Origin: Acholeplasmataceae bacterium
GTDB taxonomy: Bacteria > Bacillota_I > Bacilli_A > Acholeplasmatales > Acholeplasmataceae
Assembly (NCBI GenBank): GCA_007692425.1
Contig: RECG01000006.1
Span: forward strand, 1 to 64,000
Direction: 5' to 3'
Length of the DNA stretch: 64,000 nucleotides
Part shown: positions 1 to 64,000 of the stretch, one piece after another
Position numbering within the stretch: the stretch's first letter is position 1
Layout of the letters: each line of letters opens with the position of its first letter
The notes under the pieces: generated by a model
Database searches by the model: none
The model's input: the letters and a program-made list of their open reading frames with translations, nothing else
Told to the model about the DNA's origin: nothing
Program-made: the position numbers and the translations under genes

Positions 1-15
1 TGCCCGGAGCCACCA
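1..15 (+). tRNA. 3' end of a tRNA (or tRNA remnant), cut by window start
   Basis: The first 15 bases read as the end of a T-stem, the 3' acceptor strand CGGAGCC, discriminator A and CCA. The same 16 bases recur at 1682-1697, where the preceding sequence is a tRNA-Phe-like 3' half, so this is probably tRNA-Phe or another copy of its 3' end. The rest lies outside the window, so intact gene and remnant cannot be told apart. Confidence 0.6.
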
Positions 16-29
16 TTATCCTTTAACAA

Positions 30-54
30 AGCCATCAAGTGGCTTTTTTATTTT
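30..54 (+). terminator. Intrinsic terminator after the tRNA end
   Basis: AAGCCA, a 5-nt loop and TGGCTT are followed by a T-run. A near copy stands at 1711-1739 behind the second tRNA-like 3' end. Confidence 0.7.
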
Positions 55-218
55 CACATTTATAATATACGATTTTATAACATCATTTATAGTAATGTTG
101 GCATGCGTTAATAGCGAAAATCAAGTTTTCTTTTAGAATGTGGGCAAGGACACCTTTCAGTGACCCGCAACGCCAAAAAAACGCGACACAATTCGCGTTT
201 TAATGACACGCATAATGA

Positions 219-932
219 TTAATCAATCGTTTCTTTAGGACTTACTTGAATGCTGTCAAAATCAACAAAATACTTCTCTTTATCTTGTCTATCAACCCAA
301 ACATCGACTGTAGATACTCCAATATTCAGATTAAAATCTGATGATCTCCAAAAACCTCGACTTTTATACGTTTTTTCACTACCTGAAAAATCGTCAATCA
401 CGCGACATGTGATATGATTCTTGAACAGACGACGGCCACCAACAGTGATTGAAGTTGTATGGTTGGTCTTTAAATCAGTAATGGTTCCAACCATTTTCCT
501 CCCAGACGTCATCAGACTATTCTTGATTTTCTTGGTTTTTCGTGAAGAAAAGAACATTGGGAATCCAACTGCTCCGAAAGCCAAGGCAAAGATACCTGGT
601 ATAAGAACATGTGTCAATAAATTAGGCTGGTAATATTGATCTGGATTGTCCGGATCTATATAAATGGTGATATTATCACCTACGCGCATGGACGCAGAAT
701 AGGTATTATACTGAACCGTATAACTTTGACCTTCATAATTATAAGAGATCATGACAGTATGGCTACTGCGCCCCAGGCCTCTGGTAATAGATACAATCGT
801 ACTGTCTATTGCGTGCATTTCAGATTTAATCCATAACATACGACTTACTAAAAAAATGGTTAAAGAAATCAAAAGGACCGCCAAAATCATAAATACATTG
901 GTAAATACCGATAAATGTTTATTCGTTGACAT
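219..932 (-). CDS. DUF3592-type membrane protein
   Basis: 237 aa. A first hydrophobic helix (about residues 10-31) is followed by a roughly 75-residue extracytoplasmic-type beta-rich stretch with a YNYEGQSYTVQY core and an ITIYIDPDNPDQ turn, then a second helix (about 107-128) and a basic cytoplasmic tail. The pattern 'hydrophobic helix - YxYxxxGxxY - G(D/E)xVxVYYDPxNP - helix' is typical of DUF3592 proteins, whose function is unknown. The start is set by a strong GGGAGGGAAG ribosome site just upstream (about 938-950 on this strand). It is the only gene in the opposite orientation in the first 26 kb and lies between two tRNA 3'-end repeats, so it may be part of an inserted block. No enzymatic residues are seen. 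Confidence 0.7.
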   Translation of the reverse strand: MSTNKHLSVFTNVFMILAVLLISLTIFLVSRMLWIKSEMHAIDSTIVSITRGLGRSSHTVMISYNYEGQSYTVQYNTYSASMRVGDNITIYIDPDNPDQYYQPNLLTHVLIPGIFALAFGAVGFPMFFSSRKTKKIKNSLMTSGRKMVGTITDLKTNHTTSITVGGRRLFKNHITCRVIDDFSGSEKTYKSRGFWRSSDFNLNIGVSTVDVWVDRQDKEKYFVDFDSIQVSPKETID

Positions 933-1199
933 GTTCTTCCCTCCCCTGTGCTCATTTTAGCATATGCTTGATAAATGAACAATACATGCTTGATTAAACT
1001 GAAATTCCAAACACGGCATAAAATGTCTTGTGTAAATGGAAATTCCACAATCAAACAAAAGGAATCTCACCTTCGGCATAATGAGTTTGACGAAAACCAT
1101 TATTGAGAAAATATTTCCGTCCAAGTGAAAAATCACACGTGGACTTTAATCAGTGATGTGTGATAAAATATGGATATTCATAAACTACGGAGGAATCAC

Positions 1200-1424
1200 A
1201 TGGGAAACTATATCGGCGCCCTTTCAGTGTTGTCTTTTATGGTATTTGCTTTTGGTCTGATTGGAGTGCCCGCCCTCGTTACATTGATTGAACCAAGACA
1301 CATGAAAGCAAACATAAGAGATTACTATCGAAATAAAAAGGTGTGGTTTTTCGTTGTTTTATCAGCAGCGATTGTGTATTATGTTGCAAAAACGCACGGA
1401 TATTTTATTTTTTGGGAAATATAA
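1200..1424 (+). CDS. Small two-helix membrane protein
   Basis: 74 aa from ATG 1200, chosen because ACGGAGGAA sits 6 nt upstream; an upstream in-frame ATG at 1170 has no such site. Two hydrophobic helices (about residues 4-28 and 50-66) flank a basic loop with HMKANIRDYYRNKK. A possible extended -10 (TGTGATAAAAT) lies about 40 bases upstream. I recognise no family. It ends in IFWEI, and nothing in the immediate neighbourhood hints at function. It lies between tRNA 3'-end copies one and two. Confidence 0.5.
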   Translation: MGNYIGALSVLSFMVFAFGLIGVPALVTLIEPRHMKANIRDYYRNKKVWFFVVLSAAIVYYVAKTHGYFIFWEI

Positions 1425-1652
1425 ACCCCGGTTTGATATGACTTAAAAGGTAGAGGAGCCTGATAAGCAATAGATTGTTAAAGCTGCGCGCCTGTTCAAC
1501 ATGCGCGCAGCATCATGGTTTTTGCCGCCTGATCTGTACAAAGCGCATTCATTGTTTGAGTCAATCCGATGTTATGATTTGGCGCGGCACCGACCTATGA
1601 ACTGCAACATCAATGACAGAATAGAGAAATATGATGTTTCGGAATCATCGAG
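1425..1652. other. Non-coding stretch with one strong hairpin
   Basis: No credible ORF. A perfect 9-bp inverted repeat GCTGCGCGC/GCGCGCAGC (1483-1491 and 1503-1511, loop 11) could be a terminator for the small gene upstream, but only a short T-rich stretch follows it (about 1517-1522). Confidence 0.5.
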
Positions 1653-1740
1653 CTGAAATCCTTGTGTCGGCAGTTCAATTCTGCCCGGAGCCACCATCCG
1701 TCCATTTATGAAGCCATTTAATATGGCTTTTTTATTTACA
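1653..1740 (+). repeat. tRNA-Phe-like 3' half plus terminator (second copy)
   Basis: From 1653: an anticodon-loop-like CTGAAAT, variable region, T-stem GGCAG (1669-1673), loop TTCAATT, CTGCC (1681-1685), acceptor strand CGGAGCC (1686-1692), A and CCA (1694-1696). No D-arm or 5' acceptor partner GGCTCCG is found upstream, so this is a 3' half. It continues into a terminator nearly matching the one at 30-54. tRNA integrases commonly recombine between the anticodon loop and the 3' end, so a degenerate att site is a fair reading; no integrase is in view. Confidence 0.65.
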
Positions 1741-1773
1741 CATTTCAAAAAACCCTTGTCTCCGGAGGGGCGT

Positions 1774-1808
1774 GTGGTGTCAAGGGGCGCCCTCCCGTAT
1801 GACACCAC
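1774..1808. promoter_or_regulatory. 9-bp inverted repeat upstream of a promoter
   Basis: GTGGTGTCA (1774-1782) and TGACACCAC (1800-1808) are perfect inverted repeats with a 17-nt GC-rich spacer. They end 11 bases before a -35 box at 1819, so an operator or an upstream hairpin is possible. Confidence 0.4.
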
Positions 1809-1818
1809 GGGGGACAGA

Positions 1819-1847
1819 TTGACACGGGCCTTGAAATCGAGTAGAAT
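1819..1847 (+). promoter_or_regulatory. Sigma-70-type promoter
   Basis: TTGACA (1819-1824), 17-bp spacer, TAGAAT (1842-1847). It would transcribe the decayed gene at 1914 and perhaps the lipoprotein gene at 2262. Confidence 0.65.
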
Positions 1848-1913
1848 GAACATAACAGCACACTGATGATTTCATCAAGACAACTTCATACATGTATCAA
1901 GGAGGATTCATTT

Positions 1914-2213
1914 ATGAACAGAACCCTGTCTCGTATTCTCGTCGCACTATTGTGATCAGCGGCGGTCTTTTAGCCTTCATCGTGTGAGTTTTCCAGGATC
2001 GAAAGTCTGGCGCTTATCTCCTTCGGTGTCGACACCGAGTCGCTGATGGAGGCATTCGAGATCGAAGGATTCGAGCTTGACGGCATCATGCTTATCCTGA
2101 CCTAAGACAACCGCGGGACCGAACGCGCCCCGCTCAGGGAGAACATACTCAGCGAGGAAGACCTTGAAAAGCGCCATACGCTTGGCATCCACCACATCAA
2201 GCACATAGTATAA
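1914..2213 (+). pseudogene. Decayed gene for a secreted protein
   Basis: An ATG with a good AAGGAGG site 9 nt upstream starts a signal-peptide-like MNRTLSRILVAL, but TGA follows at 1953 and TAG soon after. Shifting one base restores VISGGLLAFIV, the natural continuation of such a signal. Back in the first frame, protein-like sequence (SFGVDTESLMEAFEIEGFEL..., then DNRGTERAPLRENILSEEDLEKR) runs to TAA at 2211, interrupted by one more TAA. The pattern indicates at least one frameshift and several nonsense changes. The ancestral family is not recognised. The promoter and ribosome site still look intact. Confidence 0.55.
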
Positions 2214-2261
2214 GCAAAAACAGTGTAAAACCAACGAATCTAGATAGGAGGTCATCATCTC

Positions 2262-3800
2262 ATGAATATAAGGAGCAGGACAATCATATCATTAACACTA
2301 ATTATCACCGTTTTAATGTTGGCGGCATGTAATAGCGCTCAAGTTGAGTTCGTGATTCAATTCAACAGTAATGGCGGATCGCACGTGAGTTCGATTGTTG
2401 CGGAAGGGGGTTCATCAATCAGTATGCCCGATGATCCATTTAAAGAAGGGTTTATATTTGCTGGTTGGTATAGGGATGTTGATCTCGAAGAAGAATTCGA
2501 TTTTGATACAATGCCAAATGAAAACCTGGTGCTATATGCAAAATGGGAAACCATCACATTTACCGTAACTTTTGATGGTGATGGCGGCATTTTGGTTGAC
2601 GGCGAAGATGTGCAAACAGTTGAAAAAGGACAAAGCGCGATTGCTCCTACCTATGAAAAAACAGGACACACATTCATGGGCTGGGATGTGTCGTTTGATA
2701 ATGTAACGGCAAATTTGGTCGTCAAGGCTCAATATCAAATCAATCAATACACGATAACTTTTGAAACCCTTGACGGGACTTCAATAGATTCAGTAACGAT
2801 TGACTATGGTAGGGGTCTATCACTTTATGTTCCTGAAAAAGAAGGATACATCTTTGGTGGATGGTACTTGGAAGATACGTTTGATACCCCGATCACAACT
2901 GTTCCAGCATTTAATGTGACACTCTATGCGAAATGGAACGAGATAGAAGATTTAATCGATCTCGTCCAAGTTGGCGAACGGGGAACAACCTACACGATAC
3001 CAACAGAGATGTTTGATTCAGGGACCGCTCAAGTCAGTGGTGGATACTTCATGGCAACCAACCAAACGACCTATGAACTATGGCATGTAGTGAGAACATG
3101 GGCAGAAGCCAATGGTTATCATTTCCAAAATAGCGGTAGGGAGGGCAGTCAAGGCGTCATCGGTTTATTACAACCCACAGCAAGAAAACACGAGCCCGTC
3201 ACAACCGTCTCATGGCGTGATGTCGTTGTATGGCTAAATGCCTTGTCTGAAATGACCGGACTCGAACCGGTTTACAGGACACCTGACGATGCCATCATCA
3301 GGGATTCAAGATATGCAAACGGCGACGTCGTTGATGCTGCGATTCAGACAAGCCACGACGGCTACAGACTCCCCACCGATATGGAATGGGAAATGGCAGC
3401 AAGATGGAAAAACGATACAACAAGCACACACGGATCTATTTTGGTGGGCGAAAGATATTGGACACCGGGCAGATATGCAAGCGGTGCAACTGGCCCGGCA
3501 TGGATTTTATCTGATGAGGAAACAGCTCATGCAGCAACCCAAGAAGTTGCATGGTACAGCGCTAACTCGGGCGGAAAAACCCAGCCGGTCGGACAATTGA
3601 TGCCGAATCATTTAGGCATCTTTGACATGAGTGGCAATGTATTTGAATGGACGTATACAACGAGCGGTTTCGGTATGGTCCTACGGGGAGGTTGCTTTGG
3701 CGAAAACACACCTCAAATGCGAGTTGGCGGTAACTGGTTCTTCACAAACACCAGCTATACTGGAAACAACCTAGGCTTCCGCATTGTGAGGAACTCTTAA
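2262..3800 (+). CDS. Lipoprotein with Flg_new repeats and a formylglycine-generating-enzyme-like domain
   Basis: 512 aa. TAGGAGG stands 10 nt before the ATG. A lipoprotein signal ends in LAAC (Cys about residue 23), so the product is probably anchored outside the membrane. Three Listeria-Bacteroides (Flg_new) repeats follow (about 28-95, 100-155, 163-226), each ending in a YAKW- or KAQYQ-type strand. From about residue 240 to the end is a sulfatase-modifying-factor/FGE fold: GYFMATNQTTYELW, VSWRDVVVWLNALS, GYRLPTDMEWEMAAR, DMSGNVFEWTYT, RGGCFGEN and NLGFRIVRN. In true formylglycine-generating enzymes the segment after RGGS holds two catalytic Cys; here those positions are Glu and Met, and the only Cys is at the Ser of RGGS. 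A binding role is therefore more likely than sulfatase activation, and no sulfatase is nearby. Confidence 0.8.
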   Translation: MNIRSRTIISLTLIITVLMLAACNSAQVEFVIQFNSNGGSHVSSIVAEGGSSISMPDDPFKEGFIFAGWYRDVDLEEEFDFDTMPNENLVLYAKWETITFTVTFDGDGGILVDGEDVQTVEKGQSAIAPTYEKTGHTFMGWDVSFDNVTANLVVKAQYQINQYTITFETLDGTSIDSVTIDYGRGLSLYVPEKEGYIFGGWYLEDTFDTPITTVPAFNVTLYAKWNEIEDLIDLVQVGERGTTYTIPTEMFDSGTAQVSGGYFMATNQTTYELWHVVRTWAEANGYHFQNSGREGSQGVIGLLQPTARKHEPVTTVSWRDVVVWLNALSEMTGLEPVYRTPDDAIIRDSRYANGDVVDAAIQTSHDGYRLPTDMEWEMAARWKNDTTSTHGSILVGERYWTPGRYASGATGPAWILSDEETAHAATQEVAWYSANSGGKTQPVGQLMPNHLGIFDMSGNVFEWTYTTSGFGMVLRGGCFGENTPQMRVGGNWFFTNTSYTGNNLGFRIVRNS

Positions 3801-3827
3801 ACTTAACCCTTTTTTACGTTTTGCAAG

Positions 3828-3868
3828 TCGCCCCCACACCGAAGGCTGTGAGTGTGCGGCTTTTTTGC
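3828..3868 (+). terminator. Probable intrinsic terminator
   Basis: An imperfect stem, GCCCCCACAC against GTGTGCGGC, is followed by a T6 run. It suits the end of the lipoprotein gene ending at 3800. Confidence 0.5.
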
Positions 3869-4002
3869 ATATCAATAGACAAACCGATATACAAGTATAA
3901 TGGTTCTCACCTCCACCCTCTTGTTGCATGCAAAACAGAATACATTCCTACTTTTCCAACGAAGTGGAATGACGTCTTTATCAGGCTAATAAGTCGAAAA
4001 CA
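3869..4002. other. Non-coding stretch
   Basis: Between the terminator and the third tRNA-like fragment I see no convincing gene, promoter or repeat. With the flanking elements this makes a gene-free gap from 3801 to 4195. Confidence 0.5.
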
Positions 4003-4064
4003 TGACTGAAAATTCTTGTGTCGCCGGTTCAAATCTGTCATAGCACCATTATCCTTTAACAAAG
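4003..4064 (+). repeat. Third, degenerate tRNA-Phe-like 3' half
   Basis: GACTGAAAATTCTTGTGTCG looks like the anticodon loop and variable region of tRNA-Phe and matches the copy at 1653 in most positions. The T-arm (CCGGTTCAAATCTG) and acceptor are damaged, but the CACCA end is kept. The 21 bases 4044-4064 are identical to 11-31 at the window start, across the tRNA end into the downstream flank. Together the copies look like successive attachment-site scars. Confidence 0.55.
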
Positions 4065-4134
4065 TTATGCGTGTGGCCTTTAAAGCGAATAAAGTGAAAA
4101 ACCATGGTCTAGCGAGTGTACTGTATAAACGAGT

Positions 4135-4163
4135 TTGAGCAACCAACATAAACATGGTATAAT
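4135..4163 (+). promoter_or_regulatory. Promoter for the RCC1 lipoprotein gene
   Basis: TTGAGC (4135-4140), 17-bp spacer, TATAAT (4158-4163). An upstream in-frame ATG at 4163 overlaps the -10 box and cannot be the start. Confidence 0.6.
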
Positions 4164-4195
4164 TGAAACAAATGAAACCGATATGGAGGAAACCC

Positions 4196-6331
4196 ATGAA
4201 CAAAAAAATAACAGCGCTCATGATGATAGCGCTTTTCATGTTTTCATTATTGGGATGCGACCTTGATCCGGCAGCATCAGGACCTTTCACTATCACCTTT
4301 GACACGCAAGGTGGCGAGGAAATGGATTCAGAAGAGGTCGAGGGAATAACCAGTTTCAACCTTCCTCAGACCGTAAAGGAGGGACACACTTTTTTGGGCT
4401 GGGTCGTTAAAGGAGACCTTACCGAGAGATTGCGGAAGAACGTGGTTCGTATCGATTCAGATACCACCCTTGTCGCGCAGTGGCGTGTCAATCAGTACAC
4501 GGTCACCTTTGAGACCGACGGCGGGGAGCCTATCGGACCCTTATCCTTGGACTATGGTTCAGATCTTGGTCTCCATGTTCCTATCAAAGAGGGGTATGTA
4601 TTCACGGGGTGGCATCTTGACGAACAGTTGACCTTCACCATTGAAACCGTATCTGCCGAGGATATAGTTATCCATGCGGGGTGGGCACTTGAGACCTATG
4701 CAATCACATACAATATTGATGGGGGAGCAAACCATCCCGATAACCAATCGTCCTACACGATTGAAACAGACACATTATTCTTTGAAGCCCCCACCAAAGA
4801 AGGCCACACCTTCATGGGTTGGTATGACAATGAAGTGTTCACAGGTCCGGAAATGACTTCCTTAGGCCAAGGGTCTATTGGTGATGTCGAGTTGTTTGCC
4901 AAATGGGAAGTCAACCAATATCATATCCAGTACTTTATTTTTGATGAGGTTGATTCGGATGTAATCATCCCGCTTATGCCGGGCGAAACAATCGTTCAGA
5001 GCCTTATGGGGGGCTATCATTCTTCAGCCCTGACATCGGAAGGACGACTCTTTATGTGGGGTTACAATTATTATGGTCAACTTGGCGACAGCACGACGAC
5101 AAGCAGAAATACCCCAACCGAGATTACCAGTCACTTTGATTTAGCCGGAAGCGAAACAATCACGCAGGTGACATTAGGAACCTATCATTCCTCCGCTCTG
5201 ACATCAGAGGGGCGACTCTTCATGTGGGGCAACAACGAATATGGTCAACTTGGCGACGGCACGACAATATGGAGAAACGCCCCAACAGAAATTAACAATC
5301 ATTTTTTGTTGTTGCTAGACGAAACGGTTATTCAGGTATCCTTGGGGTTTGCTCATTCCTCGGCTCTGACATCAGAAGGACGCTTATTTATGTGGGGATA
5401 TAATGCAGTGGGTGAGCTTGGTGACGGAACGATTATGAGCAGACACACCCCAGTTGAAATTAGCGACCAATTTAACCTTAATGAAGGAGAAAATATCTTT
5501 CAAGTGTCACTGGCATACCTTAGGTCCTCAGCCTTGACTTCGGAAGGGCGACTCTTCATGTGGGGGATAAATAGTTATGGCCAACTTGGTGATGGAACCA
5601 CGATAAACCGCAGCACGCCAACAGATATTACAGATAGTTTTGAAATATCAACGGATGATATGATTGTTCTGGTGTCCTTGGGGGGGTATCATTCTTCAGC
5701 CCTAACATCAAAAGGAAACCTTTTCGTGTGGGGTTGGAACGCGCATGGCCAACTGGGTGACGGCACGAACACGAACAGAACCACTCCAACTGAGATTACA
5801 AGCCATTTTGACTTGTCGAACGACGATACACTGATTCAGGTTACCTTGGGACAGGTGTACTCATCGGCCCTAACCTCAAAGGGGCGGCTCCTCATGTGGG
5901 GGAATAACGGTGTTGGTCAACTTGGTGATGGAACCACGATGAATCGTAGCACACCAACCGATATAACCGGTGTTCTTGCATTGCCAACGGACGAAACAAC
6001 CACCCATGTGTCCTTTGGAGAATCTCACTCTTCAGCCCTAACATCAAAAGGGCGACTCTTCGTGTGGGGAGGAAATAGTTTTGGCCAATTAGGCGATGGC
6101 ACGACAACACAGAGAGAGACTCCATTTAACCTGTTCTACAGCCCTTTTGAAATCATCCACGAAACAACCTATGATTTCAATGACACCATTATCCCGTTTA
6201 TGCCCGCAAGAGATGGATATGATTTCAGCGGATGGCATGTAGATTGCGAATTGACAACCCCGTTTGATACAACCGTCATGCCTGCGGAAAACATCATCCT
6301 ATATGGGACATGGATTCCAAATGGAGATTAA
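4196..6331 (+). CDS. RCC1-repeat lipoprotein with flanking Flg_new repeats
   Basis: 711 aa from ATG 4196, which has GGAGGAA just upstream. The signal MNKKITALMMIALFMFSLLGC ends in an LLGC lipobox. About residues 30-255 hold three Flg_new repeats (FDTQGGEEM, FETDGGEPI, YNIDGGANH). About 270-640 hold seven copies of an RCC1-type repeat, each near 'HSSALTSEGRLFMWG-N-YGQLGDGT---R-TPTEI', separated by about 52 residues; seven matches one closed RCC1 propeller. A last Flg_new-like unit (about 650-705, YDFSGWHVD...LYGTW) closes the chain. RCC1 propellers bind proteins or other ligands, and the ligand here is unknown. The gene follows the third tRNA-like fragment. The repeats are alike at DNA level, so copy-number change by recombination is possible. 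Confidence 0.85.
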   Translation: MNKKITALMMIALFMFSLLGCDLDPAASGPFTITFDTQGGEEMDSEEVEGITSFNLPQTVKEGHTFLGWVVKGDLTERLRKNVVRIDSDTTLVAQWRVNQYTVTFETDGGEPIGPLSLDYGSDLGLHVPIKEGYVFTGWHLDEQLTFTIETVSAEDIVIHAGWALETYAITYNIDGGANHPDNQSSYTIETDTLFFEAPTKEGHTFMGWYDNEVFTGPEMTSLGQGSIGDVELFAKWEVNQYHIQYFIFDEVDSDVIIPLMPGETIVQSLMGGYHSSALTSEGRLFMWGYNYYGQLGDSTTTSRNTPTEITSHFDLAGSETITQVTLGTYHSSALTSEGRLFMWGNNEYGQLGDGTTIWRNAPTEINNHFLLLLDETVIQVSLGFAHSSALTSEGRLFMWGYNAVGELGDGTIMSRHTPVEISDQFNLNEGENIFQVSLAYLRSSALTSEGRLFMWGINSYGQLGDGTTINRSTPTDITDSFEISTDDMIVLVSLGGYHSSALTSKGNLFVWGWNAHGQLGDGTNTNRTTPTEITSHFDLSNDDTLIQVTLGQVYSSALTSKGRLLMWGNNGVGQLGDGTTMNRSTPTDITGVLALPTDETTTHVSFGESHSSALTSKGRLFVWGGNSFGQLGDGTTTQRETPFNLFYSPFEIIHETTYDFNDTIIPFMPARDGYDFSGWHVDCELTTPFDTTVMPAENIILYGTWIPNGD

Positions 6332-6687
6332 TCATGATGGTTAAGCAAGGGTTCTTCAGAACCATCAATCTAAGAAGGGGGCGATACCTGAAGATTCTAA
6401 ATCAGGTTAACGAGAGTCAAGCAGGCAGATAACATAAAGCGAAACACCGCGTTTCGCTTCACGATAGTGTTCGAACCTGAAAGTTATTGAACACTTTTCT
6501 GGAGGCTTAATCACGAACTATCACCAGTGTTTCACACGAGAACACAGACCTGACATGTGGGCCTCTTATGTCGATGCGTCAGAAATGTCAACATGACGAA
6601 TCAGGAAGTCAGCCAAAAGGTTTTCACCGCTTTGTGGACTGTCACGGAATAGCGTGTCATATTTCATGGTTTCTTGTTTCTAATTGA
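6332..6687. other. Gene-free region rich in inverted repeats
   Basis: Inverted repeats follow one another: TGATGGTT/AACCATCA (6335-6342, 6360-6367), ACCTGA/TCAGGT (6386-6391, 6402-6407), AAGCGAAAC/GTTTCGCTT (6437-6445, 6451-6459) and AGTGTTC/GAACACT (6466-6472, 6489-6495, then TTTTCT). The last could terminate the upstream gene. The others lack T-runs. A 32-codon frame at 6334-6432 overlaps these stems and has no ribosome site. Confidence 0.5.
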
Positions 6688-6715
6688 TTGACAATCTATT
6701 TAGATGTGATATGAT
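6688..6715 (+). promoter_or_regulatory. Promoter of the degV gene
   Basis: TTGACA (6688-6693), 16-bp spacer, TATGAT (6710-6715), about 45 bases before the start codon. Confidence 0.7.
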
Positions 6716-6761
6716 TAAAATATGAAACATTTGAACATCAAATTATTTGAAGGAGAAAACA

Positions 6762-7613
6762 ATGAGCGAAAAAATTGGAATTGTTGTATGTGGGAACTCA
6801 GGCGTTGACTACATGAAGCTTGATTATCCGGTCAAAATGATCAGATCAATCCTGAATCTTGGTGGTAAAGAGTATGAGGATTATGTCGATATTCAGGCCA
6901 AAGAGTTTTATGACATGATCCAGTCCAACCCGGATATTGATGTGTCCACATCACAAACCGCCACCGGCAAGATTGCCAGCGTCTACGAAGAATTGAAAGA
7001 AGAGGGGTACACAGATGTCATCGCCATCGTCATCTCCTCTAAACTCAGCGGTACTTATCAAGGTGCGGTTCTGGCCAAGGATATGGTCAGTGACCTCAAT
7101 GTCTACGTGATTGACTCAAGAAGCGTCTCTTATGGAGAGGCCTACCTGGTTTTGGAAGCCATCAAGATGATCAAGGCCGGCAGCAAATCCAGAGAAATCA
7201 TCGACAGCCTCGAAAAGATCAGAGACAACATCTATATTTACGTGCTAGTCGACACCTTGAAATACCTGGTCAAGAACGGTAGATTGTCCGGCGCACAAGG
7301 CTTTTTGGGGACGCTATTGAAAGTCAAACCGCTGCTTCATGTCCAAAGAGACGGAACATTGGTGCCTTTTGAAAAGATCAGAACAACAAGTAAAGCACAA
7401 GCCCGTTTGTTAGAAGTCGTCAAGAGCGACATCGAAGGCAAAAACGTCACCATGTTCATCGCGTACACGAACAACGAAGACAAGGCCATTGAAATCAAGA
7501 ACAAGCTCATCGAATTCAGACCTGGGTTGACTGTGGAAGTCGTGCCCTTGACACCTGTCGTCGGTGCGCATGCCGGCCCTGGCACACTGGGAGTAGGTTA
7601 TATTGTTCTTTAA
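6762..7613 (+). CDS. DegV family fatty-acid-binding protein
   Basis: 283 aa from ATG 6762, preceded by GAAGGAG. The N-terminal part (GIVVCGNSGVD..., STSQTATGKIASVYEEL, VIAIVISSKLSGTYQGA) and the ending TPVVGAHAGPGTLGVGYI are DegV/FakB signatures; the family binds a long-chain fatty acid in a cleft and, in FakA-FakB systems, presents it to a kinase so that exogenous fatty acid enters phospholipid. The N-terminal segment is somewhat unusual (VCGNSGVDY rather than VTDSTADL), while the TSQ motif and the C-terminal GPG motif are kept. No FakA is in view. The MarR gene 27 nt downstream is probably cotranscribed. Confidence 0.85.
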   Translation: MSEKIGIVVCGNSGVDYMKLDYPVKMIRSILNLGGKEYEDYVDIQAKEFYDMIQSNPDIDVSTSQTATGKIASVYEELKEEGYTDVIAIVISSKLSGTYQGAVLAKDMVSDLNVYVIDSRSVSYGEAYLVLEAIKMIKAGSKSREIIDSLEKIRDNIYIYVLVDTLKYLVKNGRLSGAQGFLGTLLKVKPLLHVQRDGTLVPFEKIRTTSKAQARLLEVVKSDIEGKNVTMFIAYTNNEDKAIEIKNKLIEFRPGLTVEVVPLTPVVGAHAGPGTLGVGYIVL

Positions 7614-7640
7614 TATCCTTTTGAAAGGGGTCTGACAGAC

Positions 7641-8078
7641 ATGGGTTCACCCAAAGAGGTCATCAACGAATTGTTGGTTGATGTGTTCAATCATATTTTG
7701 AGCATCGAAAATGATGTGCTGAAAAAGCGCGGCGTCAAGCTTTCGATGACCGAAGTTCATGTCTTGGAGGCCATCCGAAACACCGAGGTGCCCAACATGG
7801 GTAACGTGGCCCAGAAACTAAGGGTGACGCTAGGGACATTGACCACATCAATCAACGTGTTGGTCAAAAAGAGTTACGTGGTCAGATATCGAGACGAGAA
7901 AGATAGACGAAGGGTCTATCTGAAACTGCTCGATAGCGCACACCAGGTCTTGAAAATCCACGATGAATTCCACGATGAGATGATTGACTCGATTTTCAAA
8001 GATCTTGACTTGGAAAAAGATGAAATTCTAATGAAATCACTACAAAACATAAGCAATTACTTCAAACAACAGTATTAA
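7641..8078 (+). CDS. MarR family transcription regulator
   Basis: 145 aa. A winged-helix core with LSMTEVHVLEAI, VAQKLRVTLGTLTTSINVLVKKSYV (recognition region) and the wing RYRDEKDRRRVYLKL is a standard MarR fold, which binds DNA as a dimer. GAAAGGGG lies about 12 nt upstream of the ATG. In Firmicutes a MarR protein (FabT) represses fatty-acid synthesis and responds to acyl chains; pairing with a DegV lipid-binding protein makes a lipid-sensing role attractive, but that is inference. The gene ends at a clear terminator. Confidence 0.85.
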   Translation: MGSPKEVINELLVDVFNHILSIENDVLKKRGVKLSMTEVHVLEAIRNTEVPNMGNVAQKLRVTLGTLTTSINVLVKKSYVVRYRDEKDRRRVYLKLLDSAHQVLKIHDEFHDEMIDSIFKDLDLEKDEILMKSLQNISNYFKQQY

Positions 8079-8084
8079 TAAACG

Positions 8085-8111
8085 AACTCCGGCTTTGTCG
8101 GAGTTTTTTTT
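8085..8111 (+). terminator. Intrinsic terminator of the degV-marR unit
   Basis: AACTCCG (8085-8091), 7-nt loop, CGGAGTT (8099-8105), continued T-run. Confidence 0.85.
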
Positions 8112-8156
8112 GTAAAAAACGAGAAAAATAGCGGGGCAGATCGACGTATTTTGGTT

Positions 8157-8382
8157 TATAATGGAAACGAGTGAAAAGCCACATGTTTCGGGGGGGGGAT
8201 TTGAAATGGGCCGGGTTATTCGGTCATGCCATGTTGAACAAGAAGATCGAAAGGGTCTTTTTTTGTTGATGAATCAAAGGTTTCGATAGCACGACAGGTT
8301 GATAGTCCCCACGGTGTATTCGCTCGCACGTCAAGGCAATCTAAAGGATTCATCAATACAACAAAACAAATGGAGAATGGAA
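8157..8382 (+). promoter_or_regulatory. Leader with -10 box, G9 tract, short ORF and terminator-like hairpin
   Basis: TATAAT (8157-8162) has no good -35. A run of nine G (8190-8198) follows, then a possible 27-codon ORF (8206-8289) using the G-run as its ribosome site. Inside it, AAGATC, a GAAAG loop and GGTCTT (about 8243-8259) run into T7 (8258-8264), a weak intrinsic terminator. The main gene starts at 8383. Homopolymeric tracts in this position are known to vary in length in other bacteria; here that and attenuation are both inference. Confidence 0.45.
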
Positions 8383-10173
8383 ATGTCAAGCAAAACCCGC
8401 AAACACACCCCATGTTCCAAAGTGATCAACAAAGGCATCGCTTATGGATCGGTCGTCAATTTTGATGTCAAAACACCTGCCAAACCAATGAACGTGAAAC
8501 AAACCAACCAGTTTATCAAACAAATCAAACACATCATTGAAGATGATGTCAGACACCACCAAAACACCCACCATCGCGTGTCTCAACTCTTAACTGCTCA
8601 AACCGGCAACTTACATGCCGTTTGGATGATTGCACACAGCAAACACTTTTATACGACACTATCCGACAACTTACACCTGCACGGCATGACGCCGGTTGAA
8701 GCCTTTGATTGTGCTTTCGATGAGGTCACTGACCAATGGGATCCGCTATTCCCAATGAACGATCCCGAATGGCAGGCACACATCAGGACGACATGTCGCG
8801 CCTTTCGAAACCGCATCGGCAGGCACGTTGAAAGATATATGCTAAAACAAGCGCTTCAACACAAAAAAGCGCCGGTCGTGCTTGTGGTCAACCAATTCAA
8901 GGTTGAACATCTTTACGATCTTAAACATGTTGTCAAAGGGATTCTCGCCAAAAGAGAAGGAAACGATTCTTTTCTAGACTTTACCGTATTGAAAGCATAT
9001 GAACTGCCGATGATGGTGTGCGAACACGATCACGAAGAAGGGGTATCGATGATCATGGATGCCGATCAGGGCATTGTCATCAGCAACCCCACGACACAGG
9101 ACAAAAAGGTCTATACCGCCCGTCTTACGGAAACCCATCTTGCCGAAAATCCCACATATGACCGCGAACAACGCCAATTGAAAGTATATGCACCGATTGT
9201 TGATCAACGCCATCTCATGGCAATATCGACAAGCCCCAAGTATGATGGCGTCGCCCCATATGCTTCAGAGTTCAACTATGTCACCAAGGGGATGACGCCA
9301 TCCGTGAAGGAGCTCACACAAACGTATACAGACATGGTCAAGGCCATGAAGGGCAAAACATGCATCATCCGTATTCCTGATTTCAGACCTGATAAGCCGA
9401 CACCTTATCTGGGCTCCGGCCTATACACGGACATCCAGTCGTTTTGTGAGCATGTTGATCTATATAATGATTTCCTGACGGCGGTCGCCAACGCCTCCAG
9501 GCATGGCCAGGTCAAAATCGTCGTGCCGATGATCAGGCAACACGAAGAAGTCGGTTTTTGGCGATCCATGGTCCAAGGGGCGTTTGAGTGTGCCGGTGTT
9601 GCCGCACCCCCGCTGGGCATCATGATGGAAACCGAATCAGCCATTCAGTATCACGAAGACTATGAAGATGTTGACTTTGTCATCATTGGATTGGATGATT
9701 TCATAGAAGAGGTTGATGACGATTACAACCGTTATGACGTCGTTCCGAAACAGGTGTTTTTCACGCGATATGGCAGAGACATCAGAGATTTGCATCAACA
9801 TTTGCGTCTCAGAAACATCGAACATTATATACAAGGTAATATCTTAAGCCAACCGGAAATTCTAGACCGTATTTTGAAAATGGGTTTTCGGCATATTTGC
9901 ATACCAGCCGGCAAGATGAAAACAGTTGAGCCCGTCATTCAACAATTCGTCGAAAACAAAGGCAGATATGTCGGTGTGGCCGCACAAAGACTGGAACGAA
10001 AACAAGAAGCAGAAGAGACGAAAGACATGAGCCACCAACCGTTGAAACAGGACCTTCTGAACAAGCTGGAAAAACACAAGCAAAACCGGTCTTCACACCA
10101 TGCAATCCGAGAGACACACAAAGCAAGACAACATAAAATAACGAAAAACGCATCAAAAAGAACACCGGATTAA
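8383..10173 (+). CDS. Catalytically degenerate PTS enzyme I paralogue
   Basis: 596 aa from ATG 8383 (TGGAGAA upstream). It aligns along its length with PTS enzyme I: an N-terminal KGIAYGS segment, a swivelling domain with PVVLVVNQFK...DADQGIVISNPT, and a PEP-binding TIM barrel with ASEFNYV, IIRIPDF, VKIVVPMI, GIMMETESA and VIIGLDDF. Enzyme I moves phosphate from PEP to a His and on to HPr. Here the His of GGxTSHxAIMAR is Leu198 (codon 8974), the Arg of RTEF is Ala294 (codon 9262), and the catalytic Cys of MCGEMAGDP is Gln484 (codon 9832). The Glu of the GIMVE motif and the Asp of the GTND motif are kept. A basic tail of about 70 residues follows. Phosphotransfer seems impossible, so a regulatory or PEP-sensing role is likely. 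No HPr or EII genes are nearby. Confidence 0.75.
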   Translation: MSSKTRKHTPCSKVINKGIAYGSVVNFDVKTPAKPMNVKQTNQFIKQIKHIIEDDVRHHQNTHHRVSQLLTAQTGNLHAVWMIAHSKHFYTTLSDNLHLHGMTPVEAFDCAFDEVTDQWDPLFPMNDPEWQAHIRTTCRAFRNRIGRHVERYMLKQALQHKKAPVVLVVNQFKVEHLYDLKHVVKGILAKREGNDSFLDFTVLKAYELPMMVCEHDHEEGVSMIMDADQGIVISNPTTQDKKVYTARLTETHLAENPTYDREQRQLKVYAPIVDQRHLMAISTSPKYDGVAPYASEFNYVTKGMTPSVKELTQTYTDMVKAMKGKTCIIRIPDFRPDKPTPYLGSGLYTDIQSFCEHVDLYNDFLTAVANASRHGQVKIVVPMIRQHEEVGFWRSMVQGAFECAGVAAPPLGIMMETESAIQYHEDYEDVDFVIIGLDDFIEEVDDDYNRYDVVPKQVFFTRYGRDIRDLHQHLRLRNIEHYIQGNILSQPEILDRILKMGFRHICIPAGKMKTVEPVIQQFVENKGRYVGVAAQRLERKQEAEETKDMSHQPLKQDLLNKLEKHKQNRSSHHAIRETHKARQHKITKNASKRTPD

Positions 10174-10246
10174 AAGGTGTTTATCGCTTAAAAACGCCCA
10201 AAATAACAAAAAACACGTGTTTGTGATCTAAAAAAACCTAAAATGG

Positions 10247-10275
10247 TTGCAATGCCAACGCTTTTTTTGTATAAT
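10247..10275 (+). promoter_or_regulatory. Promoter of the ribosomal protein operon
   Basis: TTGCAA (10247-10252), 17-bp spacer, TATAAT (10270-10275), about 130 bases before rpsJ. Confidence 0.75.
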
Positions 10276-10306
10276 TAATAACGCTCGTGTATGAGCAGGC
10301 TGTGAA

Positions 10307-10360
10307 ATGGGAGGTTGCTGACACACGGATAGCCGTTGTCTACGTGTCAGGTTTTCCCAT
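10307..10360 (+). promoter_or_regulatory. rpsJ leader hairpin, probable autogenous control site
   Basis: Nested pairing: ATGGGA/TCCCAT (10307-10312, 10355-10360), CTGACAC/GTGTCAG (10318-10324, 10344-10350) and ACGG/CCGT (10325-10328, 10333-10336, tetraloop ATAG). S10-type operons are often repressed by one of their own products on the leader, so this stem is the natural target. I cannot name the binding protein. Confidence 0.55.
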
Positions 10361-10404
10361 CGAGCAAGTCTATACCCGATTATAGGCGAAAGGAGCTATG
10401 AATA

Positions 10405-10713
10405 ATGGCAAAAGATGTAATTAAAATCCGTTTGAAGGCTTACGATCACAGGTTACTCGATCAAGCAGCGAAGAAGATTGTTGACAGCGCGCTCAGAACC
10501 GGCGCTTCTGTCCAGGGGCCCATCCCGCTTCCGACCGAAAAGGAAATCTTCACCATTTTGCGTTCACCGCACGTCAACAAGGACTCACGGGAACAGTTTG
10601 AACGCAGAACACACAAGCGCTTGATTCAAATCGCGGATCCGAACCCGAAAACCATCAGTGCCTTGATGGATATTGATTTGCCATCCGGTATTGATATCGT
10701 ACTCAAAAAATAA
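10405..10713 (+). CDS. rpsJ: 30S ribosomal protein S10 (uS10)
   Basis: 102 aa, the usual length. [21 protein letters not shown] and [22 protein letters not shown] are the S10 signature; S10 sits in the 30S head and pairs with NusB in antitermination. It is the first gene of a 26-gene run with gaps mostly under 30 nt, behind its own promoter and a structured leader. GAAAGGAG lies about 10 nt before the ATG. rpsL, rpsG, fusA and tuf, which often come just before rpsJ in Firmicutes, are absent here. Confidence 0.97.
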
Positions 10714-10743
10714 TCACGACAAACAAAGAAAGAGGAACTCATA

Positions 10744-11385
10744 ATGGCCAAAGGAATCTTAGGTAGAAAAATCGGCATGACGCAAATTTTCGATGAAAAT
10801 GGCGTGTTGGTGCCGGTGACCGTGGTTGATGTGGCCGATAATGTGGTGTTGCAGCAGAAAACCGTTGAAGCAGACGGATATGCAGCGACCCAGGTCGGCT
10901 TTGAAACCAAACGGGACAAATTAAGTAACAAGCCTGAACAAGGGCACGTGAAAAAAGCCAATACGGCACCTAAGCGCTTCGTTAAAGAAATCCGCTTTAA
11001 AGAAGAGCTTGATAATGAATTGGCGGATTTAGCGGTCGGTGACCTTGTCAAACACGACATGTTTGAAGTCGGCGAGATCGTCGATGTCACCGGTATCTCA
11101 AAAGGTAAGGGTTTTGCGGGGAACATCAAACGACATAACCAGCACCGCGGCCCCATGACACATGGCTCGCGATACCATCGCGGCCCGGGCTCGATGGGCG
11201 CTGTCAAAGGCAAGCTGAAAGGCAAGCCGCTGCCAGGACGGATGGGTGCTGAACAAGTCACCATCCAAAACCTGAAAATTGCAGGTGTCGATCAAGACAA
11301 CCAATTGTTGCTGATCAACGGAAGTGTGCCAGGCCCCAACAAAGGGCTGGTCATGGTCAAATCCGCTGTCAAAAGCGTGAAATAA
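10744..11385 (+). CDS. rplC: 50S ribosomal protein L3 (uL3)
   Basis: 213 aa. [15 protein letters not shown] at the start and the [15 protein letters not shown] loop are characteristic; the loop reaches toward the peptidyl transferase centre. GAAAGAGGAA lies upstream of the ATG. Second gene of the S10 run, 30 nt after rpsJ. Confidence 0.97.
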
Positions 11386-11397
11386 GGAGAGGACATC

Positions 11398-12027
11398 ATG
11401 CCAAAAGTCAATATTCTGAATCTAACGGGACAAAAAGTGGCTGAGTTGAACCTGTCCGATCACGTGTTCGGCATCGAGCCACATCAACAAGCACTTTATG
11501 ACGTTGTCCAAGCCCAAAGGGCGGCCATGCGTCAAGGGACACACGATGTCAAAGGTCGCAGCGACGTCAGAGGCGGCGGCAGAAGGCCCTGGCGTCAAAA
11601 AGGAACAGGCCGTGCCCGTCACGGCACCATCCGCTCACCACTATGGCGTGGCGGTGGCGTCACGTTCGGTCCCACCCCGCGCAGCTATGCTGTCAAAATG
11701 AACCAAAAAGTCAGACAGCTCGCACTACGTTCGGCACTTTCCTACCACGCCGCCAACGGACAAATGAAAGTGATAGAAGCATTGAACATCACAGAGCCCA
11801 AGACAAAGGTCTTCGGTCAGATGTTAAAGGACCTGGGCGTAGAAGGCAAGACCTTGATCATCGCCACCTCGTTTACTGATAACGACATGCTGTCAGCCAG
11901 AAACATCCCTACTGTCTCCTTCGCACAAGTCGATCACGTGAGCGTGTACGACCTTTTGAACAGCAAACAAGTCATCATGACGAAGGATGCGGTCCAAGCG
12001 CTCGAGGAGGTACTCGGCAATGACTAA
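11398..12027 (+). CDS. rplD: 50S ribosomal protein L4 (uL4)
   Basis: 209 aa. DVKGRSDVRGGGRRPWRQKG and RARHGTIRSPLWRGGG form the conserved arm that lines the exit tunnel. In gamma-proteobacteria L4 represses the S10 operon through its leader; whether it binds the leader hairpin here is unknown. The end overlaps rplW by 8 nt, suggesting translational coupling. Confidence 0.97.
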   Translation: MPKVNILNLTGQKVAELNLSDHVFGIEPHQQALYDVVQAQRAAMRQGTHDVKGRSDVRGGGRRPWRQKGTGRARHGTIRSPLWRGGGVTFGPTPRSYAVKMNQKVRQLALRSALSYHAANGQMKVIEALNITEPKTKVFGQMLKDLGVEGKTLIIATSFTDNDMLSARNIPTVSFAQVDHVSVYDLLNSKQVIMTKDAVQALEEVLGND

Positions 12028-12307
12028 TTATTACGACATCATCAAAGCACCGATTATTACCGAACAGACGACAAAATTGATCGAAAGCCAGAACAAATAC
12101 ACCTTCAAGGTGGATCGAAAAGCCAACAAGGTTGAAATCAAAAAAGCCATTGAAGCCATCTGGGAAGTCAATGTCCTGTCGGTCAACACCATGAACATGA
12201 AGCCCAAGTTCAAGAGAATGGGCAAGTACGAAGGGTATAAATCGGCCTATAAGAAGGCAGTGGTCCAACTGGCTGAAGGCCAAAAGATTGACGCCTTCAC
12301 CGTATAG
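12020..12307 (+). CDS. rplW: 50S ribosomal protein L23 (uL23)
   Basis: 95 aa from ATG 12020 (CGAGGAGG upstream; the longer frame from 11987 lies inside rplD). YYDIIKAPIITEQTTKLIE and KYTFKVDRKANKVEIKKAIE are typical. L23 lies at the tunnel exit and docks trigger factor and SRP. Confidence 0.96.
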   Translation: MTNYYDIIKAPIITEQTTKLIESQNKYTFKVDRKANKVEIKKAIEAIWEVNVLSVNTMNMKPKFKRMGKYEGYKSAYKKAVVQLAEGQKIDAFTV

Positions 12308-12333
12308 TGAAAGATTAGAGGAGGTTTAACCAA

Positions 12334-13164
12334 ATGGCGGTTAAAAAATACAAGGCGACCACCAATGCTCGTCGCAACATGAGTGTCCTGACATATGAAG
12401 AAATCACCACATCAACTCCTGAAAAATCACTACTGGAGCCACTCAAGCGTTCAGGTGGACGCAACAATCAAGGTAAAATCACCGTACGCCACATCGGTGG
12501 CGGTGCAAAAAGAAAATTTCGCATCATCGACTTCAAACGCAACAAGGATGACATCGCCGGCAAGGTCGCGACGATCGAATATGATCCTAATCGCAGCGCC
12601 AACATCGCCCTGATTCATTATGTGGATGGTGAGAAGCGATATGTACTCGCCCCCAAGGGCTTGGAAGTCGGCATGGAAATCCTTTCAGGCACACAGGTCG
12701 ACATCAAGACAGGTAATGCCATGCCCATCAGGAACATCCCGGTCGGTACAGTGGTCCACAACATCGAACTGAGTCCCGGCAAGGGCGGACAAATCGCCCG
12801 CAGCGCGGGAACTTCCGCACAACTTCTCGCACGCGAAGATAAATATGTATTGGTTCGCCTGCAATCAGGAGAAGTGCGTAAGATCTTAGGAACATGTCGC
12901 GCCACCATCGGTTCGGTCGGCAATGAATCCTGGGAGCTTGTCAACATCGGAAAAGCCGGTAGAAAACGCCACATGGGCGTCAGACCCACCGTTCGCGGCT
13001 CGGTCATGAACCCGGTTGACCACCCGCACGGCGGTGGTGAAGGCAAGGCCCCGGTCGGTAGAAAGTCACCCATGACACCGTGGGGCAAGAAAGCGCGTGG
13101 GGTGACCACCCGCAATAAGAAGAAAGCGTCTAGCGACTTGATCGTTCGTCGCCGTACGAAGTAG
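12334..13164 (+). CDS. rplB: 50S ribosomal protein L2 (uL2)
   Basis: 276 aa, full length. [19 protein letters not shown], the central RNA-binding fold and the C-terminal [10 protein letters not shown] motif (the conserved His close to the peptidyl transferase centre) are all present. TTAGAGGAGG precedes the ATG. It bridges subunit association with the neighbouring S19/L22 gene products in the usual order. Confidence 0.98.
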
Positions 13165-13174
13165 GAGGAAAACG

Positions 13175-13456
13175 ATGGCACGTTCAGTTAAAAAAGGACC
13201 GTTTTGCGATGAGCACTTGTTAAACAAGGTTCAACGCCAAAATAAAGTAAACGAAAAAAGAGTGATTCAAACGTGGTCACGCCGTTCTACGGTTTTCCCT
13301 GACTTCGTCGGACAAACGATTGCTGTTTATAACGGTAAAGAGCACGTCCCTGTTTACATTACAGAAGACATGGTTGGCCACAAGCTTGGCGAATTTGCAC
13401 CGACCCGCACCTATCGCGGACACGACAAAGGCGACAAGAAAGCCAAGAAGAAGTAA
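13175..13456 (+). CDS. rpsS: 30S ribosomal protein S19 (uS19)
   Basis: 93 aa. [30 protein letters not shown] and [15 protein letters not shown] are the family signature. S19 binds 16S rRNA in the head next to S13. GTAGGAGG lies directly upstream, 10 nt after rplB. Confidence 0.97.
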
Positions 13457-13473
13457 AGGGAGGAGAGATGACA

Positions 13474-13809
13474 ATGGAAACGAAAGCAATCGCAAAAACC
13501 ACCCGCATCGCTCCGCGTAAAGCCCGCTTGGTCATTGACCTGATCCGTGGCAAGAACATCAAAGAGGCGCAAGCCATTCTCATGTTCACACCACGTGGCG
13601 CTTCACCGATCATCATGAAAGTGTTGAACAGCGCTGTCGCCAATGCCGAACACAACAACAATGCGAACGTTGACAACCTCTATGTCAAAGAGTGCTATGT
13701 CAACGAAGGTGTACGCATCAAAAGATTGTTGCCCAGGGCCAAAGGCCGTGGCGACATCATTAAAAAGCGGACCAGCCACATCACGGTGGTTGTCGCAGAA
13801 AGAGAGTAG
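13474..13809 (+). CDS. rplV: 50S ribosomal protein L22 (uL22)
   Basis: 111 aa from ATG 13474, preferred over ATG 13468 because GGGAGGAG then stands 8 nt away instead of 2. [20 protein letters not shown] and the ending [20 protein letters not shown] mark L22; the beta-hairpin between lines the exit tunnel. Confidence 0.95.
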
Positions 13810-13821
13810 AGGTGAAGAAGC

Positions 13822-14559
13822 ATGGGTCAAAAAGTTAATCCGGTCGGTATGCGCATCGGTATCATCCGCAATTGGGAATCCAAATGGTACGCTGACAAGA
13901 CAGAAGTCCCCAAGTTGATCAAGGAAGATGCCGGCATCCGGTCCTATTTGAATCAGTTTTATCGCAAGGCCGCAGTTTCTCACATCGAAATCGAACGCCT
14001 TAAAGGCAAGGGCGGAAACGATCGCGTCAAGATCACCCTTCACACGGCCAAACCGGGTGTCGTGATCGGCAGAGATGCGGAAACCAAGAAAAAAGCAGTT
14101 GTCCAACTTGAGAAAATCACCAAGAAAGAAGTCATTTTCAATATTGTCGAAGTCAGACGCCCCGAACGGGTCGCCGCTTTGGTCGCGCAAAGCATCGCCG
14201 AACAACTTGAAAACCGCGCATCCTTCAGACGTGTTCAGAAAATCGCCATTCAACGCGCCCTTAAAGCAGGCGCCAAAGGTGCCAAGACCTTGGTATCGGG
14301 ACGTTTGGGCGGTGCTGAAATCGCACGTAATGAAGGCTATTCCGAAGGCCAGGTACCGCTTCACACCCTGCGTGCCGACATCGATTATGCAACAGCTGAA
14401 GCCAAGACCACCTATGGTGTGTTAGGCGTCAAAGTCTGGATCTATAACGGCGAAGTGTTGCCGGGCCAGACACGCGAAGAAAATCTAAGAAAACAAGATG
14501 AACGCGCACCGCGTCCAGAAAGACGTGGCGGTGGCGGTAGAAACAGAGGAGGCAGATAA
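13822..14559 (+). CDS. rpsC: 30S ribosomal protein S3 (uS3)
   Basis: 245 aa, slightly long. [14 protein letters not shown], a KH domain around [11 protein letters not shown], and [18 protein letters not shown] are typical; S3 forms part of the mRNA entry site. The last 25 residues are Arg/Gly/Glu-rich ([17 protein letters not shown]), an extension that probably contacts RNA. Confidence 0.97.
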
Positions 14560-14561
14560 TC

Positions 14562-14978
14562 ATGTTAATGCCTAAAAGAACCAAATTCCGTCGTCCTCAT
14601 CGCGTGAGTTACGAAGGCAAAGCCAAAGGGAAAAATGAAATTCTCAACGGCGAATGGGCCTTGGTTGCTGAAGAAGGCGCTTGGATCACCAACCGTCAGA
14701 TCGAAGCAGCCCGTATCGCGATGACCAGACACATGAAACGTGTCGGCAAGGTGTGGATCAACATTTTTCCACATCTGGCAAAGACCAAAAAACCACTTGA
14801 AGTCCGCATGGGCTCCGGTAAAGGGGCTCCCGATCATTGGGTGGCAGTTGTCAAAGTGGGCAAAATCATGTTTGAAGTCAACGGTGTTTCTGAAGCGGTC
14901 GCTATTGAAGCGCTGCGTCTGGCATCACACAAATTGCCGATCAAGACAAAGATCGTTAAAAGAGGTGAGCAGGCGTGA
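14562..14978 (+). CDS. rplP: 50S ribosomal protein L16 (uL16)
   Basis: 138 aa. Starts [14 protein letters not shown] like other Firmicutes L16, which supports ATG 14562 rather than 14568. [20 protein letters not shown] matches the arm near the A-site tRNA elbow. Its TGA overlaps the GTG of rpmC. Confidence 0.97.
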
Positions 14979-15163
14979 AAGCGGCAGATATCAGAAAGAT
15001 CAACACCAATGATCTCGAAAAAAGAATTGGCGAGCTCAAAGCTGAATTGTTCAACCTACGTTTTCAACTTGCCGTAGGACAACTTGAAAATACAGCCCGC
15101 ATCGGGCAAGTGAAGAAGACGATTGCACAGATGAAGACCATCATCAGTGAACGCGACGAATAA
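14975..15163 (+). CDS. rpmC: 50S ribosomal protein L29 (uL29)
   Basis: 62 aa from GTG 14975, coupled by a 4-nt overlap with rplP; AAAGAGGTGAG is upstream. Two helices with the [24 protein letters not shown] core. L29 sits next to L23 at the tunnel exit. Confidence 0.95.
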
Positions 15164-15175
15164 GGAGGATATCAT

Positions 15176-15436
15176 ATGGAACGCAATCAAAGAAAAGTCT
15201 ACACCGGTATCGTCGTGTCCGATAAAATGGACAAGACCATCACCGTCGTTGTTGAGTCTTACAAGAAATCACCCTTATACGGCAAGCGCGTCAAAAGGAC
15301 GAAAAAATATCACGTGCATGACGAGGAAGGCTTGGCAGGTGTTGGCGACAAGGTGACCATTGCGGAAACCAGACCGTTGTCAAAAACCAAGAGATTCCGC
15401 CTCCTTTCCGTCGTCAGCAAGTCTGATTTGGTGTAG
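15176..15436 (+). CDS. rpsQ: 30S ribosomal protein S17 (uS17)
   Basis: 86 aa. [19 protein letters not shown] and [20 protein letters not shown] define this OB-fold protein, an early 16S binder. TAAGGAGG precedes the ATG. Confidence 0.97.
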
Positions 15437-15449
15437 GAGGAAATAAACC

Positions 15450-15818
15450 ATGATCCAACAAGAAAGCAGATTGGCAGTCGCTGACAACAGTGGCGCCAAG
15501 GAAGTCCTTGTCATCAAGGTCTTGGGTGGAACCCGCCGCCGCTACGCCAATGTCGGTGACATTGTGGTCGCCACCGTTAAAAAGGCAACGCCGGCCGGCG
15601 TCGTCAAAAAAGGTGAAATCGTCAAAGCGGTCATTGTCCGCACCAAGCATGGACTTCGCCGTCAGGACGGCTCATACATCAAGTTTGATGAAAACGCAGC
15701 CGTCATTCTTAAAGAAGATATGAACCCGCGGGGAACCCGTATTTTCGGACCTGTGGCCAGAGAGTTGAGAGAAAAGAACTTCATGAAGATTCTGTCTCTC
15801 GCTCCTGAAGTGTTGTAA
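15450..15818 (+). CDS. rplN: 50S ribosomal protein L14 (uL14)
   Basis: 122 aa. [19 protein letters not shown] and [20 protein letters not shown] are invariant features. L14 lies at the subunit interface, where silencing factor RsfS binds in other bacteria. First gene of the spc part of the run. Confidence 0.98.
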
Positions 15819-15831
15819 GGAGGCACCGTCT

Positions 15832-16173
15832 ATGTACATCAAAGCCGGAGATACCGTCGCCATCATCGCTGGTAGCGACCAGTTCGCAACGGATAAAAAA
15901 GGCAATAAAACCCGTAAGACCGGACGCGTCCTCAAGGTATACACCAAGACCGAACGTGTCTTGGTTGAAGGCGTCAACAAGATCAAGAAGCACCAACGTC
16001 CGACACAGGCTGACGACAAGGGCGGCATCATTGAAAAGGAAGCACCGATCCATGTGTCCAACGTGGCGTTGCTTGATCCCAAGACAGGAAAACCCACCCG
16101 CGTCTATTATCAAGTGGTCGATGGCAAAAAAGTGCGATTTGCAACCAAGTCAAAGACACAAATCGACAAATAA
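15832..16173 (+). CDS. rplX: 50S ribosomal protein L24 (uL24)
   Basis: 113 aa, with a KOW motif at the start ([31 protein letters not shown]) and the usual [22 protein letters not shown]-type segment. It has a slightly long spacer before KTRKTGRVL compared with most L24. Assembly initiator of the 50S subunit. Confidence 0.96.
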
Positions 16174-16185
16174 GGAGTTTGAACA

Positions 16186-16725
16186 ATGAGTAGAATAAAA
16201 GACAGATACGAGAACGTTGTCAAACCCGAATTGATGAAAACATTCAACTACACATCCGTCATGGAAGTGCCCAAGATTGAAAAAATCGTGGTCAACATGG
16301 GCGTGGGTGATGCCGTGTTCAATCCCAAGGTATTGGACGACGCAGTCGAAGAATTGACGGCCATCACCGGTCAAAAGCCCATTATCACGAAGGCCAAAAA
16401 GTCCATCTCAAACTTTAAGTTGAGAGAGGGCATGCCCATTGGCACCAAAGTGACATTGCGTGGTATGAGAATGTATCAGTTCCTGGATAAGTTGATCACG
16501 GTCGCCTTGCCGCGTGTCCGCGACTTCAGAGGCATTTCTGCAAACGCCTTTGACGGAAGAGGTAATTACACCGTAGGCATCAAAGAACAGATCATCTTTC
16601 CCGAAGTCAGTCTTGACAAAGTCAAGAAGGTTCGTGGGTTGGACATCGTCATTGTCACAACCGCAAAGACAGACCAAGAAGGAAGAGCCATGCTCGGCCT
16701 CCTTGGCATGCCTTTCAAAAAGTAA
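16186..16725 (+). CDS. rplE: 50S ribosomal protein L5 (uL5)
   Basis: 179 aa. [31 protein letters not shown] and [18 protein letters not shown] are the family blocks. L5 binds 5S rRNA and contacts the P-site tRNA. Confidence 0.98.
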
Positions 16726-16736
16726 GGAGGCGTATT

Positions 16737-17006
16737 ATGGCAAAAAAATCAAAAATCATACGCGAAGCACAACGACGTGAAATCGTTGAACGTTATCGCG
16801 ACAAGGTTGCTGAATTGAGGGCGAAAGGCGATTATCAAGCATTACAAAAGCTGCCGCGCAACGCGTCAGCCACCCGCTTGCGTAATCGCGATGCCATCGA
16901 CGGCAGACCCCGCGGCTATATGCGCAAGTTCGGCTTATCACGTCTGAAGTTCCGCGAAATGGCTCATAAAGGTGAAATACCAGGCGTAAAAAAGGCAAGC
17001 TGGTAA
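16737..17006 (+). CDS. rpsN: 30S ribosomal protein S14, zinc-free long form (uS14)
   Basis: 89 aa. [20 protein letters not shown] and the end [18 protein letters not shown] are the S14 core. There is no Cys at all, so this is the long zinc-independent form; Firmicutes more often carry the 61-aa CxxC form at this place in the spc operon. TAAGGAGG precedes the ATG. Confidence 0.97.
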
Positions 17007-17022
17007 ACGAGGAGGAAGAAAC

Positions 17023-17421
17023 ATGGTTATGACTGATCCCATTGCGGATATGCTGACGCGCATCCGTAACGCAAATAACATGCGTCATGAAAAAGTAGAA
17101 ATGCCGGCTTCCCGTCTTAAGACCGACGTTTTGGCGGTTTTAAAGAAGGAAGGGTTCATCACTGACTACAACACGGTCAAAAGTGGTGTACAAGGCAAAA
17201 TTGTCGTGACCCTGAAATACACGAACACCAAAGAACGTGTCATCAAGGGTTTGAAAAGGATATCGAAACCAGGACTTCGTGTTTACACCACGGTGGATAA
17301 CTTGCCTAGAGTTTTAAATGGATTGGGGATTGCCCTTATTTCAACATCCAAAGGCATCATGACCGATCGCGAGGCCCGCTTGGCCCAGGTCGGCGGCGAA
17401 GTGCTCGCATTCGTATGGTAA
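17023..17421 (+). CDS. rpsH: 30S ribosomal protein S8 (uS8)
   Basis: 132 aa, starting [18 protein letters not shown] as in other Firmicutes (ATG 17023, GAGGAGGA upstream). The end [19 protein letters not shown] is typical. S8 binds 16S helix 21 and in E. coli represses the spc operon. Confidence 0.98.
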
Positions 17422-17431
17422 GGAGGAGAAC

Positions 17432-17971
17432 ATGTCACGCATAGGTAACCAGGTGATTCAAGTTCCTGCTTCCGTCACGGTGAGCATCGGCCCCGACAAC
17501 CATGTGGTTGTCAAAGGACCGAAAGGTCAACTCGAATCACGATTCAATCAACGTTTAGGCATCAAACAGGACAATGATCACATCGAAATCACACGTCCGA
17601 ACGAAGAGATATTTTCAAAAAAAATCCACGGCACGACACGCGCCTTGCTGGCCAATATGGTCAAAGGTGTGACCGATGGATTCACGAAACGGCTGGAAAT
17701 CAGAGGTGTCGGATACAGGGCCCAGGTTCAAGACAATAAAGTGGTCTTGGCCATGGGGTACTCGCATCTGGTCGAACTGGAGATTCCAGAACATGTCAAT
17801 GTCACGGTGGTCAGAAATACCGATGTGACCATCGAAGGCATCGATAAACAAGTGGTCGGTGAATTTGCCGCCAAGATCAGAAGCGTCCGCAAGCCGGAAC
17901 CCTATCTTGGCAAGGGCATCCGTTATGTTGACGAGTATGTTCCGCGCAAAGCCGGCAAGACCGCTAAATAA
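17432..17971 (+). CDS. rplF: 50S ribosomal protein L6 (uL6)
   Basis: 179 aa. Two L6 repeats: [15 protein letters not shown] at the front and the C-terminal [22 protein letters not shown] signature. It sits near the sarcin-ricin loop. TAAGGAGG upstream. Confidence 0.98.
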
Positions 17972-17985
17972 GGGAGGACACTGTC

Positions 17986-18339
17986 ATGATCAAAAAAGTT
18001 TCCAGAAACGACAGCAGACAGAAACGACATCTGAGAATACGCAAGATCGTCAAAGGCACGGCCGAACGTCCGCGTTTGAGCATTTATCGTTCAAACAAGG
18101 CGATTTATGTCCAGCTGGTTGACGACCAAAAACAAACCACCCTGTTTAGCGCGCGCAGTCAAGAAGCAGGCCTGAAGCATTCGAACATCGAATCCGCCAA
18201 GGCAGTTGGCAAAATGATCGCCGAAAAAGCAATTGCCGGTGGTATCAAGCACATTGTCTTCGATCGTAGTGGTTATTTGTACCACGGTCGCGTCAAGGCG
18301 CTTGCTGAAGCAGCCCGCGAAGCCGGCTTGCAATTCTAA
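17986..18339 (+). CDS. rplR: 50S ribosomal protein L18 (uL18)
   Basis: 117 aa. A basic N-terminus ([20 protein letters not shown]) and [25 protein letters not shown] are diagnostic. With L5 it recruits 5S rRNA. Confidence 0.97.
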
Positions 18340-18354
18340 GGAGGAGGAAAAGAC

Positions 18355-18867
18355 ATGGCCAGAAGAGATTTCAGACAAGAAGAACAACAAGACAAGCAAT
18401 TTGAAGAGCGCGTTGTCTCCATCAACCGCGTCACCAAGGTTGTCAAAGGTGGACGTCGTTTCCGTTTTGCCGCCTTAGTCGTCGTCGGCAACAAACAAGG
18501 ATTGGTCGGTTTCGGCACCGGCAAGGCACAGGAAGTGCCCGATGCCATCAAGAAAGCGATTGAAAGCGCGAAAAACAACATGATGACCATTCCCATTACA
18601 AAATCAACCATTCCCCACGAGGTCACAGGCCAGTATGGTGCAGGCAGAGTCTTTTTGAAGCCGGCATCCGAAGGTACCGGCATCATCGCCGGTGGTGCGG
18701 TCCGCGCTGTTTTTGAACTTGCAGGTGTCAATGACATCTTGTCAAAATCAATCGGCTCCAGCACACCCATCAACATGGTGCGTGCGACGTTCGCCGGTCT
18801 CAAACAACTCAGAACGCTTGAACAAGTTGCCGCCCTTCGTGGTGTGGATGTATCGGAGATGGTATGA
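18355..18867 (+). CDS. rpsE: 30S ribosomal protein S5 (uS5)
   Basis: 170 aa. [39 protein letters not shown] and [16 protein letters not shown] mark S5, a decoding-fidelity protein and the site of spectinomycin resistance changes. The stop overlaps the start of rpmD. Confidence 0.98.
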
Positions 18868-19046
18868 TGAAACTACAAGTCACATTGAAAAAGAGCTTGA
18901 TCGGACGTCGTCCGAACCAAGTCAAGACAGCCTATGCATTAGGCTTGAGAAAAATCAATCAAGTCGTTGTCAAAGAAGATAATGAGGCCATCCGTGGCAT
19001 GATCAAGACCATTCATCACTTGGTCAGCGTACAAGAAGTAGAGTAG
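18864..19046 (+). CDS. rpmD: 50S ribosomal protein L30 (uL30)
   Basis: 60 aa. [28 protein letters not shown] is the bacterial L30 core. ATG 18864 overlaps the rpsE stop; ATG 18867 (MKLQ) is equally possible. Confidence 0.95.
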
Positions 19047-19058
19047 GAGGAACACCCT

Positions 19059-19496
19059 ATGTTGAACGAACTAAAACCTGTTGCGGGTGCGCGCAAGAGC
19101 CGTAAACGTCTGGGCAGAGGCCCGGGTAGTGGCAGGGGCAAACGGTCCGGTAAAGGTGACAAAGGTCAACTTGCCCGTTCCGGAGGTGGCCCACGTCCCG
19201 GCTTTGAAGGTGGTCAGATCCCATTCTTCCAGCGCATTCCGAAACGAGGATTCAAAAATATCAACCGCAAGGAATACGCTATCGTCAACTTGAAGGACTT
19301 GAATCAATTCAATGACGGCGAAACCGTGACCCCCGAATTACTGGTGGCACGCAATGTGGTCAAGAAGCTTGAATCAGGCGTCAAAGTATTGGCGAAAGGC
19401 AACCTTGAGAAGAAACTGACCGTCAAGGCGAATGTGTTCTCAAAAGCCGCCGAAGCCGCGATTGTGCAGGCTGGTGGAAAAGTCGAGGTGATATGA
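19059..19496 (+). CDS. rplO: 50S ribosomal protein L15 (uL15)
   Basis: 145 aa. Gly/Arg-rich N-terminus ([21 protein letters not shown]) running into the rRNA core, then [15 protein letters not shown] and a globular C-terminus. AGTAGGAGG precedes the ATG. It ends just before secY. Confidence 0.96.
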
Positions 19497-19497
19497 T

Positions 19498-20820
19498 ATG
19501 TGGATTCGCATCAGAAGAATTCTAAGTAACAAGACCGTGATGCTGAGATTGGCATTCACGTTGGCCATATTGTTGGTTGTCAGAATCTTAAGCCACATCA
19601 CCATTCCCTTGTTTGACACCCGGGCCATTCTCGAGTTCATGAGTCAAAGCGGAAGCTTTGTCGCCATTCTGAACAACTTCAGCGGACAAGCGCTCGAGCG
19701 GTTCTCAATCATGTCACTCGGGATCACACCTTACATCACGGCATCCATTGCCATCCAGTTGTTGCAAATGGTGATTCCGACATTCAAGGAATGGAGCGAG
19801 CAAGGCGAAACGGGCAAGCAGAAGCTTAACCGCATCACCCGCTATGCCGCTGTCGCGCTTGCCTTTTTCCAAGGGTTCGCCCTGATCATCGGTATCAGCG
19901 TCAACGGCAGTGTCTTCATCCCGGATATCGAACCTGCCTTGATTGCCAATTATCGTTATATTTTCTACATCTACATGGCGATTGTCATTGCCGGCGGGAC
20001 CGCACTTGCCATCTGGTTTGGCGATTTGATTACCAAAAAAGGCATCGGCAACGGGACATCCATGCTGATTGTCGCCGGTATCGTGACCAGTTTGCCGGCG
20101 ATGTGGACCACACTGTGGGCCAAATACATCGCACCCCAAGGCAGCAGTGGTTGGGATATCGTCTGGTTCCTGATCATCATCCTCTTGTACTTCGGTATTT
20201 TGCTCGGCGTCGTCTACATGCAACTCGCGACCCGCAAGATTCCCGTGCAATATGCGAACCGTCAAGGCAAATCAGATTCCAACATTCCCATGAAGATCAA
20301 CAGCGCAGGCGTCATTCCCGTCATCTTCGCACAAACCATTTTGAGCATTCCGCTCACGGTTGTCGGGTTTACCGGAAGTGGTGCCGCCACAACAGGCATC
20401 ATCGGTTGGATCAGAAACATTTTCAATTATCAGGCGCCAATCGGTTTCATCCTTTATGTGGTGTTGATCATTGTCTTTACATTCTTCTATAGCTTCTTGA
20501 TGGTCAATCCCGAAAAGATTGCCAATAATCTGACCAAATCAAACGCCTATATTCCCGGTGTTCGCCCCGGTCAGGAAACCAAGGACTATGTTGCAAGATT
20601 GTTATTCAAGATCACGGTTATCGGCACCGTTTACCTGGTGACTCTGGCCATTCTGCCGATTTTGACATCCATTGTATTTGGATTCGACGGTATCGAAGCC
20701 CAGGCCATCACGTTGGGCGGTACGAGCTTGCTGATTATTGTCGGTGTAGCGATTGAAACCACACAACAGATCGAAACAGACGCGAGCCAAACAGAATACA
20801 GCGGCATTTTCGGACAGTAA
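19498..20820 (+). CDS. secY: Protein translocase subunit SecY
   Basis: 440 aa, ten predicted membrane helices. MSLGITPYITASIAIQLLQM (plug and helix 2 region), the GTSMLIVAGI segment, KINSAGVIPVIFAQ and IPGVRPGQET are SecY landmarks. It forms the export channel with the SecE encoded at 57.7 kb. It follows rplO with one base between, the usual position at the end of the spc operon. Confidence 0.98.
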   Translation: MWIRIRRILSNKTVMLRLAFTLAILLVVRILSHITIPLFDTRAILEFMSQSGSFVAILNNFSGQALERFSIMSLGITPYITASIAIQLLQMVIPTFKEWSEQGETGKQKLNRITRYAAVALAFFQGFALIIGISVNGSVFIPDIEPALIANYRYIFYIYMAIVIAGGTALAIWFGDLITKKGIGNGTSMLIVAGIVTSLPAMWTTLWAKYIAPQGSSGWDIVWFLIIILLYFGILLGVVYMQLATRKIPVQYANRQGKSDSNIPMKINSAGVIPVIFAQTILSIPLTVVGFTGSGAATTGIIGWIRNIFNYQAPIGFILYVVLIIVFTFFYSFLMVNPEKIANNLTKSNAYIPGVRPGQETKDYVARLLFKITVIGTVYLVTLAILPILTSIVFGFDGIEAQAITLGGTSLLIIVGVAIETTQQIETDASQTEYSGIFGQ

Positions 20821-20833
20821 AAAGGATGGGACA

Positions 20834-21487
20834 ATGCGAATCATACTAATGGGACCTCCCGGTGTCGGCAAAGGCACCGAGGCCGAATATCTGAGTCAGC
20901 ATTTTCAAATCCCCCATATTTCGACAGGCAATATGTTCAGAGCCATGTTTGATGATCCCGACAACAAAATCGGACAGATTGCCAAAGCCTATATCGGGCG
21001 TGGCGAACTGGTCCCTGATGATATCACCAATGAACTTGTCTTGGAACGTTTGTCTGAAGCGGATGTCGAAAAAGGATTCCTTTTCGATGGCTATCCGCGC
21101 AACATCAATCAAGCCGAAGCGCTTGATCAGATGCTTGAGCAATTCGACTGGCGGCTTGATGCCGTCATCAACATTATCGCGCCCGACGAGATGATCGTGG
21201 ATCGTCTGGCCGGGCGGCGGGTATGTAAGGTTTGCGGCAAAATTTATCATGTCACCAACCGCAAACCGAAGGTTGAAGGCGTTTGTGATCGTGATGGCGG
21301 CAAGCTTATCCAGCGCACGGATGACATGGAAGAAACCGTGATGCGCCGCTTGCGCATCTATAACAGCCAGACGGCACCGGTCATCGGCTATTACCAACAT
21401 AGTGATGCGTTCTATGCCATTGACGGAACCGGCACCATTAAAAACACCAATAACGCCGTCATGAAAGCATTAGGTGAGGACAAGTGA
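20834..21487 (+). CDS. adk: Adenylate kinase, zinc-lid form
   Basis: 217 aa from ATG 20834 (AAAAGGATGG upstream; the longer frame overlaps secY). P-loop GPPGVGKGT, the FLFDGYPRN motif and LAGRRVCKVCGKIYH with a later CDRDGG give a Cys-Cys-Cys-Asp zinc site in the LID, as in many Gram-positives. It keeps AMP, ADP and ATP in balance. It overlaps map by 4 nt. Confidence 0.97.
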   Translation: MRIILMGPPGVGKGTEAEYLSQHFQIPHISTGNMFRAMFDDPDNKIGQIAKAYIGRGELVPDDITNELVLERLSEADVEKGFLFDGYPRNINQAEALDQMLEQFDWRLDAVINIIAPDEMIVDRLAGRRVCKVCGKIYHVTNRKPKVEGVCDRDGGKLIQRTDDMEETVMRRLRIYNSQTAPVIGYYQHSDAFYAIDGTGTIKNTNNAVMKALGEDK

Positions 21488-22242
21488 TTCAAATCAAGTC
21501 ACAGCGTGAAATCGGGCTGATGAGAGAGGCCGGACGCATTCTCGATGCGACCAGACAGATGCTTAAAACACATATCCGGCCGGGTATCTCCACCGACCAG
21601 CTCGACCAACTTGCCGAAAAACACATCACCCAGCTGGGCGCATCACCATCGTTTAAGGGTTATCATGGCTTTCCAGCGTCCATTTGCACGTCGGTCAACG
21701 AAGTCGTTGTTCACGGGATTCCCTCCAAAAAGAAAATTTTGAAAGAGGGAGACATCATCACGTTGGATTTCGGTGTCAATTACAAAGGTTACCACGCCGA
21801 CTCGGCGACGACCTTTCCGGTAGGCGTCATCAAAGAAGACATCAAGACACTGCTTGAGATCACCGAACAAGCCTTATACGTCGGATTACGCATGGCGATG
21901 CCCGGCAATCATGTCTCGGACATTTCACACGCCATCGAATCATTTGTGAAGCCTTACGGCTATGGCATCGTTGAAGAATTCACCGGTCACGGTATCGGAA
22001 AAGACCTTCATGAAGAACCGTTTGTGCCGAATTTCGGCCAACCGGGTCAAGGTCCCGTACTCAAACCCGGCATGACCTTTTGCATCGAGCCGATGATTAA
22101 TCTCGGCACCAAGCATGTGGAAGTCCTCAGCGATCATTGGACAACTGTTACAGCAGATCGCAAACCCAGTGCACATTTTGAACACATGATTGTGATCACG
22201 GAAACCGGATATGACATTTTAACCACATTAACAAAGGAGTGA
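21484..22242 (+). CDS. map: Methionine aminopeptidase, type I
   Basis: 252 aa from GTG 21484, coupled to the adk stop (AAGTGATTC). Metal ligands are visible in [14 protein letters not shown] (two Asp), [12 protein letters not shown] (His), CIEPMIN (Glu) and FEHMIVI (Glu). It removes N-terminal Met from new proteins. AGGTGAGG lies upstream. Confidence 0.97.
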
Positions 22243-22246
22243 GCCT

Positions 22247-22468
22247 ATGGCCAGAGAAGATCTGATTGAAGTAGAAGCCAAAGTCATCGAAGTGTTGCCC
22301 AACACCAAATTTAAAGTTGAATTGATTCAAAACGGCCATATCGTATTGGCCCATGTATCTGGTAAAATCCGTATGCACAACATACGCATTTTACCTGGTG
22401 ACAAAGTGACAGTTGAGTTGTCACCATATGATTTATCGCGCGGCCGCATCACGTATCGCCGTAAATAA
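22247..22468 (+). CDS. infA: Translation initiation factor IF-1
   Basis: 73 aa, one OB-fold: [52 protein letters not shown]. Full length. AAAGGAGTGAG stands before the ATG. Canonical place between map and rpmJ. Confidence 0.98.
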
Positions 22469-22481
22469 GGAGGACACGCAC

Positions 22482-22598
22482 ATGAAAGTAAAAGCGTCAG
22501 TCAAGAAAAGAAGCGAAGACGATATCATCGTCAGACGCAAAGGGAAAGTCTATGTCATCAACAAGAAAAAACGTAGACATAACCAAAGACAAGGATAA
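22482..22598 (+). CDS. rpmJ: 50S ribosomal protein L36, zinc-free form (bL36)
   Basis: 38 aa from ATG 22482 (TAAGGAGG upstream). [21 protein letters not shown] and the end RRHNQRQG follow L36, but the three Cys and the His that bind zinc in the common form are missing; lysines and serine stand there. The longer frame from 22413 runs through infA. Confidence 0.95.
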
Positions 22599-22610
22599 CG
22601 AGGAGGAACC

Positions 22611-22976
22611 ATGGCAAGAATAGCTGGAGTCGACATTCCACGCGACAAGCGCGTTGTGATTTCGTTGACGTATGTATACGGCATTGGACCGTCCATTGCC
22701 AAGCAAATATTGAAAGATGCCGATGTCAGCGAGGAAAAGCGTGTCAAGGCGTTGACTGAAGATGAACTGAACCGCATCCGAAGCGAAGTGAACAAATACA
22801 ATATCGAAGGCGATCTCCGTCGCGAGGTCACTTTGAATATCAAGCGCTTGATGGAAATCGGTTCCTATCGCGGTATCCGTCATCGTAAGGGCATGCCTGT
22901 ACGCGGTCAAAACACACGCAACAACGCCCGCACCCGCAAAGGCAGAGTCAAGACGACTGCCGTCAAGAAGAAGTAA
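22611..22976 (+). CDS. rpsM: 30S ribosomal protein S13 (uS13)
   Basis: 121 aa. [21 protein letters not shown] and [17 protein letters not shown] plus the basic tail [17 protein letters not shown]. It contacts the P-site tRNA and forms bridges to L5. Confidence 0.98.
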
Positions 22977-22990
22977 GGGAGGAATAGAAC

Positions 22991-23377
22991 ATGCCACGTA
23001 AAAAGACAACCAAACGCAAGGTCAGAAAGAATATTCCCCTTGGTGTCGCACATATCCACACAACATTCAATAACACCATCATCACCATTACGGATGTTGA
23101 CGGCAATGCGATTGCCTGGGCAAGTGCTGGCGCACTCGGTTTCAAGGGTAGCCGTAAATCGACACCCTTTGCCGCCCAGATGTCAGCCGAATCAGCCGCC
23201 AAGTCCGCCATGGACAACGGCATGCTCAGGGTTGAAGTCTCAGTCAAGGGCCCCGGTCCTGGACGTGAAGCCGCCATTCGTTCACTGCAAGCCGCCGGTT
23301 TGGAAATCACAGCCATTAAAGACGTCACACCTGTACCGCATAACGGATGCAGACCACCGAAACGCCCGCGCGGCTAA
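22991..23377 (+). CDS. rpsK: 30S ribosomal protein S11 (uS11)
   Basis: 128 aa. [31 protein letters not shown] and the end [15 protein letters not shown] are the signature of this platform protein near the E site. GGGAGGAA upstream. Confidence 0.98.
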
Positions 23378-23397
23378 TGGATAAGGAGGGGTAGCTC

Positions 23398-24387
23398 GTG
23401 AAAGATCTTAAGTTTGAAAAACCATATGCTGTCGAAGAAGTATCACTCGACGGCCATCGAGGACGTTTTGTCATCAAGCCGCTGGAACGTGGCTATGGCA
23501 TCACACTGGGTAATGCGCTTCGTCGTGTGTTGCTTTCCTCACTTCCTGGTGCGGCGATTGTCAATGTCAAAATAGATGGCGTTGAACACGAGTTCTCAAC
23601 CATGGAAGGCGTCATTGAAGACGTCATGGGAATTGTTTTGAATCTGAAAAAAATCATTTTCTCGGTTATTTCCGAAGAGCCTGATTTTGAACAGAAATTG
23701 GAACTTTACGCTGTGGGCGCCGGCAAGGTGACAGCAGCTGATTTCAATCATGTCGACGGTGTCGACATCATCAATCCCGATCAAGAAATCGCCAATTTGT
23801 CTGAAACAGGCAGATTGTCATTGGAGGTCACCGTCCGTAGAGGCGTCGGCTATGTCAGTGCAGACCGGAACAAAATGTTCAGTCGCGGCGAAAAAAGCGT
23901 GATTCCGATTGATGCGATTTATACACCGGTCACCCGCGTCTCTTATAATGTTGAAAAAATGCGCACGGATGCCGATGAACTGACCCTTGATATCGAAACC
24001 AATGGTGCGATTCCGACCAAGGAAGCGCTCGCTTTGGCAGCAAAAATGCTGATTGATTATCTGGATGTCATCGTGCACATCAGTGAAAAGGCCACTTCTG
24101 CCGACTTCATTTATGAGCAGGAAGAAGAGCCTGTCAACAAGAAGTTGGAGATGAAGATCGAACAACTCGATCTCTCGGTCCGCCTGTTCAACAGTTTGAA
24201 ACGTTCGGGCATCTATACGGTTGCCCAAATCGTTCGTCTGACCGAAGAGGATGTCATGCGTTTCAGAAGTCTGGGACGTAAATCCTTCAAGGAATTGAAG
24301 GAAAAGTTGTCCGAGCACGGTTTGGAATTTGAAAACACGACCCACAAAGAAGCCAAATTCCAACATGAAGAGGAAGAGAAGGAGTAA
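23398..24387 (+). CDS. rpoA: RNA polymerase alpha subunit
   Basis: 329 aa from GTG 23398 (AAGGAGGGG upstream). N-terminal dimerisation domain with LERGYGITLGNALRRVLLSSLPG, a linker near residues 240-255, and a C-terminal domain (LDLSVRLFNSLKRSGIYTVAQI, LGRKSFKELKEKL) for UP elements and activators. It ends in an acidic tail (HEEEEKE). Confidence 0.98.
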   Translation: MKDLKFEKPYAVEEVSLDGHRGRFVIKPLERGYGITLGNALRRVLLSSLPGAAIVNVKIDGVEHEFSTMEGVIEDVMGIVLNLKKIIFSVISEEPDFEQKLELYAVGAGKVTAADFNHVDGVDIINPDQEIANLSETGRLSLEVTVRRGVGYVSADRNKMFSRGEKSVIPIDAIYTPVTRVSYNVEKMRTDADELTLDIETNGAIPTKEALALAAKMLIDYLDVIVHISEKATSADFIYEQEEEPVNKKLEMKIEQLDLSVRLFNSLKRSGIYTVAQIVRLTEEDVMRFRSLGRKSFKELKEKLSEHGLEFENTTHKEAKFQHEEEEKE

Positions 24388-24390
24388 ATC

Positions 24391-24747
24391 ATGGCTTATA
24401 GCAAACTAAGACGTACCAGCGACCAACGCAAAGCCTTGCTTCGTGACTTGGTGACAGACATCATCATCAATGAACGGATTGTCACGACCGAAGCGAAAGC
24501 GAAAGAGTTGAAGAAGCTCGCTGACAAGATGATTACATTGGCCAAAGACGGTTCGCTGAGCGCACGCCGGCAAGCCGCTGAAACGGTTCGCTTTGAAGAG
24601 GTCAAAGAAGGACAAAACGCCCTTCAAAAGCTTTTCTCGGAGCTTGGACCGCGTTATCAGGACAGACAAGGCGGCTATACCCGTGTCATCAAGACGGTGC
24701 CGCGTCGTGGCGATGCCGCACCGATGGCCATCATTGAATTCGTTTAA
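24391..24747 (+). CDS. rplQ: 50S ribosomal protein L17 (bL17)
   Basis: 118 aa. [26 protein letters not shown] and [23 protein letters not shown] are characteristic. Last gene of the run, followed by a strong terminator at 24757. Confidence 0.97.
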
Positions 24748-24756
24748 CGATCTCAA

Positions 24757-24781
24757 AAACAAGCTCCGGCTTGTTTTTTTT
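24757..24781 (+). terminator. Terminator of the S10-spc-alpha run
   Basis: AAACAAGC (24757-24764), loop TCCG, GCTTGTTT (24769-24776) and further T. Confidence 0.9.
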
Positions 24782-24889
24782 GACGGGCCATTCTTCATTA
24801 AGAGGTATAATAAAAAGACCGATGACTTGTCAATTACCCAAAAAGCATATACAATGAATATGCTTGTCAGACACAAAGGAGCCGGGATC

Positions 24890-26428
24890 ATGCGTCAATT
24901 GTTAATAATCATCGCACTCATCATCATCATGGCCTTCACGGCTATTTTTGTTTTCCGGCCAGCCGCTCCTGATGTTGACAACATTGCCCAAAACACATCA
25001 ATCGGATTTGCTGATGGAGACGACTCTACACAGGTCACGCAAGACTTGATTTTTCCACAATCATGGCAGAACCATGACACCGTCGTCTTCGAATGGTTCA
25101 GCCACAACACCGACATCATCGGTCACGATGGGACGGTGACAAGACCGGAGAAAACCACCCAGGTCACGGTCGTGTTGACGGTTCGTGTTGGCGTGGAAAG
25201 CAGGGTCAGGATTTTCGAACTGACCGTCAAAGGAACCGAGGGGATCTCAACCTATCTGATAGAAATCTATTTGCAAGGCATCGACGATGATGTTTATGAA
25301 CTTGTAGAGGACATTGAAGAAGAGGCCCCCGTTGGCGAGGTAATCATCATCACCACCGAAAGACACGGGTTTGTCTTGAACGAGATGCTGAGCACATCGG
25401 GCGAAGTGGTCGCTGATGGAAGCCTGGTCATCAAGGTTTATTACGACAGAATCGTTCATACGGTCATCTTGATGGATGACACGGAAGTCATCACCACCCA
25501 ACACATCAGACATGAAGGCTTGCTTGATGCTGTCGATGTCGAGCGGGACCATCATCTGCTTGCAGGCTGGATCATCGCCGGCACACAAGATGAATGGTTT
25601 GATATCACACAGCCCATTACAGAAGACGTGATGCTTGAAACCGTTTGGCAGTTTGATTACGAATTCGCTTATCAAGGCTATTATGTTGGTTTCGAAGACT
25701 GGACTGGCGACAACTTGGAAACCTTGATCAGAGCAAGGCTCAATCAAGGTGTCACCATGCAGACTTATGGTGATGCCAGGGATATCTTGCAGATCACGGA
25801 TCGCGATCCGGACAATGCGGACAATCTGATCGTGGTCTTTCTCGGACATTCCGTGCCGGCTGTATGGGACAGAGGCGTCACTTGGAATCGCGAACATGTC
25901 TGGCCCCAATCTTTGCTTGGTGTCAGCACGAACAACGATAGTCGTCATATTGGTGCCGATTTGCATAATCTCAAACCGGCGAATCCGTCTGAAAACAGCC
26001 GCAAAGGCAACAAGTTCCTTGACAATGTGACGAGTACGGTCGCTTATGCGCCACCTCGCGATGAAATCAAGGGTGATCTGGCAAGAATGATGTTTTACAT
26101 GGTCATGATGTATGATCATCTTGAACTGGTCAACACGATTCCGACCGTGTATCAGTACGCCCTGCTTGACGTCTTGTTGGAATGGCATCTCCTTGACCCT
26201 GTGGATGATTTTGAACGCAACCGGAACGAAGTCATCTATCATTATCAAGGAAATCGGAATCCCTTTATTGATCGTCCTGAATGGGTCGAAATCATCTGGG
26301 GACCGATTATGATCAATCACAACCAGTCATCAACGTATCACGACGAACGACAAGCAATCGCATTCTTCATCATTGTCACACCCGCCCATGAGATCGGAAG
26401 AAGACGAGAACAGCGTCATAACATGTAA
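24890..26428 (+). CDS. Membrane-anchored endonuclease I
   Basis: 512 aa from ATG 24890 (AAAGGAG upstream). A single N-terminal hydrophobic helix (residues 3-24) anchors or exports the protein. About 25-240 is a beta-rich region with an Ig-like segment and one Flg_new-like unit near HEGLLDAVDVERDHHLLAGW. About 255-490 is an endonuclease I domain of the His-Me finger type: WNREHVWPQS carries the catalytic His, followed by RHIGADLHNLKP and a downstream N..RKGNKF motif holding metal and phosphate ligands. Such enzymes cut DNA and RNA without sequence preference outside the cell, which would supply nucleotides. A short basic tail ends the protein. The gene sits alone between the rplQ terminator and a convergent terminator. 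Confidence 0.85.
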   Translation: MRQLLIIIALIIIMAFTAIFVFRPAAPDVDNIAQNTSIGFADGDDSTQVTQDLIFPQSWQNHDTVVFEWFSHNTDIIGHDGTVTRPEKTTQVTVVLTVRVGVESRVRIFELTVKGTEGISTYLIEIYLQGIDDDVYELVEDIEEEAPVGEVIIITTERHGFVLNEMLSTSGEVVADGSLVIKVYYDRIVHTVILMDDTEVITTQHIRHEGLLDAVDVERDHHLLAGWIIAGTQDEWFDITQPITEDVMLETVWQFDYEFAYQGYYVGFEDWTGDNLETLIRARLNQGVTMQTYGDARDILQITDRDPDNADNLIVVFLGHSVPAVWDRGVTWNREHVWPQSLLGVSTNNDSRHIGADLHNLKPANPSENSRKGNKFLDNVTSTVAYAPPRDEIKGDLARMMFYMVMMYDHLELVNTIPTVYQYALLDVLLEWHLLDPVDDFERNRNEVIYHYQGNRNPFIDRPEWVEIIWGPIMINHNQSSTYHDERQAIAFFIIVTPAHEIGRRREQRHNM

Positions 26429-26467
26429 AAACACCGCCGCATGAAAAGCCATGTGACGGTGTTTTTT
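26429..26467. terminator. Bidirectional terminator
   Basis: AAAACACCGCCGCATG and CATGTGACGGTGTTTT pair with one mismatch around a short loop, with A and T runs on either side, between converging genes. Confidence 0.8.
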
Positions 26468-26488
26468 CATTTGATGAAGAATCAAACA

Positions 26489-27139
26489 CTAAACATCATA
26501 TTTTTTAAATGGATCATCACTTTGGTTGACTTGCTCGACATCGTCAGCATGGACGATCATTTTCTTTGCGCCCCGCAAATCAACATAGAAGTTGGCCAAT
26601 GTCGTTTGAAAATAAGGCAGCACGAACAATACCCCGAAACCGAAGGCCAAAAAGCCGAGAATGAACCAGCCAAGGAAACTAAGCATCAACAAGAATAAAC
26701 GCATCTTGTGGCCTTTCATCATTTCCTGGCTTTTCCTGATGGCCTCTGTGGGTGCTAAATCTGGCTGTTCAGCCAGAATATAGAAGGTCTGGCTATAGGC
26801 AAACGCCTTGATAATGCCCGGAATGATGAAAAGCAGCGTCCAGAGGAGAGTGAAAAGCGTGACAAGAATGTAAGCAACGATGGCGTTGCCGACATTTTTC
26901 TTGAAACCATCAAGTAACAGCTCCAACTTGTCGCCCTTTGTGTCGGTTTCCACGACATTGAGTAAATAAACGGCCAAACCGACATAAATCGGTCCGGTAA
27001 TGATCAAAGTCAACAAGCCAAAAGTTGAAGCCGATGCCGCACTGAAAACAGCTGTGACAATCAATACGGCCACAAACACCATCCAATAACGTCCCTTGAG
27101 ATGATTCCAGGACATCTTCCGCAGTTCGCTTGCGCGCAT
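26489..27139 (-). CDS. DUF975 family membrane protein
   Basis: 216 aa. An N-terminal amphipathic helix (ASELRKMSWNHLKGRYWMVF) is followed by about five membrane helices. The motifs ITGPIYVGLAVYLLNV, LFIIPGIIKAFAYSQTFYILAE, AIRKSQEMMKGHKMRLFLL and LPYFQTTLANFY match DUF975 along its length. Function is unknown. AAGGAGG precedes the ATG on this strand. It is divergent from the peptidase gene with about 150 bases between. Confidence 0.85.
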   Translation of the reverse strand: MRASELRKMSWNHLKGRYWMVFVAVLIVTAVFSAASASTFGLLTLIITGPIYVGLAVYLLNVVETDTKGDKLELLLDGFKKNVGNAIVAYILVTLFTLLWTLLFIIPGIIKAFAYSQTFYILAEQPDLAPTEAIRKSQEMMKGHKMRLFLLMLSFLGWFILGFLAFGFGVLFVLPYFQTTLANFYVDLRGAKKMIVHADDVEQVNQSDDPFKKYDV

Positions 27140-27229
27140 GATAAAACCTCCTTGTTTTATTTATGTTAATTTTATTATAGCATACGCGTACTTATCTCAA
27201 ACAGCTTGTTTTGAAAAGCGGTATCGCAG

Positions 27230-27258
27230 TTGTCATCCTATTCGTCTGCGTGTATAAT
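27230..27258 (+). promoter_or_regulatory. Promoter of the oligoendopeptidase gene
   Basis: TTGTCA (27230-27235), 17-bp spacer, TATAAT (27253-27258). Confidence 0.7.
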
Positions 27259-27287
27259 AAAAGATAAAGGAAAGAGGTGCGAACAAC

Positions 27288-28979
27288 ATGAAATTTGATG
27301 ATTTCAAATACGAAAGACCGAACTTGGAAACCGTGATTACAGAAGCACAAGCACTCATTGACACCATTGGTGCCGGCAAAGACTTCGAGACCGAAAAAGA
27401 AGCCGTGTTCAACATGTTCAAATTACAAGACAAGGTGGGCACGATGGCCACGTTGGTCTCAATCAGACACAGCATCGATACGAAAGATGCGTTTTACGAA
27501 AAAGAAAATGAGTTCTTTGATGAGAACATGCCGAATCTCCAGCAGTATGAACATGCTTTCATGCAAAAACTGTTGGCATCTGGGCATCGTCCCCGACTTG
27601 AACAAGAACTTGGCAAACTCATGTTCATCCGTGCCGAACTCGCCCAAAAGACCTTTTCACCGGCCATCATCAACGAACTCCAGCAAGAAAACAAACTGTC
27701 GACCGAGTACGGCAAACTGATTGCCTCCGCCAAGATTGAGTTCAAGGATGGCACGTATAATCTCAGCCAGATGACTCCGTTCCTGCAGGACAAGAACCGT
27801 GAGACACGCCATCAGGCACAACTCGCTGTTTCCAAGTTTTTTGCAGACAACGAAGCTCAATTCGACCGCCTTTATGATGACCTTGTCAAGTTGCGTGACA
27901 CCATCGCCAAAAAACTTGGTTACGAGAATTTCATCCAACTTGGTTATGATCGCTTCGGCCGGACCGATTATGATGCGGCCGATGTCAAACGCTATCGCGA
28001 CCAGATTTACCAGGATATCGTTCCCTTGGTGGTTGAACTCACTGATCGGAAGGCGAAACGACTCGGCATCGACAACCCCAAGTCTTATGACCTTGCCCTG
28101 TCCTTCCTATCAGGAAACCCCAATCCAAAGGGAGACCGTGCATGGCAGGTTGAACGCGCCAAAAAGATGTATGAAGAAATGTCGCCTGAAACAGCCGAGT
28201 TTTTCAATTTCATGCTTGAGAATGATTTGATGGATCTTGACAGCAAGACCGGCAAACAGGGTGGGGGCTATTGCACCTTCCTGCCGGAATATCGGGCACC
28301 GTTCATTTTCGCAAATTTCAACGGTACCGCTCATGATGTCGATGTCCTGACACACGAAGCCGGCCATGCATTCCAAGTCTATCAAAGCCGCGATTTATTA
28401 CCCGACTACCGTTGGCCTACCATGGAAGCGGCTGAAATCCATTCCATGAGCATGGAGTTTCTGGCGTGGCCGTGGATCCATGAGTTCTTTTTGGAAGACA
28501 CCGACAAGTACAAGTTCAGCCATCTGGCCGGTGCGGTTTCTTTCCTGCCTTACGGCGTATTGGTCGATGAGTTCCAGCATCACATCTATGAGAAACCGGC
28601 CATGACACCCGATGAGCGTAAGGCATTATGGCGACGACTGGAAAAGAAATACCTGCCCTTCAAAGATTATGGCGATGACACGTTCTTGGAAAAAGGAACC
28701 TTCTGGTTCCGCCAAGGTCATATCTTCGGCGCGCCTTTCTATTATATCGATTACACATTGGCCCAGATTTGTGCGTTCCAATATTGGATCATGCATCAGG
28801 CCGACAGCAAGAAAGCGCTCGACAGTTATTTGCACCTGTGTCGTCTGGGTGGATCAAAGAGTTTTGTCGAGTTGATCGAGACCATCAAATTAAAAAACCC
28901 GTTCCAACCCGGAACAGTGAAAGAGATTGTCAAACCCATCCGCAACTATCTTGATGCCGTTGATGACACCAAGCTTTAA
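27288..28979 (+). CDS. M3 family oligoendopeptidase
   Basis: 563 aa. The zinc site is His356-Glu-Ala-Gly-His360 in DVLTHEAGHAFQVY, with the third ligand Glu in MEAAEIHSMSMEF about 25 residues later. The helical N-terminal half and the end motif RQGHIFGAPFYYIDYTLAQI fit the clade of M3 oligoendopeptidases near PepF. No signal peptide is seen, so it acts in the cytoplasm on short peptides, probably after uptake. AAAGAGGTGCG precedes the ATG. A small membrane protein gene follows with three bases between. Confidence 0.92.
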   Translation: MKFDDFKYERPNLETVITEAQALIDTIGAGKDFETEKEAVFNMFKLQDKVGTMATLVSIRHSIDTKDAFYEKENEFFDENMPNLQQYEHAFMQKLLASGHRPRLEQELGKLMFIRAELAQKTFSPAIINELQQENKLSTEYGKLIASAKIEFKDGTYNLSQMTPFLQDKNRETRHQAQLAVSKFFADNEAQFDRLYDDLVKLRDTIAKKLGYENFIQLGYDRFGRTDYDAADVKRYRDQIYQDIVPLVVELTDRKAKRLGIDNPKSYDLALSFLSGNPNPKGDRAWQVERAKKMYEEMSPETAEFFNFMLENDLMDLDSKTGKQGGGYCTFLPEYRAPFIFANFNGTAHDVDVLTHEAGHAFQVYQSRDLLPDYRWPTMEAAEIHSMSMEFLAWPWIHEFFLEDTDKYKFSHLAGAVSFLPYGVLVDEFQHHIYEKPAMTPDERKALWRRLEKKYLPFKDYGDDTFLEKGTFWFRQGHIFGAPFYYIDYTLAQICAFQYWIMHQADSKKALDSYLHLCRLGGSKSFVELIETIKLKNPFQPGTVKEIVKPIRNYLDAVDDTKL

Positions 28980-28982
28980 GCG

Positions 28983-29399
28983 ATGAGAGTCAATATCATT
29001 CAACTCATCATTCAAGCGGCGGTGGTCGCCACCTTCGCCTTGAACAGTTTCAATTATCAATACAACGTTGTTCCCGATGATGAAAGCAGCCAGGTCATTA
29101 AAGTGCCGATCAGTGGTTTCGAAGCCATCACATCCGGTCATTTCTTTACCATCGGAAGTGTGGTGGTGGCCATCTTATTAGCAGGAGCACTGTATCATTT
29201 TGTCGTACAAGCCATCAGTCTGTTCAGTCAAACCATGGCTGAAAAAATGGCCCCTTCAATCATCGTGGTCACCAACATCCAAATCATTGCAGGGTTGTTG
29301 ACGGTGACGCTTCTAGGCACATTTTTGGAAATTTTCGGGTTTGTGATTGTTGGTCTGATTGTCCTCGGCGCCATCATCAAATATCGATTCCAAGCATAA
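28983..29399 (+). CDS. Small membrane protein of unknown function
   Basis: 138 aa. Hydrophobic helices at about 5-22, 55-80, 90-110 and 112-132; a polar outside-type loop (about 23-48) lies between the first two. It begins three bases after the peptidase stop, so its translation probably depends on that of the peptidase. No known family is recognised, and no charged or metal-binding residues stand out in the helices. Confidence 0.6.
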   Translation: MRVNIIQLIIQAAVVATFALNSFNYQYNVVPDDESSQVIKVPISGFEAITSGHFFTIGSVVVAILLAGALYHFVVQAISLFSQTMAEKMAPSIIVVTNIQIIAGLLTVTLLGTFLEIFGFVIVGLIVLGAIIKYRFQA

Positions 29400-29402
29400 A
29401 CG

Positions 29403-29436
29403 AAAAGGCACCGTCAATCGCCTGACGGTGCCTTTT
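29403..29436. terminator. Bidirectional terminator
   Basis: AAAAGGCACCGTCA and TGACGGTGCCTTTT form a perfect 14-bp stem. It overlaps the stop of the flavin reductase gene on the minus strand. Confidence 0.9.
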
Positions 29437-30289
29437 CCTTGTGTTTTAAATAAGCTCTGATGCCATCTGCGGCAAGCATGCCGTCGTAAACGGCTTTGGC
29501 AATTTGCAGTTTCCCACCAACGATATCTCCGGCCGCGAACAACCCGGGAATATTGGTCATGAAATGCTCATCGACGTCGACATTACCATTTGAAGTCGCG
29601 ATGCCAAGAAGGCTGGCAAACGCAATGGAACTGGGCGCGCCGATGGCGACAAACACACCGTCGATTTGATGAACGCCCTCTTGGGTTTCGACAAAGCGGA
29701 CACGGTCATCACCGCCAATCCGGACGATAGGAGATTCGATGACCGGATGGTTGACATCGACCTCCAGCGGCTTGCCATCGGTGAAGATGGTAATCTGATC
29801 GGTGAGGTGCGCCAACTCGGATAATTCACTTTGCATGTAGCGACCACTTCCCACCACGGCGATGCGTTTGCCGCGATAGAAATAGCCATCGCACATCGCG
29901 CACAAACTGATGCCCTTGCCTTTGAAAGAAGAGAATCCAGACACATCCAAGGCTTTCCGGGTTTTTCCGGTTGCCAGCAAGACAGTCTTTGCTTGAACTT
30001 GGGTTTGAAGCGTATCAAGAACGAAAAGGTCATTTTTCAACGTGATCTTAAGCACGGCATCATGCATGACTTTGATGCCGAGTCGTTTTGCTTGTTGGAC
30101 GCCGGAGTCAATCAAAAAAGAGCCCATGACGGGCGATGAAAAACCATAGTAGTTTTCAACGGGATCTTGATAATCCTTCAAGGCACCTGCGTCTTTTCCG
30201 ATGACCAGCGGCGTGATGCCGGCACGCTTCAAATAGATGGCTGCGCTGATGCCGGCCGGACCATGACCGACAATAATGACCGGATTCAT
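29414..30289 (-). CDS. Thioredoxin-reductase-like flavoprotein, atypical electron donor site
   Basis: 291 aa. FAD motif GHGPAGISAAIYL at the start, redox pair CAMCDGYFYRGK (CxxC, about residues 133-136) and the FAD end motif GLFAAGDIVGGK. In NADPH-dependent thioredoxin reductases the second nucleotide domain has GGGxSA and HRRxxxRA; here these places read VVGSGRYMQSE and FTDGKPLEVD, so the usual NADPH site is missing. Similar short forms known from clostridia take electrons from ferredoxin or other donors. It overlaps the thioredoxin gene upstream by 4 nt, so thioredoxin is the probable partner. Confidence 0.85.
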   Translation of the reverse strand: MNPVIIVGHGPAGISAAIYLKRAGITPLVIGKDAGALKDYQDPVENYYGFSSPVMGSFLIDSGVQQAKRLGIKVMHDAVLKITLKNDLFVLDTLQTQVQAKTVLLATGKTRKALDVSGFSSFKGKGISLCAMCDGYFYRGKRIAVVGSGRYMQSELSELAHLTDQITIFTDGKPLEVDVNHPVIESPIVRIGGDDRVRFVETQEGVHQIDGVFVAIGAPSSIAFASLLGIATSNGNVDVDEHFMTNIPGLFAAGDIVGGKLQIAKAVYDGMLAADGIRAYLKHKEKAPSGD

Positions 30290-30597
30290 AGGTCAAGCAG
30301 TTTGAGCAAGGCGTCTTTCGATTGGACGCCGATCACCGAACTGACCACGGCACCACGGTTGAAAACAGCAAGGGTCGGAATGCTCATGATGCTATAGGTG
30401 TCTGCAATATCGGAACATTCATCCACCTCAAGCTGGGCAATCTTGATCTTGCCGGCAAGTTCTTGGGCGAGCGCTTCAAGAATGGGCGTCATACGAGAAC
30501 AGGGTGCACACCATTCTGCCCAAAAATCAACCAAAACCGGAACCGGACTTTCAAGCACTTCATTTTTGAAATTATCTTCAGTCAGATGGACTACCAT
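30286..30597 (-). CDS. trxA: Thioredoxin
   Basis: 103 aa. VLVDFWAEWCAPCSRMTPIL holds the redox site WCAPC (Ala in place of the usual Gly), and SIPTLAVF holds the cis-Pro loop. Full length. It is the first gene of a two-gene unit with the flavin reductase, which it overlaps by ATGA. A GGGGTGAT site precedes the ATG on this strand. Confidence 0.93.
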   Translation of the reverse strand: MVVHLTEDNFKNEVLESPVPVLVDFWAEWCAPCSRMTPILEALAQELAGKIKIAQLEVDECSDIADTYSIMSIPTLAVFNRGAVVSSVIGVQSKDALLKLLDL

Positions 30598-30712
30598 ATC
30601 ATCACCCCTTGTCAGTTATTCAAATTATAACGAATTCAAGCCGTTTTTACCAATGAAACAACTTGACAGGGAAGACAAGCAGGCATAACAAGAACAGACC
30701 GGTGAGGAATGA

Positions 30713-30751
30713 TAGCACTTGTGTGCTAAAATCACATTCATGTGATATAAT
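30713..30751 (+). promoter_or_regulatory. Two tandem palindromes over the ecf promoter
   Basis: TAGCAC/GTGCTA (30713-30718, 30723-30728) and ATCACAT/ATGTGAT (30731-30737, 30740-30746) follow each other, the second touching TATAAT (30746-30751). Repressor binding here would block transcription of ecfA1-ecfA2-ecfT-truA. The regulator is not known. Confidence 0.5.
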
Positions 30752-30778
30752 GTTAAGGTATGAAATGTAGGTGTTCAC

Positions 30779-31582
30779 ATGATCAATATCAACCAGCTCA
30801 GCTTCTCCTATAACGGTCAGGACGAGGCTTTGACCGATATCACACTGAATATCGCCGAAGGCACATGGGTGTCCATCATCGGCCACAACGGATCCGGCAA
30901 ATCAACGCTCGCCAAGTTGATGGTCGGTCTTTTGACGCCGACCACTGGCATGATCGAAATCAACGGCTTGCCGCTGAACGAAGACAACCTGCCGGCGACC
31001 CGCAAGAAAATAGGTATTGTCTTTCAAAATCCGGACAACCAGTTTGTCGGTGTCACCGTCAGGCACGATATCGCCTTCGGCCTTGAAAACCAATGTATCC
31101 CACATGACGACATGGCCAGGAAAATCGATGAGTATGTCCGTTTGGTCGGCATGCAGGATTTTCTGGAAAAAGAACCGCACCAACTATCGGGAGGACAAAA
31201 ACAAAGGGTGGCAATCGCCGGCGCACTCGCCATGGAACAAGACATTTTGATTCTTGATGAAGCCACATCGATGCTTGATCCCGAGGGGACCCGGGAAATT
31301 GTCGCCTTGATCCAACACTTGAACACGACCATGAAAAAAACCATCATCACCATCACGCACGATCTGGCGTTCGCCGCCTTGAGTGATCAACTGATGGTAT
31401 TGAAAGACGGTCGGCTGATTGCCGAGGGATCGCCCAAGGATGTGTTTGAACAAGAAGAGTTGCTCAAGTCATCGCATCTTGAGCTTCCTTTCACGCTGAA
31501 ACTTTATCATGACATGCAGAAATCAGGGCATGCCAATCAAAAGATCATGGAGGCGCTATGGGCATTCAATTCAAAAACGTAA
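30779..31582 (+). CDS. ecfA1: ECF transporter ATPase subunit A1
   Basis: 267 aa. Walker A GHNGSGKST, the Q-loop VFQNPDNQFVGVTV, signature LSGGQKQRVAIAGAL, Walker B ILILDEAT and a switch His in TITHDLAFA. Together with EcfA2 and EcfT it powers interchangeable substrate-binding S components for vitamins or metals; none is in the window. Overlaps ecfA2 by 25 nt. Confidence 0.95.
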   Translation: MININQLSFSYNGQDEALTDITLNIAEGTWVSIIGHNGSGKSTLAKLMVGLLTPTTGMIEINGLPLNEDNLPATRKKIGIVFQNPDNQFVGVTVRHDIAFGLENQCIPHDDMARKIDEYVRLVGMQDFLEKEPHQLSGGQKQRVAIAGALAMEQDILILDEATSMLDPEGTREIVALIQHLNTTMKKTIITITHDLAFAALSDQLMVLKDGRLIAEGSPKDVFEQEELLKSSHLELPFTLKLYHDMQKSGHANQKIMEALWAFNSKT

Positions 31583-32406
31583 GCTATTCCTATCGCGGCC
31601 TCAAGGTTAACTATGACGCGCTCAAACAAATCACGGTTGATATCAAGCCCGAAGGAGAGTTCATCGCGATTTGCGGACACACCGGTTCCGGTAAGTCCAC
31701 CATGGTCCAACACATGAACGCCTTGTTGCTGCCAACCGCAGGCAATGTGGTTGTTTTTGGTCAACAACTGCCACCCAGACGCAAAGAAAAAATCAACCAT
31801 TTGCGACAAAAAGTGGGACTTGTTTTTCAATTTCCTGAATATCAACTGTTTGAAGAAACCATCATCAAAGACATCATGTTTGGTCCGAAGAACTTCAAAG
31901 ACACGGAAGAAGTGGCATATGAAAAAGCCAAAAGAGCCGCCGCCATCGTCGGTATAGGTGAACAACTCTACGAACAATCGCCCTTCCGGATCAGCGGTGG
32001 ACAAATGCGGCGTGTCGCCGTGGCGGGTATTTTGGCCATGGAACCGAGTGTGTTGGTGCTTGATGAACCGACAAGAGGATTGGACCCCAAGGGTAAAAAC
32101 GATCTGATGGCGATTTTCAAGGAACTTCATGAAAAACAAAACAAGACCGTTCTTTTGATTTCTCATGACATGGATCTTGTGTCACAGTATGCCCAAAGAG
32201 TTATTGTGCTGAAAGAAGGACAACTGGTGTTTGACGGCACCAAGGAAGCGCTTTTCGCACATTCCGACTTCGCGTCTTTTCATCTTGATTTGCCGACACC
32301 TTTGAAAATCTTGCGACATCTTGAAACAGAAGCGGGCATCCCCTATCAACCGATGTATGACTACGACAGCCTGCTTGCTTATTTACAGGAGGTCGGACAT
32401 GAATAA
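31558..32406 (+). CDS. ecfA2: ECF transporter ATPase subunit A2
   Basis: 282 aa. MGIQFKNVSYSYRG, Walker A GHTGSGKST, VFQFPEYQLFEETI, ISGGQMRRVAVAGIL and VLVLDEPTRGLDP are EcfA2-specific. ATG 31558 follows ATGGAGGCGC within the end of ecfA1. It overlaps ecfT by 8 nt. Confidence 0.95.
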   Translation: MGIQFKNVSYSYRGLKVNYDALKQITVDIKPEGEFIAICGHTGSGKSTMVQHMNALLLPTAGNVVVFGQQLPPRRKEKINHLRQKVGLVFQFPEYQLFEETIIKDIMFGPKNFKDTEEVAYEKAKRAAAIVGIGEQLYEQSPFRISGGQMRRVAVAGILAMEPSVLVLDEPTRGLDPKGKNDLMAIFKELHEKQNKTVLLISHDMDLVSQYAQRVIVLKEGQLVFDGTKEALFAHSDFASFHLDLPTPLKILRHLETEAGIPYQPMYDYDSLLAYLQEVGHE

Positions 32407-33379
32407 CATCACCATTGGCCAATACATTCCCGGCGACTCCTGGCTACATCGGCTCGACCCCCGCATCAAGCTGTTGAGCCTTGTTGTGATATTGGTTGCC
32501 ATTTTCATCATCCCTATCAGCATTGAAGCAGGCGCGATCACCTCCATGTTATCATTGTTCGCGGGTGTGATCTTGTTGACCATGTCCAGCGGGGTTCCGT
32601 TGAAGAAAGTCATCAACGGTCTTCGCCCCATCGTCTTCCTGTTGACGTTTACCTTTTTGATCCAGTTGTTTTATGTCCGCACCGGCAATTTGGTGGTGCC
32701 GCCCATCGACATGTATATTTCTGTCACCAGTATTGCCGCGATCATTCTTTGGTTTTTTGTATATCATTGGACCAAAAAGTATATCAAGACACGCATCTTG
32801 TATTTCTTTTTTGCGGTCATCATGGTCTTTGTGCTTCAAGCGCTGCTACCTTATGTGACGCTGACCGCCTATCAGTTCGAGATTTATGACGAAGGATTGA
32901 TTCGGGCCGGTTTCATCTTTGTCAGAATCACCAACGTCATCATCTTTACATCGTTGTTGACCTTCACCACAATGACAACCGATCTGAATTACGGAATCGA
33001 AGCCTTGATGAGACCTCTCAAACGTGTGGGTGTGCCGGTTGATGTGATTGCGATGATGTTGTCATTGACATTGCGCTATATCCCGACATTACTGGGCGAA
33101 ACCGAAAAAATCATGAAAGCACAAGCTTCAAGAGGCGTTGATTTCAAAGAAAGCAAACTCAAAGATAAAATCATCCAGATCATCTCCTTGCTCATCCCCG
33201 TGTTTGTCATTTCTTTCAAACGGGCCGAAGATCTTGGCAACGCCATGGAAGTGCGCGGATACATCATTGGCGCACCCCGTACCAAGATAGATCAATATCA
33301 TCTCGGTTTTGTCGATCTGTTTAGTTTGATGATGGCGTTTGCCGTACTCGGCATCATCATTTATTTCCGGGTGGTCTGA
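32399..33379 (+). CDS. ecfT: ECF transporter transmembrane subunit EcfT, enlarged
   Basis: 326 aa from ATG 32399 (CAGGAGGTCGG upstream). PGDSWLHRLDPRIKLL at the start and the cytoplasmic coupling motifs AQASRGVDF and AMEVRGYIIG, which contact the two ATPases, identify it. Usual EcfT is near 265 aa; the excess is a central stretch (about residues 100-165) that adds a hydrophobic pair around WFFVYHWTKKYIKTRILYFFFAVIM. The stop overlaps the truA ATG. Confidence 0.92.
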   Translation: MNNITIGQYIPGDSWLHRLDPRIKLLSLVVILVAIFIIPISIEAGAITSMLSLFAGVILLTMSSGVPLKKVINGLRPIVFLLTFTFLIQLFYVRTGNLVVPPIDMYISVTSIAAIILWFFVYHWTKKYIKTRILYFFFAVIMVFVLQALLPYVTLTAYQFEIYDEGLIRAGFIFVRITNVIIFTSLLTFTTMTTDLNYGIEALMRPLKRVGVPVDVIAMMLSLTLRYIPTLLGETEKIMKAQASRGVDFKESKLKDKIIQIISLLIPVFVISFKRAEDLGNAMEVRGYIIGAPRTKIDQYHLGFVDLFSLMMAFAVLGIIIYFRVV

Positions 33380-34101
33380 TGCGATACAAAGCCCTGGTCA
33401 GTTATGATGGTGGACGCTATCATGGTTTCCAAAGACAGAAAAACGCGACAGGCATCCAGACCCTGATTGAACGCGCCCTCAGGCTGATGACACAAACCGA
33501 TATCAAGATTCAAAGCGCAGGCAGGACCGACAAGGGCGTTCACGCCCTGGGTCAGGTCTTCCATTTTGATGCGGAACCCGAACTTGATGGCGACACCTGG
33601 GTGCGCGCCATCAATGATCGTCTGCCGCCCGACATCAGGATTTTGGATGTCAAGCCGGTCTCCGATCGGTTTCATGCCCGGTATGACGCCAAAGCGAAAA
33701 TATATCGCTATGTCATCGCCAAACAACCCAGCACGGCATTCACGCAAGGGTATGAGGTGTATGTCCGCAACTTCGCTATCGAACCCGTCAGGCAGGCATT
33801 GCCGATGTTGGTCGGCACCCATGATTTCAAAGGCTTTTCAAAACAAGTCGGCAACAAAGACACCACCAAAACCATTTTTCAAGCCGATGTCAAAGAAACA
33901 AAAAAACATTACGTGTTCACATTCAAAGGCAACGGTTTTCTCAAATACATGGTCCGATCGATCATGGGCACCTTGATCGAAATCGGTCAAGGCAAGCTTG
34001 ATCCTGATGTCGTCAACGACATTCTAGAGACTCAAAACCGGTCTTTGGCAGGGGACACCGCTGAAGCGAAAGGGCTATTTTTAGTCAAAATTAACTATTG
34101 A
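33379..34101 (+). CDS. truA: tRNA pseudouridine(38-40) synthase
   Basis: 240 aa. YDGGRYHGFQRQ and AGRTDKGVHALGQVFHF, the latter with the catalytic Asp, are TruA hallmarks. TGATG overlap with ecfT. Usual neighbours in Firmicutes are ecfT before it and rplM after; here tmk follows. Confidence 0.96.
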   Translation: MRYKALVSYDGGRYHGFQRQKNATGIQTLIERALRLMTQTDIKIQSAGRTDKGVHALGQVFHFDAEPELDGDTWVRAINDRLPPDIRILDVKPVSDRFHARYDAKAKIYRYVIAKQPSTAFTQGYEVYVRNFAIEPVRQALPMLVGTHDFKGFSKQVGNKDTTKTIFQADVKETKKHYVFTFKGNGFLKYMVRSIMGTLIEIGQGKLDPDVVNDILETQNRSLAGDTAEAKGLFLVKINY

Positions 34102-34131
34102 CTGATGTTATAATAAAACAAAAAGGGGAAG

Positions 34132-34740
34132 ATGTCCGTGTTCATCACATTCGAAGGTGGAGAAGGTACCGGAAAGACAACGTTGATCAAAAATATTTTT
34201 CAGGCACTTCGCTCATCACGCCCGATCGTGACCACACGTGAACCGGGCGGTTCTTTGATTGCCGAAGCCATCCGCGATGTGGTGCTCAACCCCAAATATG
34301 AAGGCGTGACCCCGCATGCCGAAGCCCTGTTGATCGCCGCGGCCCGGGCCCAACATCTGCACGAAGTGATCCTGCCTGCCTTGGCTGAAGGCAAAACCGT
34401 GCTATGTGACCGTTATCTGGATAGTTCTCTGGCCTATCAGGCATACGCCCGTGAACTGGGTGTTCCGTTTATTCTCAACATCAACAAGCTGGCCGTCGAA
34501 AATATGCCGGACCTGACTTTCTACATCGACCTTGATCCGAAAGTCGGCATGGACCGGATTTCTCATCGCGCCAAGTATGACAGGCTCGATCAGGAAACAG
34601 ACGACTTTCATTTGCTGGTGCGCGAAGGGTATTTGAAAGTGGCCGCCATGTATCCCGAACGGATTGTCATCATCAACGGCAATCAACCGCTTGAGAACAT
34701 CACGGAAGAAGTATTGACCGCCATTCGTGAACAGTCATGA
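34132..34740 (+). CDS. tmk: Thymidylate kinase
   Basis: 202 aa. P-loop FEGGEGTGKTT, the DR(Y)xDSSxAYQ motif and TREPGG identify dTMP kinase, which makes dTDP. ATG 34132 with AAAAGGGGAAG upstream; GTG 34138 is possible. A TATAAT at 34109 may be its promoter. Overlaps holB by 4 nt (ATGA). Confidence 0.96.
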   Translation: MSVFITFEGGEGTGKTTLIKNIFQALRSSRPIVTTREPGGSLIAEAIRDVVLNPKYEGVTPHAEALLIAAARAQHLHEVILPALAEGKTVLCDRYLDSSLAYQAYARELGVPFILNINKLAVENMPDLTFYIDLDPKVGMDRISHRAKYDRLDQETDDFHLLVREGYLKVAAMYPERIVIINGNQPLENITEEVLTAIREQS

Positions 34741-35681
34741 AACGCGCCTATTATTTTTTCCAACAAACCATTCAAAAAAACCGGCTTTCCCATTTATATC
34801 TGATTTGCGGACCGAAGGGAAGCGGCAAGTCCGAGCTGGTCAATGATGTCGCCTATTTGATCTTGAATCAAAACAAACCGGAATCGCCACATTTGAAACA
34901 TCAGATCAAGGAAAACAAAGTCGCCAACATGATGGTGATCGAACCCGATGGTGCGATGATCAAAAAAGAACAAATTTTGATGTTACAAATGGAGTTTTCC
35001 AAGACGGCACTTGTCAGCGGTCCCCGTCTTTACATCATCAAGAATGTTGAGAAAATGAATCAAAGCGCTGCCAACAGTCTGCTGAAATTCATGGAAGAAC
35101 CATTAAGCAAAAAGGTTTATGGGTTTCTCTTGACAGAAGATCGTGACGCTGTCATCAGAACCATCGTCTCACGTAGCCAGGTCATCCAACTCAAAAGCAT
35201 TGATGAGAAAGATTTGGAAAAAGAACTACTGGCTCAAGGCGTTGATGCCAAAGCGGCCGCCATCGCACCTTATCTGACCAAGAATAGCGAAGAGGCTGAA
35301 GCGTTATCCACGGATCCCAACTTTTTAACCATGGTGGCCTTCATTGAAGAACTTGCCACATTATGGTCTGACAAGCAAACATCGTTTCCCCTGTATTTCG
35401 CTCAAAAAGGCGCTTTCCTGACACAGGAAAGGCAAGTCTTTGAAACGTTTTTGGAGCTTCTCCTGATTTACCATCTTGACTTGATTCATTATCGCGCACA
35501 TCAAGACATTGCGTTCAGTTTTCTTCAAGAACAAGTGCGTAAGAACAGCGATCTGCTGTCTGTCACACACATCAACGACATCATCGATCAAATTCAAGAC
35601 GCATTGGAAAAACAATCATATTTCATCAATTTGGAACTGGCCCTGGACCACTTGGCCTACACGCTGGAAAAGAAGAGGTGA
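34737..35681 (+). CDS. holB: DNA polymerase III delta' subunit, zinc-free
   Basis: 314 aa. HLYLICGPKGSGKSEL (Walker A), NSLLKFMEEPLSKKVYGFLLTEDRDAVIRTIVSRSQVIQL (sensor 1 and SRC-like block). The four-Cys zinc module common after Walker A is missing: residues 40-70 contain no Cys. It is the clamp-loader wrench. Neighbours tmk and ricT confirm the assignment. Confidence 0.88.
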   Translation: MKRAYYFFQQTIQKNRLSHLYLICGPKGSGKSELVNDVAYLILNQNKPESPHLKHQIKENKVANMMVIEPDGAMIKKEQILMLQMEFSKTALVSGPRLYIIKNVEKMNQSAANSLLKFMEEPLSKKVYGFLLTEDRDAVIRTIVSRSQVIQLKSIDEKDLEKELLAQGVDAKAAAIAPYLTKNSEEAEALSTDPNFLTMVAFIEELATLWSDKQTSFPLYFAQKGAFLTQERQVFETFLELLLIYHLDLIHYRAHQDIAFSFLQEQVRKNSDLLSVTHINDIIDQIQDALEKQSYFINLELALDHLAYTLEKKR

Positions 35682-35685
35682 GTTC

Positions 35686-36495
35686 ATGCAAGTCGCACTG
35701 ATTCAATTTAAAGAAGCAGGTAAAAAGTATTATTTTTCATATAAAGATACAGATATCAAACAAGGCGATGCGGTTGTTGTCGAAACGACAAGAGGTCTTG
35801 AAATCGGACACGTATATGCATTTCGCGATGTTGAAAAAAGCGAAGTGACTGGCGCCTTGAAACCAATCATCCGCGTCGCTGAAGCCGACGATATCGAGGC
35901 GGACACATACAACCAAAGTCTTGAATCCGGCATTGTCGACAAGACCAAGACATTGGCGAAGAAGAACGGGCTTGAAATCAAAGTCCTGGGTGCTGAATAT
36001 ACCTTGGACCGCAAACGTCTGGTCATCTATTTCGAGTCGGAGACACGTGTTGATTTCCGTACCTTGGTCAGAGACTTGAGCGAGGTCTACCACACCCGTA
36101 TTGAACTTAGACAAATCGGTCCCAGGGATGCCGCCAAAATGATTGGTGGTATCGGGCCTTGTGGTTTGTTGCTTTGTTGCAACACCTTCATCGGCGAATT
36201 TGAAACCGTGTCCATCAAGATGGCTAAAAACCAGAACATCTCCCTGAACCCGCAAAAAATCTCAGGTGTGTGCGGCAAGCTTTTATGCTGCATCCGCTAT
36301 GAAGAAGCACTGTACACCGAGTTCAAGCGACTCATGCCCGATCTTAATGAAATCGTTTTGACAGAACGCGGGCATGCTAAAATCATCGATGTGAACATCC
36401 TGATGCTGAAAGCAAGAGTCCGCTATCCGGATGATGGTGTGATGGAATGGCTGGCATTGACGGACATGACACGTGAAGACAAAGGTGCCGAATAA
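35686..36495 (+). CDS. ricT: PSP1-domain protein RicT (YaaT)
   Basis: 269 aa from ATG 35686 (AGAGGTGAG upstream; a longer frame runs into holB). PSP1 domain in the C-terminal half: RIELRQIGPRDAAKMIGGIG, GPCGLLLCCNTF, GVCGKLLCCIRYE. The two CxxxxCC clusters are thought to hold [4Fe-4S] clusters in the RicAFT complex, which helps RNase Y process mRNA in Bacillus. RicA and RicF are not in view. Confidence 0.92.
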   Translation: MQVALIQFKEAGKKYYFSYKDTDIKQGDAVVVETTRGLEIGHVYAFRDVEKSEVTGALKPIIRVAEADDIEADTYNQSLESGIVDKTKTLAKKNGLEIKVLGAEYTLDRKRLVIYFESETRVDFRTLVRDLSEVYHTRIELRQIGPRDAAKMIGGIGPCGLLLCCNTFIGEFETVSIKMAKNQNISLNPQKISGVCGKLLCCIRYEEALYTEFKRLMPDLNEIVLTERGHAKIIDVNILMLKARVRYPDDGVMEWLALTDMTREDKGAE

Positions 36496-36540
36496 CAACG
36501 ACATCATCGATAAAGATCAATACGCGAGGAGGAATCGCTG

Positions 36541-36951
36541 ATGCTGCTCAGTTTGTTGAACCGCAAAGAAAAACTGAAGTTTCTTGATTTGGCGATGCAT
36601 ATGGTTTCGGTGGATGGCGAACCCAATGAACTCGAACAACGTTTGCTTAACATGATGCTCGCCGAAGTCGGGGACAACATCGTTCAGGAATACACCTTTT
36701 CTTTGAGCAAGGATGTAGAAGAAACCGTGAAGTTTTTTGAGAAAACCGCCAAACCGGTCAAGCACATCATCTATCTCAATTTGCTCAGGGTGACCATGTC
36801 GGATGAATTTTACAACACGCTCGAACATTATTTTTTGGAAGATATCCGGCAACGACTTGACATCAACGAAACCAAGAAAAACCAATTGATCCGCTTGGTT
36901 TACAATGAGCGCGACCTCAGGGAGCGGGCCAAACGCCTGGTCAACCATTGA
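36541..36951 (+). CDS. Helical cytoplasmic protein, possibly TerB-like
   Basis: 136 aa, no membrane segment. LKFLDLAMHMVSVDGEPNELEQRLLNMMLAEVG resembles the first helices of TerB/DjlA-type folds (hydrophobic - VDGE - helix), which carry acidic metal-binding residues; that match is by eye and weak. CGAGGAGGAA precedes the ATG. It stands between ricT and rsmI where Bacillus has yabA, but it is not YabA-like (no coiled coil, no Zn C-terminus). It overlaps rsmI by one base. Confidence 0.6.
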   Translation: MLLSLLNRKEKLKFLDLAMHMVSVDGEPNELEQRLLNMMLAEVGDNIVQEYTFSLSKDVEETVKFFEKTAKPVKHIIYLNLLRVTMSDEFYNTLEHYFLEDIRQRLDINETKKNQLIRLVYNERDLRERAKRLVNH

Positions 36952-37799
36952 TGCAAAAAAGTTTCAAAGACCAAAAGGCGACGCTTTATCTGGTGTCGAC
37001 ACCGATCGGTCATCTCAAAGACATCACCATCCGTGCGATTGAAACACTTCAGACCGTCGATGCCGTGTTTGCGGAAGATACCCGCACATCGATGGTGTTG
37101 TTTCAACGCCACGACATCAAGAAACCGCTGTTCAGTTACCATGAGCACAACAAGCTCGCACGCGAACAACACATTCTGGATATGCTGGCCGACAACAAAC
37201 ATGTCGCCTTGATCAGTGATGCGGGAACACCCGGCATCAGTGACCCCGGTTATGAAATCGCGCAAGCGGTCATCGCAGCTGGTTATCATGTGGTTGCCAT
37301 CCCGGGGCCAAGCGCCATCCTGGCGGCCCTTGTCAGCGCCGGCTTGATCATGCAGCCGTTTACGTTTGTCGGATTTTTGCCGAAGAAACAACAAGAAGCC
37401 AAAAGGATTGTGGAGACTTACGTCAAAAGGAAAGAGACGCTGGTCATCTTTGAATCACCGATGCGCATTCCCAAAACACTTACATTGCTCCATCAAGTGT
37501 TGGGTAACAGGCGCATGGCACTTGCCAGAGAATTGACCAAGACATTTGAAACCATCATCCGGACCGACCTGGTTTCAAGTCTCGATATGACGCATGCGAC
37601 AAAGGGCGAATACGTCATTGTCATTGAAGGCGATCTGACAAAAGAGACTTTTGAAGACGAATCCGTCGAGGAACGCGTCAACCATCACATTCAACAAGGC
37701 GCGACTGAAAAAGACGCGCTCAAACTGGTGGCCAAGGAACGTGGCATGAGCAAAAGCGACATTTACAAGATTTACAAAATAGACCGGAACAACACTTGA
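36951..37799 (+). CDS. rsmI: 16S rRNA (cytidine-1402-2'-O) methyltransferase
   Basis: 282 aa from ATG 36951, which overlaps the previous stop (TGATG). LYLVSTPIGHLKDITIRAIETL, EDTRTS, ALISDAGTPGISDPGYE and PGPSAILAALVSAGL are unmistakable RsmI motifs. The C-terminal 50 residues (VNHHIQQGATEKDALKLVAKERGMSKSDIYK) form the usual small helical domain. Confidence 0.96.
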   Translation: MQKSFKDQKATLYLVSTPIGHLKDITIRAIETLQTVDAVFAEDTRTSMVLFQRHDIKKPLFSYHEHNKLAREQHILDMLADNKHVALISDAGTPGISDPGYEIAQAVIAAGYHVVAIPGPSAILAALVSAGLIMQPFTFVGFLPKKQQEAKRIVETYVKRKETLVIFESPMRIPKTLTLLHQVLGNRRMALARELTKTFETIIRTDLVSSLDMTHATKGEYVIVIEGDLTKETFEDESVEERVNHHIQQGATEKDALKLVAKERGMSKSDIYKIYKIDRNNT

Positions 37800-37824
37800 T
37801 TATTCCATCATTATCATATATGAT
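37796..37824 (+). promoter_or_regulatory. Promoter of the metG T-box transcript
   Basis: TTGATT (37796-37801), 17-bp spacer, TATGAT (37819-37824), beginning inside the rsmI stop. Confidence 0.55.
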
Positions 37825-37844
37825 GGAACATATCATGTCATCGG

Positions 37845-38066
37845 CGATGAGAAAAAGAGTAGTTGAGCAGGCGCGCACAAGAGAATCCGTGGTTGGTGCA
37901 AACGGATCAGTCTCTCAACGAAGATGATTTTCGAGCCTTTCATCCGACAGGTAGGGTGAAACGTCTGTCCGCGTTAAGGATTTGAGTGCCGGAAGCTGAT
38001 TCCGGAACTAAGGTGGTACCGCGATTCTGTCGTCCTTAGCGTGTTTTTAAGGACGATTTTTATTTA
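37845..38066 (+). promoter_or_regulatory. T-box leader, Met-specific
   Basis: The T-box core AAGGTGGTACCGCG is at 38010-38023, then a terminator CGTCCTTA/TAAGGACG (38031-38038, 38048-38055) with a U-rich tail. Stem I with a GTGGTTGGTG-type apical part lies near 37885-37918, and the likely specifier ATG is at 37924-37926 (GAAGATGATTT). Uncharged tRNA-Met would favour the antiterminator and raise metG expression. Confidence 0.93.
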
Positions 38067-38081
38067 ACAGGAGGTCAAACC

Positions 38082-39647
38082 ATGAAACAACCATACTATA
38101 TTTCAACCGCGATCGCATACAGCTCGGCCATTCCGCATATCGGCAATGTCTATGAAGCCATTCTGGCGGATGCCATCGCCCGGTTCAAACGTTTGGAAGG
38201 CTACGACGTCTATTTTCAAACAGGCACGGATGAACACGGCCAGAAAATTGAAGGAAGGGCCAGGGACAACGAGTTATCGCCCCAGGCATATGTCGATCAC
38301 ATCTCGTCTGAAATCAAACGCATCTATGACAAGGTCCATGTCCAATATGACCGTTTTGTCCGCACAACGGATGCCGACCATGTCAACGCCGTACAAACCA
38401 TTTTCAAACGGTTGTATGACCAGGATGACATTTATCTCGGCAAATATGAGGGTTGGTACTCGATGGCGGACGAGTCATTCATCTTGGAAAAAGACATTGT
38501 CGACGGCAAGGCGCCAAGCGGTGATGTGCCGGTTTGGACCAGTGAAGACGCTTATTTTTTAAAGTTGTCCAAATATCAGGACCGCTTGATCAGACATATT
38601 GAAGAACATCCGGCCTTCATCGAACCCGATTCAAGACGGAATGAAATGATTCAAAACTTTCTTAAAGAACCGCTTCCCGACCTGTGCGTGTCAAGGACAT
38701 CATTCACATGGGGGGTGCCTTTGCCGTTCGCACCTGGACACGTCGTGTATGTCTGGATTGATGCCTTGAGCAATTATATCACCGGTCTGGGCTATCATCC
38801 GGATGAATCCGAAACAGAAGCATTCAAAACATACTGGCCGGCAGATGTGCATCTGATCGGCAAGGACATCCTTCGCTTTCACACCATTTACTGGCCAATC
38901 ATTTTGATGGCGCTGGGTGTCGAACTGCCTAAGCGGGTGTTCGGTCATCCGTGGATTCTCGTCAACAAGGGCAAAATGAGCAAATCGACCGGCAACGTCA
39001 TGTATACCGATGACCTGGTCCGTTATTTTGGTGTTGACCCTGTCCGCTATTACGTCTTGCATGAAATTCCCTTCGCTGCAGACGGCAACATCACTTATGA
39101 ATTATTGATAGAACGCACCAACACGGACCTGGCCAACACCATCGGCAATCTTGTCAACCGGACGATCGGCATGGCACATAAATACCGCGAAGGCGTCGTC
39201 AAACGGGTAATGTTGAACGAACCGTTCGAACTGAATCTGGCTGAAAAAGCCAAAGCTGTCTTACCAAGGATGAAACAACTGATGGAAAACCTGCGTGTGG
39301 CCGATGCTTTGGAAGAAGTGGTCCAGCTGGCCCGCTTTGCCAATAAATACATCGATGTGTCCGAGCCATGGAACTTGTTTAAAGACGAAGCCAAGCCAGA
39401 AGTGTTGAACCATGTCTTGTACCAGTTGCTTGAAACCATCCGCTATATCGCTGTGTTGTTGCAGCCATTCATTCCAGAGACATCGCTCCGGATTGCCGGA
39501 CAAATCGGCGTGAAAGACTTGTCATTTGCCTCGCTTGAACGGTTTGGTGGCTATCCAGAGCAGACCTTGGGCAAGGCGGAAGTCCTGTTTGAACGCCATG
39601 ATCCGGTAAAAAAACTGGCAGCGATTTTGCTAGAAGAGAAAGATTAA
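38082..39647 (+). CDS. metG: Methionine-tRNA ligase, short zinc-free form
   Basis: 521 aa. HIGH-like PHIGN near residue 20 and KMSKSTGN near 300 define a class I synthetase; FQTGTDEHGQKIE is MetRS-specific. The connective-peptide knuckle, which in other MetRS has CxxC pairs, reads GWYSMADESFILEKD here, so no zinc is bound. The C-terminal tRNA-binding domain found in longer MetRS is absent. GGAGGTC precedes the ATG, at the end of the T-box leader. Confidence 0.96.
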   Translation: MKQPYYISTAIAYSSAIPHIGNVYEAILADAIARFKRLEGYDVYFQTGTDEHGQKIEGRARDNELSPQAYVDHISSEIKRIYDKVHVQYDRFVRTTDADHVNAVQTIFKRLYDQDDIYLGKYEGWYSMADESFILEKDIVDGKAPSGDVPVWTSEDAYFLKLSKYQDRLIRHIEEHPAFIEPDSRRNEMIQNFLKEPLPDLCVSRTSFTWGVPLPFAPGHVVYVWIDALSNYITGLGYHPDESETEAFKTYWPADVHLIGKDILRFHTIYWPIILMALGVELPKRVFGHPWILVNKGKMSKSTGNVMYTDDLVRYFGVDPVRYYVLHEIPFAADGNITYELLIERTNTDLANTIGNLVNRTIGMAHKYREGVVKRVMLNEPFELNLAEKAKAVLPRMKQLMENLRVADALEEVVQLARFANKYIDVSEPWNLFKDEAKPEVLNHVLYQLLETIRYIAVLLQPFIPETSLRIAGQIGVKDLSFASLERFGGYPEQTLGKAEVLFERHDPVKKLAAILLEEKD

Positions 39648-39727
39648 AAACCGATTATATGTATCGCAACCAAGCAAGTCAATGTGCGACAGGGTTCATA
39701 CGACCAGAATCAACCTTGATATTCAAG

Positions 39728-39759
39728 AAGCGATGGAAACGCTTTCCGTCGCTTTTTTG
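39728..39759 (+). terminator. Terminator of metG
   Basis: AAGCGATGGAAA (39728-39739) pairs with TTTCCGTCGCTT (39743-39754) through one G-U pair, then T-run. Confidence 0.85.
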
Positions 39760-39769
39760 TATAAGGCTA

Positions 39770-39799
39770 TTGTGATTAAACAGGTGCTCTTGATATAAT
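39770..39799 (+). promoter_or_regulatory. Promoter upstream of the purine riboswitch
   Basis: TTGTGA (39770-39775), 18-bp spacer, TATAAT (39794-39799). Confidence 0.6.
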
Positions 39800-39814
39800 G
39801 GAAAAGTATTCGGT

Positions 39815-39885
39815 ATATCGTATAATCGACCTGATGTGGAGGTCAAGTTTCTACCGCGGATCCGTAAAATCCGCGACTACGATAT
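39815..39885 (+). promoter_or_regulatory. Guanine-type purine riboswitch aptamer
   Basis: P1 is ATATCGTA/TACGATAT (39815-39822, 39878-39885). The core motifs TATAATCG, AAGTTTCTACC and CCGTAAA are those of the purine aptamer. The specificity base in GACTACG is C, which pairs with guanine or hypoxanthine; adenine aptamers have T. Ligand binding should terminate transcription at the following hairpin. Confidence 0.95.
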
Positions 39886-39911
39886 GGAAACGAACTTTTA
39901 GTTTTCTTTCG

Positions 39912-39948
39912 TAGAAACCACATGAGGCAACTTGTGGTTTTTTCTTTT
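39912..39948 (+). terminator. Riboswitch-controlled terminator
   Basis: AACCACA and TTGTGGTT flank a short loop and run into T6, upstream of the permease ribosome site. Confidence 0.85.
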
Positions 39949-39997
39949 GGAACATACGGATGCCGAATGCACAAAAAACTAAGGAGGAATTTGTTTG

Positions 39998-41377
39998 ATG
40001 GAAAAAGTACGTGCTTTTTTCAAGATCGCCGAACGCAAAACCAGCGTTAAAGCGGAAATTCTCGCCGGCGTCACCACCTTTTTGGCCATGGCATACATTT
40101 TGCCAGTAAACTCCGGCATGCTTAACCAGGCAGGGGTGCCCCTCGGCGGCGTATTCTTCGCGACAGCCGTTGCATCGCTGATTGCCTGTTTAATCATGGG
40201 GTTGTTTGCAAATTATCCAGTGGCATTGGCACCAGGCATGGGCATCAACGCATTCTTCACCTATAACGTCGTCTTATTCGGCTTCCCGGGTGTTGAATGG
40301 CAAGGTGCACTCGCTGCAGTATTCATTTCAGGGGTTTTGTTTTTAATCATATCGGTGACAGGCATACGCCGCAAAGTCATCAATGCCGTCCCTCAAGGAT
40401 TGAAGTTCGCTGTCGGTGCGGGGATCGGTTTCTTCATCACCTTCATCGGACTCAAGAACATGGGTGTCGTCGTCGGCAACCCTGTGACCTTGGTCGAACT
40501 CGGTAATTTGGGACATCCTGCCGTGCTGCTTGGCCTGTTCGGCCTGTTCCTGGTTGTGGCTTTGTTTGCCATCGGCAACAAATACTCCTTGATCATTGCG
40601 ATTGCCGCGACTGCCGTACTGGGTTTTCTTCTGGGATTGGTTGGTGTGCCAAACATGCCGGCTTATGACGGCACGACCACAGCCAACCTTTGGCAAGACG
40701 TCGGCGAGACGTTGTTTGCACCGTTCAAAGGCGGGTTTGCACAACTGTTCTCCAATCCGTTGTCCTGGTTCATCATTTTCATCTTCCTGTTTGTTGATTT
40801 CTTCGATACAGCCGGCACCCTCATGGCCGTTGGCAACCAAGCCGGTCTGATCAATGAACAAAGCGAATTGATCGATGGCGACAAAGCGTTGCTCGCCGAT
40901 GCTGTCGGTACCGTTGCAGGCTCGATGCTCGGGACTTCAACCGTCACCAGTTATATTGAGAGCGCCACCGGTATTGAACAGGGTGGCCGCACCGGTTTGA
41001 CCGCTGTCACAGTGGCCGTATTGTTCCTTCTTTCGCTTTTGATTTATCCGTTGCTAAGCATCATCACCGGCATTTTCGACCCCGAGACAGGTGCCGTTTA
41101 CTCACCGGTTACCGCCATGGCACTAGTCATGGTTGGTGCGCTGATGGTCTCACAACTTAAAAACATTGACTGGAATGATAAAGCCATTTTGATTCCGGCC
41201 TTCTTGACCATTGTCTTCATGATCTTCACATTCTCGATTGCAGAAGGCATCGCAGTCGGCTTCATTTTCTACCCGGTCATCATGGTTGCGACCAAGCGAC
41301 ACAAAGAAGTCAACCCGATCATGTACATCTTGATGGGTGTCTTCGTCCTTTATTTCCTGCTTAACGTCATCCTGTAA
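39998..41377 (+). CDS. Guanine/hypoxanthine permease, AzgA/PbuG type
   Basis: 459 aa from ATG 39998 (AAGGAGGAA upstream; TTG 39995 is also in frame). About 12 membrane helices. GVTTFLAMAYILPVN, ANYPVALAPGMGINAFFTY, DFFDTAGTLMAVG and GTSTVTSYIESATGIEQGGRTGLTA are the AzgA-type NCS2 signature; the acidic residue in the DFFDT segment is expected to help bind purine. Control by a guanine riboswitch agrees with guanine/hypoxanthine uptake. A terminator follows. Confidence 0.94.
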   Translation: MEKVRAFFKIAERKTSVKAEILAGVTTFLAMAYILPVNSGMLNQAGVPLGGVFFATAVASLIACLIMGLFANYPVALAPGMGINAFFTYNVVLFGFPGVEWQGALAAVFISGVLFLIISVTGIRRKVINAVPQGLKFAVGAGIGFFITFIGLKNMGVVVGNPVTLVELGNLGHPAVLLGLFGLFLVVALFAIGNKYSLIIAIAATAVLGFLLGLVGVPNMPAYDGTTTANLWQDVGETLFAPFKGGFAQLFSNPLSWFIIFIFLFVDFFDTAGTLMAVGNQAGLINEQSELIDGDKALLADAVGTVAGSMLGTSTVTSYIESATGIEQGGRTGLTAVTVAVLFLLSLLIYPLLSIITGIFDPETGAVYSPVTAMALVMVGALMVSQLKNIDWNDKAILIPAFLTIVFMIFTFSIAEGIAVGFIFYPVIMVATKRHKEVNPIMYILMGVFVLYFLLNVIL

Positions 41378-41413
41378 AACAGGTTATCGACATTTGAATC
41401 ACGTCATACCAGC

Positions 41414-41446
41414 AACCCGGGCACAGCCATGTGCCTGGGTTTTTTG
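41414..41446 (+). terminator. Terminator of the purine permease gene
   Basis: AACCCGGGCACA/TGTGCCTGGGTT (41414-41425, 41430-41441), loop GCCA, then T-run. Confidence 0.9.
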
Positions 41447-41474
41447 GTGGGGCGCATCACTGGCGCTCATCATG

Positions 41475-41517
41475 AAAAAAGAACGGCGATGAAGATGACT
41501 GCTTCATGCCGTTCTTT
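41475..41517 (-). terminator. Terminator of the uracil permease gene
   Basis: AAAGAACGGC/GCCGTTCTTT (41478-41487, 41508-41517) with an inner ATGAAG/CTTCAT pair; on the minus strand it runs into a T-rich tract. Confidence 0.8.
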
Positions 41518-41551
41518 GATTTCATCAAAACTGAAATTCAAATCAAAACCG

Positions 41552-42850
41552 TCAAGATGTCGTTTTGAAAACTTTCTCCAGACCGGAGATGACCTGGTTG
41601 AGCACGACGCCGACAACCGCCGCGAATGCCATGCCACTTAAGGAAACCGCCGGATTGATGATGATTTCGGCCTGTCCCAGACCAAAGATCAACATGGTGG
41701 CGATGATGATCAGATTGCGCATCTGGGTGACATCGACCTTATGCTTGACAAGGACTCTCAAGCCGTTGACCGCGATCAGGCCGAAGAGCACCATGCTGAT
41801 GCCGCCCATGACAGGTGCGGGAATGCTTGCGATGAAATCGTTGATCGGTGTCATGAAGCCAAGCAAGATGGCAAATACAGCAGCCAGGCCCGTGACGTAG
41901 ACCGAACCGACCTTGGTCATGGCGACAACACCCGTGTTTTCACCATAGGTCGTATTGGCAGGACCGCCGATCATGGCTGATAGCGCCGTGGCGATGCCAT
42001 CGCCCATCAGCGTTTTATCAAGACCGGGATCTCTCAAGAAATCCTTTTCACAGATTTCACCAAGCACGGTGTGGTCACCGATATGCTCGGCGATGGTGAC
42101 GAATGCAATCGGCGCGAACATCAGAAGGGCTGTGAAGTTCGGTGCATATGTGAAGATGAAATTGAACTCAGGAAGCGATAAGATCGATCCGCTGAAGACA
42201 GTGCCGAGATTGACAACACCGAGAATGATGGATAGCACATATCCCGAGAGGATACCGATGATGAACGGGATGACCTTCCAAAACCCCTTGAAAAACAGAT
42301 TGATGACAATGGTCACCAAGAACGTGAAGATGGCAATGACCGGATTTCGCCAGTCGGTCGCCAGGAAGGCGAAGAAACCATCAGCACTGTTGGGAGAAAG
42401 TCCGGCTTGTCCGATGGCGACCGGTGCAAGGCCGAGACCGATGATCATGATCATCGGACCAATGACGACCGGTGGCAACAACTTATCAAGCCACGCCTTG
42501 CCGGCATAACGGATGACGAAGGCAACGACCAAATAAATCAAACCGACCAGCACCAAACCCCAATAAGCGGCGCCCACACCTGATTGTGTGCTTGCCAGGC
42601 TGATGGCCATGATATAGGCAAACGAGCTGCCCAGATAGACGGGGACTTTCGCTTTGGTGACGGCGATATACGACAATGTCCCAATCCCGGACGCAACGAG
42701 GGCGACCGAAATCGGCAGACCCGTCAGAATCGGTACCAACACAGTGGCGCCGAACATCGCGAACACATGCTGCAAACTCAATACAATCCATTTACCGATG
42801 CTACTTGGTTTTTCCTGAACACCTACAATCAAACCTTTCGTTTCTTGCAT
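41552..42850 (-). CDS. Uracil/xanthine permease family protein, probable uracil permease
   Basis: 432 aa, about 14 membrane segments. HVFAMFGATVLVPILTGL, PVVIGPMIMIIGLGLAP, EHIGDHTVLGEI and GGPANTTYGENTGVVAMTKV match the UraA/PyrP branch of NCS2 (proton-uracil symport), including the Glu/His of the HIGDH substrate-site helix. AAAGGAGCAGAG stands before the ATG. The PyrR-type attenuator in its leader supports uracil as substrate. Divergent from pyrR. Confidence 0.93.
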   Translation of the reverse strand: MQETKGLIVGVQEKPSSIGKWIVLSLQHVFAMFGATVLVPILTGLPISVALVASGIGTLSYIAVTKAKVPVYLGSSFAYIMAISLASTQSGVGAAYWGLVLVGLIYLVVAFVIRYAGKAWLDKLLPPVVIGPMIMIIGLGLAPVAIGQAGLSPNSADGFFAFLATDWRNPVIAIFTFLVTIVINLFFKGFWKVIPFIIGILSGYVLSIILGVVNLGTVFSGSILSLPEFNFIFTYAPNFTALLMFAPIAFVTIAEHIGDHTVLGEICEKDFLRDPGLDKTLMGDGIATALSAMIGGPANTTYGENTGVVAMTKVGSVYVTGLAAVFAILLGFMTPINDFIASIPAPVMGGISMVLFGLIAVNGLRVLVKHKVDVTQMRNLIIIATMLIFGLGQAEIIINPAVSLSGMAFAAVVGVVLNQVISGLEKVFKTTS

Positions 42851-42874
42851 ATCTCTGCTCCTTTGTTTTTTTAA

Positions 42875-42994
42875 AGGCCCTTAATGAAAAAGACACCTGG
42901 CGGCGTCCTTTAAATGTGTTTCAGGTATGATGAAGCCGATACCTTGCTATGCTCACAGGCATAATTTAAAGGACCTTCACTGCAGACAGTATAA
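42875..42994 (-). promoter_or_regulatory. PyrR-type transcription attenuator
   Basis: On the minus strand, in order: TATACT (-10, 42989-42994), GTCCTTTAAAT, then a stem-loop with CCTGTGAGCATAGCAAGG like the PyrR-binding loop, ATTTAAAGGAC, and a terminator GACGCC/GGTGTC plus T5. GTCCTTTAAAT and ATTTAAAGGAC (window 42964-42974 and 42905-42915) pair over 11 bp as antiterminator and share bases with both the PyrR stem and the terminator. PyrR with UMP would favour termination. Confidence 0.8.
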
Positions 42995-43060
42995 CACGAA
43001 AATGATGAAAAGCAACCCCTTGAATCAAAATTTTACGGTATAATGAAATGGGTGATTAAC

Positions 43061-43564
43061 ATGAAAGAAATCATGAATCAGGAACAACTTGAAAGAACAC
43101 TCAAACGCATGACCCACGAAATCATCGAACGTAATCCCGATCTCGAAGATGTCGTGCTTGCGGGCATTTTGAAGAAAGGGCACCCCATCGCCACCATTCT
43201 CAAAGAAAACCTCAAGCGATTCGCCCAGATTGATGTGCCCGTTCACGCGCTTGATATCTGGCCTTATCGCGACGATCTTGATGCGCCGGAACAACCGGCG
43301 ACACCAGCGGTCAGCATCAAGGACAAAGTGGTCATCCTGGTGGACGATGTCCTATATACCGGCAGAAGTGTCCGGGCGGCCATGGATGCGCTTACCCATC
43401 TCGGAAGACCAAGACAGATCCAGTTGGCCATCCTCATTGATCGTGGCCACAGGGAGCTTCCCATCCGCGCCGATTATATCGGCAAAAACATTCCGACAAG
43501 CCGCCAGGAACACGTGATTGTCGATATTGACAAGATGTGCGTCTGGATTGCCGAAAACAAGTAG
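43061..43564 (+). CDS. pyrR: Bifunctional regulator/uracil phosphoribosyltransferase PyrR
   Basis: 167 aa from ATG 43061; ATG 43043 lies inside the TATAAT box (43039-43044) and cannot be the start. PRPP loop VVILVDDVLYTGRSVRAAMDAL and GRPRQIQLAILIDRGHRELPIRADY are PyrR signatures; the last block is the RNA-binding and uracil-site region. It binds pyr mRNA leaders in response to UMP and also makes UMP from uracil. No pyr biosynthetic genes are in the window, so here its visible target is the divergent uracil permease leader. Confidence 0.95.
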   Translation: MKEIMNQEQLERTLKRMTHEIIERNPDLEDVVLAGILKKGHPIATILKENLKRFAQIDVPVHALDIWPYRDDLDAPEQPATPAVSIKDKVVILVDDVLYTGRSVRAAMDALTHLGRPRQIQLAILIDRGHRELPIRADYIGKNIPTSRQEHVIVDIDKMCVWIAENK

Positions 43565-43640
43565 AACACGACATTTTCGCCACGGTCACAGCCAAGAAAA
43601 TGACCATATGGGGTCATCACTGAAATAACAAGACAAATAG

Positions 43641-43669
43641 TTGACAATTAGCACCTTATATAGTATCAT
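43641..43669 (+). promoter_or_regulatory. Promoter of rplM-rpsI
   Basis: TTGACA (43641-43646), 17-bp spacer, TATCAT (43664-43669), with a 70-base leader before rplM. Confidence 0.75.
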
Positions 43670-43739
43670 AGCATAGGTACATTGCATCAAATCCACTTTA
43701 TGCCCATATTTTTTGATTAGGATTTTAAGGAGATACATC

Positions 43740-44168
43740 ATGAAAACATTCATGGCAAACGAACAGACCATCACCCGCAAATGGTTTGTTGTCGACGCAA
43801 CCGATCAAACACTCGGACGTCTTGCGACCGAAGTCGCTTCGGTCCTCAAGGGCAAACACAAGCCGACCTACACGCCTCATGTAGACAACGGTGATTATGT
43901 GATTGTCATTAACGCGGAAAAAATTCATTTGACGGGTAAAAAATGGGACGACAAAACCTATTATAGCCATAGCGGTTACCCTGGCGGATTGAAATCCACA
44001 ACCGCCAAGGAAGTCATGGCCAAATTCCCGACCAGAATGGTTGAAAAAGCCATCACCGGTATGTTGCCTCATACAAGTCTGGGATCACAGATGGCGAAGA
44101 AACTCTTCGTCTATGCGGGACCTGAACATAAACATCAGGCACAACAACCGGAAAGTTTGGAGGTATAA
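43740..44168 (+). CDS. rplM: 50S ribosomal protein L13 (uL13)
   Basis: 142 aa from ATG 43740 (TTAAGGAGAT upstream). [36 protein letters not shown] and the [10 protein letters not shown] segment are typical. Here the gene has its own promoter, apart from ecfT-truA. Confidence 0.97.
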
Positions 44169-44169
44169 C

Positions 44170-44568
44170 ATGGCCAAGGAAAAAGTCCAATATCTGGGCA
44201 CAGGACGTCGTAAGAGTTCAGTTGCCCGTGTCATCCTGACGAACGGTAAAGGCGCATTCGTCATCAACGGCCGCCCTTTTGAAGAGTACATTCCTTCCGC
44301 CGCGACCCGTCTGGACGTCATCCAGCCGTTGGTGTTGTCGGAAAGCGAAGGCAAATACGACATCATTGTCAATGTCAATGGCGGTGGTCTGACCGGCCAA
44401 GCCGGTGCAATCCGACTCGGCATCACCCGTGCTTTATTGGAGGTCAACCCTGAACTGCGTGCCATTTTGAAACCAGCAGGATTGATCACCCGGGACCCAC
44501 GTTCCACAGAAAGAAAAAAGTATGGCTTGAAGAAAGCCCGCCGTGCACCACAGTTCTCAAAACGTTAA
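44170..44568 (+). CDS. rpsI: 30S ribosomal protein S9 (uS9)
   Basis: 132 aa from ATG 44170 (TTGGAGG upstream, inside the rplM end). [31 protein letters not shown] and the tail [12 protein letters not shown], whose end touches the P-site tRNA, are conserved. Confidence 0.98.
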
Positions 44569-44572
44569 ACCG

Positions 44573-44600
44573 AAAAGGACCTTCAAGGTCCTTTTCTTTT
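44573..44600 (+). terminator. Terminator of rplM-rpsI
   Basis: AAAAGGACC and GGTCCTTTT with a 5-nt loop, followed by CTTTTTT. Confidence 0.9.
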
Positions 44601-44642
44601 TTACAATCATGTTATAATGATGATGTGTGAGGTCGCTTATTT

Positions 44643-46256
44643 ATGAAGCTTGACACAAAAAAAGTTCTTTACATCAGCATCATATTTTTCAGTATTGCGC
44701 TTTTTTGGCAAACCTATGACATGTTGGTCGCCCGGACTTTGATTGACAAGTTCGGGCTCAACCAGACACTGTCTGGATTTGTCATGGCACTTGACAATAT
44801 CATGGCGGTGATCTTGCTGCCGTTGTTTGGCGCTTTATCAGATAAAAGCAATGCGAAAAGAGGCCGACGTACGCCCTATATCATCGTAGGCACCGTGCTC
44901 GCCGCTTTTGCTTTCATGGCGCTGTCATTCAGTGATGAGCTTCAATCCATGAAAATCCAATCGACCGACATCGTCAGTGAACACTATGATGTCGCCTTCA
45001 GTGACATGGCTGATCTGACTGATCCGCATCATTGGCAATTGGTCGTGGACAACATGGCAAACGAACGGCTTGAAAGCTATCAAGCCGGTTTGATCAGCGG
45101 CAGACAATATGATGAGTGGAACCAGCAAATCAATGTCCGCATGCAAAGCATCATCGATGACAATCCAACCGGATTGAACACCCGCAACCGCTCCATCATG
45201 CAAGACCTATACTTCAATTATTTGAGCAGTCGTGCCTGGGAGCTGACTGCGCATGACGCCACGAATTTTTATATTTTCATTTCGATTTTGTTTGTATCCC
45301 TCGTCGCCATGGCTATTTATCGTTCGCCGGCGATTGCGCTTATGCCAGACATCACGCCCAAACCGCTTCGTTCGAAAGCGAACGCCCTCATGAACCTGAT
45401 GGGAGCCGCGGGTGGCATTCTGGCCATCAACATCATCATGTTCAGCGGTTTGAACCGTCACACTTATGACAGCCGCACCGTGACGTATATCATAACCGGC
45501 ATTGTCATGTTGGTCATGTTGGGCGTCTTCTTGTGGAAAGTGCGCGAACCGGCATGGGCCAAAGAACGCAAAGACGAAGAAGCGCGACTGGGTCTGGCGA
45601 CCAATCATCAAGAAGAAGCGGATAACGCCCGTAATCTTTCCGCTGAAAAACGTCTTTCCTTGTATTTTCTTCTTGCGTCCGTCTTTTTATGGTTTGCAGG
45701 ATACAATGCCGTCATGACCAAGATCGCCGACTATATGCCGAAGGTCCTTAACATGAATTTTTATGAAGTTCCCTTCGTCATCGCCCAGGTGGTCGTGGTT
45801 CTGATGATTGTACCAATCGGTCTTCTGTCAATGCGTGCCGGTCGGAAAAAGATGGTCATCATCGGTATCCTGATGTCAATCATAGGACTTGCTTCGATTT
45901 TCTTTGTCCATGAAGGTCAACGATGGTTGATTGCCGGCATCATCGCTTTTGCCGGCGTTGGCTGGGCCAGCATCAACATCAACTCGTATCCGATGGTGGT
46001 TGAACTGGCCAAAGGGACCAGCGTCGGTAAATATACGGGTTACTACTATTCAGCATCCATGACCGCGCAAATCTTCACCCCGATTTTCTCAGGGTATTTG
46101 ATGGATCGATTCGGACGTTTGGTTTTATTCCCATATGGCGCCGTGTTTGTCGCCTTGTCGCTGTTGACCTTCATCATGGTCAAACATGGCGACGCCAAAA
46201 TCATTCCTGAGGAAGTGTTAGAAGATCAGGAGATTGACAGAGGACCCCCATCATGA
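44643..46256 (+). CDS. MFS/GPH-type sugar transporter with a large soluble loop
   Basis: 537 aa, 12 membrane helices. The segment GALSDKSNAKRGRRTPYIIVG is the loop 2-3 motif of the GPH/SLC45 branch (MelB, sucrose transporters), which usually move sugars with a cation. Between helices 3 and 4 is an insert of about 110 polar residues (about 95-205) that the family normally lacks. SVGKYTGYYYSASMTAQIFTP near the end is also SLC45-like. TATAAT at 44613 may be the -10. It overlaps the next gene by 4 nt. Confidence 0.82.
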   Translation: MKLDTKKVLYISIIFFSIALFWQTYDMLVARTLIDKFGLNQTLSGFVMALDNIMAVILLPLFGALSDKSNAKRGRRTPYIIVGTVLAAFAFMALSFSDELQSMKIQSTDIVSEHYDVAFSDMADLTDPHHWQLVVDNMANERLESYQAGLISGRQYDEWNQQINVRMQSIIDDNPTGLNTRNRSIMQDLYFNYLSSRAWELTAHDATNFYIFISILFVSLVAMAIYRSPAIALMPDITPKPLRSKANALMNLMGAAGGILAINIIMFSGLNRHTYDSRTVTYIITGIVMLVMLGVFLWKVREPAWAKERKDEEARLGLATNHQEEADNARNLSAEKRLSLYFLLASVFLWFAGYNAVMTKIADYMPKVLNMNFYEVPFVIAQVVVVLMIVPIGLLSMRAGRKKMVIIGILMSIIGLASIFFVHEGQRWLIAGIIAFAGVGWASININSYPMVVELAKGTSVGKYTGYYYSASMTAQIFTPIFSGYLMDRFGRLVLFPYGAVFVALSLLTFIMVKHGDAKIIPEEVLEDQEIDRGPPS

Positions 46257-46783
46257 AAATACAAGTAGTCGGCTATGCGGCAAGCGGTAAATCGACTTTT
46301 GCCAAACATTTGAAAAAACATCATGGTCTGCCACTCCTGCACATCGACACGATTTTTTTCGGTCCCAGATGGGTTGAACGCGATCGTGACGTGGTCGAAC
46401 AAGAGATTCGGGCGTTCATGGCACAGGACGATTGGATCATTGATGGGCAGTATCGTTATATGGCGACAGAACGTTATGATGAATGTGACCAGCTCTTCAT
46501 TTTTGAGTTCAATCGGTTCACGTGCCTGTTCAACGCCATTGTCAGACGATTCAAATATCATAACAAGGTGCGTGACAGCATTGCCCCGGGCTGCAAGGAA
46601 AAACTCGATCCCGGCTTTGTCATGTGGATCTTGTGGACCGGTCGGACAAAGGCGTCCCGGGATCTGATTAAAAGGCAAAAGACCCTATACAAGGACAAGG
46701 TTGTCGTCTTTAAAAACAGAAGGCAGGTCAAGCGCTATCTCATGCATCTTGACCAAGACCGATCAAAACCAGGACGGTCATGA
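46253..46783 (+). CDS. P-loop kinase-like protein (FlaR/topology-modulation type)
   Basis: 176 aa. Walker A VGYAASGKSTFAKHL, then LLHIDTIFFGPRW and DDWIIDGQYRYM, the pattern of small adenylate-kinase-like proteins labelled 'topology modulation protein'. LIKRQKTLYKDKVVVFKNRRQVKRYL near the end gives an Arg/Lys-rich lid. Substrate unknown. ATG 46253 overlaps the transporter stop (ATGA), so both are translated together. Confidence 0.8.
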   Translation: MKIQVVGYAASGKSTFAKHLKKHHGLPLLHIDTIFFGPRWVERDRDVVEQEIRAFMAQDDWIIDGQYRYMATERYDECDQLFIFEFNRFTCLFNAIVRRFKYHNKVRDSIAPGCKEKLDPGFVMWILWTGRTKASRDLIKRQKTLYKDKVVVFKNRRQVKRYLMHLDQDRSKPGRS

Positions 46784-46791
46784 TATTTTCG

Positions 46792-46820
46792 TTGTTTATT
46801 GTCGCCTTTTATCTTATAAT
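46792..46820 (+). promoter_or_regulatory. Promoter of gltX
   Basis: TTGTTT (46792-46797), 17-bp spacer, TATAAT (46815-46820). Confidence 0.65.
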
Positions 46821-46849
46821 AAGAAGTGCATGTAAGGATGGGATATCAG

Positions 46850-48193
46850 ATGAGACGCGTTCGGGTGCGATACGCACCAAGTCCAACCGGTCTGCTACAT
46901 ATCGGCAATGCGCGCAGCGCTTTGTTTAATTTTTTGTATGCCCGGCATGTCAATGGCGACTTTATCATCCGTATTGAAGATACCGATGTCGCCCGTAATG
47001 TCAAGGGTGGCGAGGCCTCGCAACTCGACCATCTCAAATGGTTGGGGCTGGAGTGGGACGAATCACCGGACAAAGGTGGCGCGTACGGACCTTATCGTCA
47101 ACTTGAACGGCTGGAACATTATCGTGCCCATGCCGATCAATTGCTGGCAGAAGGTCTTGCTTATAAGGAATATCGCGATGACAGTGACCGTTACGCCATC
47201 CGTTTCAAGGTTCCTGAGAATGTCGAATACGGCTTTGATGACATGGTGCGGGGGTCGTTACGCTTTCAAAGTCATGATATCGAAGACTGGATCATCATGA
47301 AAGACAATGGCATTCCGACCTATAATTTTGCGGTCGCGATTGACGATCACCTGATGGCCATCACCCATGTCTTGCGTGGCGAGGAGCATATAACGAACAC
47401 GCCGAAACAGATTATGATCTATCAAGCTTTTGGCTGGGCGGTCCCGACATTCGGACACATGACACTCATCGTCAACGAGCAAAAGAAGAAATTGTCAAAA
47501 CGAGATGAGAATGTCATTCAGTTCATCTCGGAGTATGAGGCCATGGGTTACCTGCCTGAAGCCATGTTCAACTTCATTGCGTTATTGGGGTGGTCACCCC
47601 CCGTCGATGAAGAAATCTTGTCAAAAAACGACATCATCAATCATTTCGATCCAGGCAGATTGTCAAAAGCACCCGCCATGTTTGACAAAGACAAACTCGC
47701 CTACATCAATAGCCGTTACATCAAAATGCTTGATGTCGAAACATTGGCGATCAAATGCCGTCCCTACCTTGAACAAGCGGGCATCACCATACCGGATGAC
47801 AACTGGTTGAAGCTTCTTGCCGGCATCCTGCAAGACCGGATGACCCACGTGGGCCAGATTGTGGATCTCCATCACGCATTCTTCCACGGTGAATTCACGC
47901 TCGATGAAGAAGGCATCGCATTCATGGTTGAACATCAGACGTTGCCGCTATTGACAGTCTTCAAGCAACAACTCGAGACCATCGATTTCTCAGTGGAAGC
48001 CATTGAGCAAACCATCAAAAACACCGGTCTGGAAACCCAGACAAAGGGTAAACCGCTTTTCATGGGTCTGCGGATTGCCACCACCGGCGAAACCCATGGA
48101 CCCAGTCTGCCCGTCACAATCGCCCTTCTAGGCAAAGAGCGGATCAGACAAAGACTCGCACAAACCATTCAAACACTACGAGGTGAATCATGA
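46850..48193 (+). CDS. gltX: Glutamate-tRNA ligase
   Basis: 447 aa from ATG 46850, with AAGGATGG about 7 nt upstream; ATG 46826 and 46838 are in frame but worse placed. VRYAPSPTGLLHIGNARSALFNFL (HIGH-type), RIEDTD, and KKLSKRDE (KMSKS-type) are present; the helical anticodon domain is complete, ending in GKERIRQRL. No Cys-rich zinc module is seen. Usually first in the gltX-cysS-mrnC block; here a lipoprotein and a nuclease gene intervene before cysS. Confidence 0.96.
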   Translation: MRRVRVRYAPSPTGLLHIGNARSALFNFLYARHVNGDFIIRIEDTDVARNVKGGEASQLDHLKWLGLEWDESPDKGGAYGPYRQLERLEHYRAHADQLLAEGLAYKEYRDDSDRYAIRFKVPENVEYGFDDMVRGSLRFQSHDIEDWIIMKDNGIPTYNFAVAIDDHLMAITHVLRGEEHITNTPKQIMIYQAFGWAVPTFGHMTLIVNEQKKKLSKRDENVIQFISEYEAMGYLPEAMFNFIALLGWSPPVDEEILSKNDIINHFDPGRLSKAPAMFDKDKLAYINSRYIKMLDVETLAIKCRPYLEQAGITIPDDNWLKLLAGILQDRMTHVGQIVDLHHAFFHGEFTLDEEGIAFMVEHQTLPLLTVFKQQLETIDFSVEAIEQTIKNTGLETQTKGKPLFMGLRIATTGETHGPSLPVTIALLGKERIRQRLAQTIQTLRGES

Positions 48194-49755
48194 GAAAAAT
48201 CATTGTTATCTTCTTCATTCTGTTACTGACCGTCACGCTGACCGGTTGTCGCACCCGCGTCAGCGCGACCGCAACATTCGATATGGGCGAAGACGCCATC
48301 GAACAGACACGAATTACATTCAATCTTGATATCGACGATCCTGAAAACGAAATCACAGGCAGCATCACGGTGCGTCTTTATCGTGCGGACGGCAGCGAAG
48401 TGACGGCACGTGTGTATGACAAGTCGGCCACCATCACCGACATTATCTTCACGGCACTTGACAGCAACGCATCATACACGATCAAAGTGTTTGCCGCTGT
48501 CGGCAGAACCAGTGTGATGATTGGTGAGACCACCTTTCAGACATTGACGATGGAAGCCATCAACATCACCACGGTCGCTGAGTTCATGAACATGCGGAAT
48601 CATCGTTCCGGCACTTATATATTGATGAACGATCTTGATTTCTCAGAAGAAGACTTCGCCTCGCCGTTCACATCCACTTTTTCCGGATCGTTTGATGGCC
48701 AGGGATATACGCTTAAAAACATCAACTTTGCCAGGATCGCCACCTACACCGGTGTTTTCGGTTACGTGTCCTCTGGCACGATCAAAAATGTCAATCTTGA
48801 CAACGTCACCATCGGTACCGAGGAGTCACCACTCAGCATGACCACGTCATCACGCGTCGGCATTCTTGCCGGCTATGTCTCAAGCACCGTCGGCGTTGTT
48901 GAAAATGTAACCATCACCAACAGCCAGATCCACTATCGCACGTCATCCACGATCCAGGCTTATGTCGGCGGCGTCGTCGGCGAATTCAGGGGATCGATGG
49001 AAAACGTCGTCATCGAAGATGTCGACATCAGTGTGAAGAGCACCAGGGATCCCCGCATCAAAATGGGCGGCGTCGTCGGCTTCTTGACAGAAGATGCGAA
49101 ACTCAGGGAAATCAAGAGCGATGTCAACGTCAGGTTTGAACTCGAAGCCAACGCATGGACAGGTACGACCCGTGATTTCAGCGCCATCTATGTCGGCGGT
49201 GTGATTGGCGACAACAACGCCAGAAACATCACCCGTGCCGTTGAGAACGTCTACGCGACAGGCGACATCGATGTCATCCTTGATTTCAACATTCCCGATA
49301 CCGCCACGGGCGGCAACATGCCGGTCTATGTCGGCGGACTCGCCGGCATCACCTATGGTGGGATTCACAACGCTTTCTTTGGCGGCAGCATCAACCTTGT
49401 CCACGAAGCGCGTGAAGACGAAGGTCCGACCAACAAAAACTTCTTCGTCGGCGGCCTGGTCGCCTTCTACGCCTCCAACAGGGTGTCTCACACCATGCTC
49501 AGGATCGGTGACGACCAGACCATCACGGTCACGGTTCCTGAAGACGTGAATCTGCGCCTCTCACAAACCGTTGCCCATCAGCTTTCAACCGTGTCGTTGA
49601 CCACCGCCGTCTTCGGCGAGACACACCTTGTACTCAATGATGTTTCTGTTGCTGACGACGACGATGTCACGGTGATTGACAGCATTGACGATTTCTTCAC
49701 CAGCACATGGATCGAAGAGGCTTTCGCCGCCATTTATGGCAATCACATATCATGA
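48190..49755 (+). CDS. Lipoprotein with GLUG-type beta-helix repeats
   Basis: 521 aa. The signal ends at LTVTLTGC, so a surface lipoprotein. About residues 25-110 look like an Ig/fibronectin-type beta domain (SITVRLYRADGSEVTARVY, ASYTIKVFAAVG). From about 120 a repetitive region has DLDFSEEDF, GSFDGQGYTLKNINFA, TGVFGYVSSGTIKNVNLDNVTIG and several VGGVVGE/GGVIGDN/VGGLAGI turns, as in GLUG repeats of right-handed beta-helix surface proteins. The ligand is unknown. ATGA overlap with gltX, which is odd for a surface protein. A clear terminator follows. Confidence 0.75.
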   Translation: MRKIIVIFFILLLTVTLTGCRTRVSATATFDMGEDAIEQTRITFNLDIDDPENEITGSITVRLYRADGSEVTARVYDKSATITDIIFTALDSNASYTIKVFAAVGRTSVMIGETTFQTLTMEAINITTVAEFMNMRNHRSGTYILMNDLDFSEEDFASPFTSTFSGSFDGQGYTLKNINFARIATYTGVFGYVSSGTIKNVNLDNVTIGTEESPLSMTTSSRVGILAGYVSSTVGVVENVTITNSQIHYRTSSTIQAYVGGVVGEFRGSMENVVIEDVDISVKSTRDPRIKMGGVVGFLTEDAKLREIKSDVNVRFELEANAWTGTTRDFSAIYVGGVIGDNNARNITRAVENVYATGDIDVILDFNIPDTATGGNMPVYVGGLAGITYGGIHNAFFGGSINLVHEAREDEGPTNKNFFVGGLVAFYASNRVSHTMLRIGDDQTITVTVPEDVNLRLSQTVAHQLSTVSLTTAVFGETHLVLNDVSVADDDDVTVIDSIDDFFTSTWIEEAFAAIYGNHIS

Positions 49756-49760
49756 CATGC

Positions 49761-49791
49761 AAACGACACCCGAAAAGGTGTCGTTTTTTTC
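49761..49791 (+). terminator. Terminator of gltX and the beta-helix lipoprotein
   Basis: AAACGACACC/GGTGTCGTTT (49761-49770, 49777-49786), then T-run. Confidence 0.9.
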
Positions 49792-49826
49792 CGCTCTCTG
49801 CGTTATAATGAAATCAAGGTGATGAC

Positions 49827-51653
49827 ATGCGCGTATCCAAGACCCGATTCATCAACTATATCCGGTGTGACCGCTATCCTGCGCTCGACGAGATTCATCG
49901 CGAGCGTGAAAAGGCTGTGGTCGCTTTTCGTGATGATGTGGAACTCGAAGCATTGATGAGTGAAGAAAACAAGGCGAAAACAAGCTTGTTGCTTGAGGAT
50001 ATGTATGATGATGACAACCAGGATCTTTTACAAAAAAAAGACGAGCAACTGGAAGTCATGATGCCGTATTACGAAAAAATCGAAGCCTTGACAGGACAAG
50101 CCATCAAAAACCGTTATGGTGGTCAAATCGTTTATAGCATGGACACTTATCAGCAGAAGCGTTTCGAGTATGAACGATCCGGTTACCGGTTTTATTGTTT
50201 TTTGGACGGCTATCAGGAGGACGAAGACCACATCCGCATTTTCGAGGTTAAAGCCACGACCAGCAGAAAATTCGTCGAAATGACATTCAAAGATGACGAC
50301 AAGGAAAAAAAACCTTTGTGGATCGAAACTCCGGAAGGTCATCTGGTTTTAAGGCAAGATGCCGGCGAATCCATCAATGAAGATTATCGGAAAAAACTGA
50401 AAAAACTATTTAATCCTTTGGGCATTGAAGGTCGCTACATTTATGACATCGCCTATCAGGGGCATGTCTTCAAACAGGCTATCAAAACTGATAAAAAGGT
50501 AAGTTACTATCTGGCAGTCCTCAACAGCCATTATGTTTATGATGGAACCGTCGACACGCAAGAAGACCCATTATACGGTGACGACATCGTGACATTCATC
50601 GATGTCACATCGTTGGTGTCACATATGAATCCCTCATTGACCAACGACATTCAAAAAGTGATTCGCCGCCTGGACACCATGAATGCCAGTCCGGTGCCGT
50701 TAGGCCCTCACTGTCAACGGAAAGACATGCGTCAATGCCGGTTTTATCCGATTTGTTATGGTCATATACCCGATCAGAACAGTCTGTTTGCCTATATGGG
50801 CAACCATCATGGCTTCAAAGACGAATCCAATCATAAACATGATCGTTTCGAACTGATCAACGCGGGCATGACGCGCGCCCTCGATATTCCCGCAAGTTGG
50901 CTTCAACGTCCGAACAACATCATTCAACGGCGCGTCATCGAAAGCGGACAGACTTATGTCCATGTGGAAAAAATCAGGTCAGGCATCCAGGCGCTTCGCT
51001 ATCCCATCTATCATTTGGATTTTGAGACCTTTCCTTGTCCTTTGCCTCGTTACAAAGGAGAAAAACCTTACGGTCAGTCGTTGTTTCAATTCTCAATCCA
51101 TGTTGAACGGATGCCGGGTGTTTGCGACAAAGAACGCGATCATGCAAGTTTTTTGGCGAAAGACCACCAAGACTGTCGTCAAGAACTGGTCGAAGCGATG
51201 CTGGCAGTCATCAAAGATGATGGTGGATCGGTTCTTGTCTACAATCAAGCCTTCGAACAGACGCGCATCAGGGAGTTGGCTGACTATTTTCCAAACCATC
51301 GCGCACGTCTTGAAGACATCTCAAACAGGCTTTTTGATCTGATGCATCTGCTCAGAAGCAACACGCGTCTGTACACCGCGTTGGGCTTTGAAGAAGCAGA
51401 GGCCAAGACCATCAACTATTACCATGAAGATTTGAATGGGTCTTATTCGATTAAAAAAGTGCTTCCATTATTTAGCGATCTGACCTATCAGACGCTGTCA
51501 ATCGGCAACGGCGGCGACGCGTTGGCCGCTTATGCACGGATGATGGATGTTGATGAAGAAACACGTGAAACCATCCGGCACAATCTCTTGGCGTATTGCC
51601 AACAAGACACCTGGGCGATGGTCGTGATTCTCGACCGGCTCAGACGTTTCTAA
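49827..51653 (+). CDS. DUF2779 protein: Cas4-like nuclease fused to a DEDD-type exonuclease domain
   Basis: 608 aa. The N-terminal part resembles Fe-S PD-(D/E)XK nucleases: Cys14 in YIRCDRYPAL, the catalytic-type IRIFEVKAT near residue 140, and a later cluster Cys296-x7-Cys304-x5-Cys310. That gives four Cys for a Cas4/AddB-like cluster. The second half has YHLDFETFP (DxE, about 397), VLVYNQAFEQTRIRELA and AYCQQDTWAMV (last acidic residue, about 592), a DEDD 3'-5' exonuclease pattern. This two-domain layout fits DUF2779/TM0106-type RecB-like proteins of unknown role. TATAAT (49804-49809) lies just upstream, so it has its own promoter. No cas, restriction or toxin genes stand beside it. Confidence 0.78.
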   Translation: MRVSKTRFINYIRCDRYPALDEIHREREKAVVAFRDDVELEALMSEENKAKTSLLLEDMYDDDNQDLLQKKDEQLEVMMPYYEKIEALTGQAIKNRYGGQIVYSMDTYQQKRFEYERSGYRFYCFLDGYQEDEDHIRIFEVKATTSRKFVEMTFKDDDKEKKPLWIETPEGHLVLRQDAGESINEDYRKKLKKLFNPLGIEGRYIYDIAYQGHVFKQAIKTDKKVSYYLAVLNSHYVYDGTVDTQEDPLYGDDIVTFIDVTSLVSHMNPSLTNDIQKVIRRLDTMNASPVPLGPHCQRKDMRQCRFYPICYGHIPDQNSLFAYMGNHHGFKDESNHKHDRFELINAGMTRALDIPASWLQRPNNIIQRRVIESGQTYVHVEKIRSGIQALRYPIYHLDFETFPCPLPRYKGEKPYGQSLFQFSIHVERMPGVCDKERDHASFLAKDHQDCRQELVEAMLAVIKDDGGSVLVYNQAFEQTRIRELADYFPNHRARLEDISNRLFDLMHLLRSNTRLYTALGFEEAEAKTINYYHEDLNGSYSIKKVLPLFSDLTYQTLSIGNGGDALAAYARMMDVDEETRETIRHNLLAYCQQDTWAMVVILDRLRRF

Positions 51654-51660
51654 ACACTTA

Positions 51661-51690
51661 ATACCACCTTGTTGGAAGGTGGTATTTTGT
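51661..51690 (+). terminator. Terminator of the DUF2779 gene
   Basis: ATACCACCTT/AAGGTGGTAT (51661-51670, 51676-51685), loop GTTGG, then T-rich. Confidence 0.85.
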
Positions 51691-51735
51691 TTCATAAAGC
51701 CACTTCCTAAAATGACGGGTTTTGTGTTGCATTGC

Positions 51736-51764
51736 TTGTTATTTTACGGTGTTTCCATTATAAT
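51736..51764 (+). promoter_or_regulatory. Promoter of cysS
   Basis: TTGTTA (51736-51741), 17-bp spacer, TATAAT (51759-51764). Confidence 0.7.
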
Positions 51765-51786
51765 GATACACGAAGGAGGGCGCGGC

Positions 51787-53100
51787 ATGTTGAGACTTTA
51801 TAACACCTTGACACAGACGATTGAACCATTTGAACCGATCCAAAAGCAGCAGGTTTCCATGTATGTCTGCGGCCCGACTGTTTATGGCGACATCCATTTG
51901 GGAAACGCCCGACCAGTCATCTTTTTTGATGTGTTGAGACGGTATTTTGAACACTTGGGATACCAGGTGCTCCATGTTTCCAATATAACGGATGTCGACG
52001 ACAAAATCATCGAAAAGGCGAAAGCAACCAATCGCTCTGAGCTTGAGCTTGCGGACACATACACCAAGGCTTTCATCGAAGCCACCCACCTATTGGGCAG
52101 CCACCTTCCGACCGACATGCCCAAGGCCACGGCTTATGTCGAAGCCATGATTGATTACATTGCTGCATTAATCAAAAAAGGATATGCGTACGAAACCGCC
52201 AGCGGCGTCTATTTCCGCGTTGGCAAAATCAAGACATACGGCACATTGAGCGGCCAAAACCTTGATGCCTTGAATGAAGGCGTCCGTATCAATCTTGACG
52301 AAGACAAGGAAGACCCGAAAGATTTCAGCGTATGGAAAAAAACAACAGACGGGCTCCATTACGACAGCCCGTGGGGCAAGGGCCGTCCCGGGTGGCATAC
52401 CGAATGTGCGGTCATGAACCGCAGCATTTTCAAGACCATGATTGACATCCATGGCGGTGGCACCGATCTCAAGTTCCCACATCATGAAAATGAAATGGCG
52501 CAATGCCTGGCCTGTGATGATCATACGCTTGCCAAGGTCTGGATGCATGTAGGACGACTCGATATCGACCAGGTGAAAATGAGCAAATCGCTCGGCAATA
52601 TCATCTATGTCAAAGATTTGCTTGAAAAGGTCGATCCACTCGCCTTCAGACTGTTGATGATTACCCATCATTATCGACAACCGATTCATTATCACAATGA
52701 ATTGATGGTTCAATTCATAAAAGAATATGATAAAATAAAACGTGCCATACAAAAGGCGATGCTGGCGATTGAAATGGCCGGTGTTTCTGATGATGGCGTG
52801 GATCAAAAAAGGATGCACCAGTTTGAAAAACACATGAATGACGACATCAACACCCCCAATGTGATGACGTTGGTTCAAGAACTGGTCAAAGCACTCAACA
52901 AGGCGGAAGATGCTCGACAATCAGCAGGGCTGGTCAACACGATCACACGCATCCTGGACATTCTGGGATTGATGCCGGACATTCACGTCACGGCTGATGT
53001 GATCAAAAGGATGCGGGATTGGGAACAGGCCCGCACCAACAAAGATTATGATGCGGCCGACCGGCTTCGTCAACATCTGATCAGCGAAGGATGGCTTTGA
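51787..53100 (+). CDS. cysS: Cysteine-tRNA ligase
   Basis: 437 aa from ATG 51787 (GAAGGAGGGCG upstream; the frame is open further up through the promoter). The zinc Cys in MYVCGPTVYGDIHLGNAR and CAVMN, the His of HHENEMAQ, and KMSKSLGN are present. SNITDVDDKII is CysRS-specific. A little shorter than the usual 465 aa, mainly at the C-terminal anticodon domain, which still has YDAADRLRQHL. Followed by mrnC with one base between. Confidence 0.96.
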   Translation: MLRLYNTLTQTIEPFEPIQKQQVSMYVCGPTVYGDIHLGNARPVIFFDVLRRYFEHLGYQVLHVSNITDVDDKIIEKAKATNRSELELADTYTKAFIEATHLLGSHLPTDMPKATAYVEAMIDYIAALIKKGYAYETASGVYFRVGKIKTYGTLSGQNLDALNEGVRINLDEDKEDPKDFSVWKKTTDGLHYDSPWGKGRPGWHTECAVMNRSIFKTMIDIHGGGTDLKFPHHENEMAQCLACDDHTLAKVWMHVGRLDIDQVKMSKSLGNIIYVKDLLEKVDPLAFRLLMITHHYRQPIHYHNELMVQFIKEYDKIKRAIQKAMLAIEMAGVSDDGVDQKRMHQFEKHMNDDINTPNVMTLVQELVKALNKAEDARQSAGLVNTITRILDILGLMPDIHVTADVIKRMRDWEQARTNKDYDAADRLRQHLISEGWL

Positions 53101-53101
53101 C

Positions 53102-53470
53102 ATGAACGGCCTGGCCCTCGCTTATATCGGAGACGCCTATTACGAGTTATGTGTGCGTCGACACCTCATCAAAAGACTGGCTCATGTCAATGCGTTGCAT
53201 CAAGAGGCTGTGCGTTTCACCTCGGGCGTCGCGCAGGCTTCCATCATGGCATATTTGTTGGACACGCACATGTTGTCTGAAACAGAAGAGGCGCTATATA
53301 AAAAAGGACGTAATTTCAGCGGACCGGGAAGAAAAAACATTGATGCCCGGACCTATCATATGGCAACAGGTTTTGAAGCTTTGATCGGCGGGTTGTATCT
53401 CGACAATCCGACGCGCGCGGACGCACTCGTCCAAGCAGCCATCACTTATATCGAGGAAGGAGGGTCCTGA
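53102..53470 (+). CDS. mrnC: Mini-ribonuclease III
   Basis: 122 aa. One RNase III catalytic domain without the dsRNA-binding domain: LAYIGDAYYELCVRRHL (catalytic Asp) and GFEALIGGLYL (catalytic Glu). Matures 23S rRNA in Bacillus. It overlaps the following ATPase gene by one base (TGATGG). Confidence 0.93.
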   Translation: MNGLALAYIGDAYYELCVRRHLIKRLAHVNALHQEAVRFTSGVAQASIMAYLLDTHMLSETEEALYKKGRNFSGPGRKNIDARTYHMATGFEALIGGLYLDNPTRADALVQAAITYIEEGGS

Positions 53471-56121
53471 TGGAAAAGGCGGCAGCCAAAAAAATCACCA
53501 GTTCAAACGATGATTTGAAGGCCATGATTGATGAAGATAAACAAGAACAGGGCCTTCAATCAAACACACAAAAGAAAAAGCAAAAGGGACCCAAAACAAT
53601 CATCAAGGAAGACATCGTCAAGATGAAAGGCGATCCTTTAGGCTTGAACATACCCATCGAATCCATGCCGCGTGAGAGTTTTGATGTCAAAGATAAAGTC
53701 AAAAGCAAGGATGATATTGTTGTTGAACGGTATAACCCGGATATCACACTCGGCCTGACGACAGATGAGGTTGAACTCAGACAGATGGCTGGTTTGGCCA
53801 ACCTTGTCGATACCGGCAGCACCAAAAGCATCTCGAGCATCATTTCATCCAACATCCTGACATTTTTCAACTTTTTGAACTTTGGTATCGCCGGATGGCT
53901 CATTTCGGTTCGTTCCAGCATTTCGAACCTCTTTTTCCTTGGTGTCATTTTTGCCAATATCACCATCGGGATCATTCAAGAGATCCGCGCCAAAAAAATG
54001 ATTGACAAACTGTCATTGCTTTCAGCCCCGACCGCGATCGTGATGCGTGACAAGGACGAAATGGAAATCGCCATCCAAGATGTTGTCATTGATGATATCC
54101 TGTTCCTTTCCACCGGCAAGCAGATTCCGGCGGACGCCGTCGTGCGTGAAGGGACCATCGAAGTCAACGAATCGTTATTGACCGGTGAATCCGATCCCGT
54201 CATCAAACGTAAAGGGGATACGTTGTATTCGGGCAGCTTTGTTGTTTCCGGCTCTTGTTATGCCCAGGCAACCGCCATCGGTACAGATATCTATATCCAA
54301 AAACTGACCAACCAAGCCAAAAAATATCAGAAACCGAAGTCCGATTTGTTAGGATCACTCAAAATCATCATTCGTACCGTCGGTGCGCTCATTTTGCCAC
54401 TGGCAGCCTTGCTGTTTTATATGATGTGGCACAACTCCTCTCTGACATACGCTGAAATTGTCAGAAGCACTTCAGGTGCCATGATCGGCATGATTCCCTC
54501 GGGACTTTTCCTGTTGACAAGCATGGCGCTGGCAGTCGGGGTTATCCGATTGGCGCAAAACAACACATTGGTGCAGGAATTGTACTGTATCGAAATGCTG
54601 GCCCGCGTGGACACGCTTTGTCTTGACAAGACAGGCACGATCACGGATGGCACGATGACGGTGAAAAGCATCATCGAATATAAAAACAATAAAGGGTTGA
54701 GCCTGAAACACATCATTTCAGCCATCCTTAACGCCCAAAACGATCAAAATCTGACGTCAGAGGCATTGGCTGAACGCTTCGGTACAGCCAAACGGATCCG
54801 GCATCGTAATTTGATTCCATTTTCAAGCACCCGTAAATTCAGTGCGGTGCAATTTGATCGCCACGGCACTTATGTATTGGGCGCGCCTGAATTCGTGCTC
54901 CAGGATAATTTCCAGCAAGTCAGCCGTGAAGTGGAAAAGCAAGCCTCGGAAGGATACCGTGTGCTGGTTGTGGGATTCAACGAAAACGACATCAAAGACA
55001 ATCAATTGACCGGTTCGACCGAACCGCTTGCCTTGATCATGATCGAAGATACGATTCGTCCGGATGCCATCGAGACAATCGAATATTTCAAACAGCACAA
55101 TGTCGATGTCAAGGTCATCTCGGGGGACAACCCCATCACGGTGTCACGGATTTCCGTGCGTGCCGGCATTGAAAACGCAGAAAAATACATCAGTCTTGAG
55201 AACATGCACGACAAAGAAGTGGTACGCGCCGCCTCACGTTATACGGTGTTCGGCCGGGTGTCTCCACAGCAAAAGAAATTATTGATCGAATCGATGAAGA
55301 ACAACGGCCATACCGTTGCCATGACCGGTGATGGCGTCAACGATATTTTAGCACTCAAGGAGGCAGACACCTCGATTGCCATGGCCTCGGGCAGCGAAGC
55401 GGCCCGTAATGTCTCGCACCTTGTCTTGCTTGATTCTAATTTCTCATCCATGCCGAAAGTGGTCAGCGAAGGACGTCGCGTCATCAACAACGTCCAACGC
55501 GTTTCAACCCTGTTCTTGACCAAGACAATCTTTTCATTCCTGCTGGCCGTCATCGCCATTGCGAGACGAGGGGTTTATCCAATCCAGCCCAGCCAATTGG
55601 TGTTGATTGATTATCTGGTCATCGGTCTGCCCTCGTTCTTCCTTGCCTTGGAGGCCAACAACCGCCTTGTCAAGGGTAAATTCTTGTTAAACATCCTCAA
55701 GGCCGCCTTACCGGGCGCATTGGTCGTCATGATCAACAGTTTGATCATCTTTGCTTTCGCCGGCGTGCTTGACATGGGTTATATTGAAATATCAACACTG
55801 ATTGTCATTTCCGCAACCGTGACCTCGCTCACCGTTTTATATCGGGTGTCAACGCCCTTCAACCGGATGCGTCGCGTGCTCTTCATCATCATGGTGACGT
55901 CGTTCTTGCTGGCCATCATTTTCATCCCGCACTTTTTCAGCTTCGCACCCTTTTATCCACAAGACCTTTATCCCGTCTCACCCTTGACGGTTCCGCAAAT
56001 CCTGCTCTTGGTGGTGCTGGCACAGGCCACTTTCCCGATGATGTATATCTTGTCCAATCTCTATCATTGGACAAAACAATTTGTCCGATCGTTATTGAAC
56101 AAACTGGCGGATATGCAATAA
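53470..56121 (+). CDS. P-type cation ATPase, CtpE-like
   Basis: 883 aa. Phosphorylation site LCLDKTGTITDG (Asp386), actuator LTGESDPV, hinge TGDGVNDILALKEADTSIAMASGSEAARN. About 10 membrane helices. The ion-site helix reads GMIPSGLFLLTSMALAVG; neither CPx (heavy metal) nor PEGL (SERCA) is kept, but the whole block through VQELYCIEMLARVD resembles CtpE-type ATPases reported to carry calcium. The first 110 residues are hydrophilic and lysine-rich with no family match. The gene lies between mrnC and rlmB, which are neighbours in other Firmicutes, and is fused by overlap to the operon, so it is a lineage-specific insertion. Confidence 0.88.
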   Translation: MEKAAAKKITSSNDDLKAMIDEDKQEQGLQSNTQKKKQKGPKTIIKEDIVKMKGDPLGLNIPIESMPRESFDVKDKVKSKDDIVVERYNPDITLGLTTDEVELRQMAGLANLVDTGSTKSISSIISSNILTFFNFLNFGIAGWLISVRSSISNLFFLGVIFANITIGIIQEIRAKKMIDKLSLLSAPTAIVMRDKDEMEIAIQDVVIDDILFLSTGKQIPADAVVREGTIEVNESLLTGESDPVIKRKGDTLYSGSFVVSGSCYAQATAIGTDIYIQKLTNQAKKYQKPKSDLLGSLKIIIRTVGALILPLAALLFYMMWHNSSLTYAEIVRSTSGAMIGMIPSGLFLLTSMALAVGVIRLAQNNTLVQELYCIEMLARVDTLCLDKTGTITDGTMTVKSIIEYKNNKGLSLKHIISAILNAQNDQNLTSEALAERFGTAKRIRHRNLIPFSSTRKFSAVQFDRHGTYVLGAPEFVLQDNFQQVSREVEKQASEGYRVLVVGFNENDIKDNQLTGSTEPLALIMIEDTIRPDAIETIEYFKQHNVDVKVISGDNPITVSRISVRAGIENAEKYISLENMHDKEVVRAASRYTVFGRVSPQQKKLLIESMKNNGHTVAMTGDGVNDILALKEADTSIAMASGSEAARNVSHLVLLDSNFSSMPKVVSEGRRVINNVQRVSTLFLTKTIFSFLLAVIAIARRGVYPIQPSQLVLIDYLVIGLPSFFLALEANNRLVKGKFLLNILKAALPGALVVMINSLIIFAFAGVLDMGYIEISTLIVISATVTSLTVLYRVSTPFNRMRRVLFIIMVTSFLLAIIFIPHFFSFAPFYPQDLYPVSPLTVPQILLLVVLAQATFPMMYILSNLYHWTKQFVRSLLNKLADMQ

Positions 56122-56126
56122 CAAAC

Positions 56127-56150
56127 AAAAGGCGCCCAGCGCCTTTTTCA
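56127..56150 (+). terminator. Terminator of the cysS-mrnC-ATPase unit
   Basis: AAAAGGCGC (56127-56135), loop CCA, GCGCCTTTT (56139-56147), further T. Confidence 0.85.
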
Positions 56151-56220
56151 TCTTTTTTTCTGACCGTTTTTCTCGATTTTCGCAGCCATCAGCGATACGA
56201 TGGCCCTGGAGGGATAAACC

Positions 56221-56919
56221 ATGTTCATTTACGGAAAAAACGTCATCAAGGAAGCCGTGTTTGCCAAACGGCACATGCATGCCCTATATGTGGATGAACG
56301 GATGACCGATCATCGCTTTCTTATGTTTTTGAAAGACAAGGGTGTGTCGTATCAAACCGTTTCTAAAGCGCATATGAACACCTTGGTCAAAGGGGCATTG
56401 CATCAAGGGGTCGTGGCGGAAATCGAGCCTTATGCACGACAGATCTTGACCGATGTCCTGAAACGTGACGAGATCCAGCGGTTTTTGATTTTGGACGGCA
56501 TCGAAGATCCTCATAATTTCGGTGCCATCATCCGAACCGCCGAAGCAACCGGACTTGACGGCATTATCATCGGCAAGAAACACAGGGTGCCGCTCAACGC
56601 CACGGTCGCAAAAGTTTCATCAGGTGCGATTGAGCATGTTGCCATCATCGAGGTTCCCAACATCAACCAGGCCATCGCGGTCTTGAAAGACCATGGTGTC
56701 TGGGTCATCGGCACCGACGGTGATGCTGAAACCACGTATGACGCCATGCCGACCGACCGCTCGCTTGCCGTCATCCTGGGCGCTGAAGGAGAAGGCATAC
56801 GTCCGCTTGTCAAACGCCATTGTGACCTGCTGGTCCACATTCCGATGAAAGGCAAGATCAAATCACTCAATGTCAGTGTTGCCGCGGCATTGATGATGTA
56901 TGCGATGCTGAAACCCTGA
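56221..56919 (+). CDS. rlmB: 23S rRNA (guanosine-2251-2'-O) methyltransferase
   Basis: 232 aa. N-terminal substrate-binding domain (YGKNVIKEAVFAKRHMHALYV) and SPOUT domain with FLILDGIEDPHNFGAIIRTAEATG, ILGAEGEGIRPLVKRHCD and IPMKGKIKSLNVSVAAAL, the knotted SAM site. It methylates the ribose of G2251 in the P-loop of 23S rRNA. Confidence 0.93.
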   Translation: MFIYGKNVIKEAVFAKRHMHALYVDERMTDHRFLMFLKDKGVSYQTVSKAHMNTLVKGALHQGVVAEIEPYARQILTDVLKRDEIQRFLILDGIEDPHNFGAIIRTAEATGLDGIIIGKKHRVPLNATVAKVSSGAIEHVAIIEVPNINQAIAVLKDHGVWVIGTDGDAETTYDAMPTDRSLAVILGAEGEGIRPLVKRHCDLLVHIPMKGKIKSLNVSVAAALMMYAMLKP

Positions 56920-56920
56920 C

Positions 56921-57427
56921 ATGCGGTCGTTCATGAACGATTATGAGCTGGTTTATCTCATCCGTCATGAACACGATCATGTCGCACTGGAATTCCTGAT
57001 GCGCAAATATCACCGTTTCATCTGGAAACAGGTCCATCTCCTCGGTGTCGATGCGCGTGAATTTGATGATTTTCACCAAGAAGGGCTGATGATGCTCATC
57101 AAAGCGGTGAAAACCTTCAACGAATCAAGAGGCAAGACCTTTACGCGCTATTTTGAACTGATTTTGAAACGGCAGTTCTATCACCTGAAGCGAAGTTTAC
57201 CCAAACATCAACTGTATGAGAATCCAGACTTTTACAAGGGCACCGTCCACCTCGAAGAAGCGCCACTGAACGATCCTGGTCTCAACGAAAAGGAAAAGAT
57301 TGTCTATCAGGCCTATTTCATTGAAAAACAAGCCATTGCCAATATCGCGCTACAGATGAAACAAAACAACAAACACATTTACAATATTATTTATCGAATC
57401 CGCGAAAAATATAAAAAAATGATATAA
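56921..57427 (+). CDS. Sigma-70 family sigma factor, SigH position
   Basis: 168 aa. Region 2 is seen as HVALEFLMRKYHRFIWKQVHLL...EFDDFHQEGLMMLIKAVKTF, with the core-binding QEG element. Region 4 is a shorter helix-turn-helix (LNEKEKIVYQAYFIEKQAIANIALQMKQNNKHIYNIIYRIREK) with a weak match. The place between rlmB and rpmG-secE-nusG is that of sigH in Bacillus, which governs competence and stationary-phase genes; the sequence has drifted, so the regulon is open. yacP, usually between, is missing. ATG 56921 is one base after the rlmB stop; ATG 56933 is an alternative. Confidence 0.85.
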   Translation: MRSFMNDYELVYLIRHEHDHVALEFLMRKYHRFIWKQVHLLGVDAREFDDFHQEGLMMLIKAVKTFNESRGKTFTRYFELILKRQFYHLKRSLPKHQLYENPDFYKGTVHLEEAPLNDPGLNEKEKIVYQAYFIEKQAIANIALQMKQNNKHIYNIIYRIREKYKKMI

Positions 57428-57439
57428 TCATGCTGGTAG

Positions 57440-57501
57440 TTGACTAAGTCGTTCAATAGTGTTAAAATACATTTGCGAACGACCACAGAGGTGGTTTTTT
57501 A
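57440..57501 (+). promoter_or_regulatory. Promoter and ribosome-site hairpin of rpmG
   Basis: TTGACT (57440-57445), 17-bp spacer, TAAAAT (57463-57468). Before rpmG, ACCAC (57482-57486) can pair with GTGGT (57491-57495); GAGGTGG in this stem is the only ribosome site, and a T6 run follows. The hairpin could act as a weak terminator or block initiation. Confidence 0.55.
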
Positions 57502-57651
57502 ATGCGCGAGAAAATTATTCTGGTCTGCACGGAATGCCTAAGTAGAAATTATACGGCAACCAAAAACAAACAGACCCAAAAGCAGCGGCTCGAAACAAAC
57601 AAGTTTTGTTCCCGCTGCAACAAACACACCTTACACAAGGAAAGCAAATAG
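57502..57651 (+). CDS. rpmG: 50S ribosomal protein L33, zinc form (bL33)
   Basis: 49 aa. [21 protein letters not shown] and the later [17 protein letters not shown] give two CxxC pairs that bind zinc. Short gene directly before secE with 12 bases between; TAGGAGG of secE overlaps its stop. Confidence 0.95.
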
Positions 57652-57663
57652 GAGGCACACCGC

Positions 57664-58083
57664 ATGGCAATCAAACAAAAGAATGTGGAAGAGAAGAGCA
57701 AGTTGCTCGAAATCTTGACAACCGAATATAAATGGGAGAATTTGCTTCTGGGCATCTTGGCAACCCTCTCGGGTGCGTTGGCCTTGATGATCATCAGCGG
57801 CAACACCCTGCTTGAAATCAATCCGAACTTTCCGGTTCTGGGACAGGAACCGAACGGCTTGATTTTCGCCTGGGTGCTATTTGCCATTTCTGTCTTCGGT
57901 CTGATCCTGGTCATTTATCCGTTCTTCCTGCCGGCCATTCCCGAACTCAAGAAAATCAGCTGGGCGAGCCGCCCCAAATTCATTGACAACAGCATTCGCG
58001 TCTTGATCTTCGTGGCCATCCTGACCGGTTTCATCACCATCTTCAACATCCTGATCCTCAACCTGCTCAGAGGTATTCTATGA
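57664..58083 (+). CDS. secE: Protein translocase subunit SecE, three-helix form
   Basis: 139 aa; most Gram-positive SecE have about 60 aa and one helix. The last 45 residues, IPELKKISWASRPKFIDNS followed by a hydrophobic helix, are the conserved SecE amphipathic and membrane segment. Two extra helices precede it (about residues 25-48 and 63-88), as in the three-helix SecE of E. coli. Its place between rpmG and nusG confirms the call. It overlaps nusG by 4 nt (ATGA). Confidence 0.9.
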   Translation: MAIKQKNVEEKSKLLEILTTEYKWENLLLGILATLSGALALMIISGNTLLEINPNFPVLGQEPNGLIFAWVLFAISVFGLILVIYPFFLPAIPELKKISWASRPKFIDNSIRVLIFVAILTGFITIFNILILNLLRGIL

Positions 58084-58628
58084 GCCAGGGGGTTCGCCGA
58101 TGGTATATCATCCAGACGTATTCCGGATATGAGAATGCCGTCAAGATGGACCTTGCCAGACGGGTTGACAGCATGGGCATGGCCGATTATATTTTCAACA
58201 TCATCGTCCCTGAAGAAAAAGTCATCGAGAAGAAGGCAGACGGCAAAGAGAAGGAAAAAACCAAACAGATCTTCCCCGGTTATGTCTTTGTTGAGATGAT
58301 CGTGACCGATGAATCATGGTTTGTCGTCAGAAATACGCCGCGTGTCACCGGATTTCTCGGTTCTAGCGGTGGCGGCACCAAACCCGTTCCGCTCGCACCA
58401 GATGAGATCAATGCGATTTTACTCAAGATCGGCGTCATCAGCAAACCCACCTATGATCACCTGCTCGGTAAGAAGGTGGAAATCTTGACGGGTGTTTACG
58501 CCGGCCTCAAAGGCAAGATTTCCGAAATTGACAACGATCAGGAAAAGGTGGTTGTCGATATCGATTTGTTCGGTCGCGCCACACCCACTGAAGTGGATGC
58601 CACCGAAGTACAAGAAATCAGCGAGTAA
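58080..58628 (+). CDS. nusG: Transcription termination/antitermination factor NusG
   Basis: 182 aa. RRWYIIQTYSGYENAVKMDL and FPGYVFVEM in the NGN domain, and a C-terminal KOW domain (KKVEILTGVYAGLKGKISEI) that binds S10 or Rho. Coupled to secE. Confidence 0.97.
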   Translation: MSQGVRRWYIIQTYSGYENAVKMDLARRVDSMGMADYIFNIIVPEEKVIEKKADGKEKEKTKQIFPGYVFVEMIVTDESWFVVRNTPRVTGFLGSSGGGTKPVPLAPDEINAILLKIGVISKPTYDHLLGKKVEILTGVYAGLKGKISEIDNDQEKVVVDIDLFGRATPTEVDATEVQEISE

Positions 58629-58656
58629 AACAACCCTTATGGGTTGTTTTTTTTCG
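58629..58656 (+). terminator. Terminator of rpmG-secE-nusG
   Basis: AACAACCC/GGGTTGTT (58629-58636, 58641-58648), loop TTAT, T-run. Confidence 0.9.
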
Positions 58657-58759
58657 AAGGACAAGTCAAAAAAATAGTTGTTTCATCAAGTGATCAAAAA
58701 GCTTAGGACGACACATCCGGAGATGTTGGCGATTGTCTTGACAATCACGAATAAAAGCG

Positions 58760-58810
58760 TTGACATTATATACCGCAGATGATAGAATAGTATCGCGTGT
58801 GAAAACACAC
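58760..58810 (+). promoter_or_regulatory. Promoter of rplK and first leader hairpin
   Basis: TTGACA (58760-58765), 17-bp spacer, TAGAAT (58783-58788). GTGTG/CACAC (58797-58801, 58806-58810) forms a small hairpin near the expected transcript start. Confidence 0.7.
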
Positions 58811-58867
58811 CATAGTGGAAGAAGCGATTCGTACCACATACTTATGTAAAGAAGGAGGTTGTGTCTC

Positions 58868-59293
58868 ATGCCCAAAAAAGTTGTCAAAATCGTCAAACTG
58901 CAAATCCCGGCAGGCAAGGCAAACCCTGCGCCCCCCGTTGGACCGGCCCTCGGTCAGGCACAGGTCAATATCCCGGCGTTCTGCTCGCAGTTCAACGAGG
59001 CAACCAAGGATCAAATGGGTTTTGTCATCCCAGTCGTGATTTCTGTTCATGACGATCGGACATTCTCATTTGTGACCAAAACACCGCCCGCAAGTGATCT
59101 CTTGAAGAAAGCGGCCAACGTCAAATCCGGCTCCGGCAACGCCAAAAAGGAGAAGGTGGCGAGCGTCACCCGCGAACAACTCAGAGACATTGCAAAGGTC
59201 AAGATGCCAGACCTGAATGCGCACACCATTGAAGCGGCGATGAACATCGTCGAAGGGACCGCACGCAATATGGGTATCACCGTTGTTGACTAA
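58868..59293 (+). CDS. rplK: 50S ribosomal protein L11 (uL11)
   Basis: 141 aa from ATG 58868 (GAAGGAGG upstream). [22 protein letters not shown] and [15 protein letters not shown] are the L11 signature; it forms the stalk base with the thiostrepton site. Confidence 0.98.
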
Positions 59294-59295
59294 TT

Positions 59296-59356
59296 TAGAT
59301 TGTGAAACAACTGTCTAAATTGTGGGAGGATATCCCGCTAGACCACATTTTAGGAG
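59296..59356 (+). promoter_or_regulatory. rplK-rplA intercistronic hairpins, possible L1 target
   Basis: TTTAGA/TCTAAA (about 59296-59301, 59314-59319), then a GTGG...CCAC stem that encloses GGATATCC. L1 represses its own operon by binding such mRNA structures in other bacteria; the match to the rRNA site is by eye only. Confidence 0.35.
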
Positions 59357-59363
59357 GAAACAT

Positions 59364-60056
59364 ATGAAAAGAGGAAAGAAGTACATCGAAGCCGCCAAAC
59401 TGATTGATCGGACCAAGAAATATGGCGTCGATGAAGCCATGAGCCTGGTGAAGAAAACCTCGTTTGTCAAGTTTGATTCGACTGTCGAGGCCGCCTTCCG
59501 CCTGAATGTCGATCCCCGCAAAGCGGATCAGAACCTCAGAGGTGCCCTCGTGTTGCCACACGGCACCGGCAAGGTCTCCCGCGTGGTGGTCATCGCCCAA
59601 GGTGAAAAAGCCAAGGAAGCTGAAAATGCTGGCGCTGATCATGTCGGTGATGCCGAACTGATTCAAAAAATCGCCGGTGGCTGGTTCGATTTCGATGTCA
59701 TGGTCGCAACCCCGGACATGATGGGACAACTCGGTAAGCTCGGCCGTCTGCTCGGACCCAAAGGTCTGATGCCGAATCCGAAGACCGGGACCGTCACCAT
59801 GGACGTGGCGAAAGCCGTGACTGAAATCAAGAACGGCAAGATTGAATATCGTACAGACAAGGTCGGCAATATTCATGCACCGATCGGTCGTGTGTCATTC
59901 ACCGAACAACAGCTCAAGGAAAATATCAAAACGCTATATGATACGTTGAGCAGACTCAGACCGACCACCGTCAAGGGCACATACATGAAAAGCATCAATG
60001 TGACATCAAGCATGGCCCCCGGTATTCGACTCGATGAGGAATCATTAAAAGCATAA
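59364..60056 (+). CDS. rplA: 50S ribosomal protein L1 (uL1)
   Basis: 230 aa from ATG 59364 (TAGGAGGAA upstream). [38 protein letters not shown] and the final [11 protein letters not shown]-type block (here [14 protein letters not shown]) are conserved. Forms the L1 stalk by the E site. Confidence 0.98.
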
Positions 60057-60079
60057 TCACGCAGCAATTTAATCACAGC

Positions 60080-60191
60080 CATAGACAGTAGGTGCTTGAA
60101 AGAGCTTAATGTCCTACCGAGGTGAAACGATGATCGTTCTCTCTTTTGTCTCTGGCAGAAGAGAGATTTCATTATCCGAAGGAGGTATTCC
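60080..60191 (+). promoter_or_regulatory. L10 leader (autogenous control of rplJL)
   Basis: TAGACAGTAGGTGC...GCTTAATGTCCTACCGAGGTG matches the L10 leader: GTAGG pairs with CCTAC, with the typical bulged elements, followed by a second stem around CTCTCTTTTGTCTC...AGAGAG. L10 with L7/L12 binds it and represses translation. Confidence 0.85.
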
Positions 60192-60680
60192 ATGCAAAAA
60201 ACAGTCATCGAACGCAAAGCGGAGCAAGTGACCTTGTTGAGTGAAAAACTCAGCAAAGCCGTCACTGTCGTCGCCTTCGATTATCCCGGATTGACGGTTG
60301 GCCAGTTCACTCAACTGCGCAACCAACTCAGAGAAGCCGGGTGTGAAGTGACGGTCTACAAAAACAACATTTCAAGACGCGCATCAGTGGCAGCCGGATT
60401 TGATGCACTCGCCGACGAGTTTGTCGGTGCAAAAGCATTGGCACTGAGTTTTGAAGATGTTGTCGCACCCGCTAAAATCATCTATGATTTCGCAAAAGAA
60501 AACAAAGTCGTCAAAATCCAGGCCGGTATCATCGAAGGCAAGTACGCCGATATCGACCAGATGAATGCATTGGCCACATTGCCGTCAAAAGAGGTGTTGT
60601 TGACCATGTTGGCAGTAGGCATGTTGACACCGTTGCGCGAATTGGCCATCGGCCTTAACATGATCAGTGAAGAAAATTAA
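60192..60680 (+). CDS. rplJ: 50S ribosomal protein L10 (uL10)
   Basis: 162 aa. [23 protein letters not shown] and [14 protein letters not shown] are typical; the C-terminal helix carries L7/L12 dimers. GAAGGAGGT precedes the ATG at the end of the L10 leader. Confidence 0.97.
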
Positions 60681-60700
60681 GGAAAAAGAAGGGAAAAACC

Positions 60701-61075
60701 ATGGCAAAATTAACCAAAGCAGCATTTATTGAAGCATTGAAAGACATGACCTTGCTTGAAATCAAGGAACTGGTAGACGGATTGAAAGAAGAGTTTGGCA
60801 TTGATCCGACTGCAGTCGCCGCTGCTCCCGCAGCCGGTGCCGCCGCAGCCGCTGAAGAAGAACAGACTGAATTCGATGTCATTTTAAAGACCTTCGGCAC
60901 CAACAAGATCGCCGTCATCAAGATTGTCCGCGAAGTCACCGGACTTGGCTTGGCAGATGCCAAGGCATTGACTGAAACACCGGACGCCGTCATCAAAGAA
61001 AAGATCAAGAAAGATGAAGCAGAAGCTCTGAAGACGCAATTGTCTGACGCAGGTGCGACTGTTGAAGTCAAGTAA
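60701..61075 (+). CDS. rplL: 50S ribosomal protein L7/L12 (bL12)
   Basis: 124 aa. N-terminal dimerisation domain ([20 protein letters not shown]), an Ala-rich hinge ([15 protein letters not shown]) and the factor-binding C-terminal domain with [18 protein letters not shown]. Full length. Confidence 0.98.
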
Positions 61076-61097
61076 AGATTAAACCAGCGAAGATCAG

Positions 61098-61124
61098 CCT
61101 GAGAGTCGCTCTCGGGTTTTTTCG
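61098..61124 (+). terminator. Terminator of rplJ-rplL
   Basis: CCTGAGAG (61098-61105) pairs with CTCTCGGG (61109-61116) through one G-U pair; T6 follows. Confidence 0.8.
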
Positions 61125-61141
61125 CTGTTAATGAGGTATGC

Positions 61142-61747
61142 ATGAGTCATTATTTCAAACATGATGAAACGCTGGATCACGAGCTGAAATCATATGATGT
61201 GACCATCAAAGGTATCAGTTTGCGGTTGTTCACCGACCGCGGCGTTTTCAGCAGGGACGGTCTCGACCAAGGATCCAGGTTGTTGATGGAAAACATCGAC
61301 ATCGAGAAACATGTCAAACGGGTTGTTGACATGGGCTGTGGTTACGGCCCTATCGGTCTGTTTATCGCAAAGTCATATCCTGACATTGAGGTCACGTTAT
61401 GTGATGTCAATGAACGGGCGTTGGTCTTGTCAGAAAAGAATCAAGCGGAAAACCAGATTGTTAATGTCAAGATTGTTCAAAGCGACCTGTTTGAACACGT
61501 TGACCAAGGTGTCGACATGGTTGTCACCAATCCGCCAATCCGGGCCGGAAAGGCAGTTGTTTTCCGACTTTATGAAGAAGCCTGTCAGCACCTGTCAGAG
61601 GGGGGCGGATTCTATTGTGTCATTCGAAAAAAGCAAGGTGCCCCCTCCAGCATGAAAAAAATCGAACAAGTGTTTGGCAACGTGACCATTGTGGCTAAAA
61701 ACAAGGGTTTTTGGCTTCTTTTGGCAAAAAAAGTAAAAAATGATTGA
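61142..61747 (+). CDS. Class I SAM-dependent methyltransferase, YbxB/RsmC-like
   Basis: 201 aa. VFSRDGLDQGSRLLME, SAM motif VVDMGCGYGPIGLFIAK, acidic VTLCDVNERAL and the amine-methylation motif TNPPIRAGK match the RsmC/YbxB family, whose members methylate guanine N2 in rRNA. The place between rplL and rpoB is that of ybxB in Bacillus. No strong ribosome site is seen; TGAGGTATGC lies just before the ATG. Confidence 0.9.
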   Translation: MSHYFKHDETLDHELKSYDVTIKGISLRLFTDRGVFSRDGLDQGSRLLMENIDIEKHVKRVVDMGCGYGPIGLFIAKSYPDIEVTLCDVNERALVLSEKNQAENQIVNVKIVQSDLFEHVDQGVDMVVTNPPIRAGKAVVFRLYEEACQHLSEGGGFYCVIRKKQGAPSSMKKIEQVFGNVTIVAKNKGFWLLLAKKVKND

Positions 61748-61772
61748 CTATTGTCATACGGTGTGATAATAT
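61744..61772 (+). promoter_or_regulatory. Promoter of rpoB
   Basis: TTGACT (61744-61749), 17-bp spacer, TAATAT (61767-61772), overlapping the methyltransferase stop. Confidence 0.65.
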
Positions 61773-61853
61773 AATAAAATGCATAATGATGGTCTTTCGT
61801 TAAAACTATTACACCGGATCAGCGGTTTCACCAATACGTGAGGAGAGTGGATT

Positions 61854-64000
61854 ATGGGATATCGGACAATGAATTACGGCAAAAAGGCAGAGCGGCGCAA
61901 CTACTCTAGAATGCGTTACGACATCGATTTGCCAGACCTCATCGAAATCCAGACGAAATCATTCAAATGGTTCATCGAAGAGGGTATCAAGGAACTTTTG
62001 GCGGATATATCGCCCATTGAAGGACACAACGGCGATTTGAAGCTCTACTTCGAGGATCATTTCCTATCCGATCCAAAGTACAATGTCCAAGAATCCAAAA
62101 AACGCGACGTCAACTATGCAAGAAATCTTTCGGTCAAGGCCAAACTTGAAAACGCCGTGACCGGTGAAGTCAGGGAAGGGCACGTCTTGATGTGTGAAAT
62201 TCCCTACATGACACCATCAGGAACATTTGTGATCAATGGCGCTGAACGTGTTGTCGTCTCACAAATCATCCGTTCCGCAGGCGCTTATTTCACAGGAGAA
62301 CTCGATAAGAAACTCAACCAGATGAAGTATGCGGCCCAGGTCATTCCGACACGTGGTGCATGGATTGAATACGAGCTCGGTTCAAAAGACATCATGTATG
62401 CCAAGCTCGACCGTTCAAAGAAGGTTCCGATGACCACGTTGATGCGTGCACTCGGACTTTCCAAGAAAAAAGACATCCTCGAAGTATTTGGCAGGTCACC
62501 GTATTTGGACTCAACCTTCGAGAAAGATGAAACCAAAAACAGCGATGAAGCCATCATCGATCTGTATTCGAAGTTAAGACAAGGGGAAAAAGTCCCTGCC
62601 GACGCGGCGCGAGAGTTCATCCGTATGCGTCTTTTTGAGCGTCGTCGCTATGATTTGGCTGCCGTCGGACGCTACAAGTTCAACAAAAAACTTGATGTGT
62701 TGGCACGCATCCTGGGGACGTATACCGCCGACGATGTCATCGATCGGGAAACAGGTGAAGTGATTGTCCCTAAAAATACGAAAATCGACAAGGCGGTCAT
62801 TCAAAAGCTTAAGGCAAACCGTCATGTGCTTCGCACTGAAATCATTCCCAAAGAAGAGTCATTACAAAACGAGACACCAGATGAAATCATGGCGGTCCGT
62901 CTTCCCGATGGCGGCGAAACGCTTTACACCAAAGACAATATCGTCAATCTTAAAACAGGTGAAATCATTCTCGCGAAAAACAGCGAAGTCAATGATGAAG
63001 CGCTTGCCGTTTTACGCCGTAATCGTCAGGCATTGGATGAAAAAGTCATCAAATATTTCTTGGGACGCAACCCTTACGATAAAGAAAAAGAGCGGGAAGG
63101 CGTCATTGTTGAAATGATTGATGTCACCATCAAGGAAACCGCGAAAAACACCGATCGGATCAATTCGATTAAAATACTTGGTAACGATCAACGTGAAACA
63201 CGTGAATACATCACCTTGTCAGACATCGTTGCCAGCATGAGTTATTATCTCAATCTTTATGAAGAGCTCGGTAGCACCGACGACATCGACCATCTTGGTA
63301 ATCGTCGTCTTCGCTTGATTGGCGAACTGCTGAAAAACCAGTTCCGGATCGGACTGGCCCGCGCTGAAAAGAACATCAAAGATAAAATGTCGACGACGAT
63401 CTTCTCCGAGGCGACCATTTCCCAGATTATCAACATGACACCGCTTGCGGGTGCCATCAAGACCTTCTTCGGAAGTTCACAGTTGTCCCAGTTCATGGAC
63501 CAGATCAACCCACTTGCCGAACTGACCCAAAAACGTCGCGTCTCAGCATTGGGAACCGGTGGTCTGGCCCGCGACCGTGCCGGCGTCGAAGTACGTGACG
63601 TCCATAACTCCCACTATGGCAGGGTGTGTCCCATCGAGACACCAGAAGGACCTTCCATTGGTTTGATCAGTTCGTTGTCTACTTATGGCAAGGTCGACCA
63701 ATATGGGTTTATCCAGACGCCATATCTCGTGATTGAGAAGCGTGACGGCAAATCGTTTGTCACTGACAATTATGTCTATTTGACCGCAGATGAGGAATAT
63801 GATGAAATCATTGCCTCGGCGGCATCTTTGCTGGATGATGAAGGATCGTTTGCCGAAGAACGCGTGATTGGACGTCATCGTGGCGAAACCTACATGTTCG
63901 ATGTTGAAGAAGTCACACATATGGACGTCTCACCGAAGCAGATCGTGTCGGTTGCGACCGCCACCATCCCCTTCCTTGAACATGATGATGCGTCACGTGC
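61854..64000 (+). CDS. rpoB: RNA polymerase beta subunit (5' part, cut by window end)
   Basis: 715 codons of about 1200 are present, from ATG 61854 (GAGGAGAG upstream). IEIQTKSFKWFIEEGI, the protrusion and lobes, FGSSQLSQFMDQINPL and HNSHYGRVCPIETPEGPSIGLI are conserved. In the rifampicin cluster the segment reads ELTQKRRVSALGTGGL: the position of E. coli His526 is Gln559 (codon CAA at 63528), and the Pro after SALG is Thr. Substitutions of that His confer rifampicin resistance elsewhere, and Mollicutes naturally have a non-His residue there. The transcript starts at its own promoter, apart from rplJL. Confidence 0.98.
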   Translation, partial: MGYRTMNYGKKAERRNYSRMRYDIDLPDLIEIQTKSFKWFIEEGIKELLADISPIEGHNGDLKLYFEDHFLSDPKYNVQESKKRDVNYARNLSVKAKLENAVTGEVREGHVLMCEIPYMTPSGTFVINGAERVVVSQIIRSAGAYFTGELDKKLNQMKYAAQVIPTRGAWIEYELGSKDIMYAKLDRSKKVPMTTLMRALGLSKKKDILEVFGRSPYLDSTFEKDETKNSDEAIIDLYSKLRQGEKVPADAAREFIRMRLFERRRYDLAAVGRYKFNKKLDVLARILGTYTADDVIDRETGEVIVPKNTKIDKAVIQKLKANRHVLRTEIIPKEESLQNETPDEIMAVRLPDGGETLYTKDNIVNLKTGEIILAKNSEVNDEALAVLRRNRQALDEKVIKYFLGRNPYDKEKEREGVIVEMIDVTIKETAKNTDRINSIKILGNDQRETREYITLSDIVASMSYYLNLYEELGSTDDIDHLGNRRLRLIGELLKNQFRIGLARAEKNIKDKMSTTIFSEATISQIINMTPLAGAIKTFFGSSQLSQFMDQINPLAELTQKRRVSALGTGGLARDRAGVEVRDVHNSHYGRVCPIETPEGPSIGLISSLSTYGKVDQYGFIQTPYLVIEKRDGKSFVTDNYVYLTADEEYDEIIASAASLLDDEGSFAEERVIGRHRGETYMFDVEEVTHMDVSPKQIVSVATATIPFLEHDDASR

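Follow-up and report, generated by a model that had tools for sequence, protein, structure and literature searches.

The gene located upstream of the S10 ribosomal operon in an Acholeplasmataceae bacterium encodes an enzyme I-like protein (EIL) which, as judged from its sequence, is a catalytically dead enzyme I (EI). The bacterial PTS, a system of sugar uptake, is entered through enzyme I, and the protein described here has probably been kept at the S10 locus, as a member of an old EIL lineage, in the role of a binding or scaffold pseudoenzyme that works independently of the PTS. The window analyzed is a stretch of 64,000 nucleotides of contig RECG01000006.1, and the features of the EIL locus within it are the following.

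6747..7613, + strand: DegV-family (FakB-like) gene, a conserved neighbour
7641..8078, + strand: gene of a MarR-family (FabT-like) regulator, a conserved neighbour
8084..8106, + strand: terminator-like hairpin closing the upstream DegV-MarR unit
8383..10173, + strand: putative EI-like pseudoenzyme (EIL) of 596 aa, defined by ORF, Pfam/EI profiles, alignment and AlphaFold model
8494..8856, + strand: region in the position of the HPr-binding helical domain of EI, aa 38-158, helices in the model
8863..9087, + strand: phosphohistidine-domain-like region, aa 161-235, with the Leu198 codon at 8974-8976, from the alignment
9169..9954, + strand: PEP-binding TIM barrel, aa 263-524, from PF02896 match, alignment and fold match
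9262-9264, 9628-9630, 9697-9699 and 9832-9834, + strand: barrel codons for Ala294, Glu416, Asp439 and Gln484, respectively
9955..10170, + strand: C-terminal extension, aa 525-596, with KGRYVGV (aa 526-532), a long helix and IRETHKARQ
10294..10389, + strand: S10-Clostridia ribosomal leader RF03136
10405..10713, + strand: rpsJ (S10), the first gene of the ribosomal operon

The EIL reading frame has been assigned to start at the ATG at 8383, which has GGAG at 8372-8375; translation might also begin at a TTG further upstream (8299), although the ATG is the start favoured by the alignment. The sole Pfam match is the C-terminal barrel (PF02896, 63 bits, aa 254-516), and the score against the EI equivalog TIGR01417 (91.7 bits) falls far below the cutoff of 341.7. 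In the AlphaFold model, built from 11 homologues (pLDDT 83, pTM 0.78), all EI domains are nevertheless recognisable. The best PDB matches of the model are full-length enzyme I structures with the phosphorylated E. coli EI (2hwg) at the top (E 1.6e-24, 571 columns), and the enzyme I architecture noticed in the first-pass annotation is confirmed. Citrate-lyase-type barrels match the fold more weakly, with E values from about 1e-6 to 1e-5. Neither a GAF domain at the N-terminus (by Pfam; the model opens with the EI N-terminal strands) nor an ATP-grasp nucleotide-binding domain (by Pfam and the model) has been detected. The same genome encodes a canonical PtsI (contig C7) and PPDK (contig C29), so that EIL is the third protein of the superfamily there. 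The assignment of EIL as a relative of PPDK or PEP synthase has been rejected because EI is favoured in both fold and sequence and a PPDK is encoded separately in the genome.

The active site has been compared in an alignment of 66 proteins, including 21 canonical PtsI from the same order, all of which keep nine out of nine catalytic residues. In the EIL of the window the equivalent of phospho-His189 is Leu198 (motif SFLDF), that of Arg296 is Ala294, that of Asn454 is Asp438, that of the catalytic Cys502 is Gln484 (motif YIQGN), and the Arg358 loop is deleted. The losses of His, Arg and Cys read at first from the sequence alone thus concern the same residues as those aligned to PtsI. Four positions of the PEP/Mg site are kept: Arg332 as Arg330, Glu431 as Glu416, the Mg-site Asp455 as Asp439 and Arg465 as Arg450 within NRYD; the retention of the Glu and the Asp had been correctly recognized before, and the conservation of these ligands, present in the window protein, is not family-wide. 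A shifted active site has been considered and rejected, since neither a His nor a Cys aligns close to the expected positions, the nearest His residues being 182 and 215.

EIL is not an oddity of a single genome and forms a clade separate from canonical EI. The EIL proteins of Acholeplasmataceae, the family of the window species (f1), and of two sister families (f3 and f5) are set apart from all EIs of the class by a branch with the support of 100/100, in a tree other than the one in which the window protein itself was placed; the clade is defined by this unrooted split together with gene order, the root of the tree not being fixed. The named members of f1 are Acholeplasmataceae, with the cultured Peloplasma aerotolerans among them. 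The conserved gene order comprises DegV, the MarR-type regulator, usually a ROK glucokinase-like gene, EIL and the rpsJ/S10 operon, and it has been found in f1, f5 and one f3 genome; most f3 EIL genes sit elsewhere in the genome, away from the rpsJ locus. In f1 rpsJ lies downstream of EIL in all genomes in which EIL was found with its flank, some of the genomes of relatives being incomplete. The ROK and EIL reading frames overlap, often by 4-17 nt, in the majority of f5 genomes and in some of those of f1. The window species lacks the ROK gene that many relatives have at this place (8079-8382), and no clear glucokinase-type ROK has been found elsewhere in its genome; likewise, glucokinase has been reported as absent from P. 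aerotolerans (PMC11122141). The presence of a remnant of glucokinase in the MarR-EIL interval was rejected, as no convincing tblastn match was obtained. Further upstream, a protein of approximately 225 aa (cluster 24; L035, L037, L039) is conserved ahead of DegV in many relatives. In the window, positions 4163-6331 encode a lipoprotein-like protein that carries List-Bact repeats and an array of RCC1-type repeats, and in the product of positions 2262-3800 an FGE-sulfatase (formylglycine-generating-like) domain is joined to List-Bact repeats.

The position next to the S10 operon is in itself weak evidence of function, since rpsJ is preceded by a leader of its own and by a promoter-like site at 10247-10275; for the same reason shared expression with the S10 operon has been rejected as the basis for EIL. 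The leader of EIL (8165-8385) folds no better than its shuffled versions (z = +0.55) and has no match in Rfam, which speaks against the switch proposed for it.

The two branches of the clade differ in the state of the catalytic residues. The EILs of f3 and f5 (about 500 aa) keep eight out of nine of them, namely His189, Arg296, Arg332, Glu431, Asn454, Asp455, Arg465 and Cys502, and miss Arg358, with the one exception of G040. Canonical PtsI has not been found in f3 and most f5 genomes, which have EIL and one to three HPr proteins instead; the PF02378 glucose-type permease domain and PF03610 EIIA-man are mostly not found in these families. With PF03610 effectively absent, the idea that the relatives are linked to the Dha or mannose PTS was rejected. 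As the sole EI beside HPr in most of these genomes, with the residues retained, EIL is likely to be the working EI of f3 and f5 in a PTS without identified permeases, and this pair of short EI lacking the Arg358 loop and HPr (L052-L069) possibly represents a regulatory PTS. In f1, where most genomes carry a canonical PtsI as well as HPr, both His and Cys have been lost in every EIL with readable positions. The origin of a non-catalytic protein from a PTS enzyme, suggested in the first-pass annotation, is thereby strongly supported: the dead clade is Acholeplasmataceae-wide and the sister-family orthologues keep the catalytic residues. In the f5 genome G040, where HPr was not found, the EIL (L083) is without His, Arg332, Arg465 and Cys, and its sequence indicates that catalytic residues were lost a second time, independently. 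Among the canonical proteins, PtsI of the f5 genome G043 (L114) groups tightly with the second PtsI copy of the f1 genome G027 (L111), which suggests horizontal transfer of PtsI between f5 and f1.

The dead EILs are under purifying selection. In the closest pair dN/dS is 0.072, next to 0.077 for DegV and 0.070 for ROK of the same genomes; most other scorable pairs give 0.09-0.18 and the most distant scorable f1 pair 0.27, with dS near saturation. These values, far below 1, do not follow the pattern of a pseudogene. EIL evolves faster than the neighbouring genes, the gene has been lost in f1 genera g2, g6, g7, g8 and g12, and the frame is interrupted by a stop in G019 (L042) and G046 (L060), reflecting either ongoing gene loss or sequencing error. 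Fast evolution, losses and interrupted copies would all be expected of a decaying pseudogene, but with such dN/dS and long frames open in more than 20 divergent genomes this explanation is extremely improbable; the losses and interruptions show that EIL is dispensable in some lineages.

The present role of EIL is independent of the PTS. In the three genomes of genus g4 (G005, G018 and G029; 99, 99 and 93% complete) an EIL of 359-393 aa is encoded directly upstream of rpsJ, and neither HPr nor any PF02896 match has been found in them, so whatever function maintains the gene in g4 cannot depend on PtsI or HPr. The EILs of this genus, short and very divergent, may have a role different from that of other EILs. 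The same genomes bear on the possibility that EIL modulates the canonical PTS, by pairing with PtsI through the dimer domain or by acting as an HPr decoy. EI acts as a dimer formed via its barrel domain, the EI fold is retained in EIL and most f1 genomes carry PtsI and HPr, all of which would suit such a modulator; its persistence in g4 without either partner, together with the poor conservation of the HPr-docking helical region, the least conserved domain of the f1 core (mean pairwise identity 0.18 versus 0.36-0.41 in the barrel), makes this role quite unlikely.

The barrel of the f1 core has acquired new near-fixed residues, among them Pro332, Phe334, Trp393, His471 and Glu418. With Glu416 kept, His471, Trp393 and Glu418 newly fixed and citrate-lyase-type barrels among the weaker fold matches, a new enzyme could be envisaged in which the pyruvate/PEP barrel carries a new lyase- or aldolase-like site, yet roughly half of the degenerate EILs with the same synteny lack most of these new residues and lyase matches are expected for the superfamily, so we regard it as very unlikely.

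The C-terminal tail had been described as a basic extension of 70 residues. It is basic in the window species (18 K/R and 9 D/E), but this is not general, since elsewhere in f1 the tail is shorter, mixed in charge (g3), or nearly absent to absent; long tails of some species share an IRDxHKxKRE-like segment. More widespread is a short motif following the barrel, [RK]G[KR][YF], found in 21 out of 27 f1 EILs and in none of the 37 catalytic forms when I at position 1 and N, S or T at position 3 are also accepted; six f1 proteins miss it. In the degenerate EIL group it falls in the best conserved region. Since the motif was spotted by inspecting the same alignment, it should be treated as a lead and not as an independent test. 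The proposal of RNA or DNA binding relies on this tail of varying length and charge, in which wide conservation is limited to the short segment.

These observations, taken with the state of the PEP site, bear on the view of EIL as a PEP-responsive regulator in which the barrel would bind PEP or an analogue and the basic tail would signal to nucleic acid. The retained equivalents of Glu431, Asp455, Arg332 and Arg465, the basic tail of the window protein and a gene order tying EIL to glucokinase and ribosomal genes could be read in this way, but Asp455 is Asn in many members of the f1 core and little of the site is left in the EILs of g4, g11, g14 and G036, while the window protein itself is without Arg296, Asn454 and the Arg358 loop, the tail is variable and the leader shows no structure. 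We therefore consider such a regulator unlikely. As a family-wide role, PEP responsiveness finds no support, the Mg Asp being often Asn and the other PEP ligands decaying in several genera; for the window species a PEP sensor is possible. A related proposal, to which we give very little chance, is a metabolite-gated regulator that binds RNA or the ribosome, whose barrel would sense PEP or a related oxoacid and whose [RK]G[KR][YF] arm would act on translation or on the expression of the S10 operon; if true, sugar status would be coupled to ribosome synthesis without any PTS.

The pseudoenzyme with a binding or scaffold role, which we favour, might have arisen as follows. The EIL of Acholeplasmataceae belongs to an old lineage of EI that became fixed ahead of the S10 operon, and the ancestral EIL would already have had an additional, non-catalytic role. 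With canonical PtsI present, or the PTS lost, phosphotransfer would no longer have been selected and EIL would have been kept for the other role. In the better conserved EILs the remodelled barrel may hold a ligand or a protein, and the C-terminal basic segment with the [RK]G[KR][YF] motif may make a new contact with nucleic acid, the ribosome, a membrane or a protein.

Searches of the open-access literature have yielded no inactive enzyme I, in agreement with the earlier statement that no system of this form has been described. Among the known proteins, PTS enzyme I (PtsI; TIGR01417, PF02896) shares with EIL the whole fold, the domain order and part of the PEP site, whereas EIL is without the phospho-His, the catalytic Cys, Arg296 and the Arg358 loop, scores far under the family cutoff and has, in the window species, an added C-terminal extension. 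EINtr (PtsP) is active and has a GAF domain, while the EIL of the window is predicted to be inactive and has none. Regulatory PTS without sugar permeases are known, e.g. in Brucella (PMC2937029), and such a PTS branch without transport resembles the state of f3 and f5, with EIL and HPr present and EIIC and EIIA-man mostly not found. PPDK and PEP synthase represent the same phosphohistidine-plus-barrel fold class, with a fold match in the barrel, but EIL is without their nucleotide-binding domain and has EI as its best match in both sequence and fold. A general parallel is offered by pseudoenzymes, inactive paralogues kept as scaffolds or regulators, which like EIL have lost catalytic residues under purifying selection. 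Direct comparison can separate the two roles, as catalytic orthologues are retained at this locus in the sister families, and the close relative P. aerotolerans is in culture (PMC11122141), so the EIL protein is open to testing there. A clade-wide inactive EI that outlives the PTS implies that a second function, not a catalytic one, can reside in proteins of the EI type.
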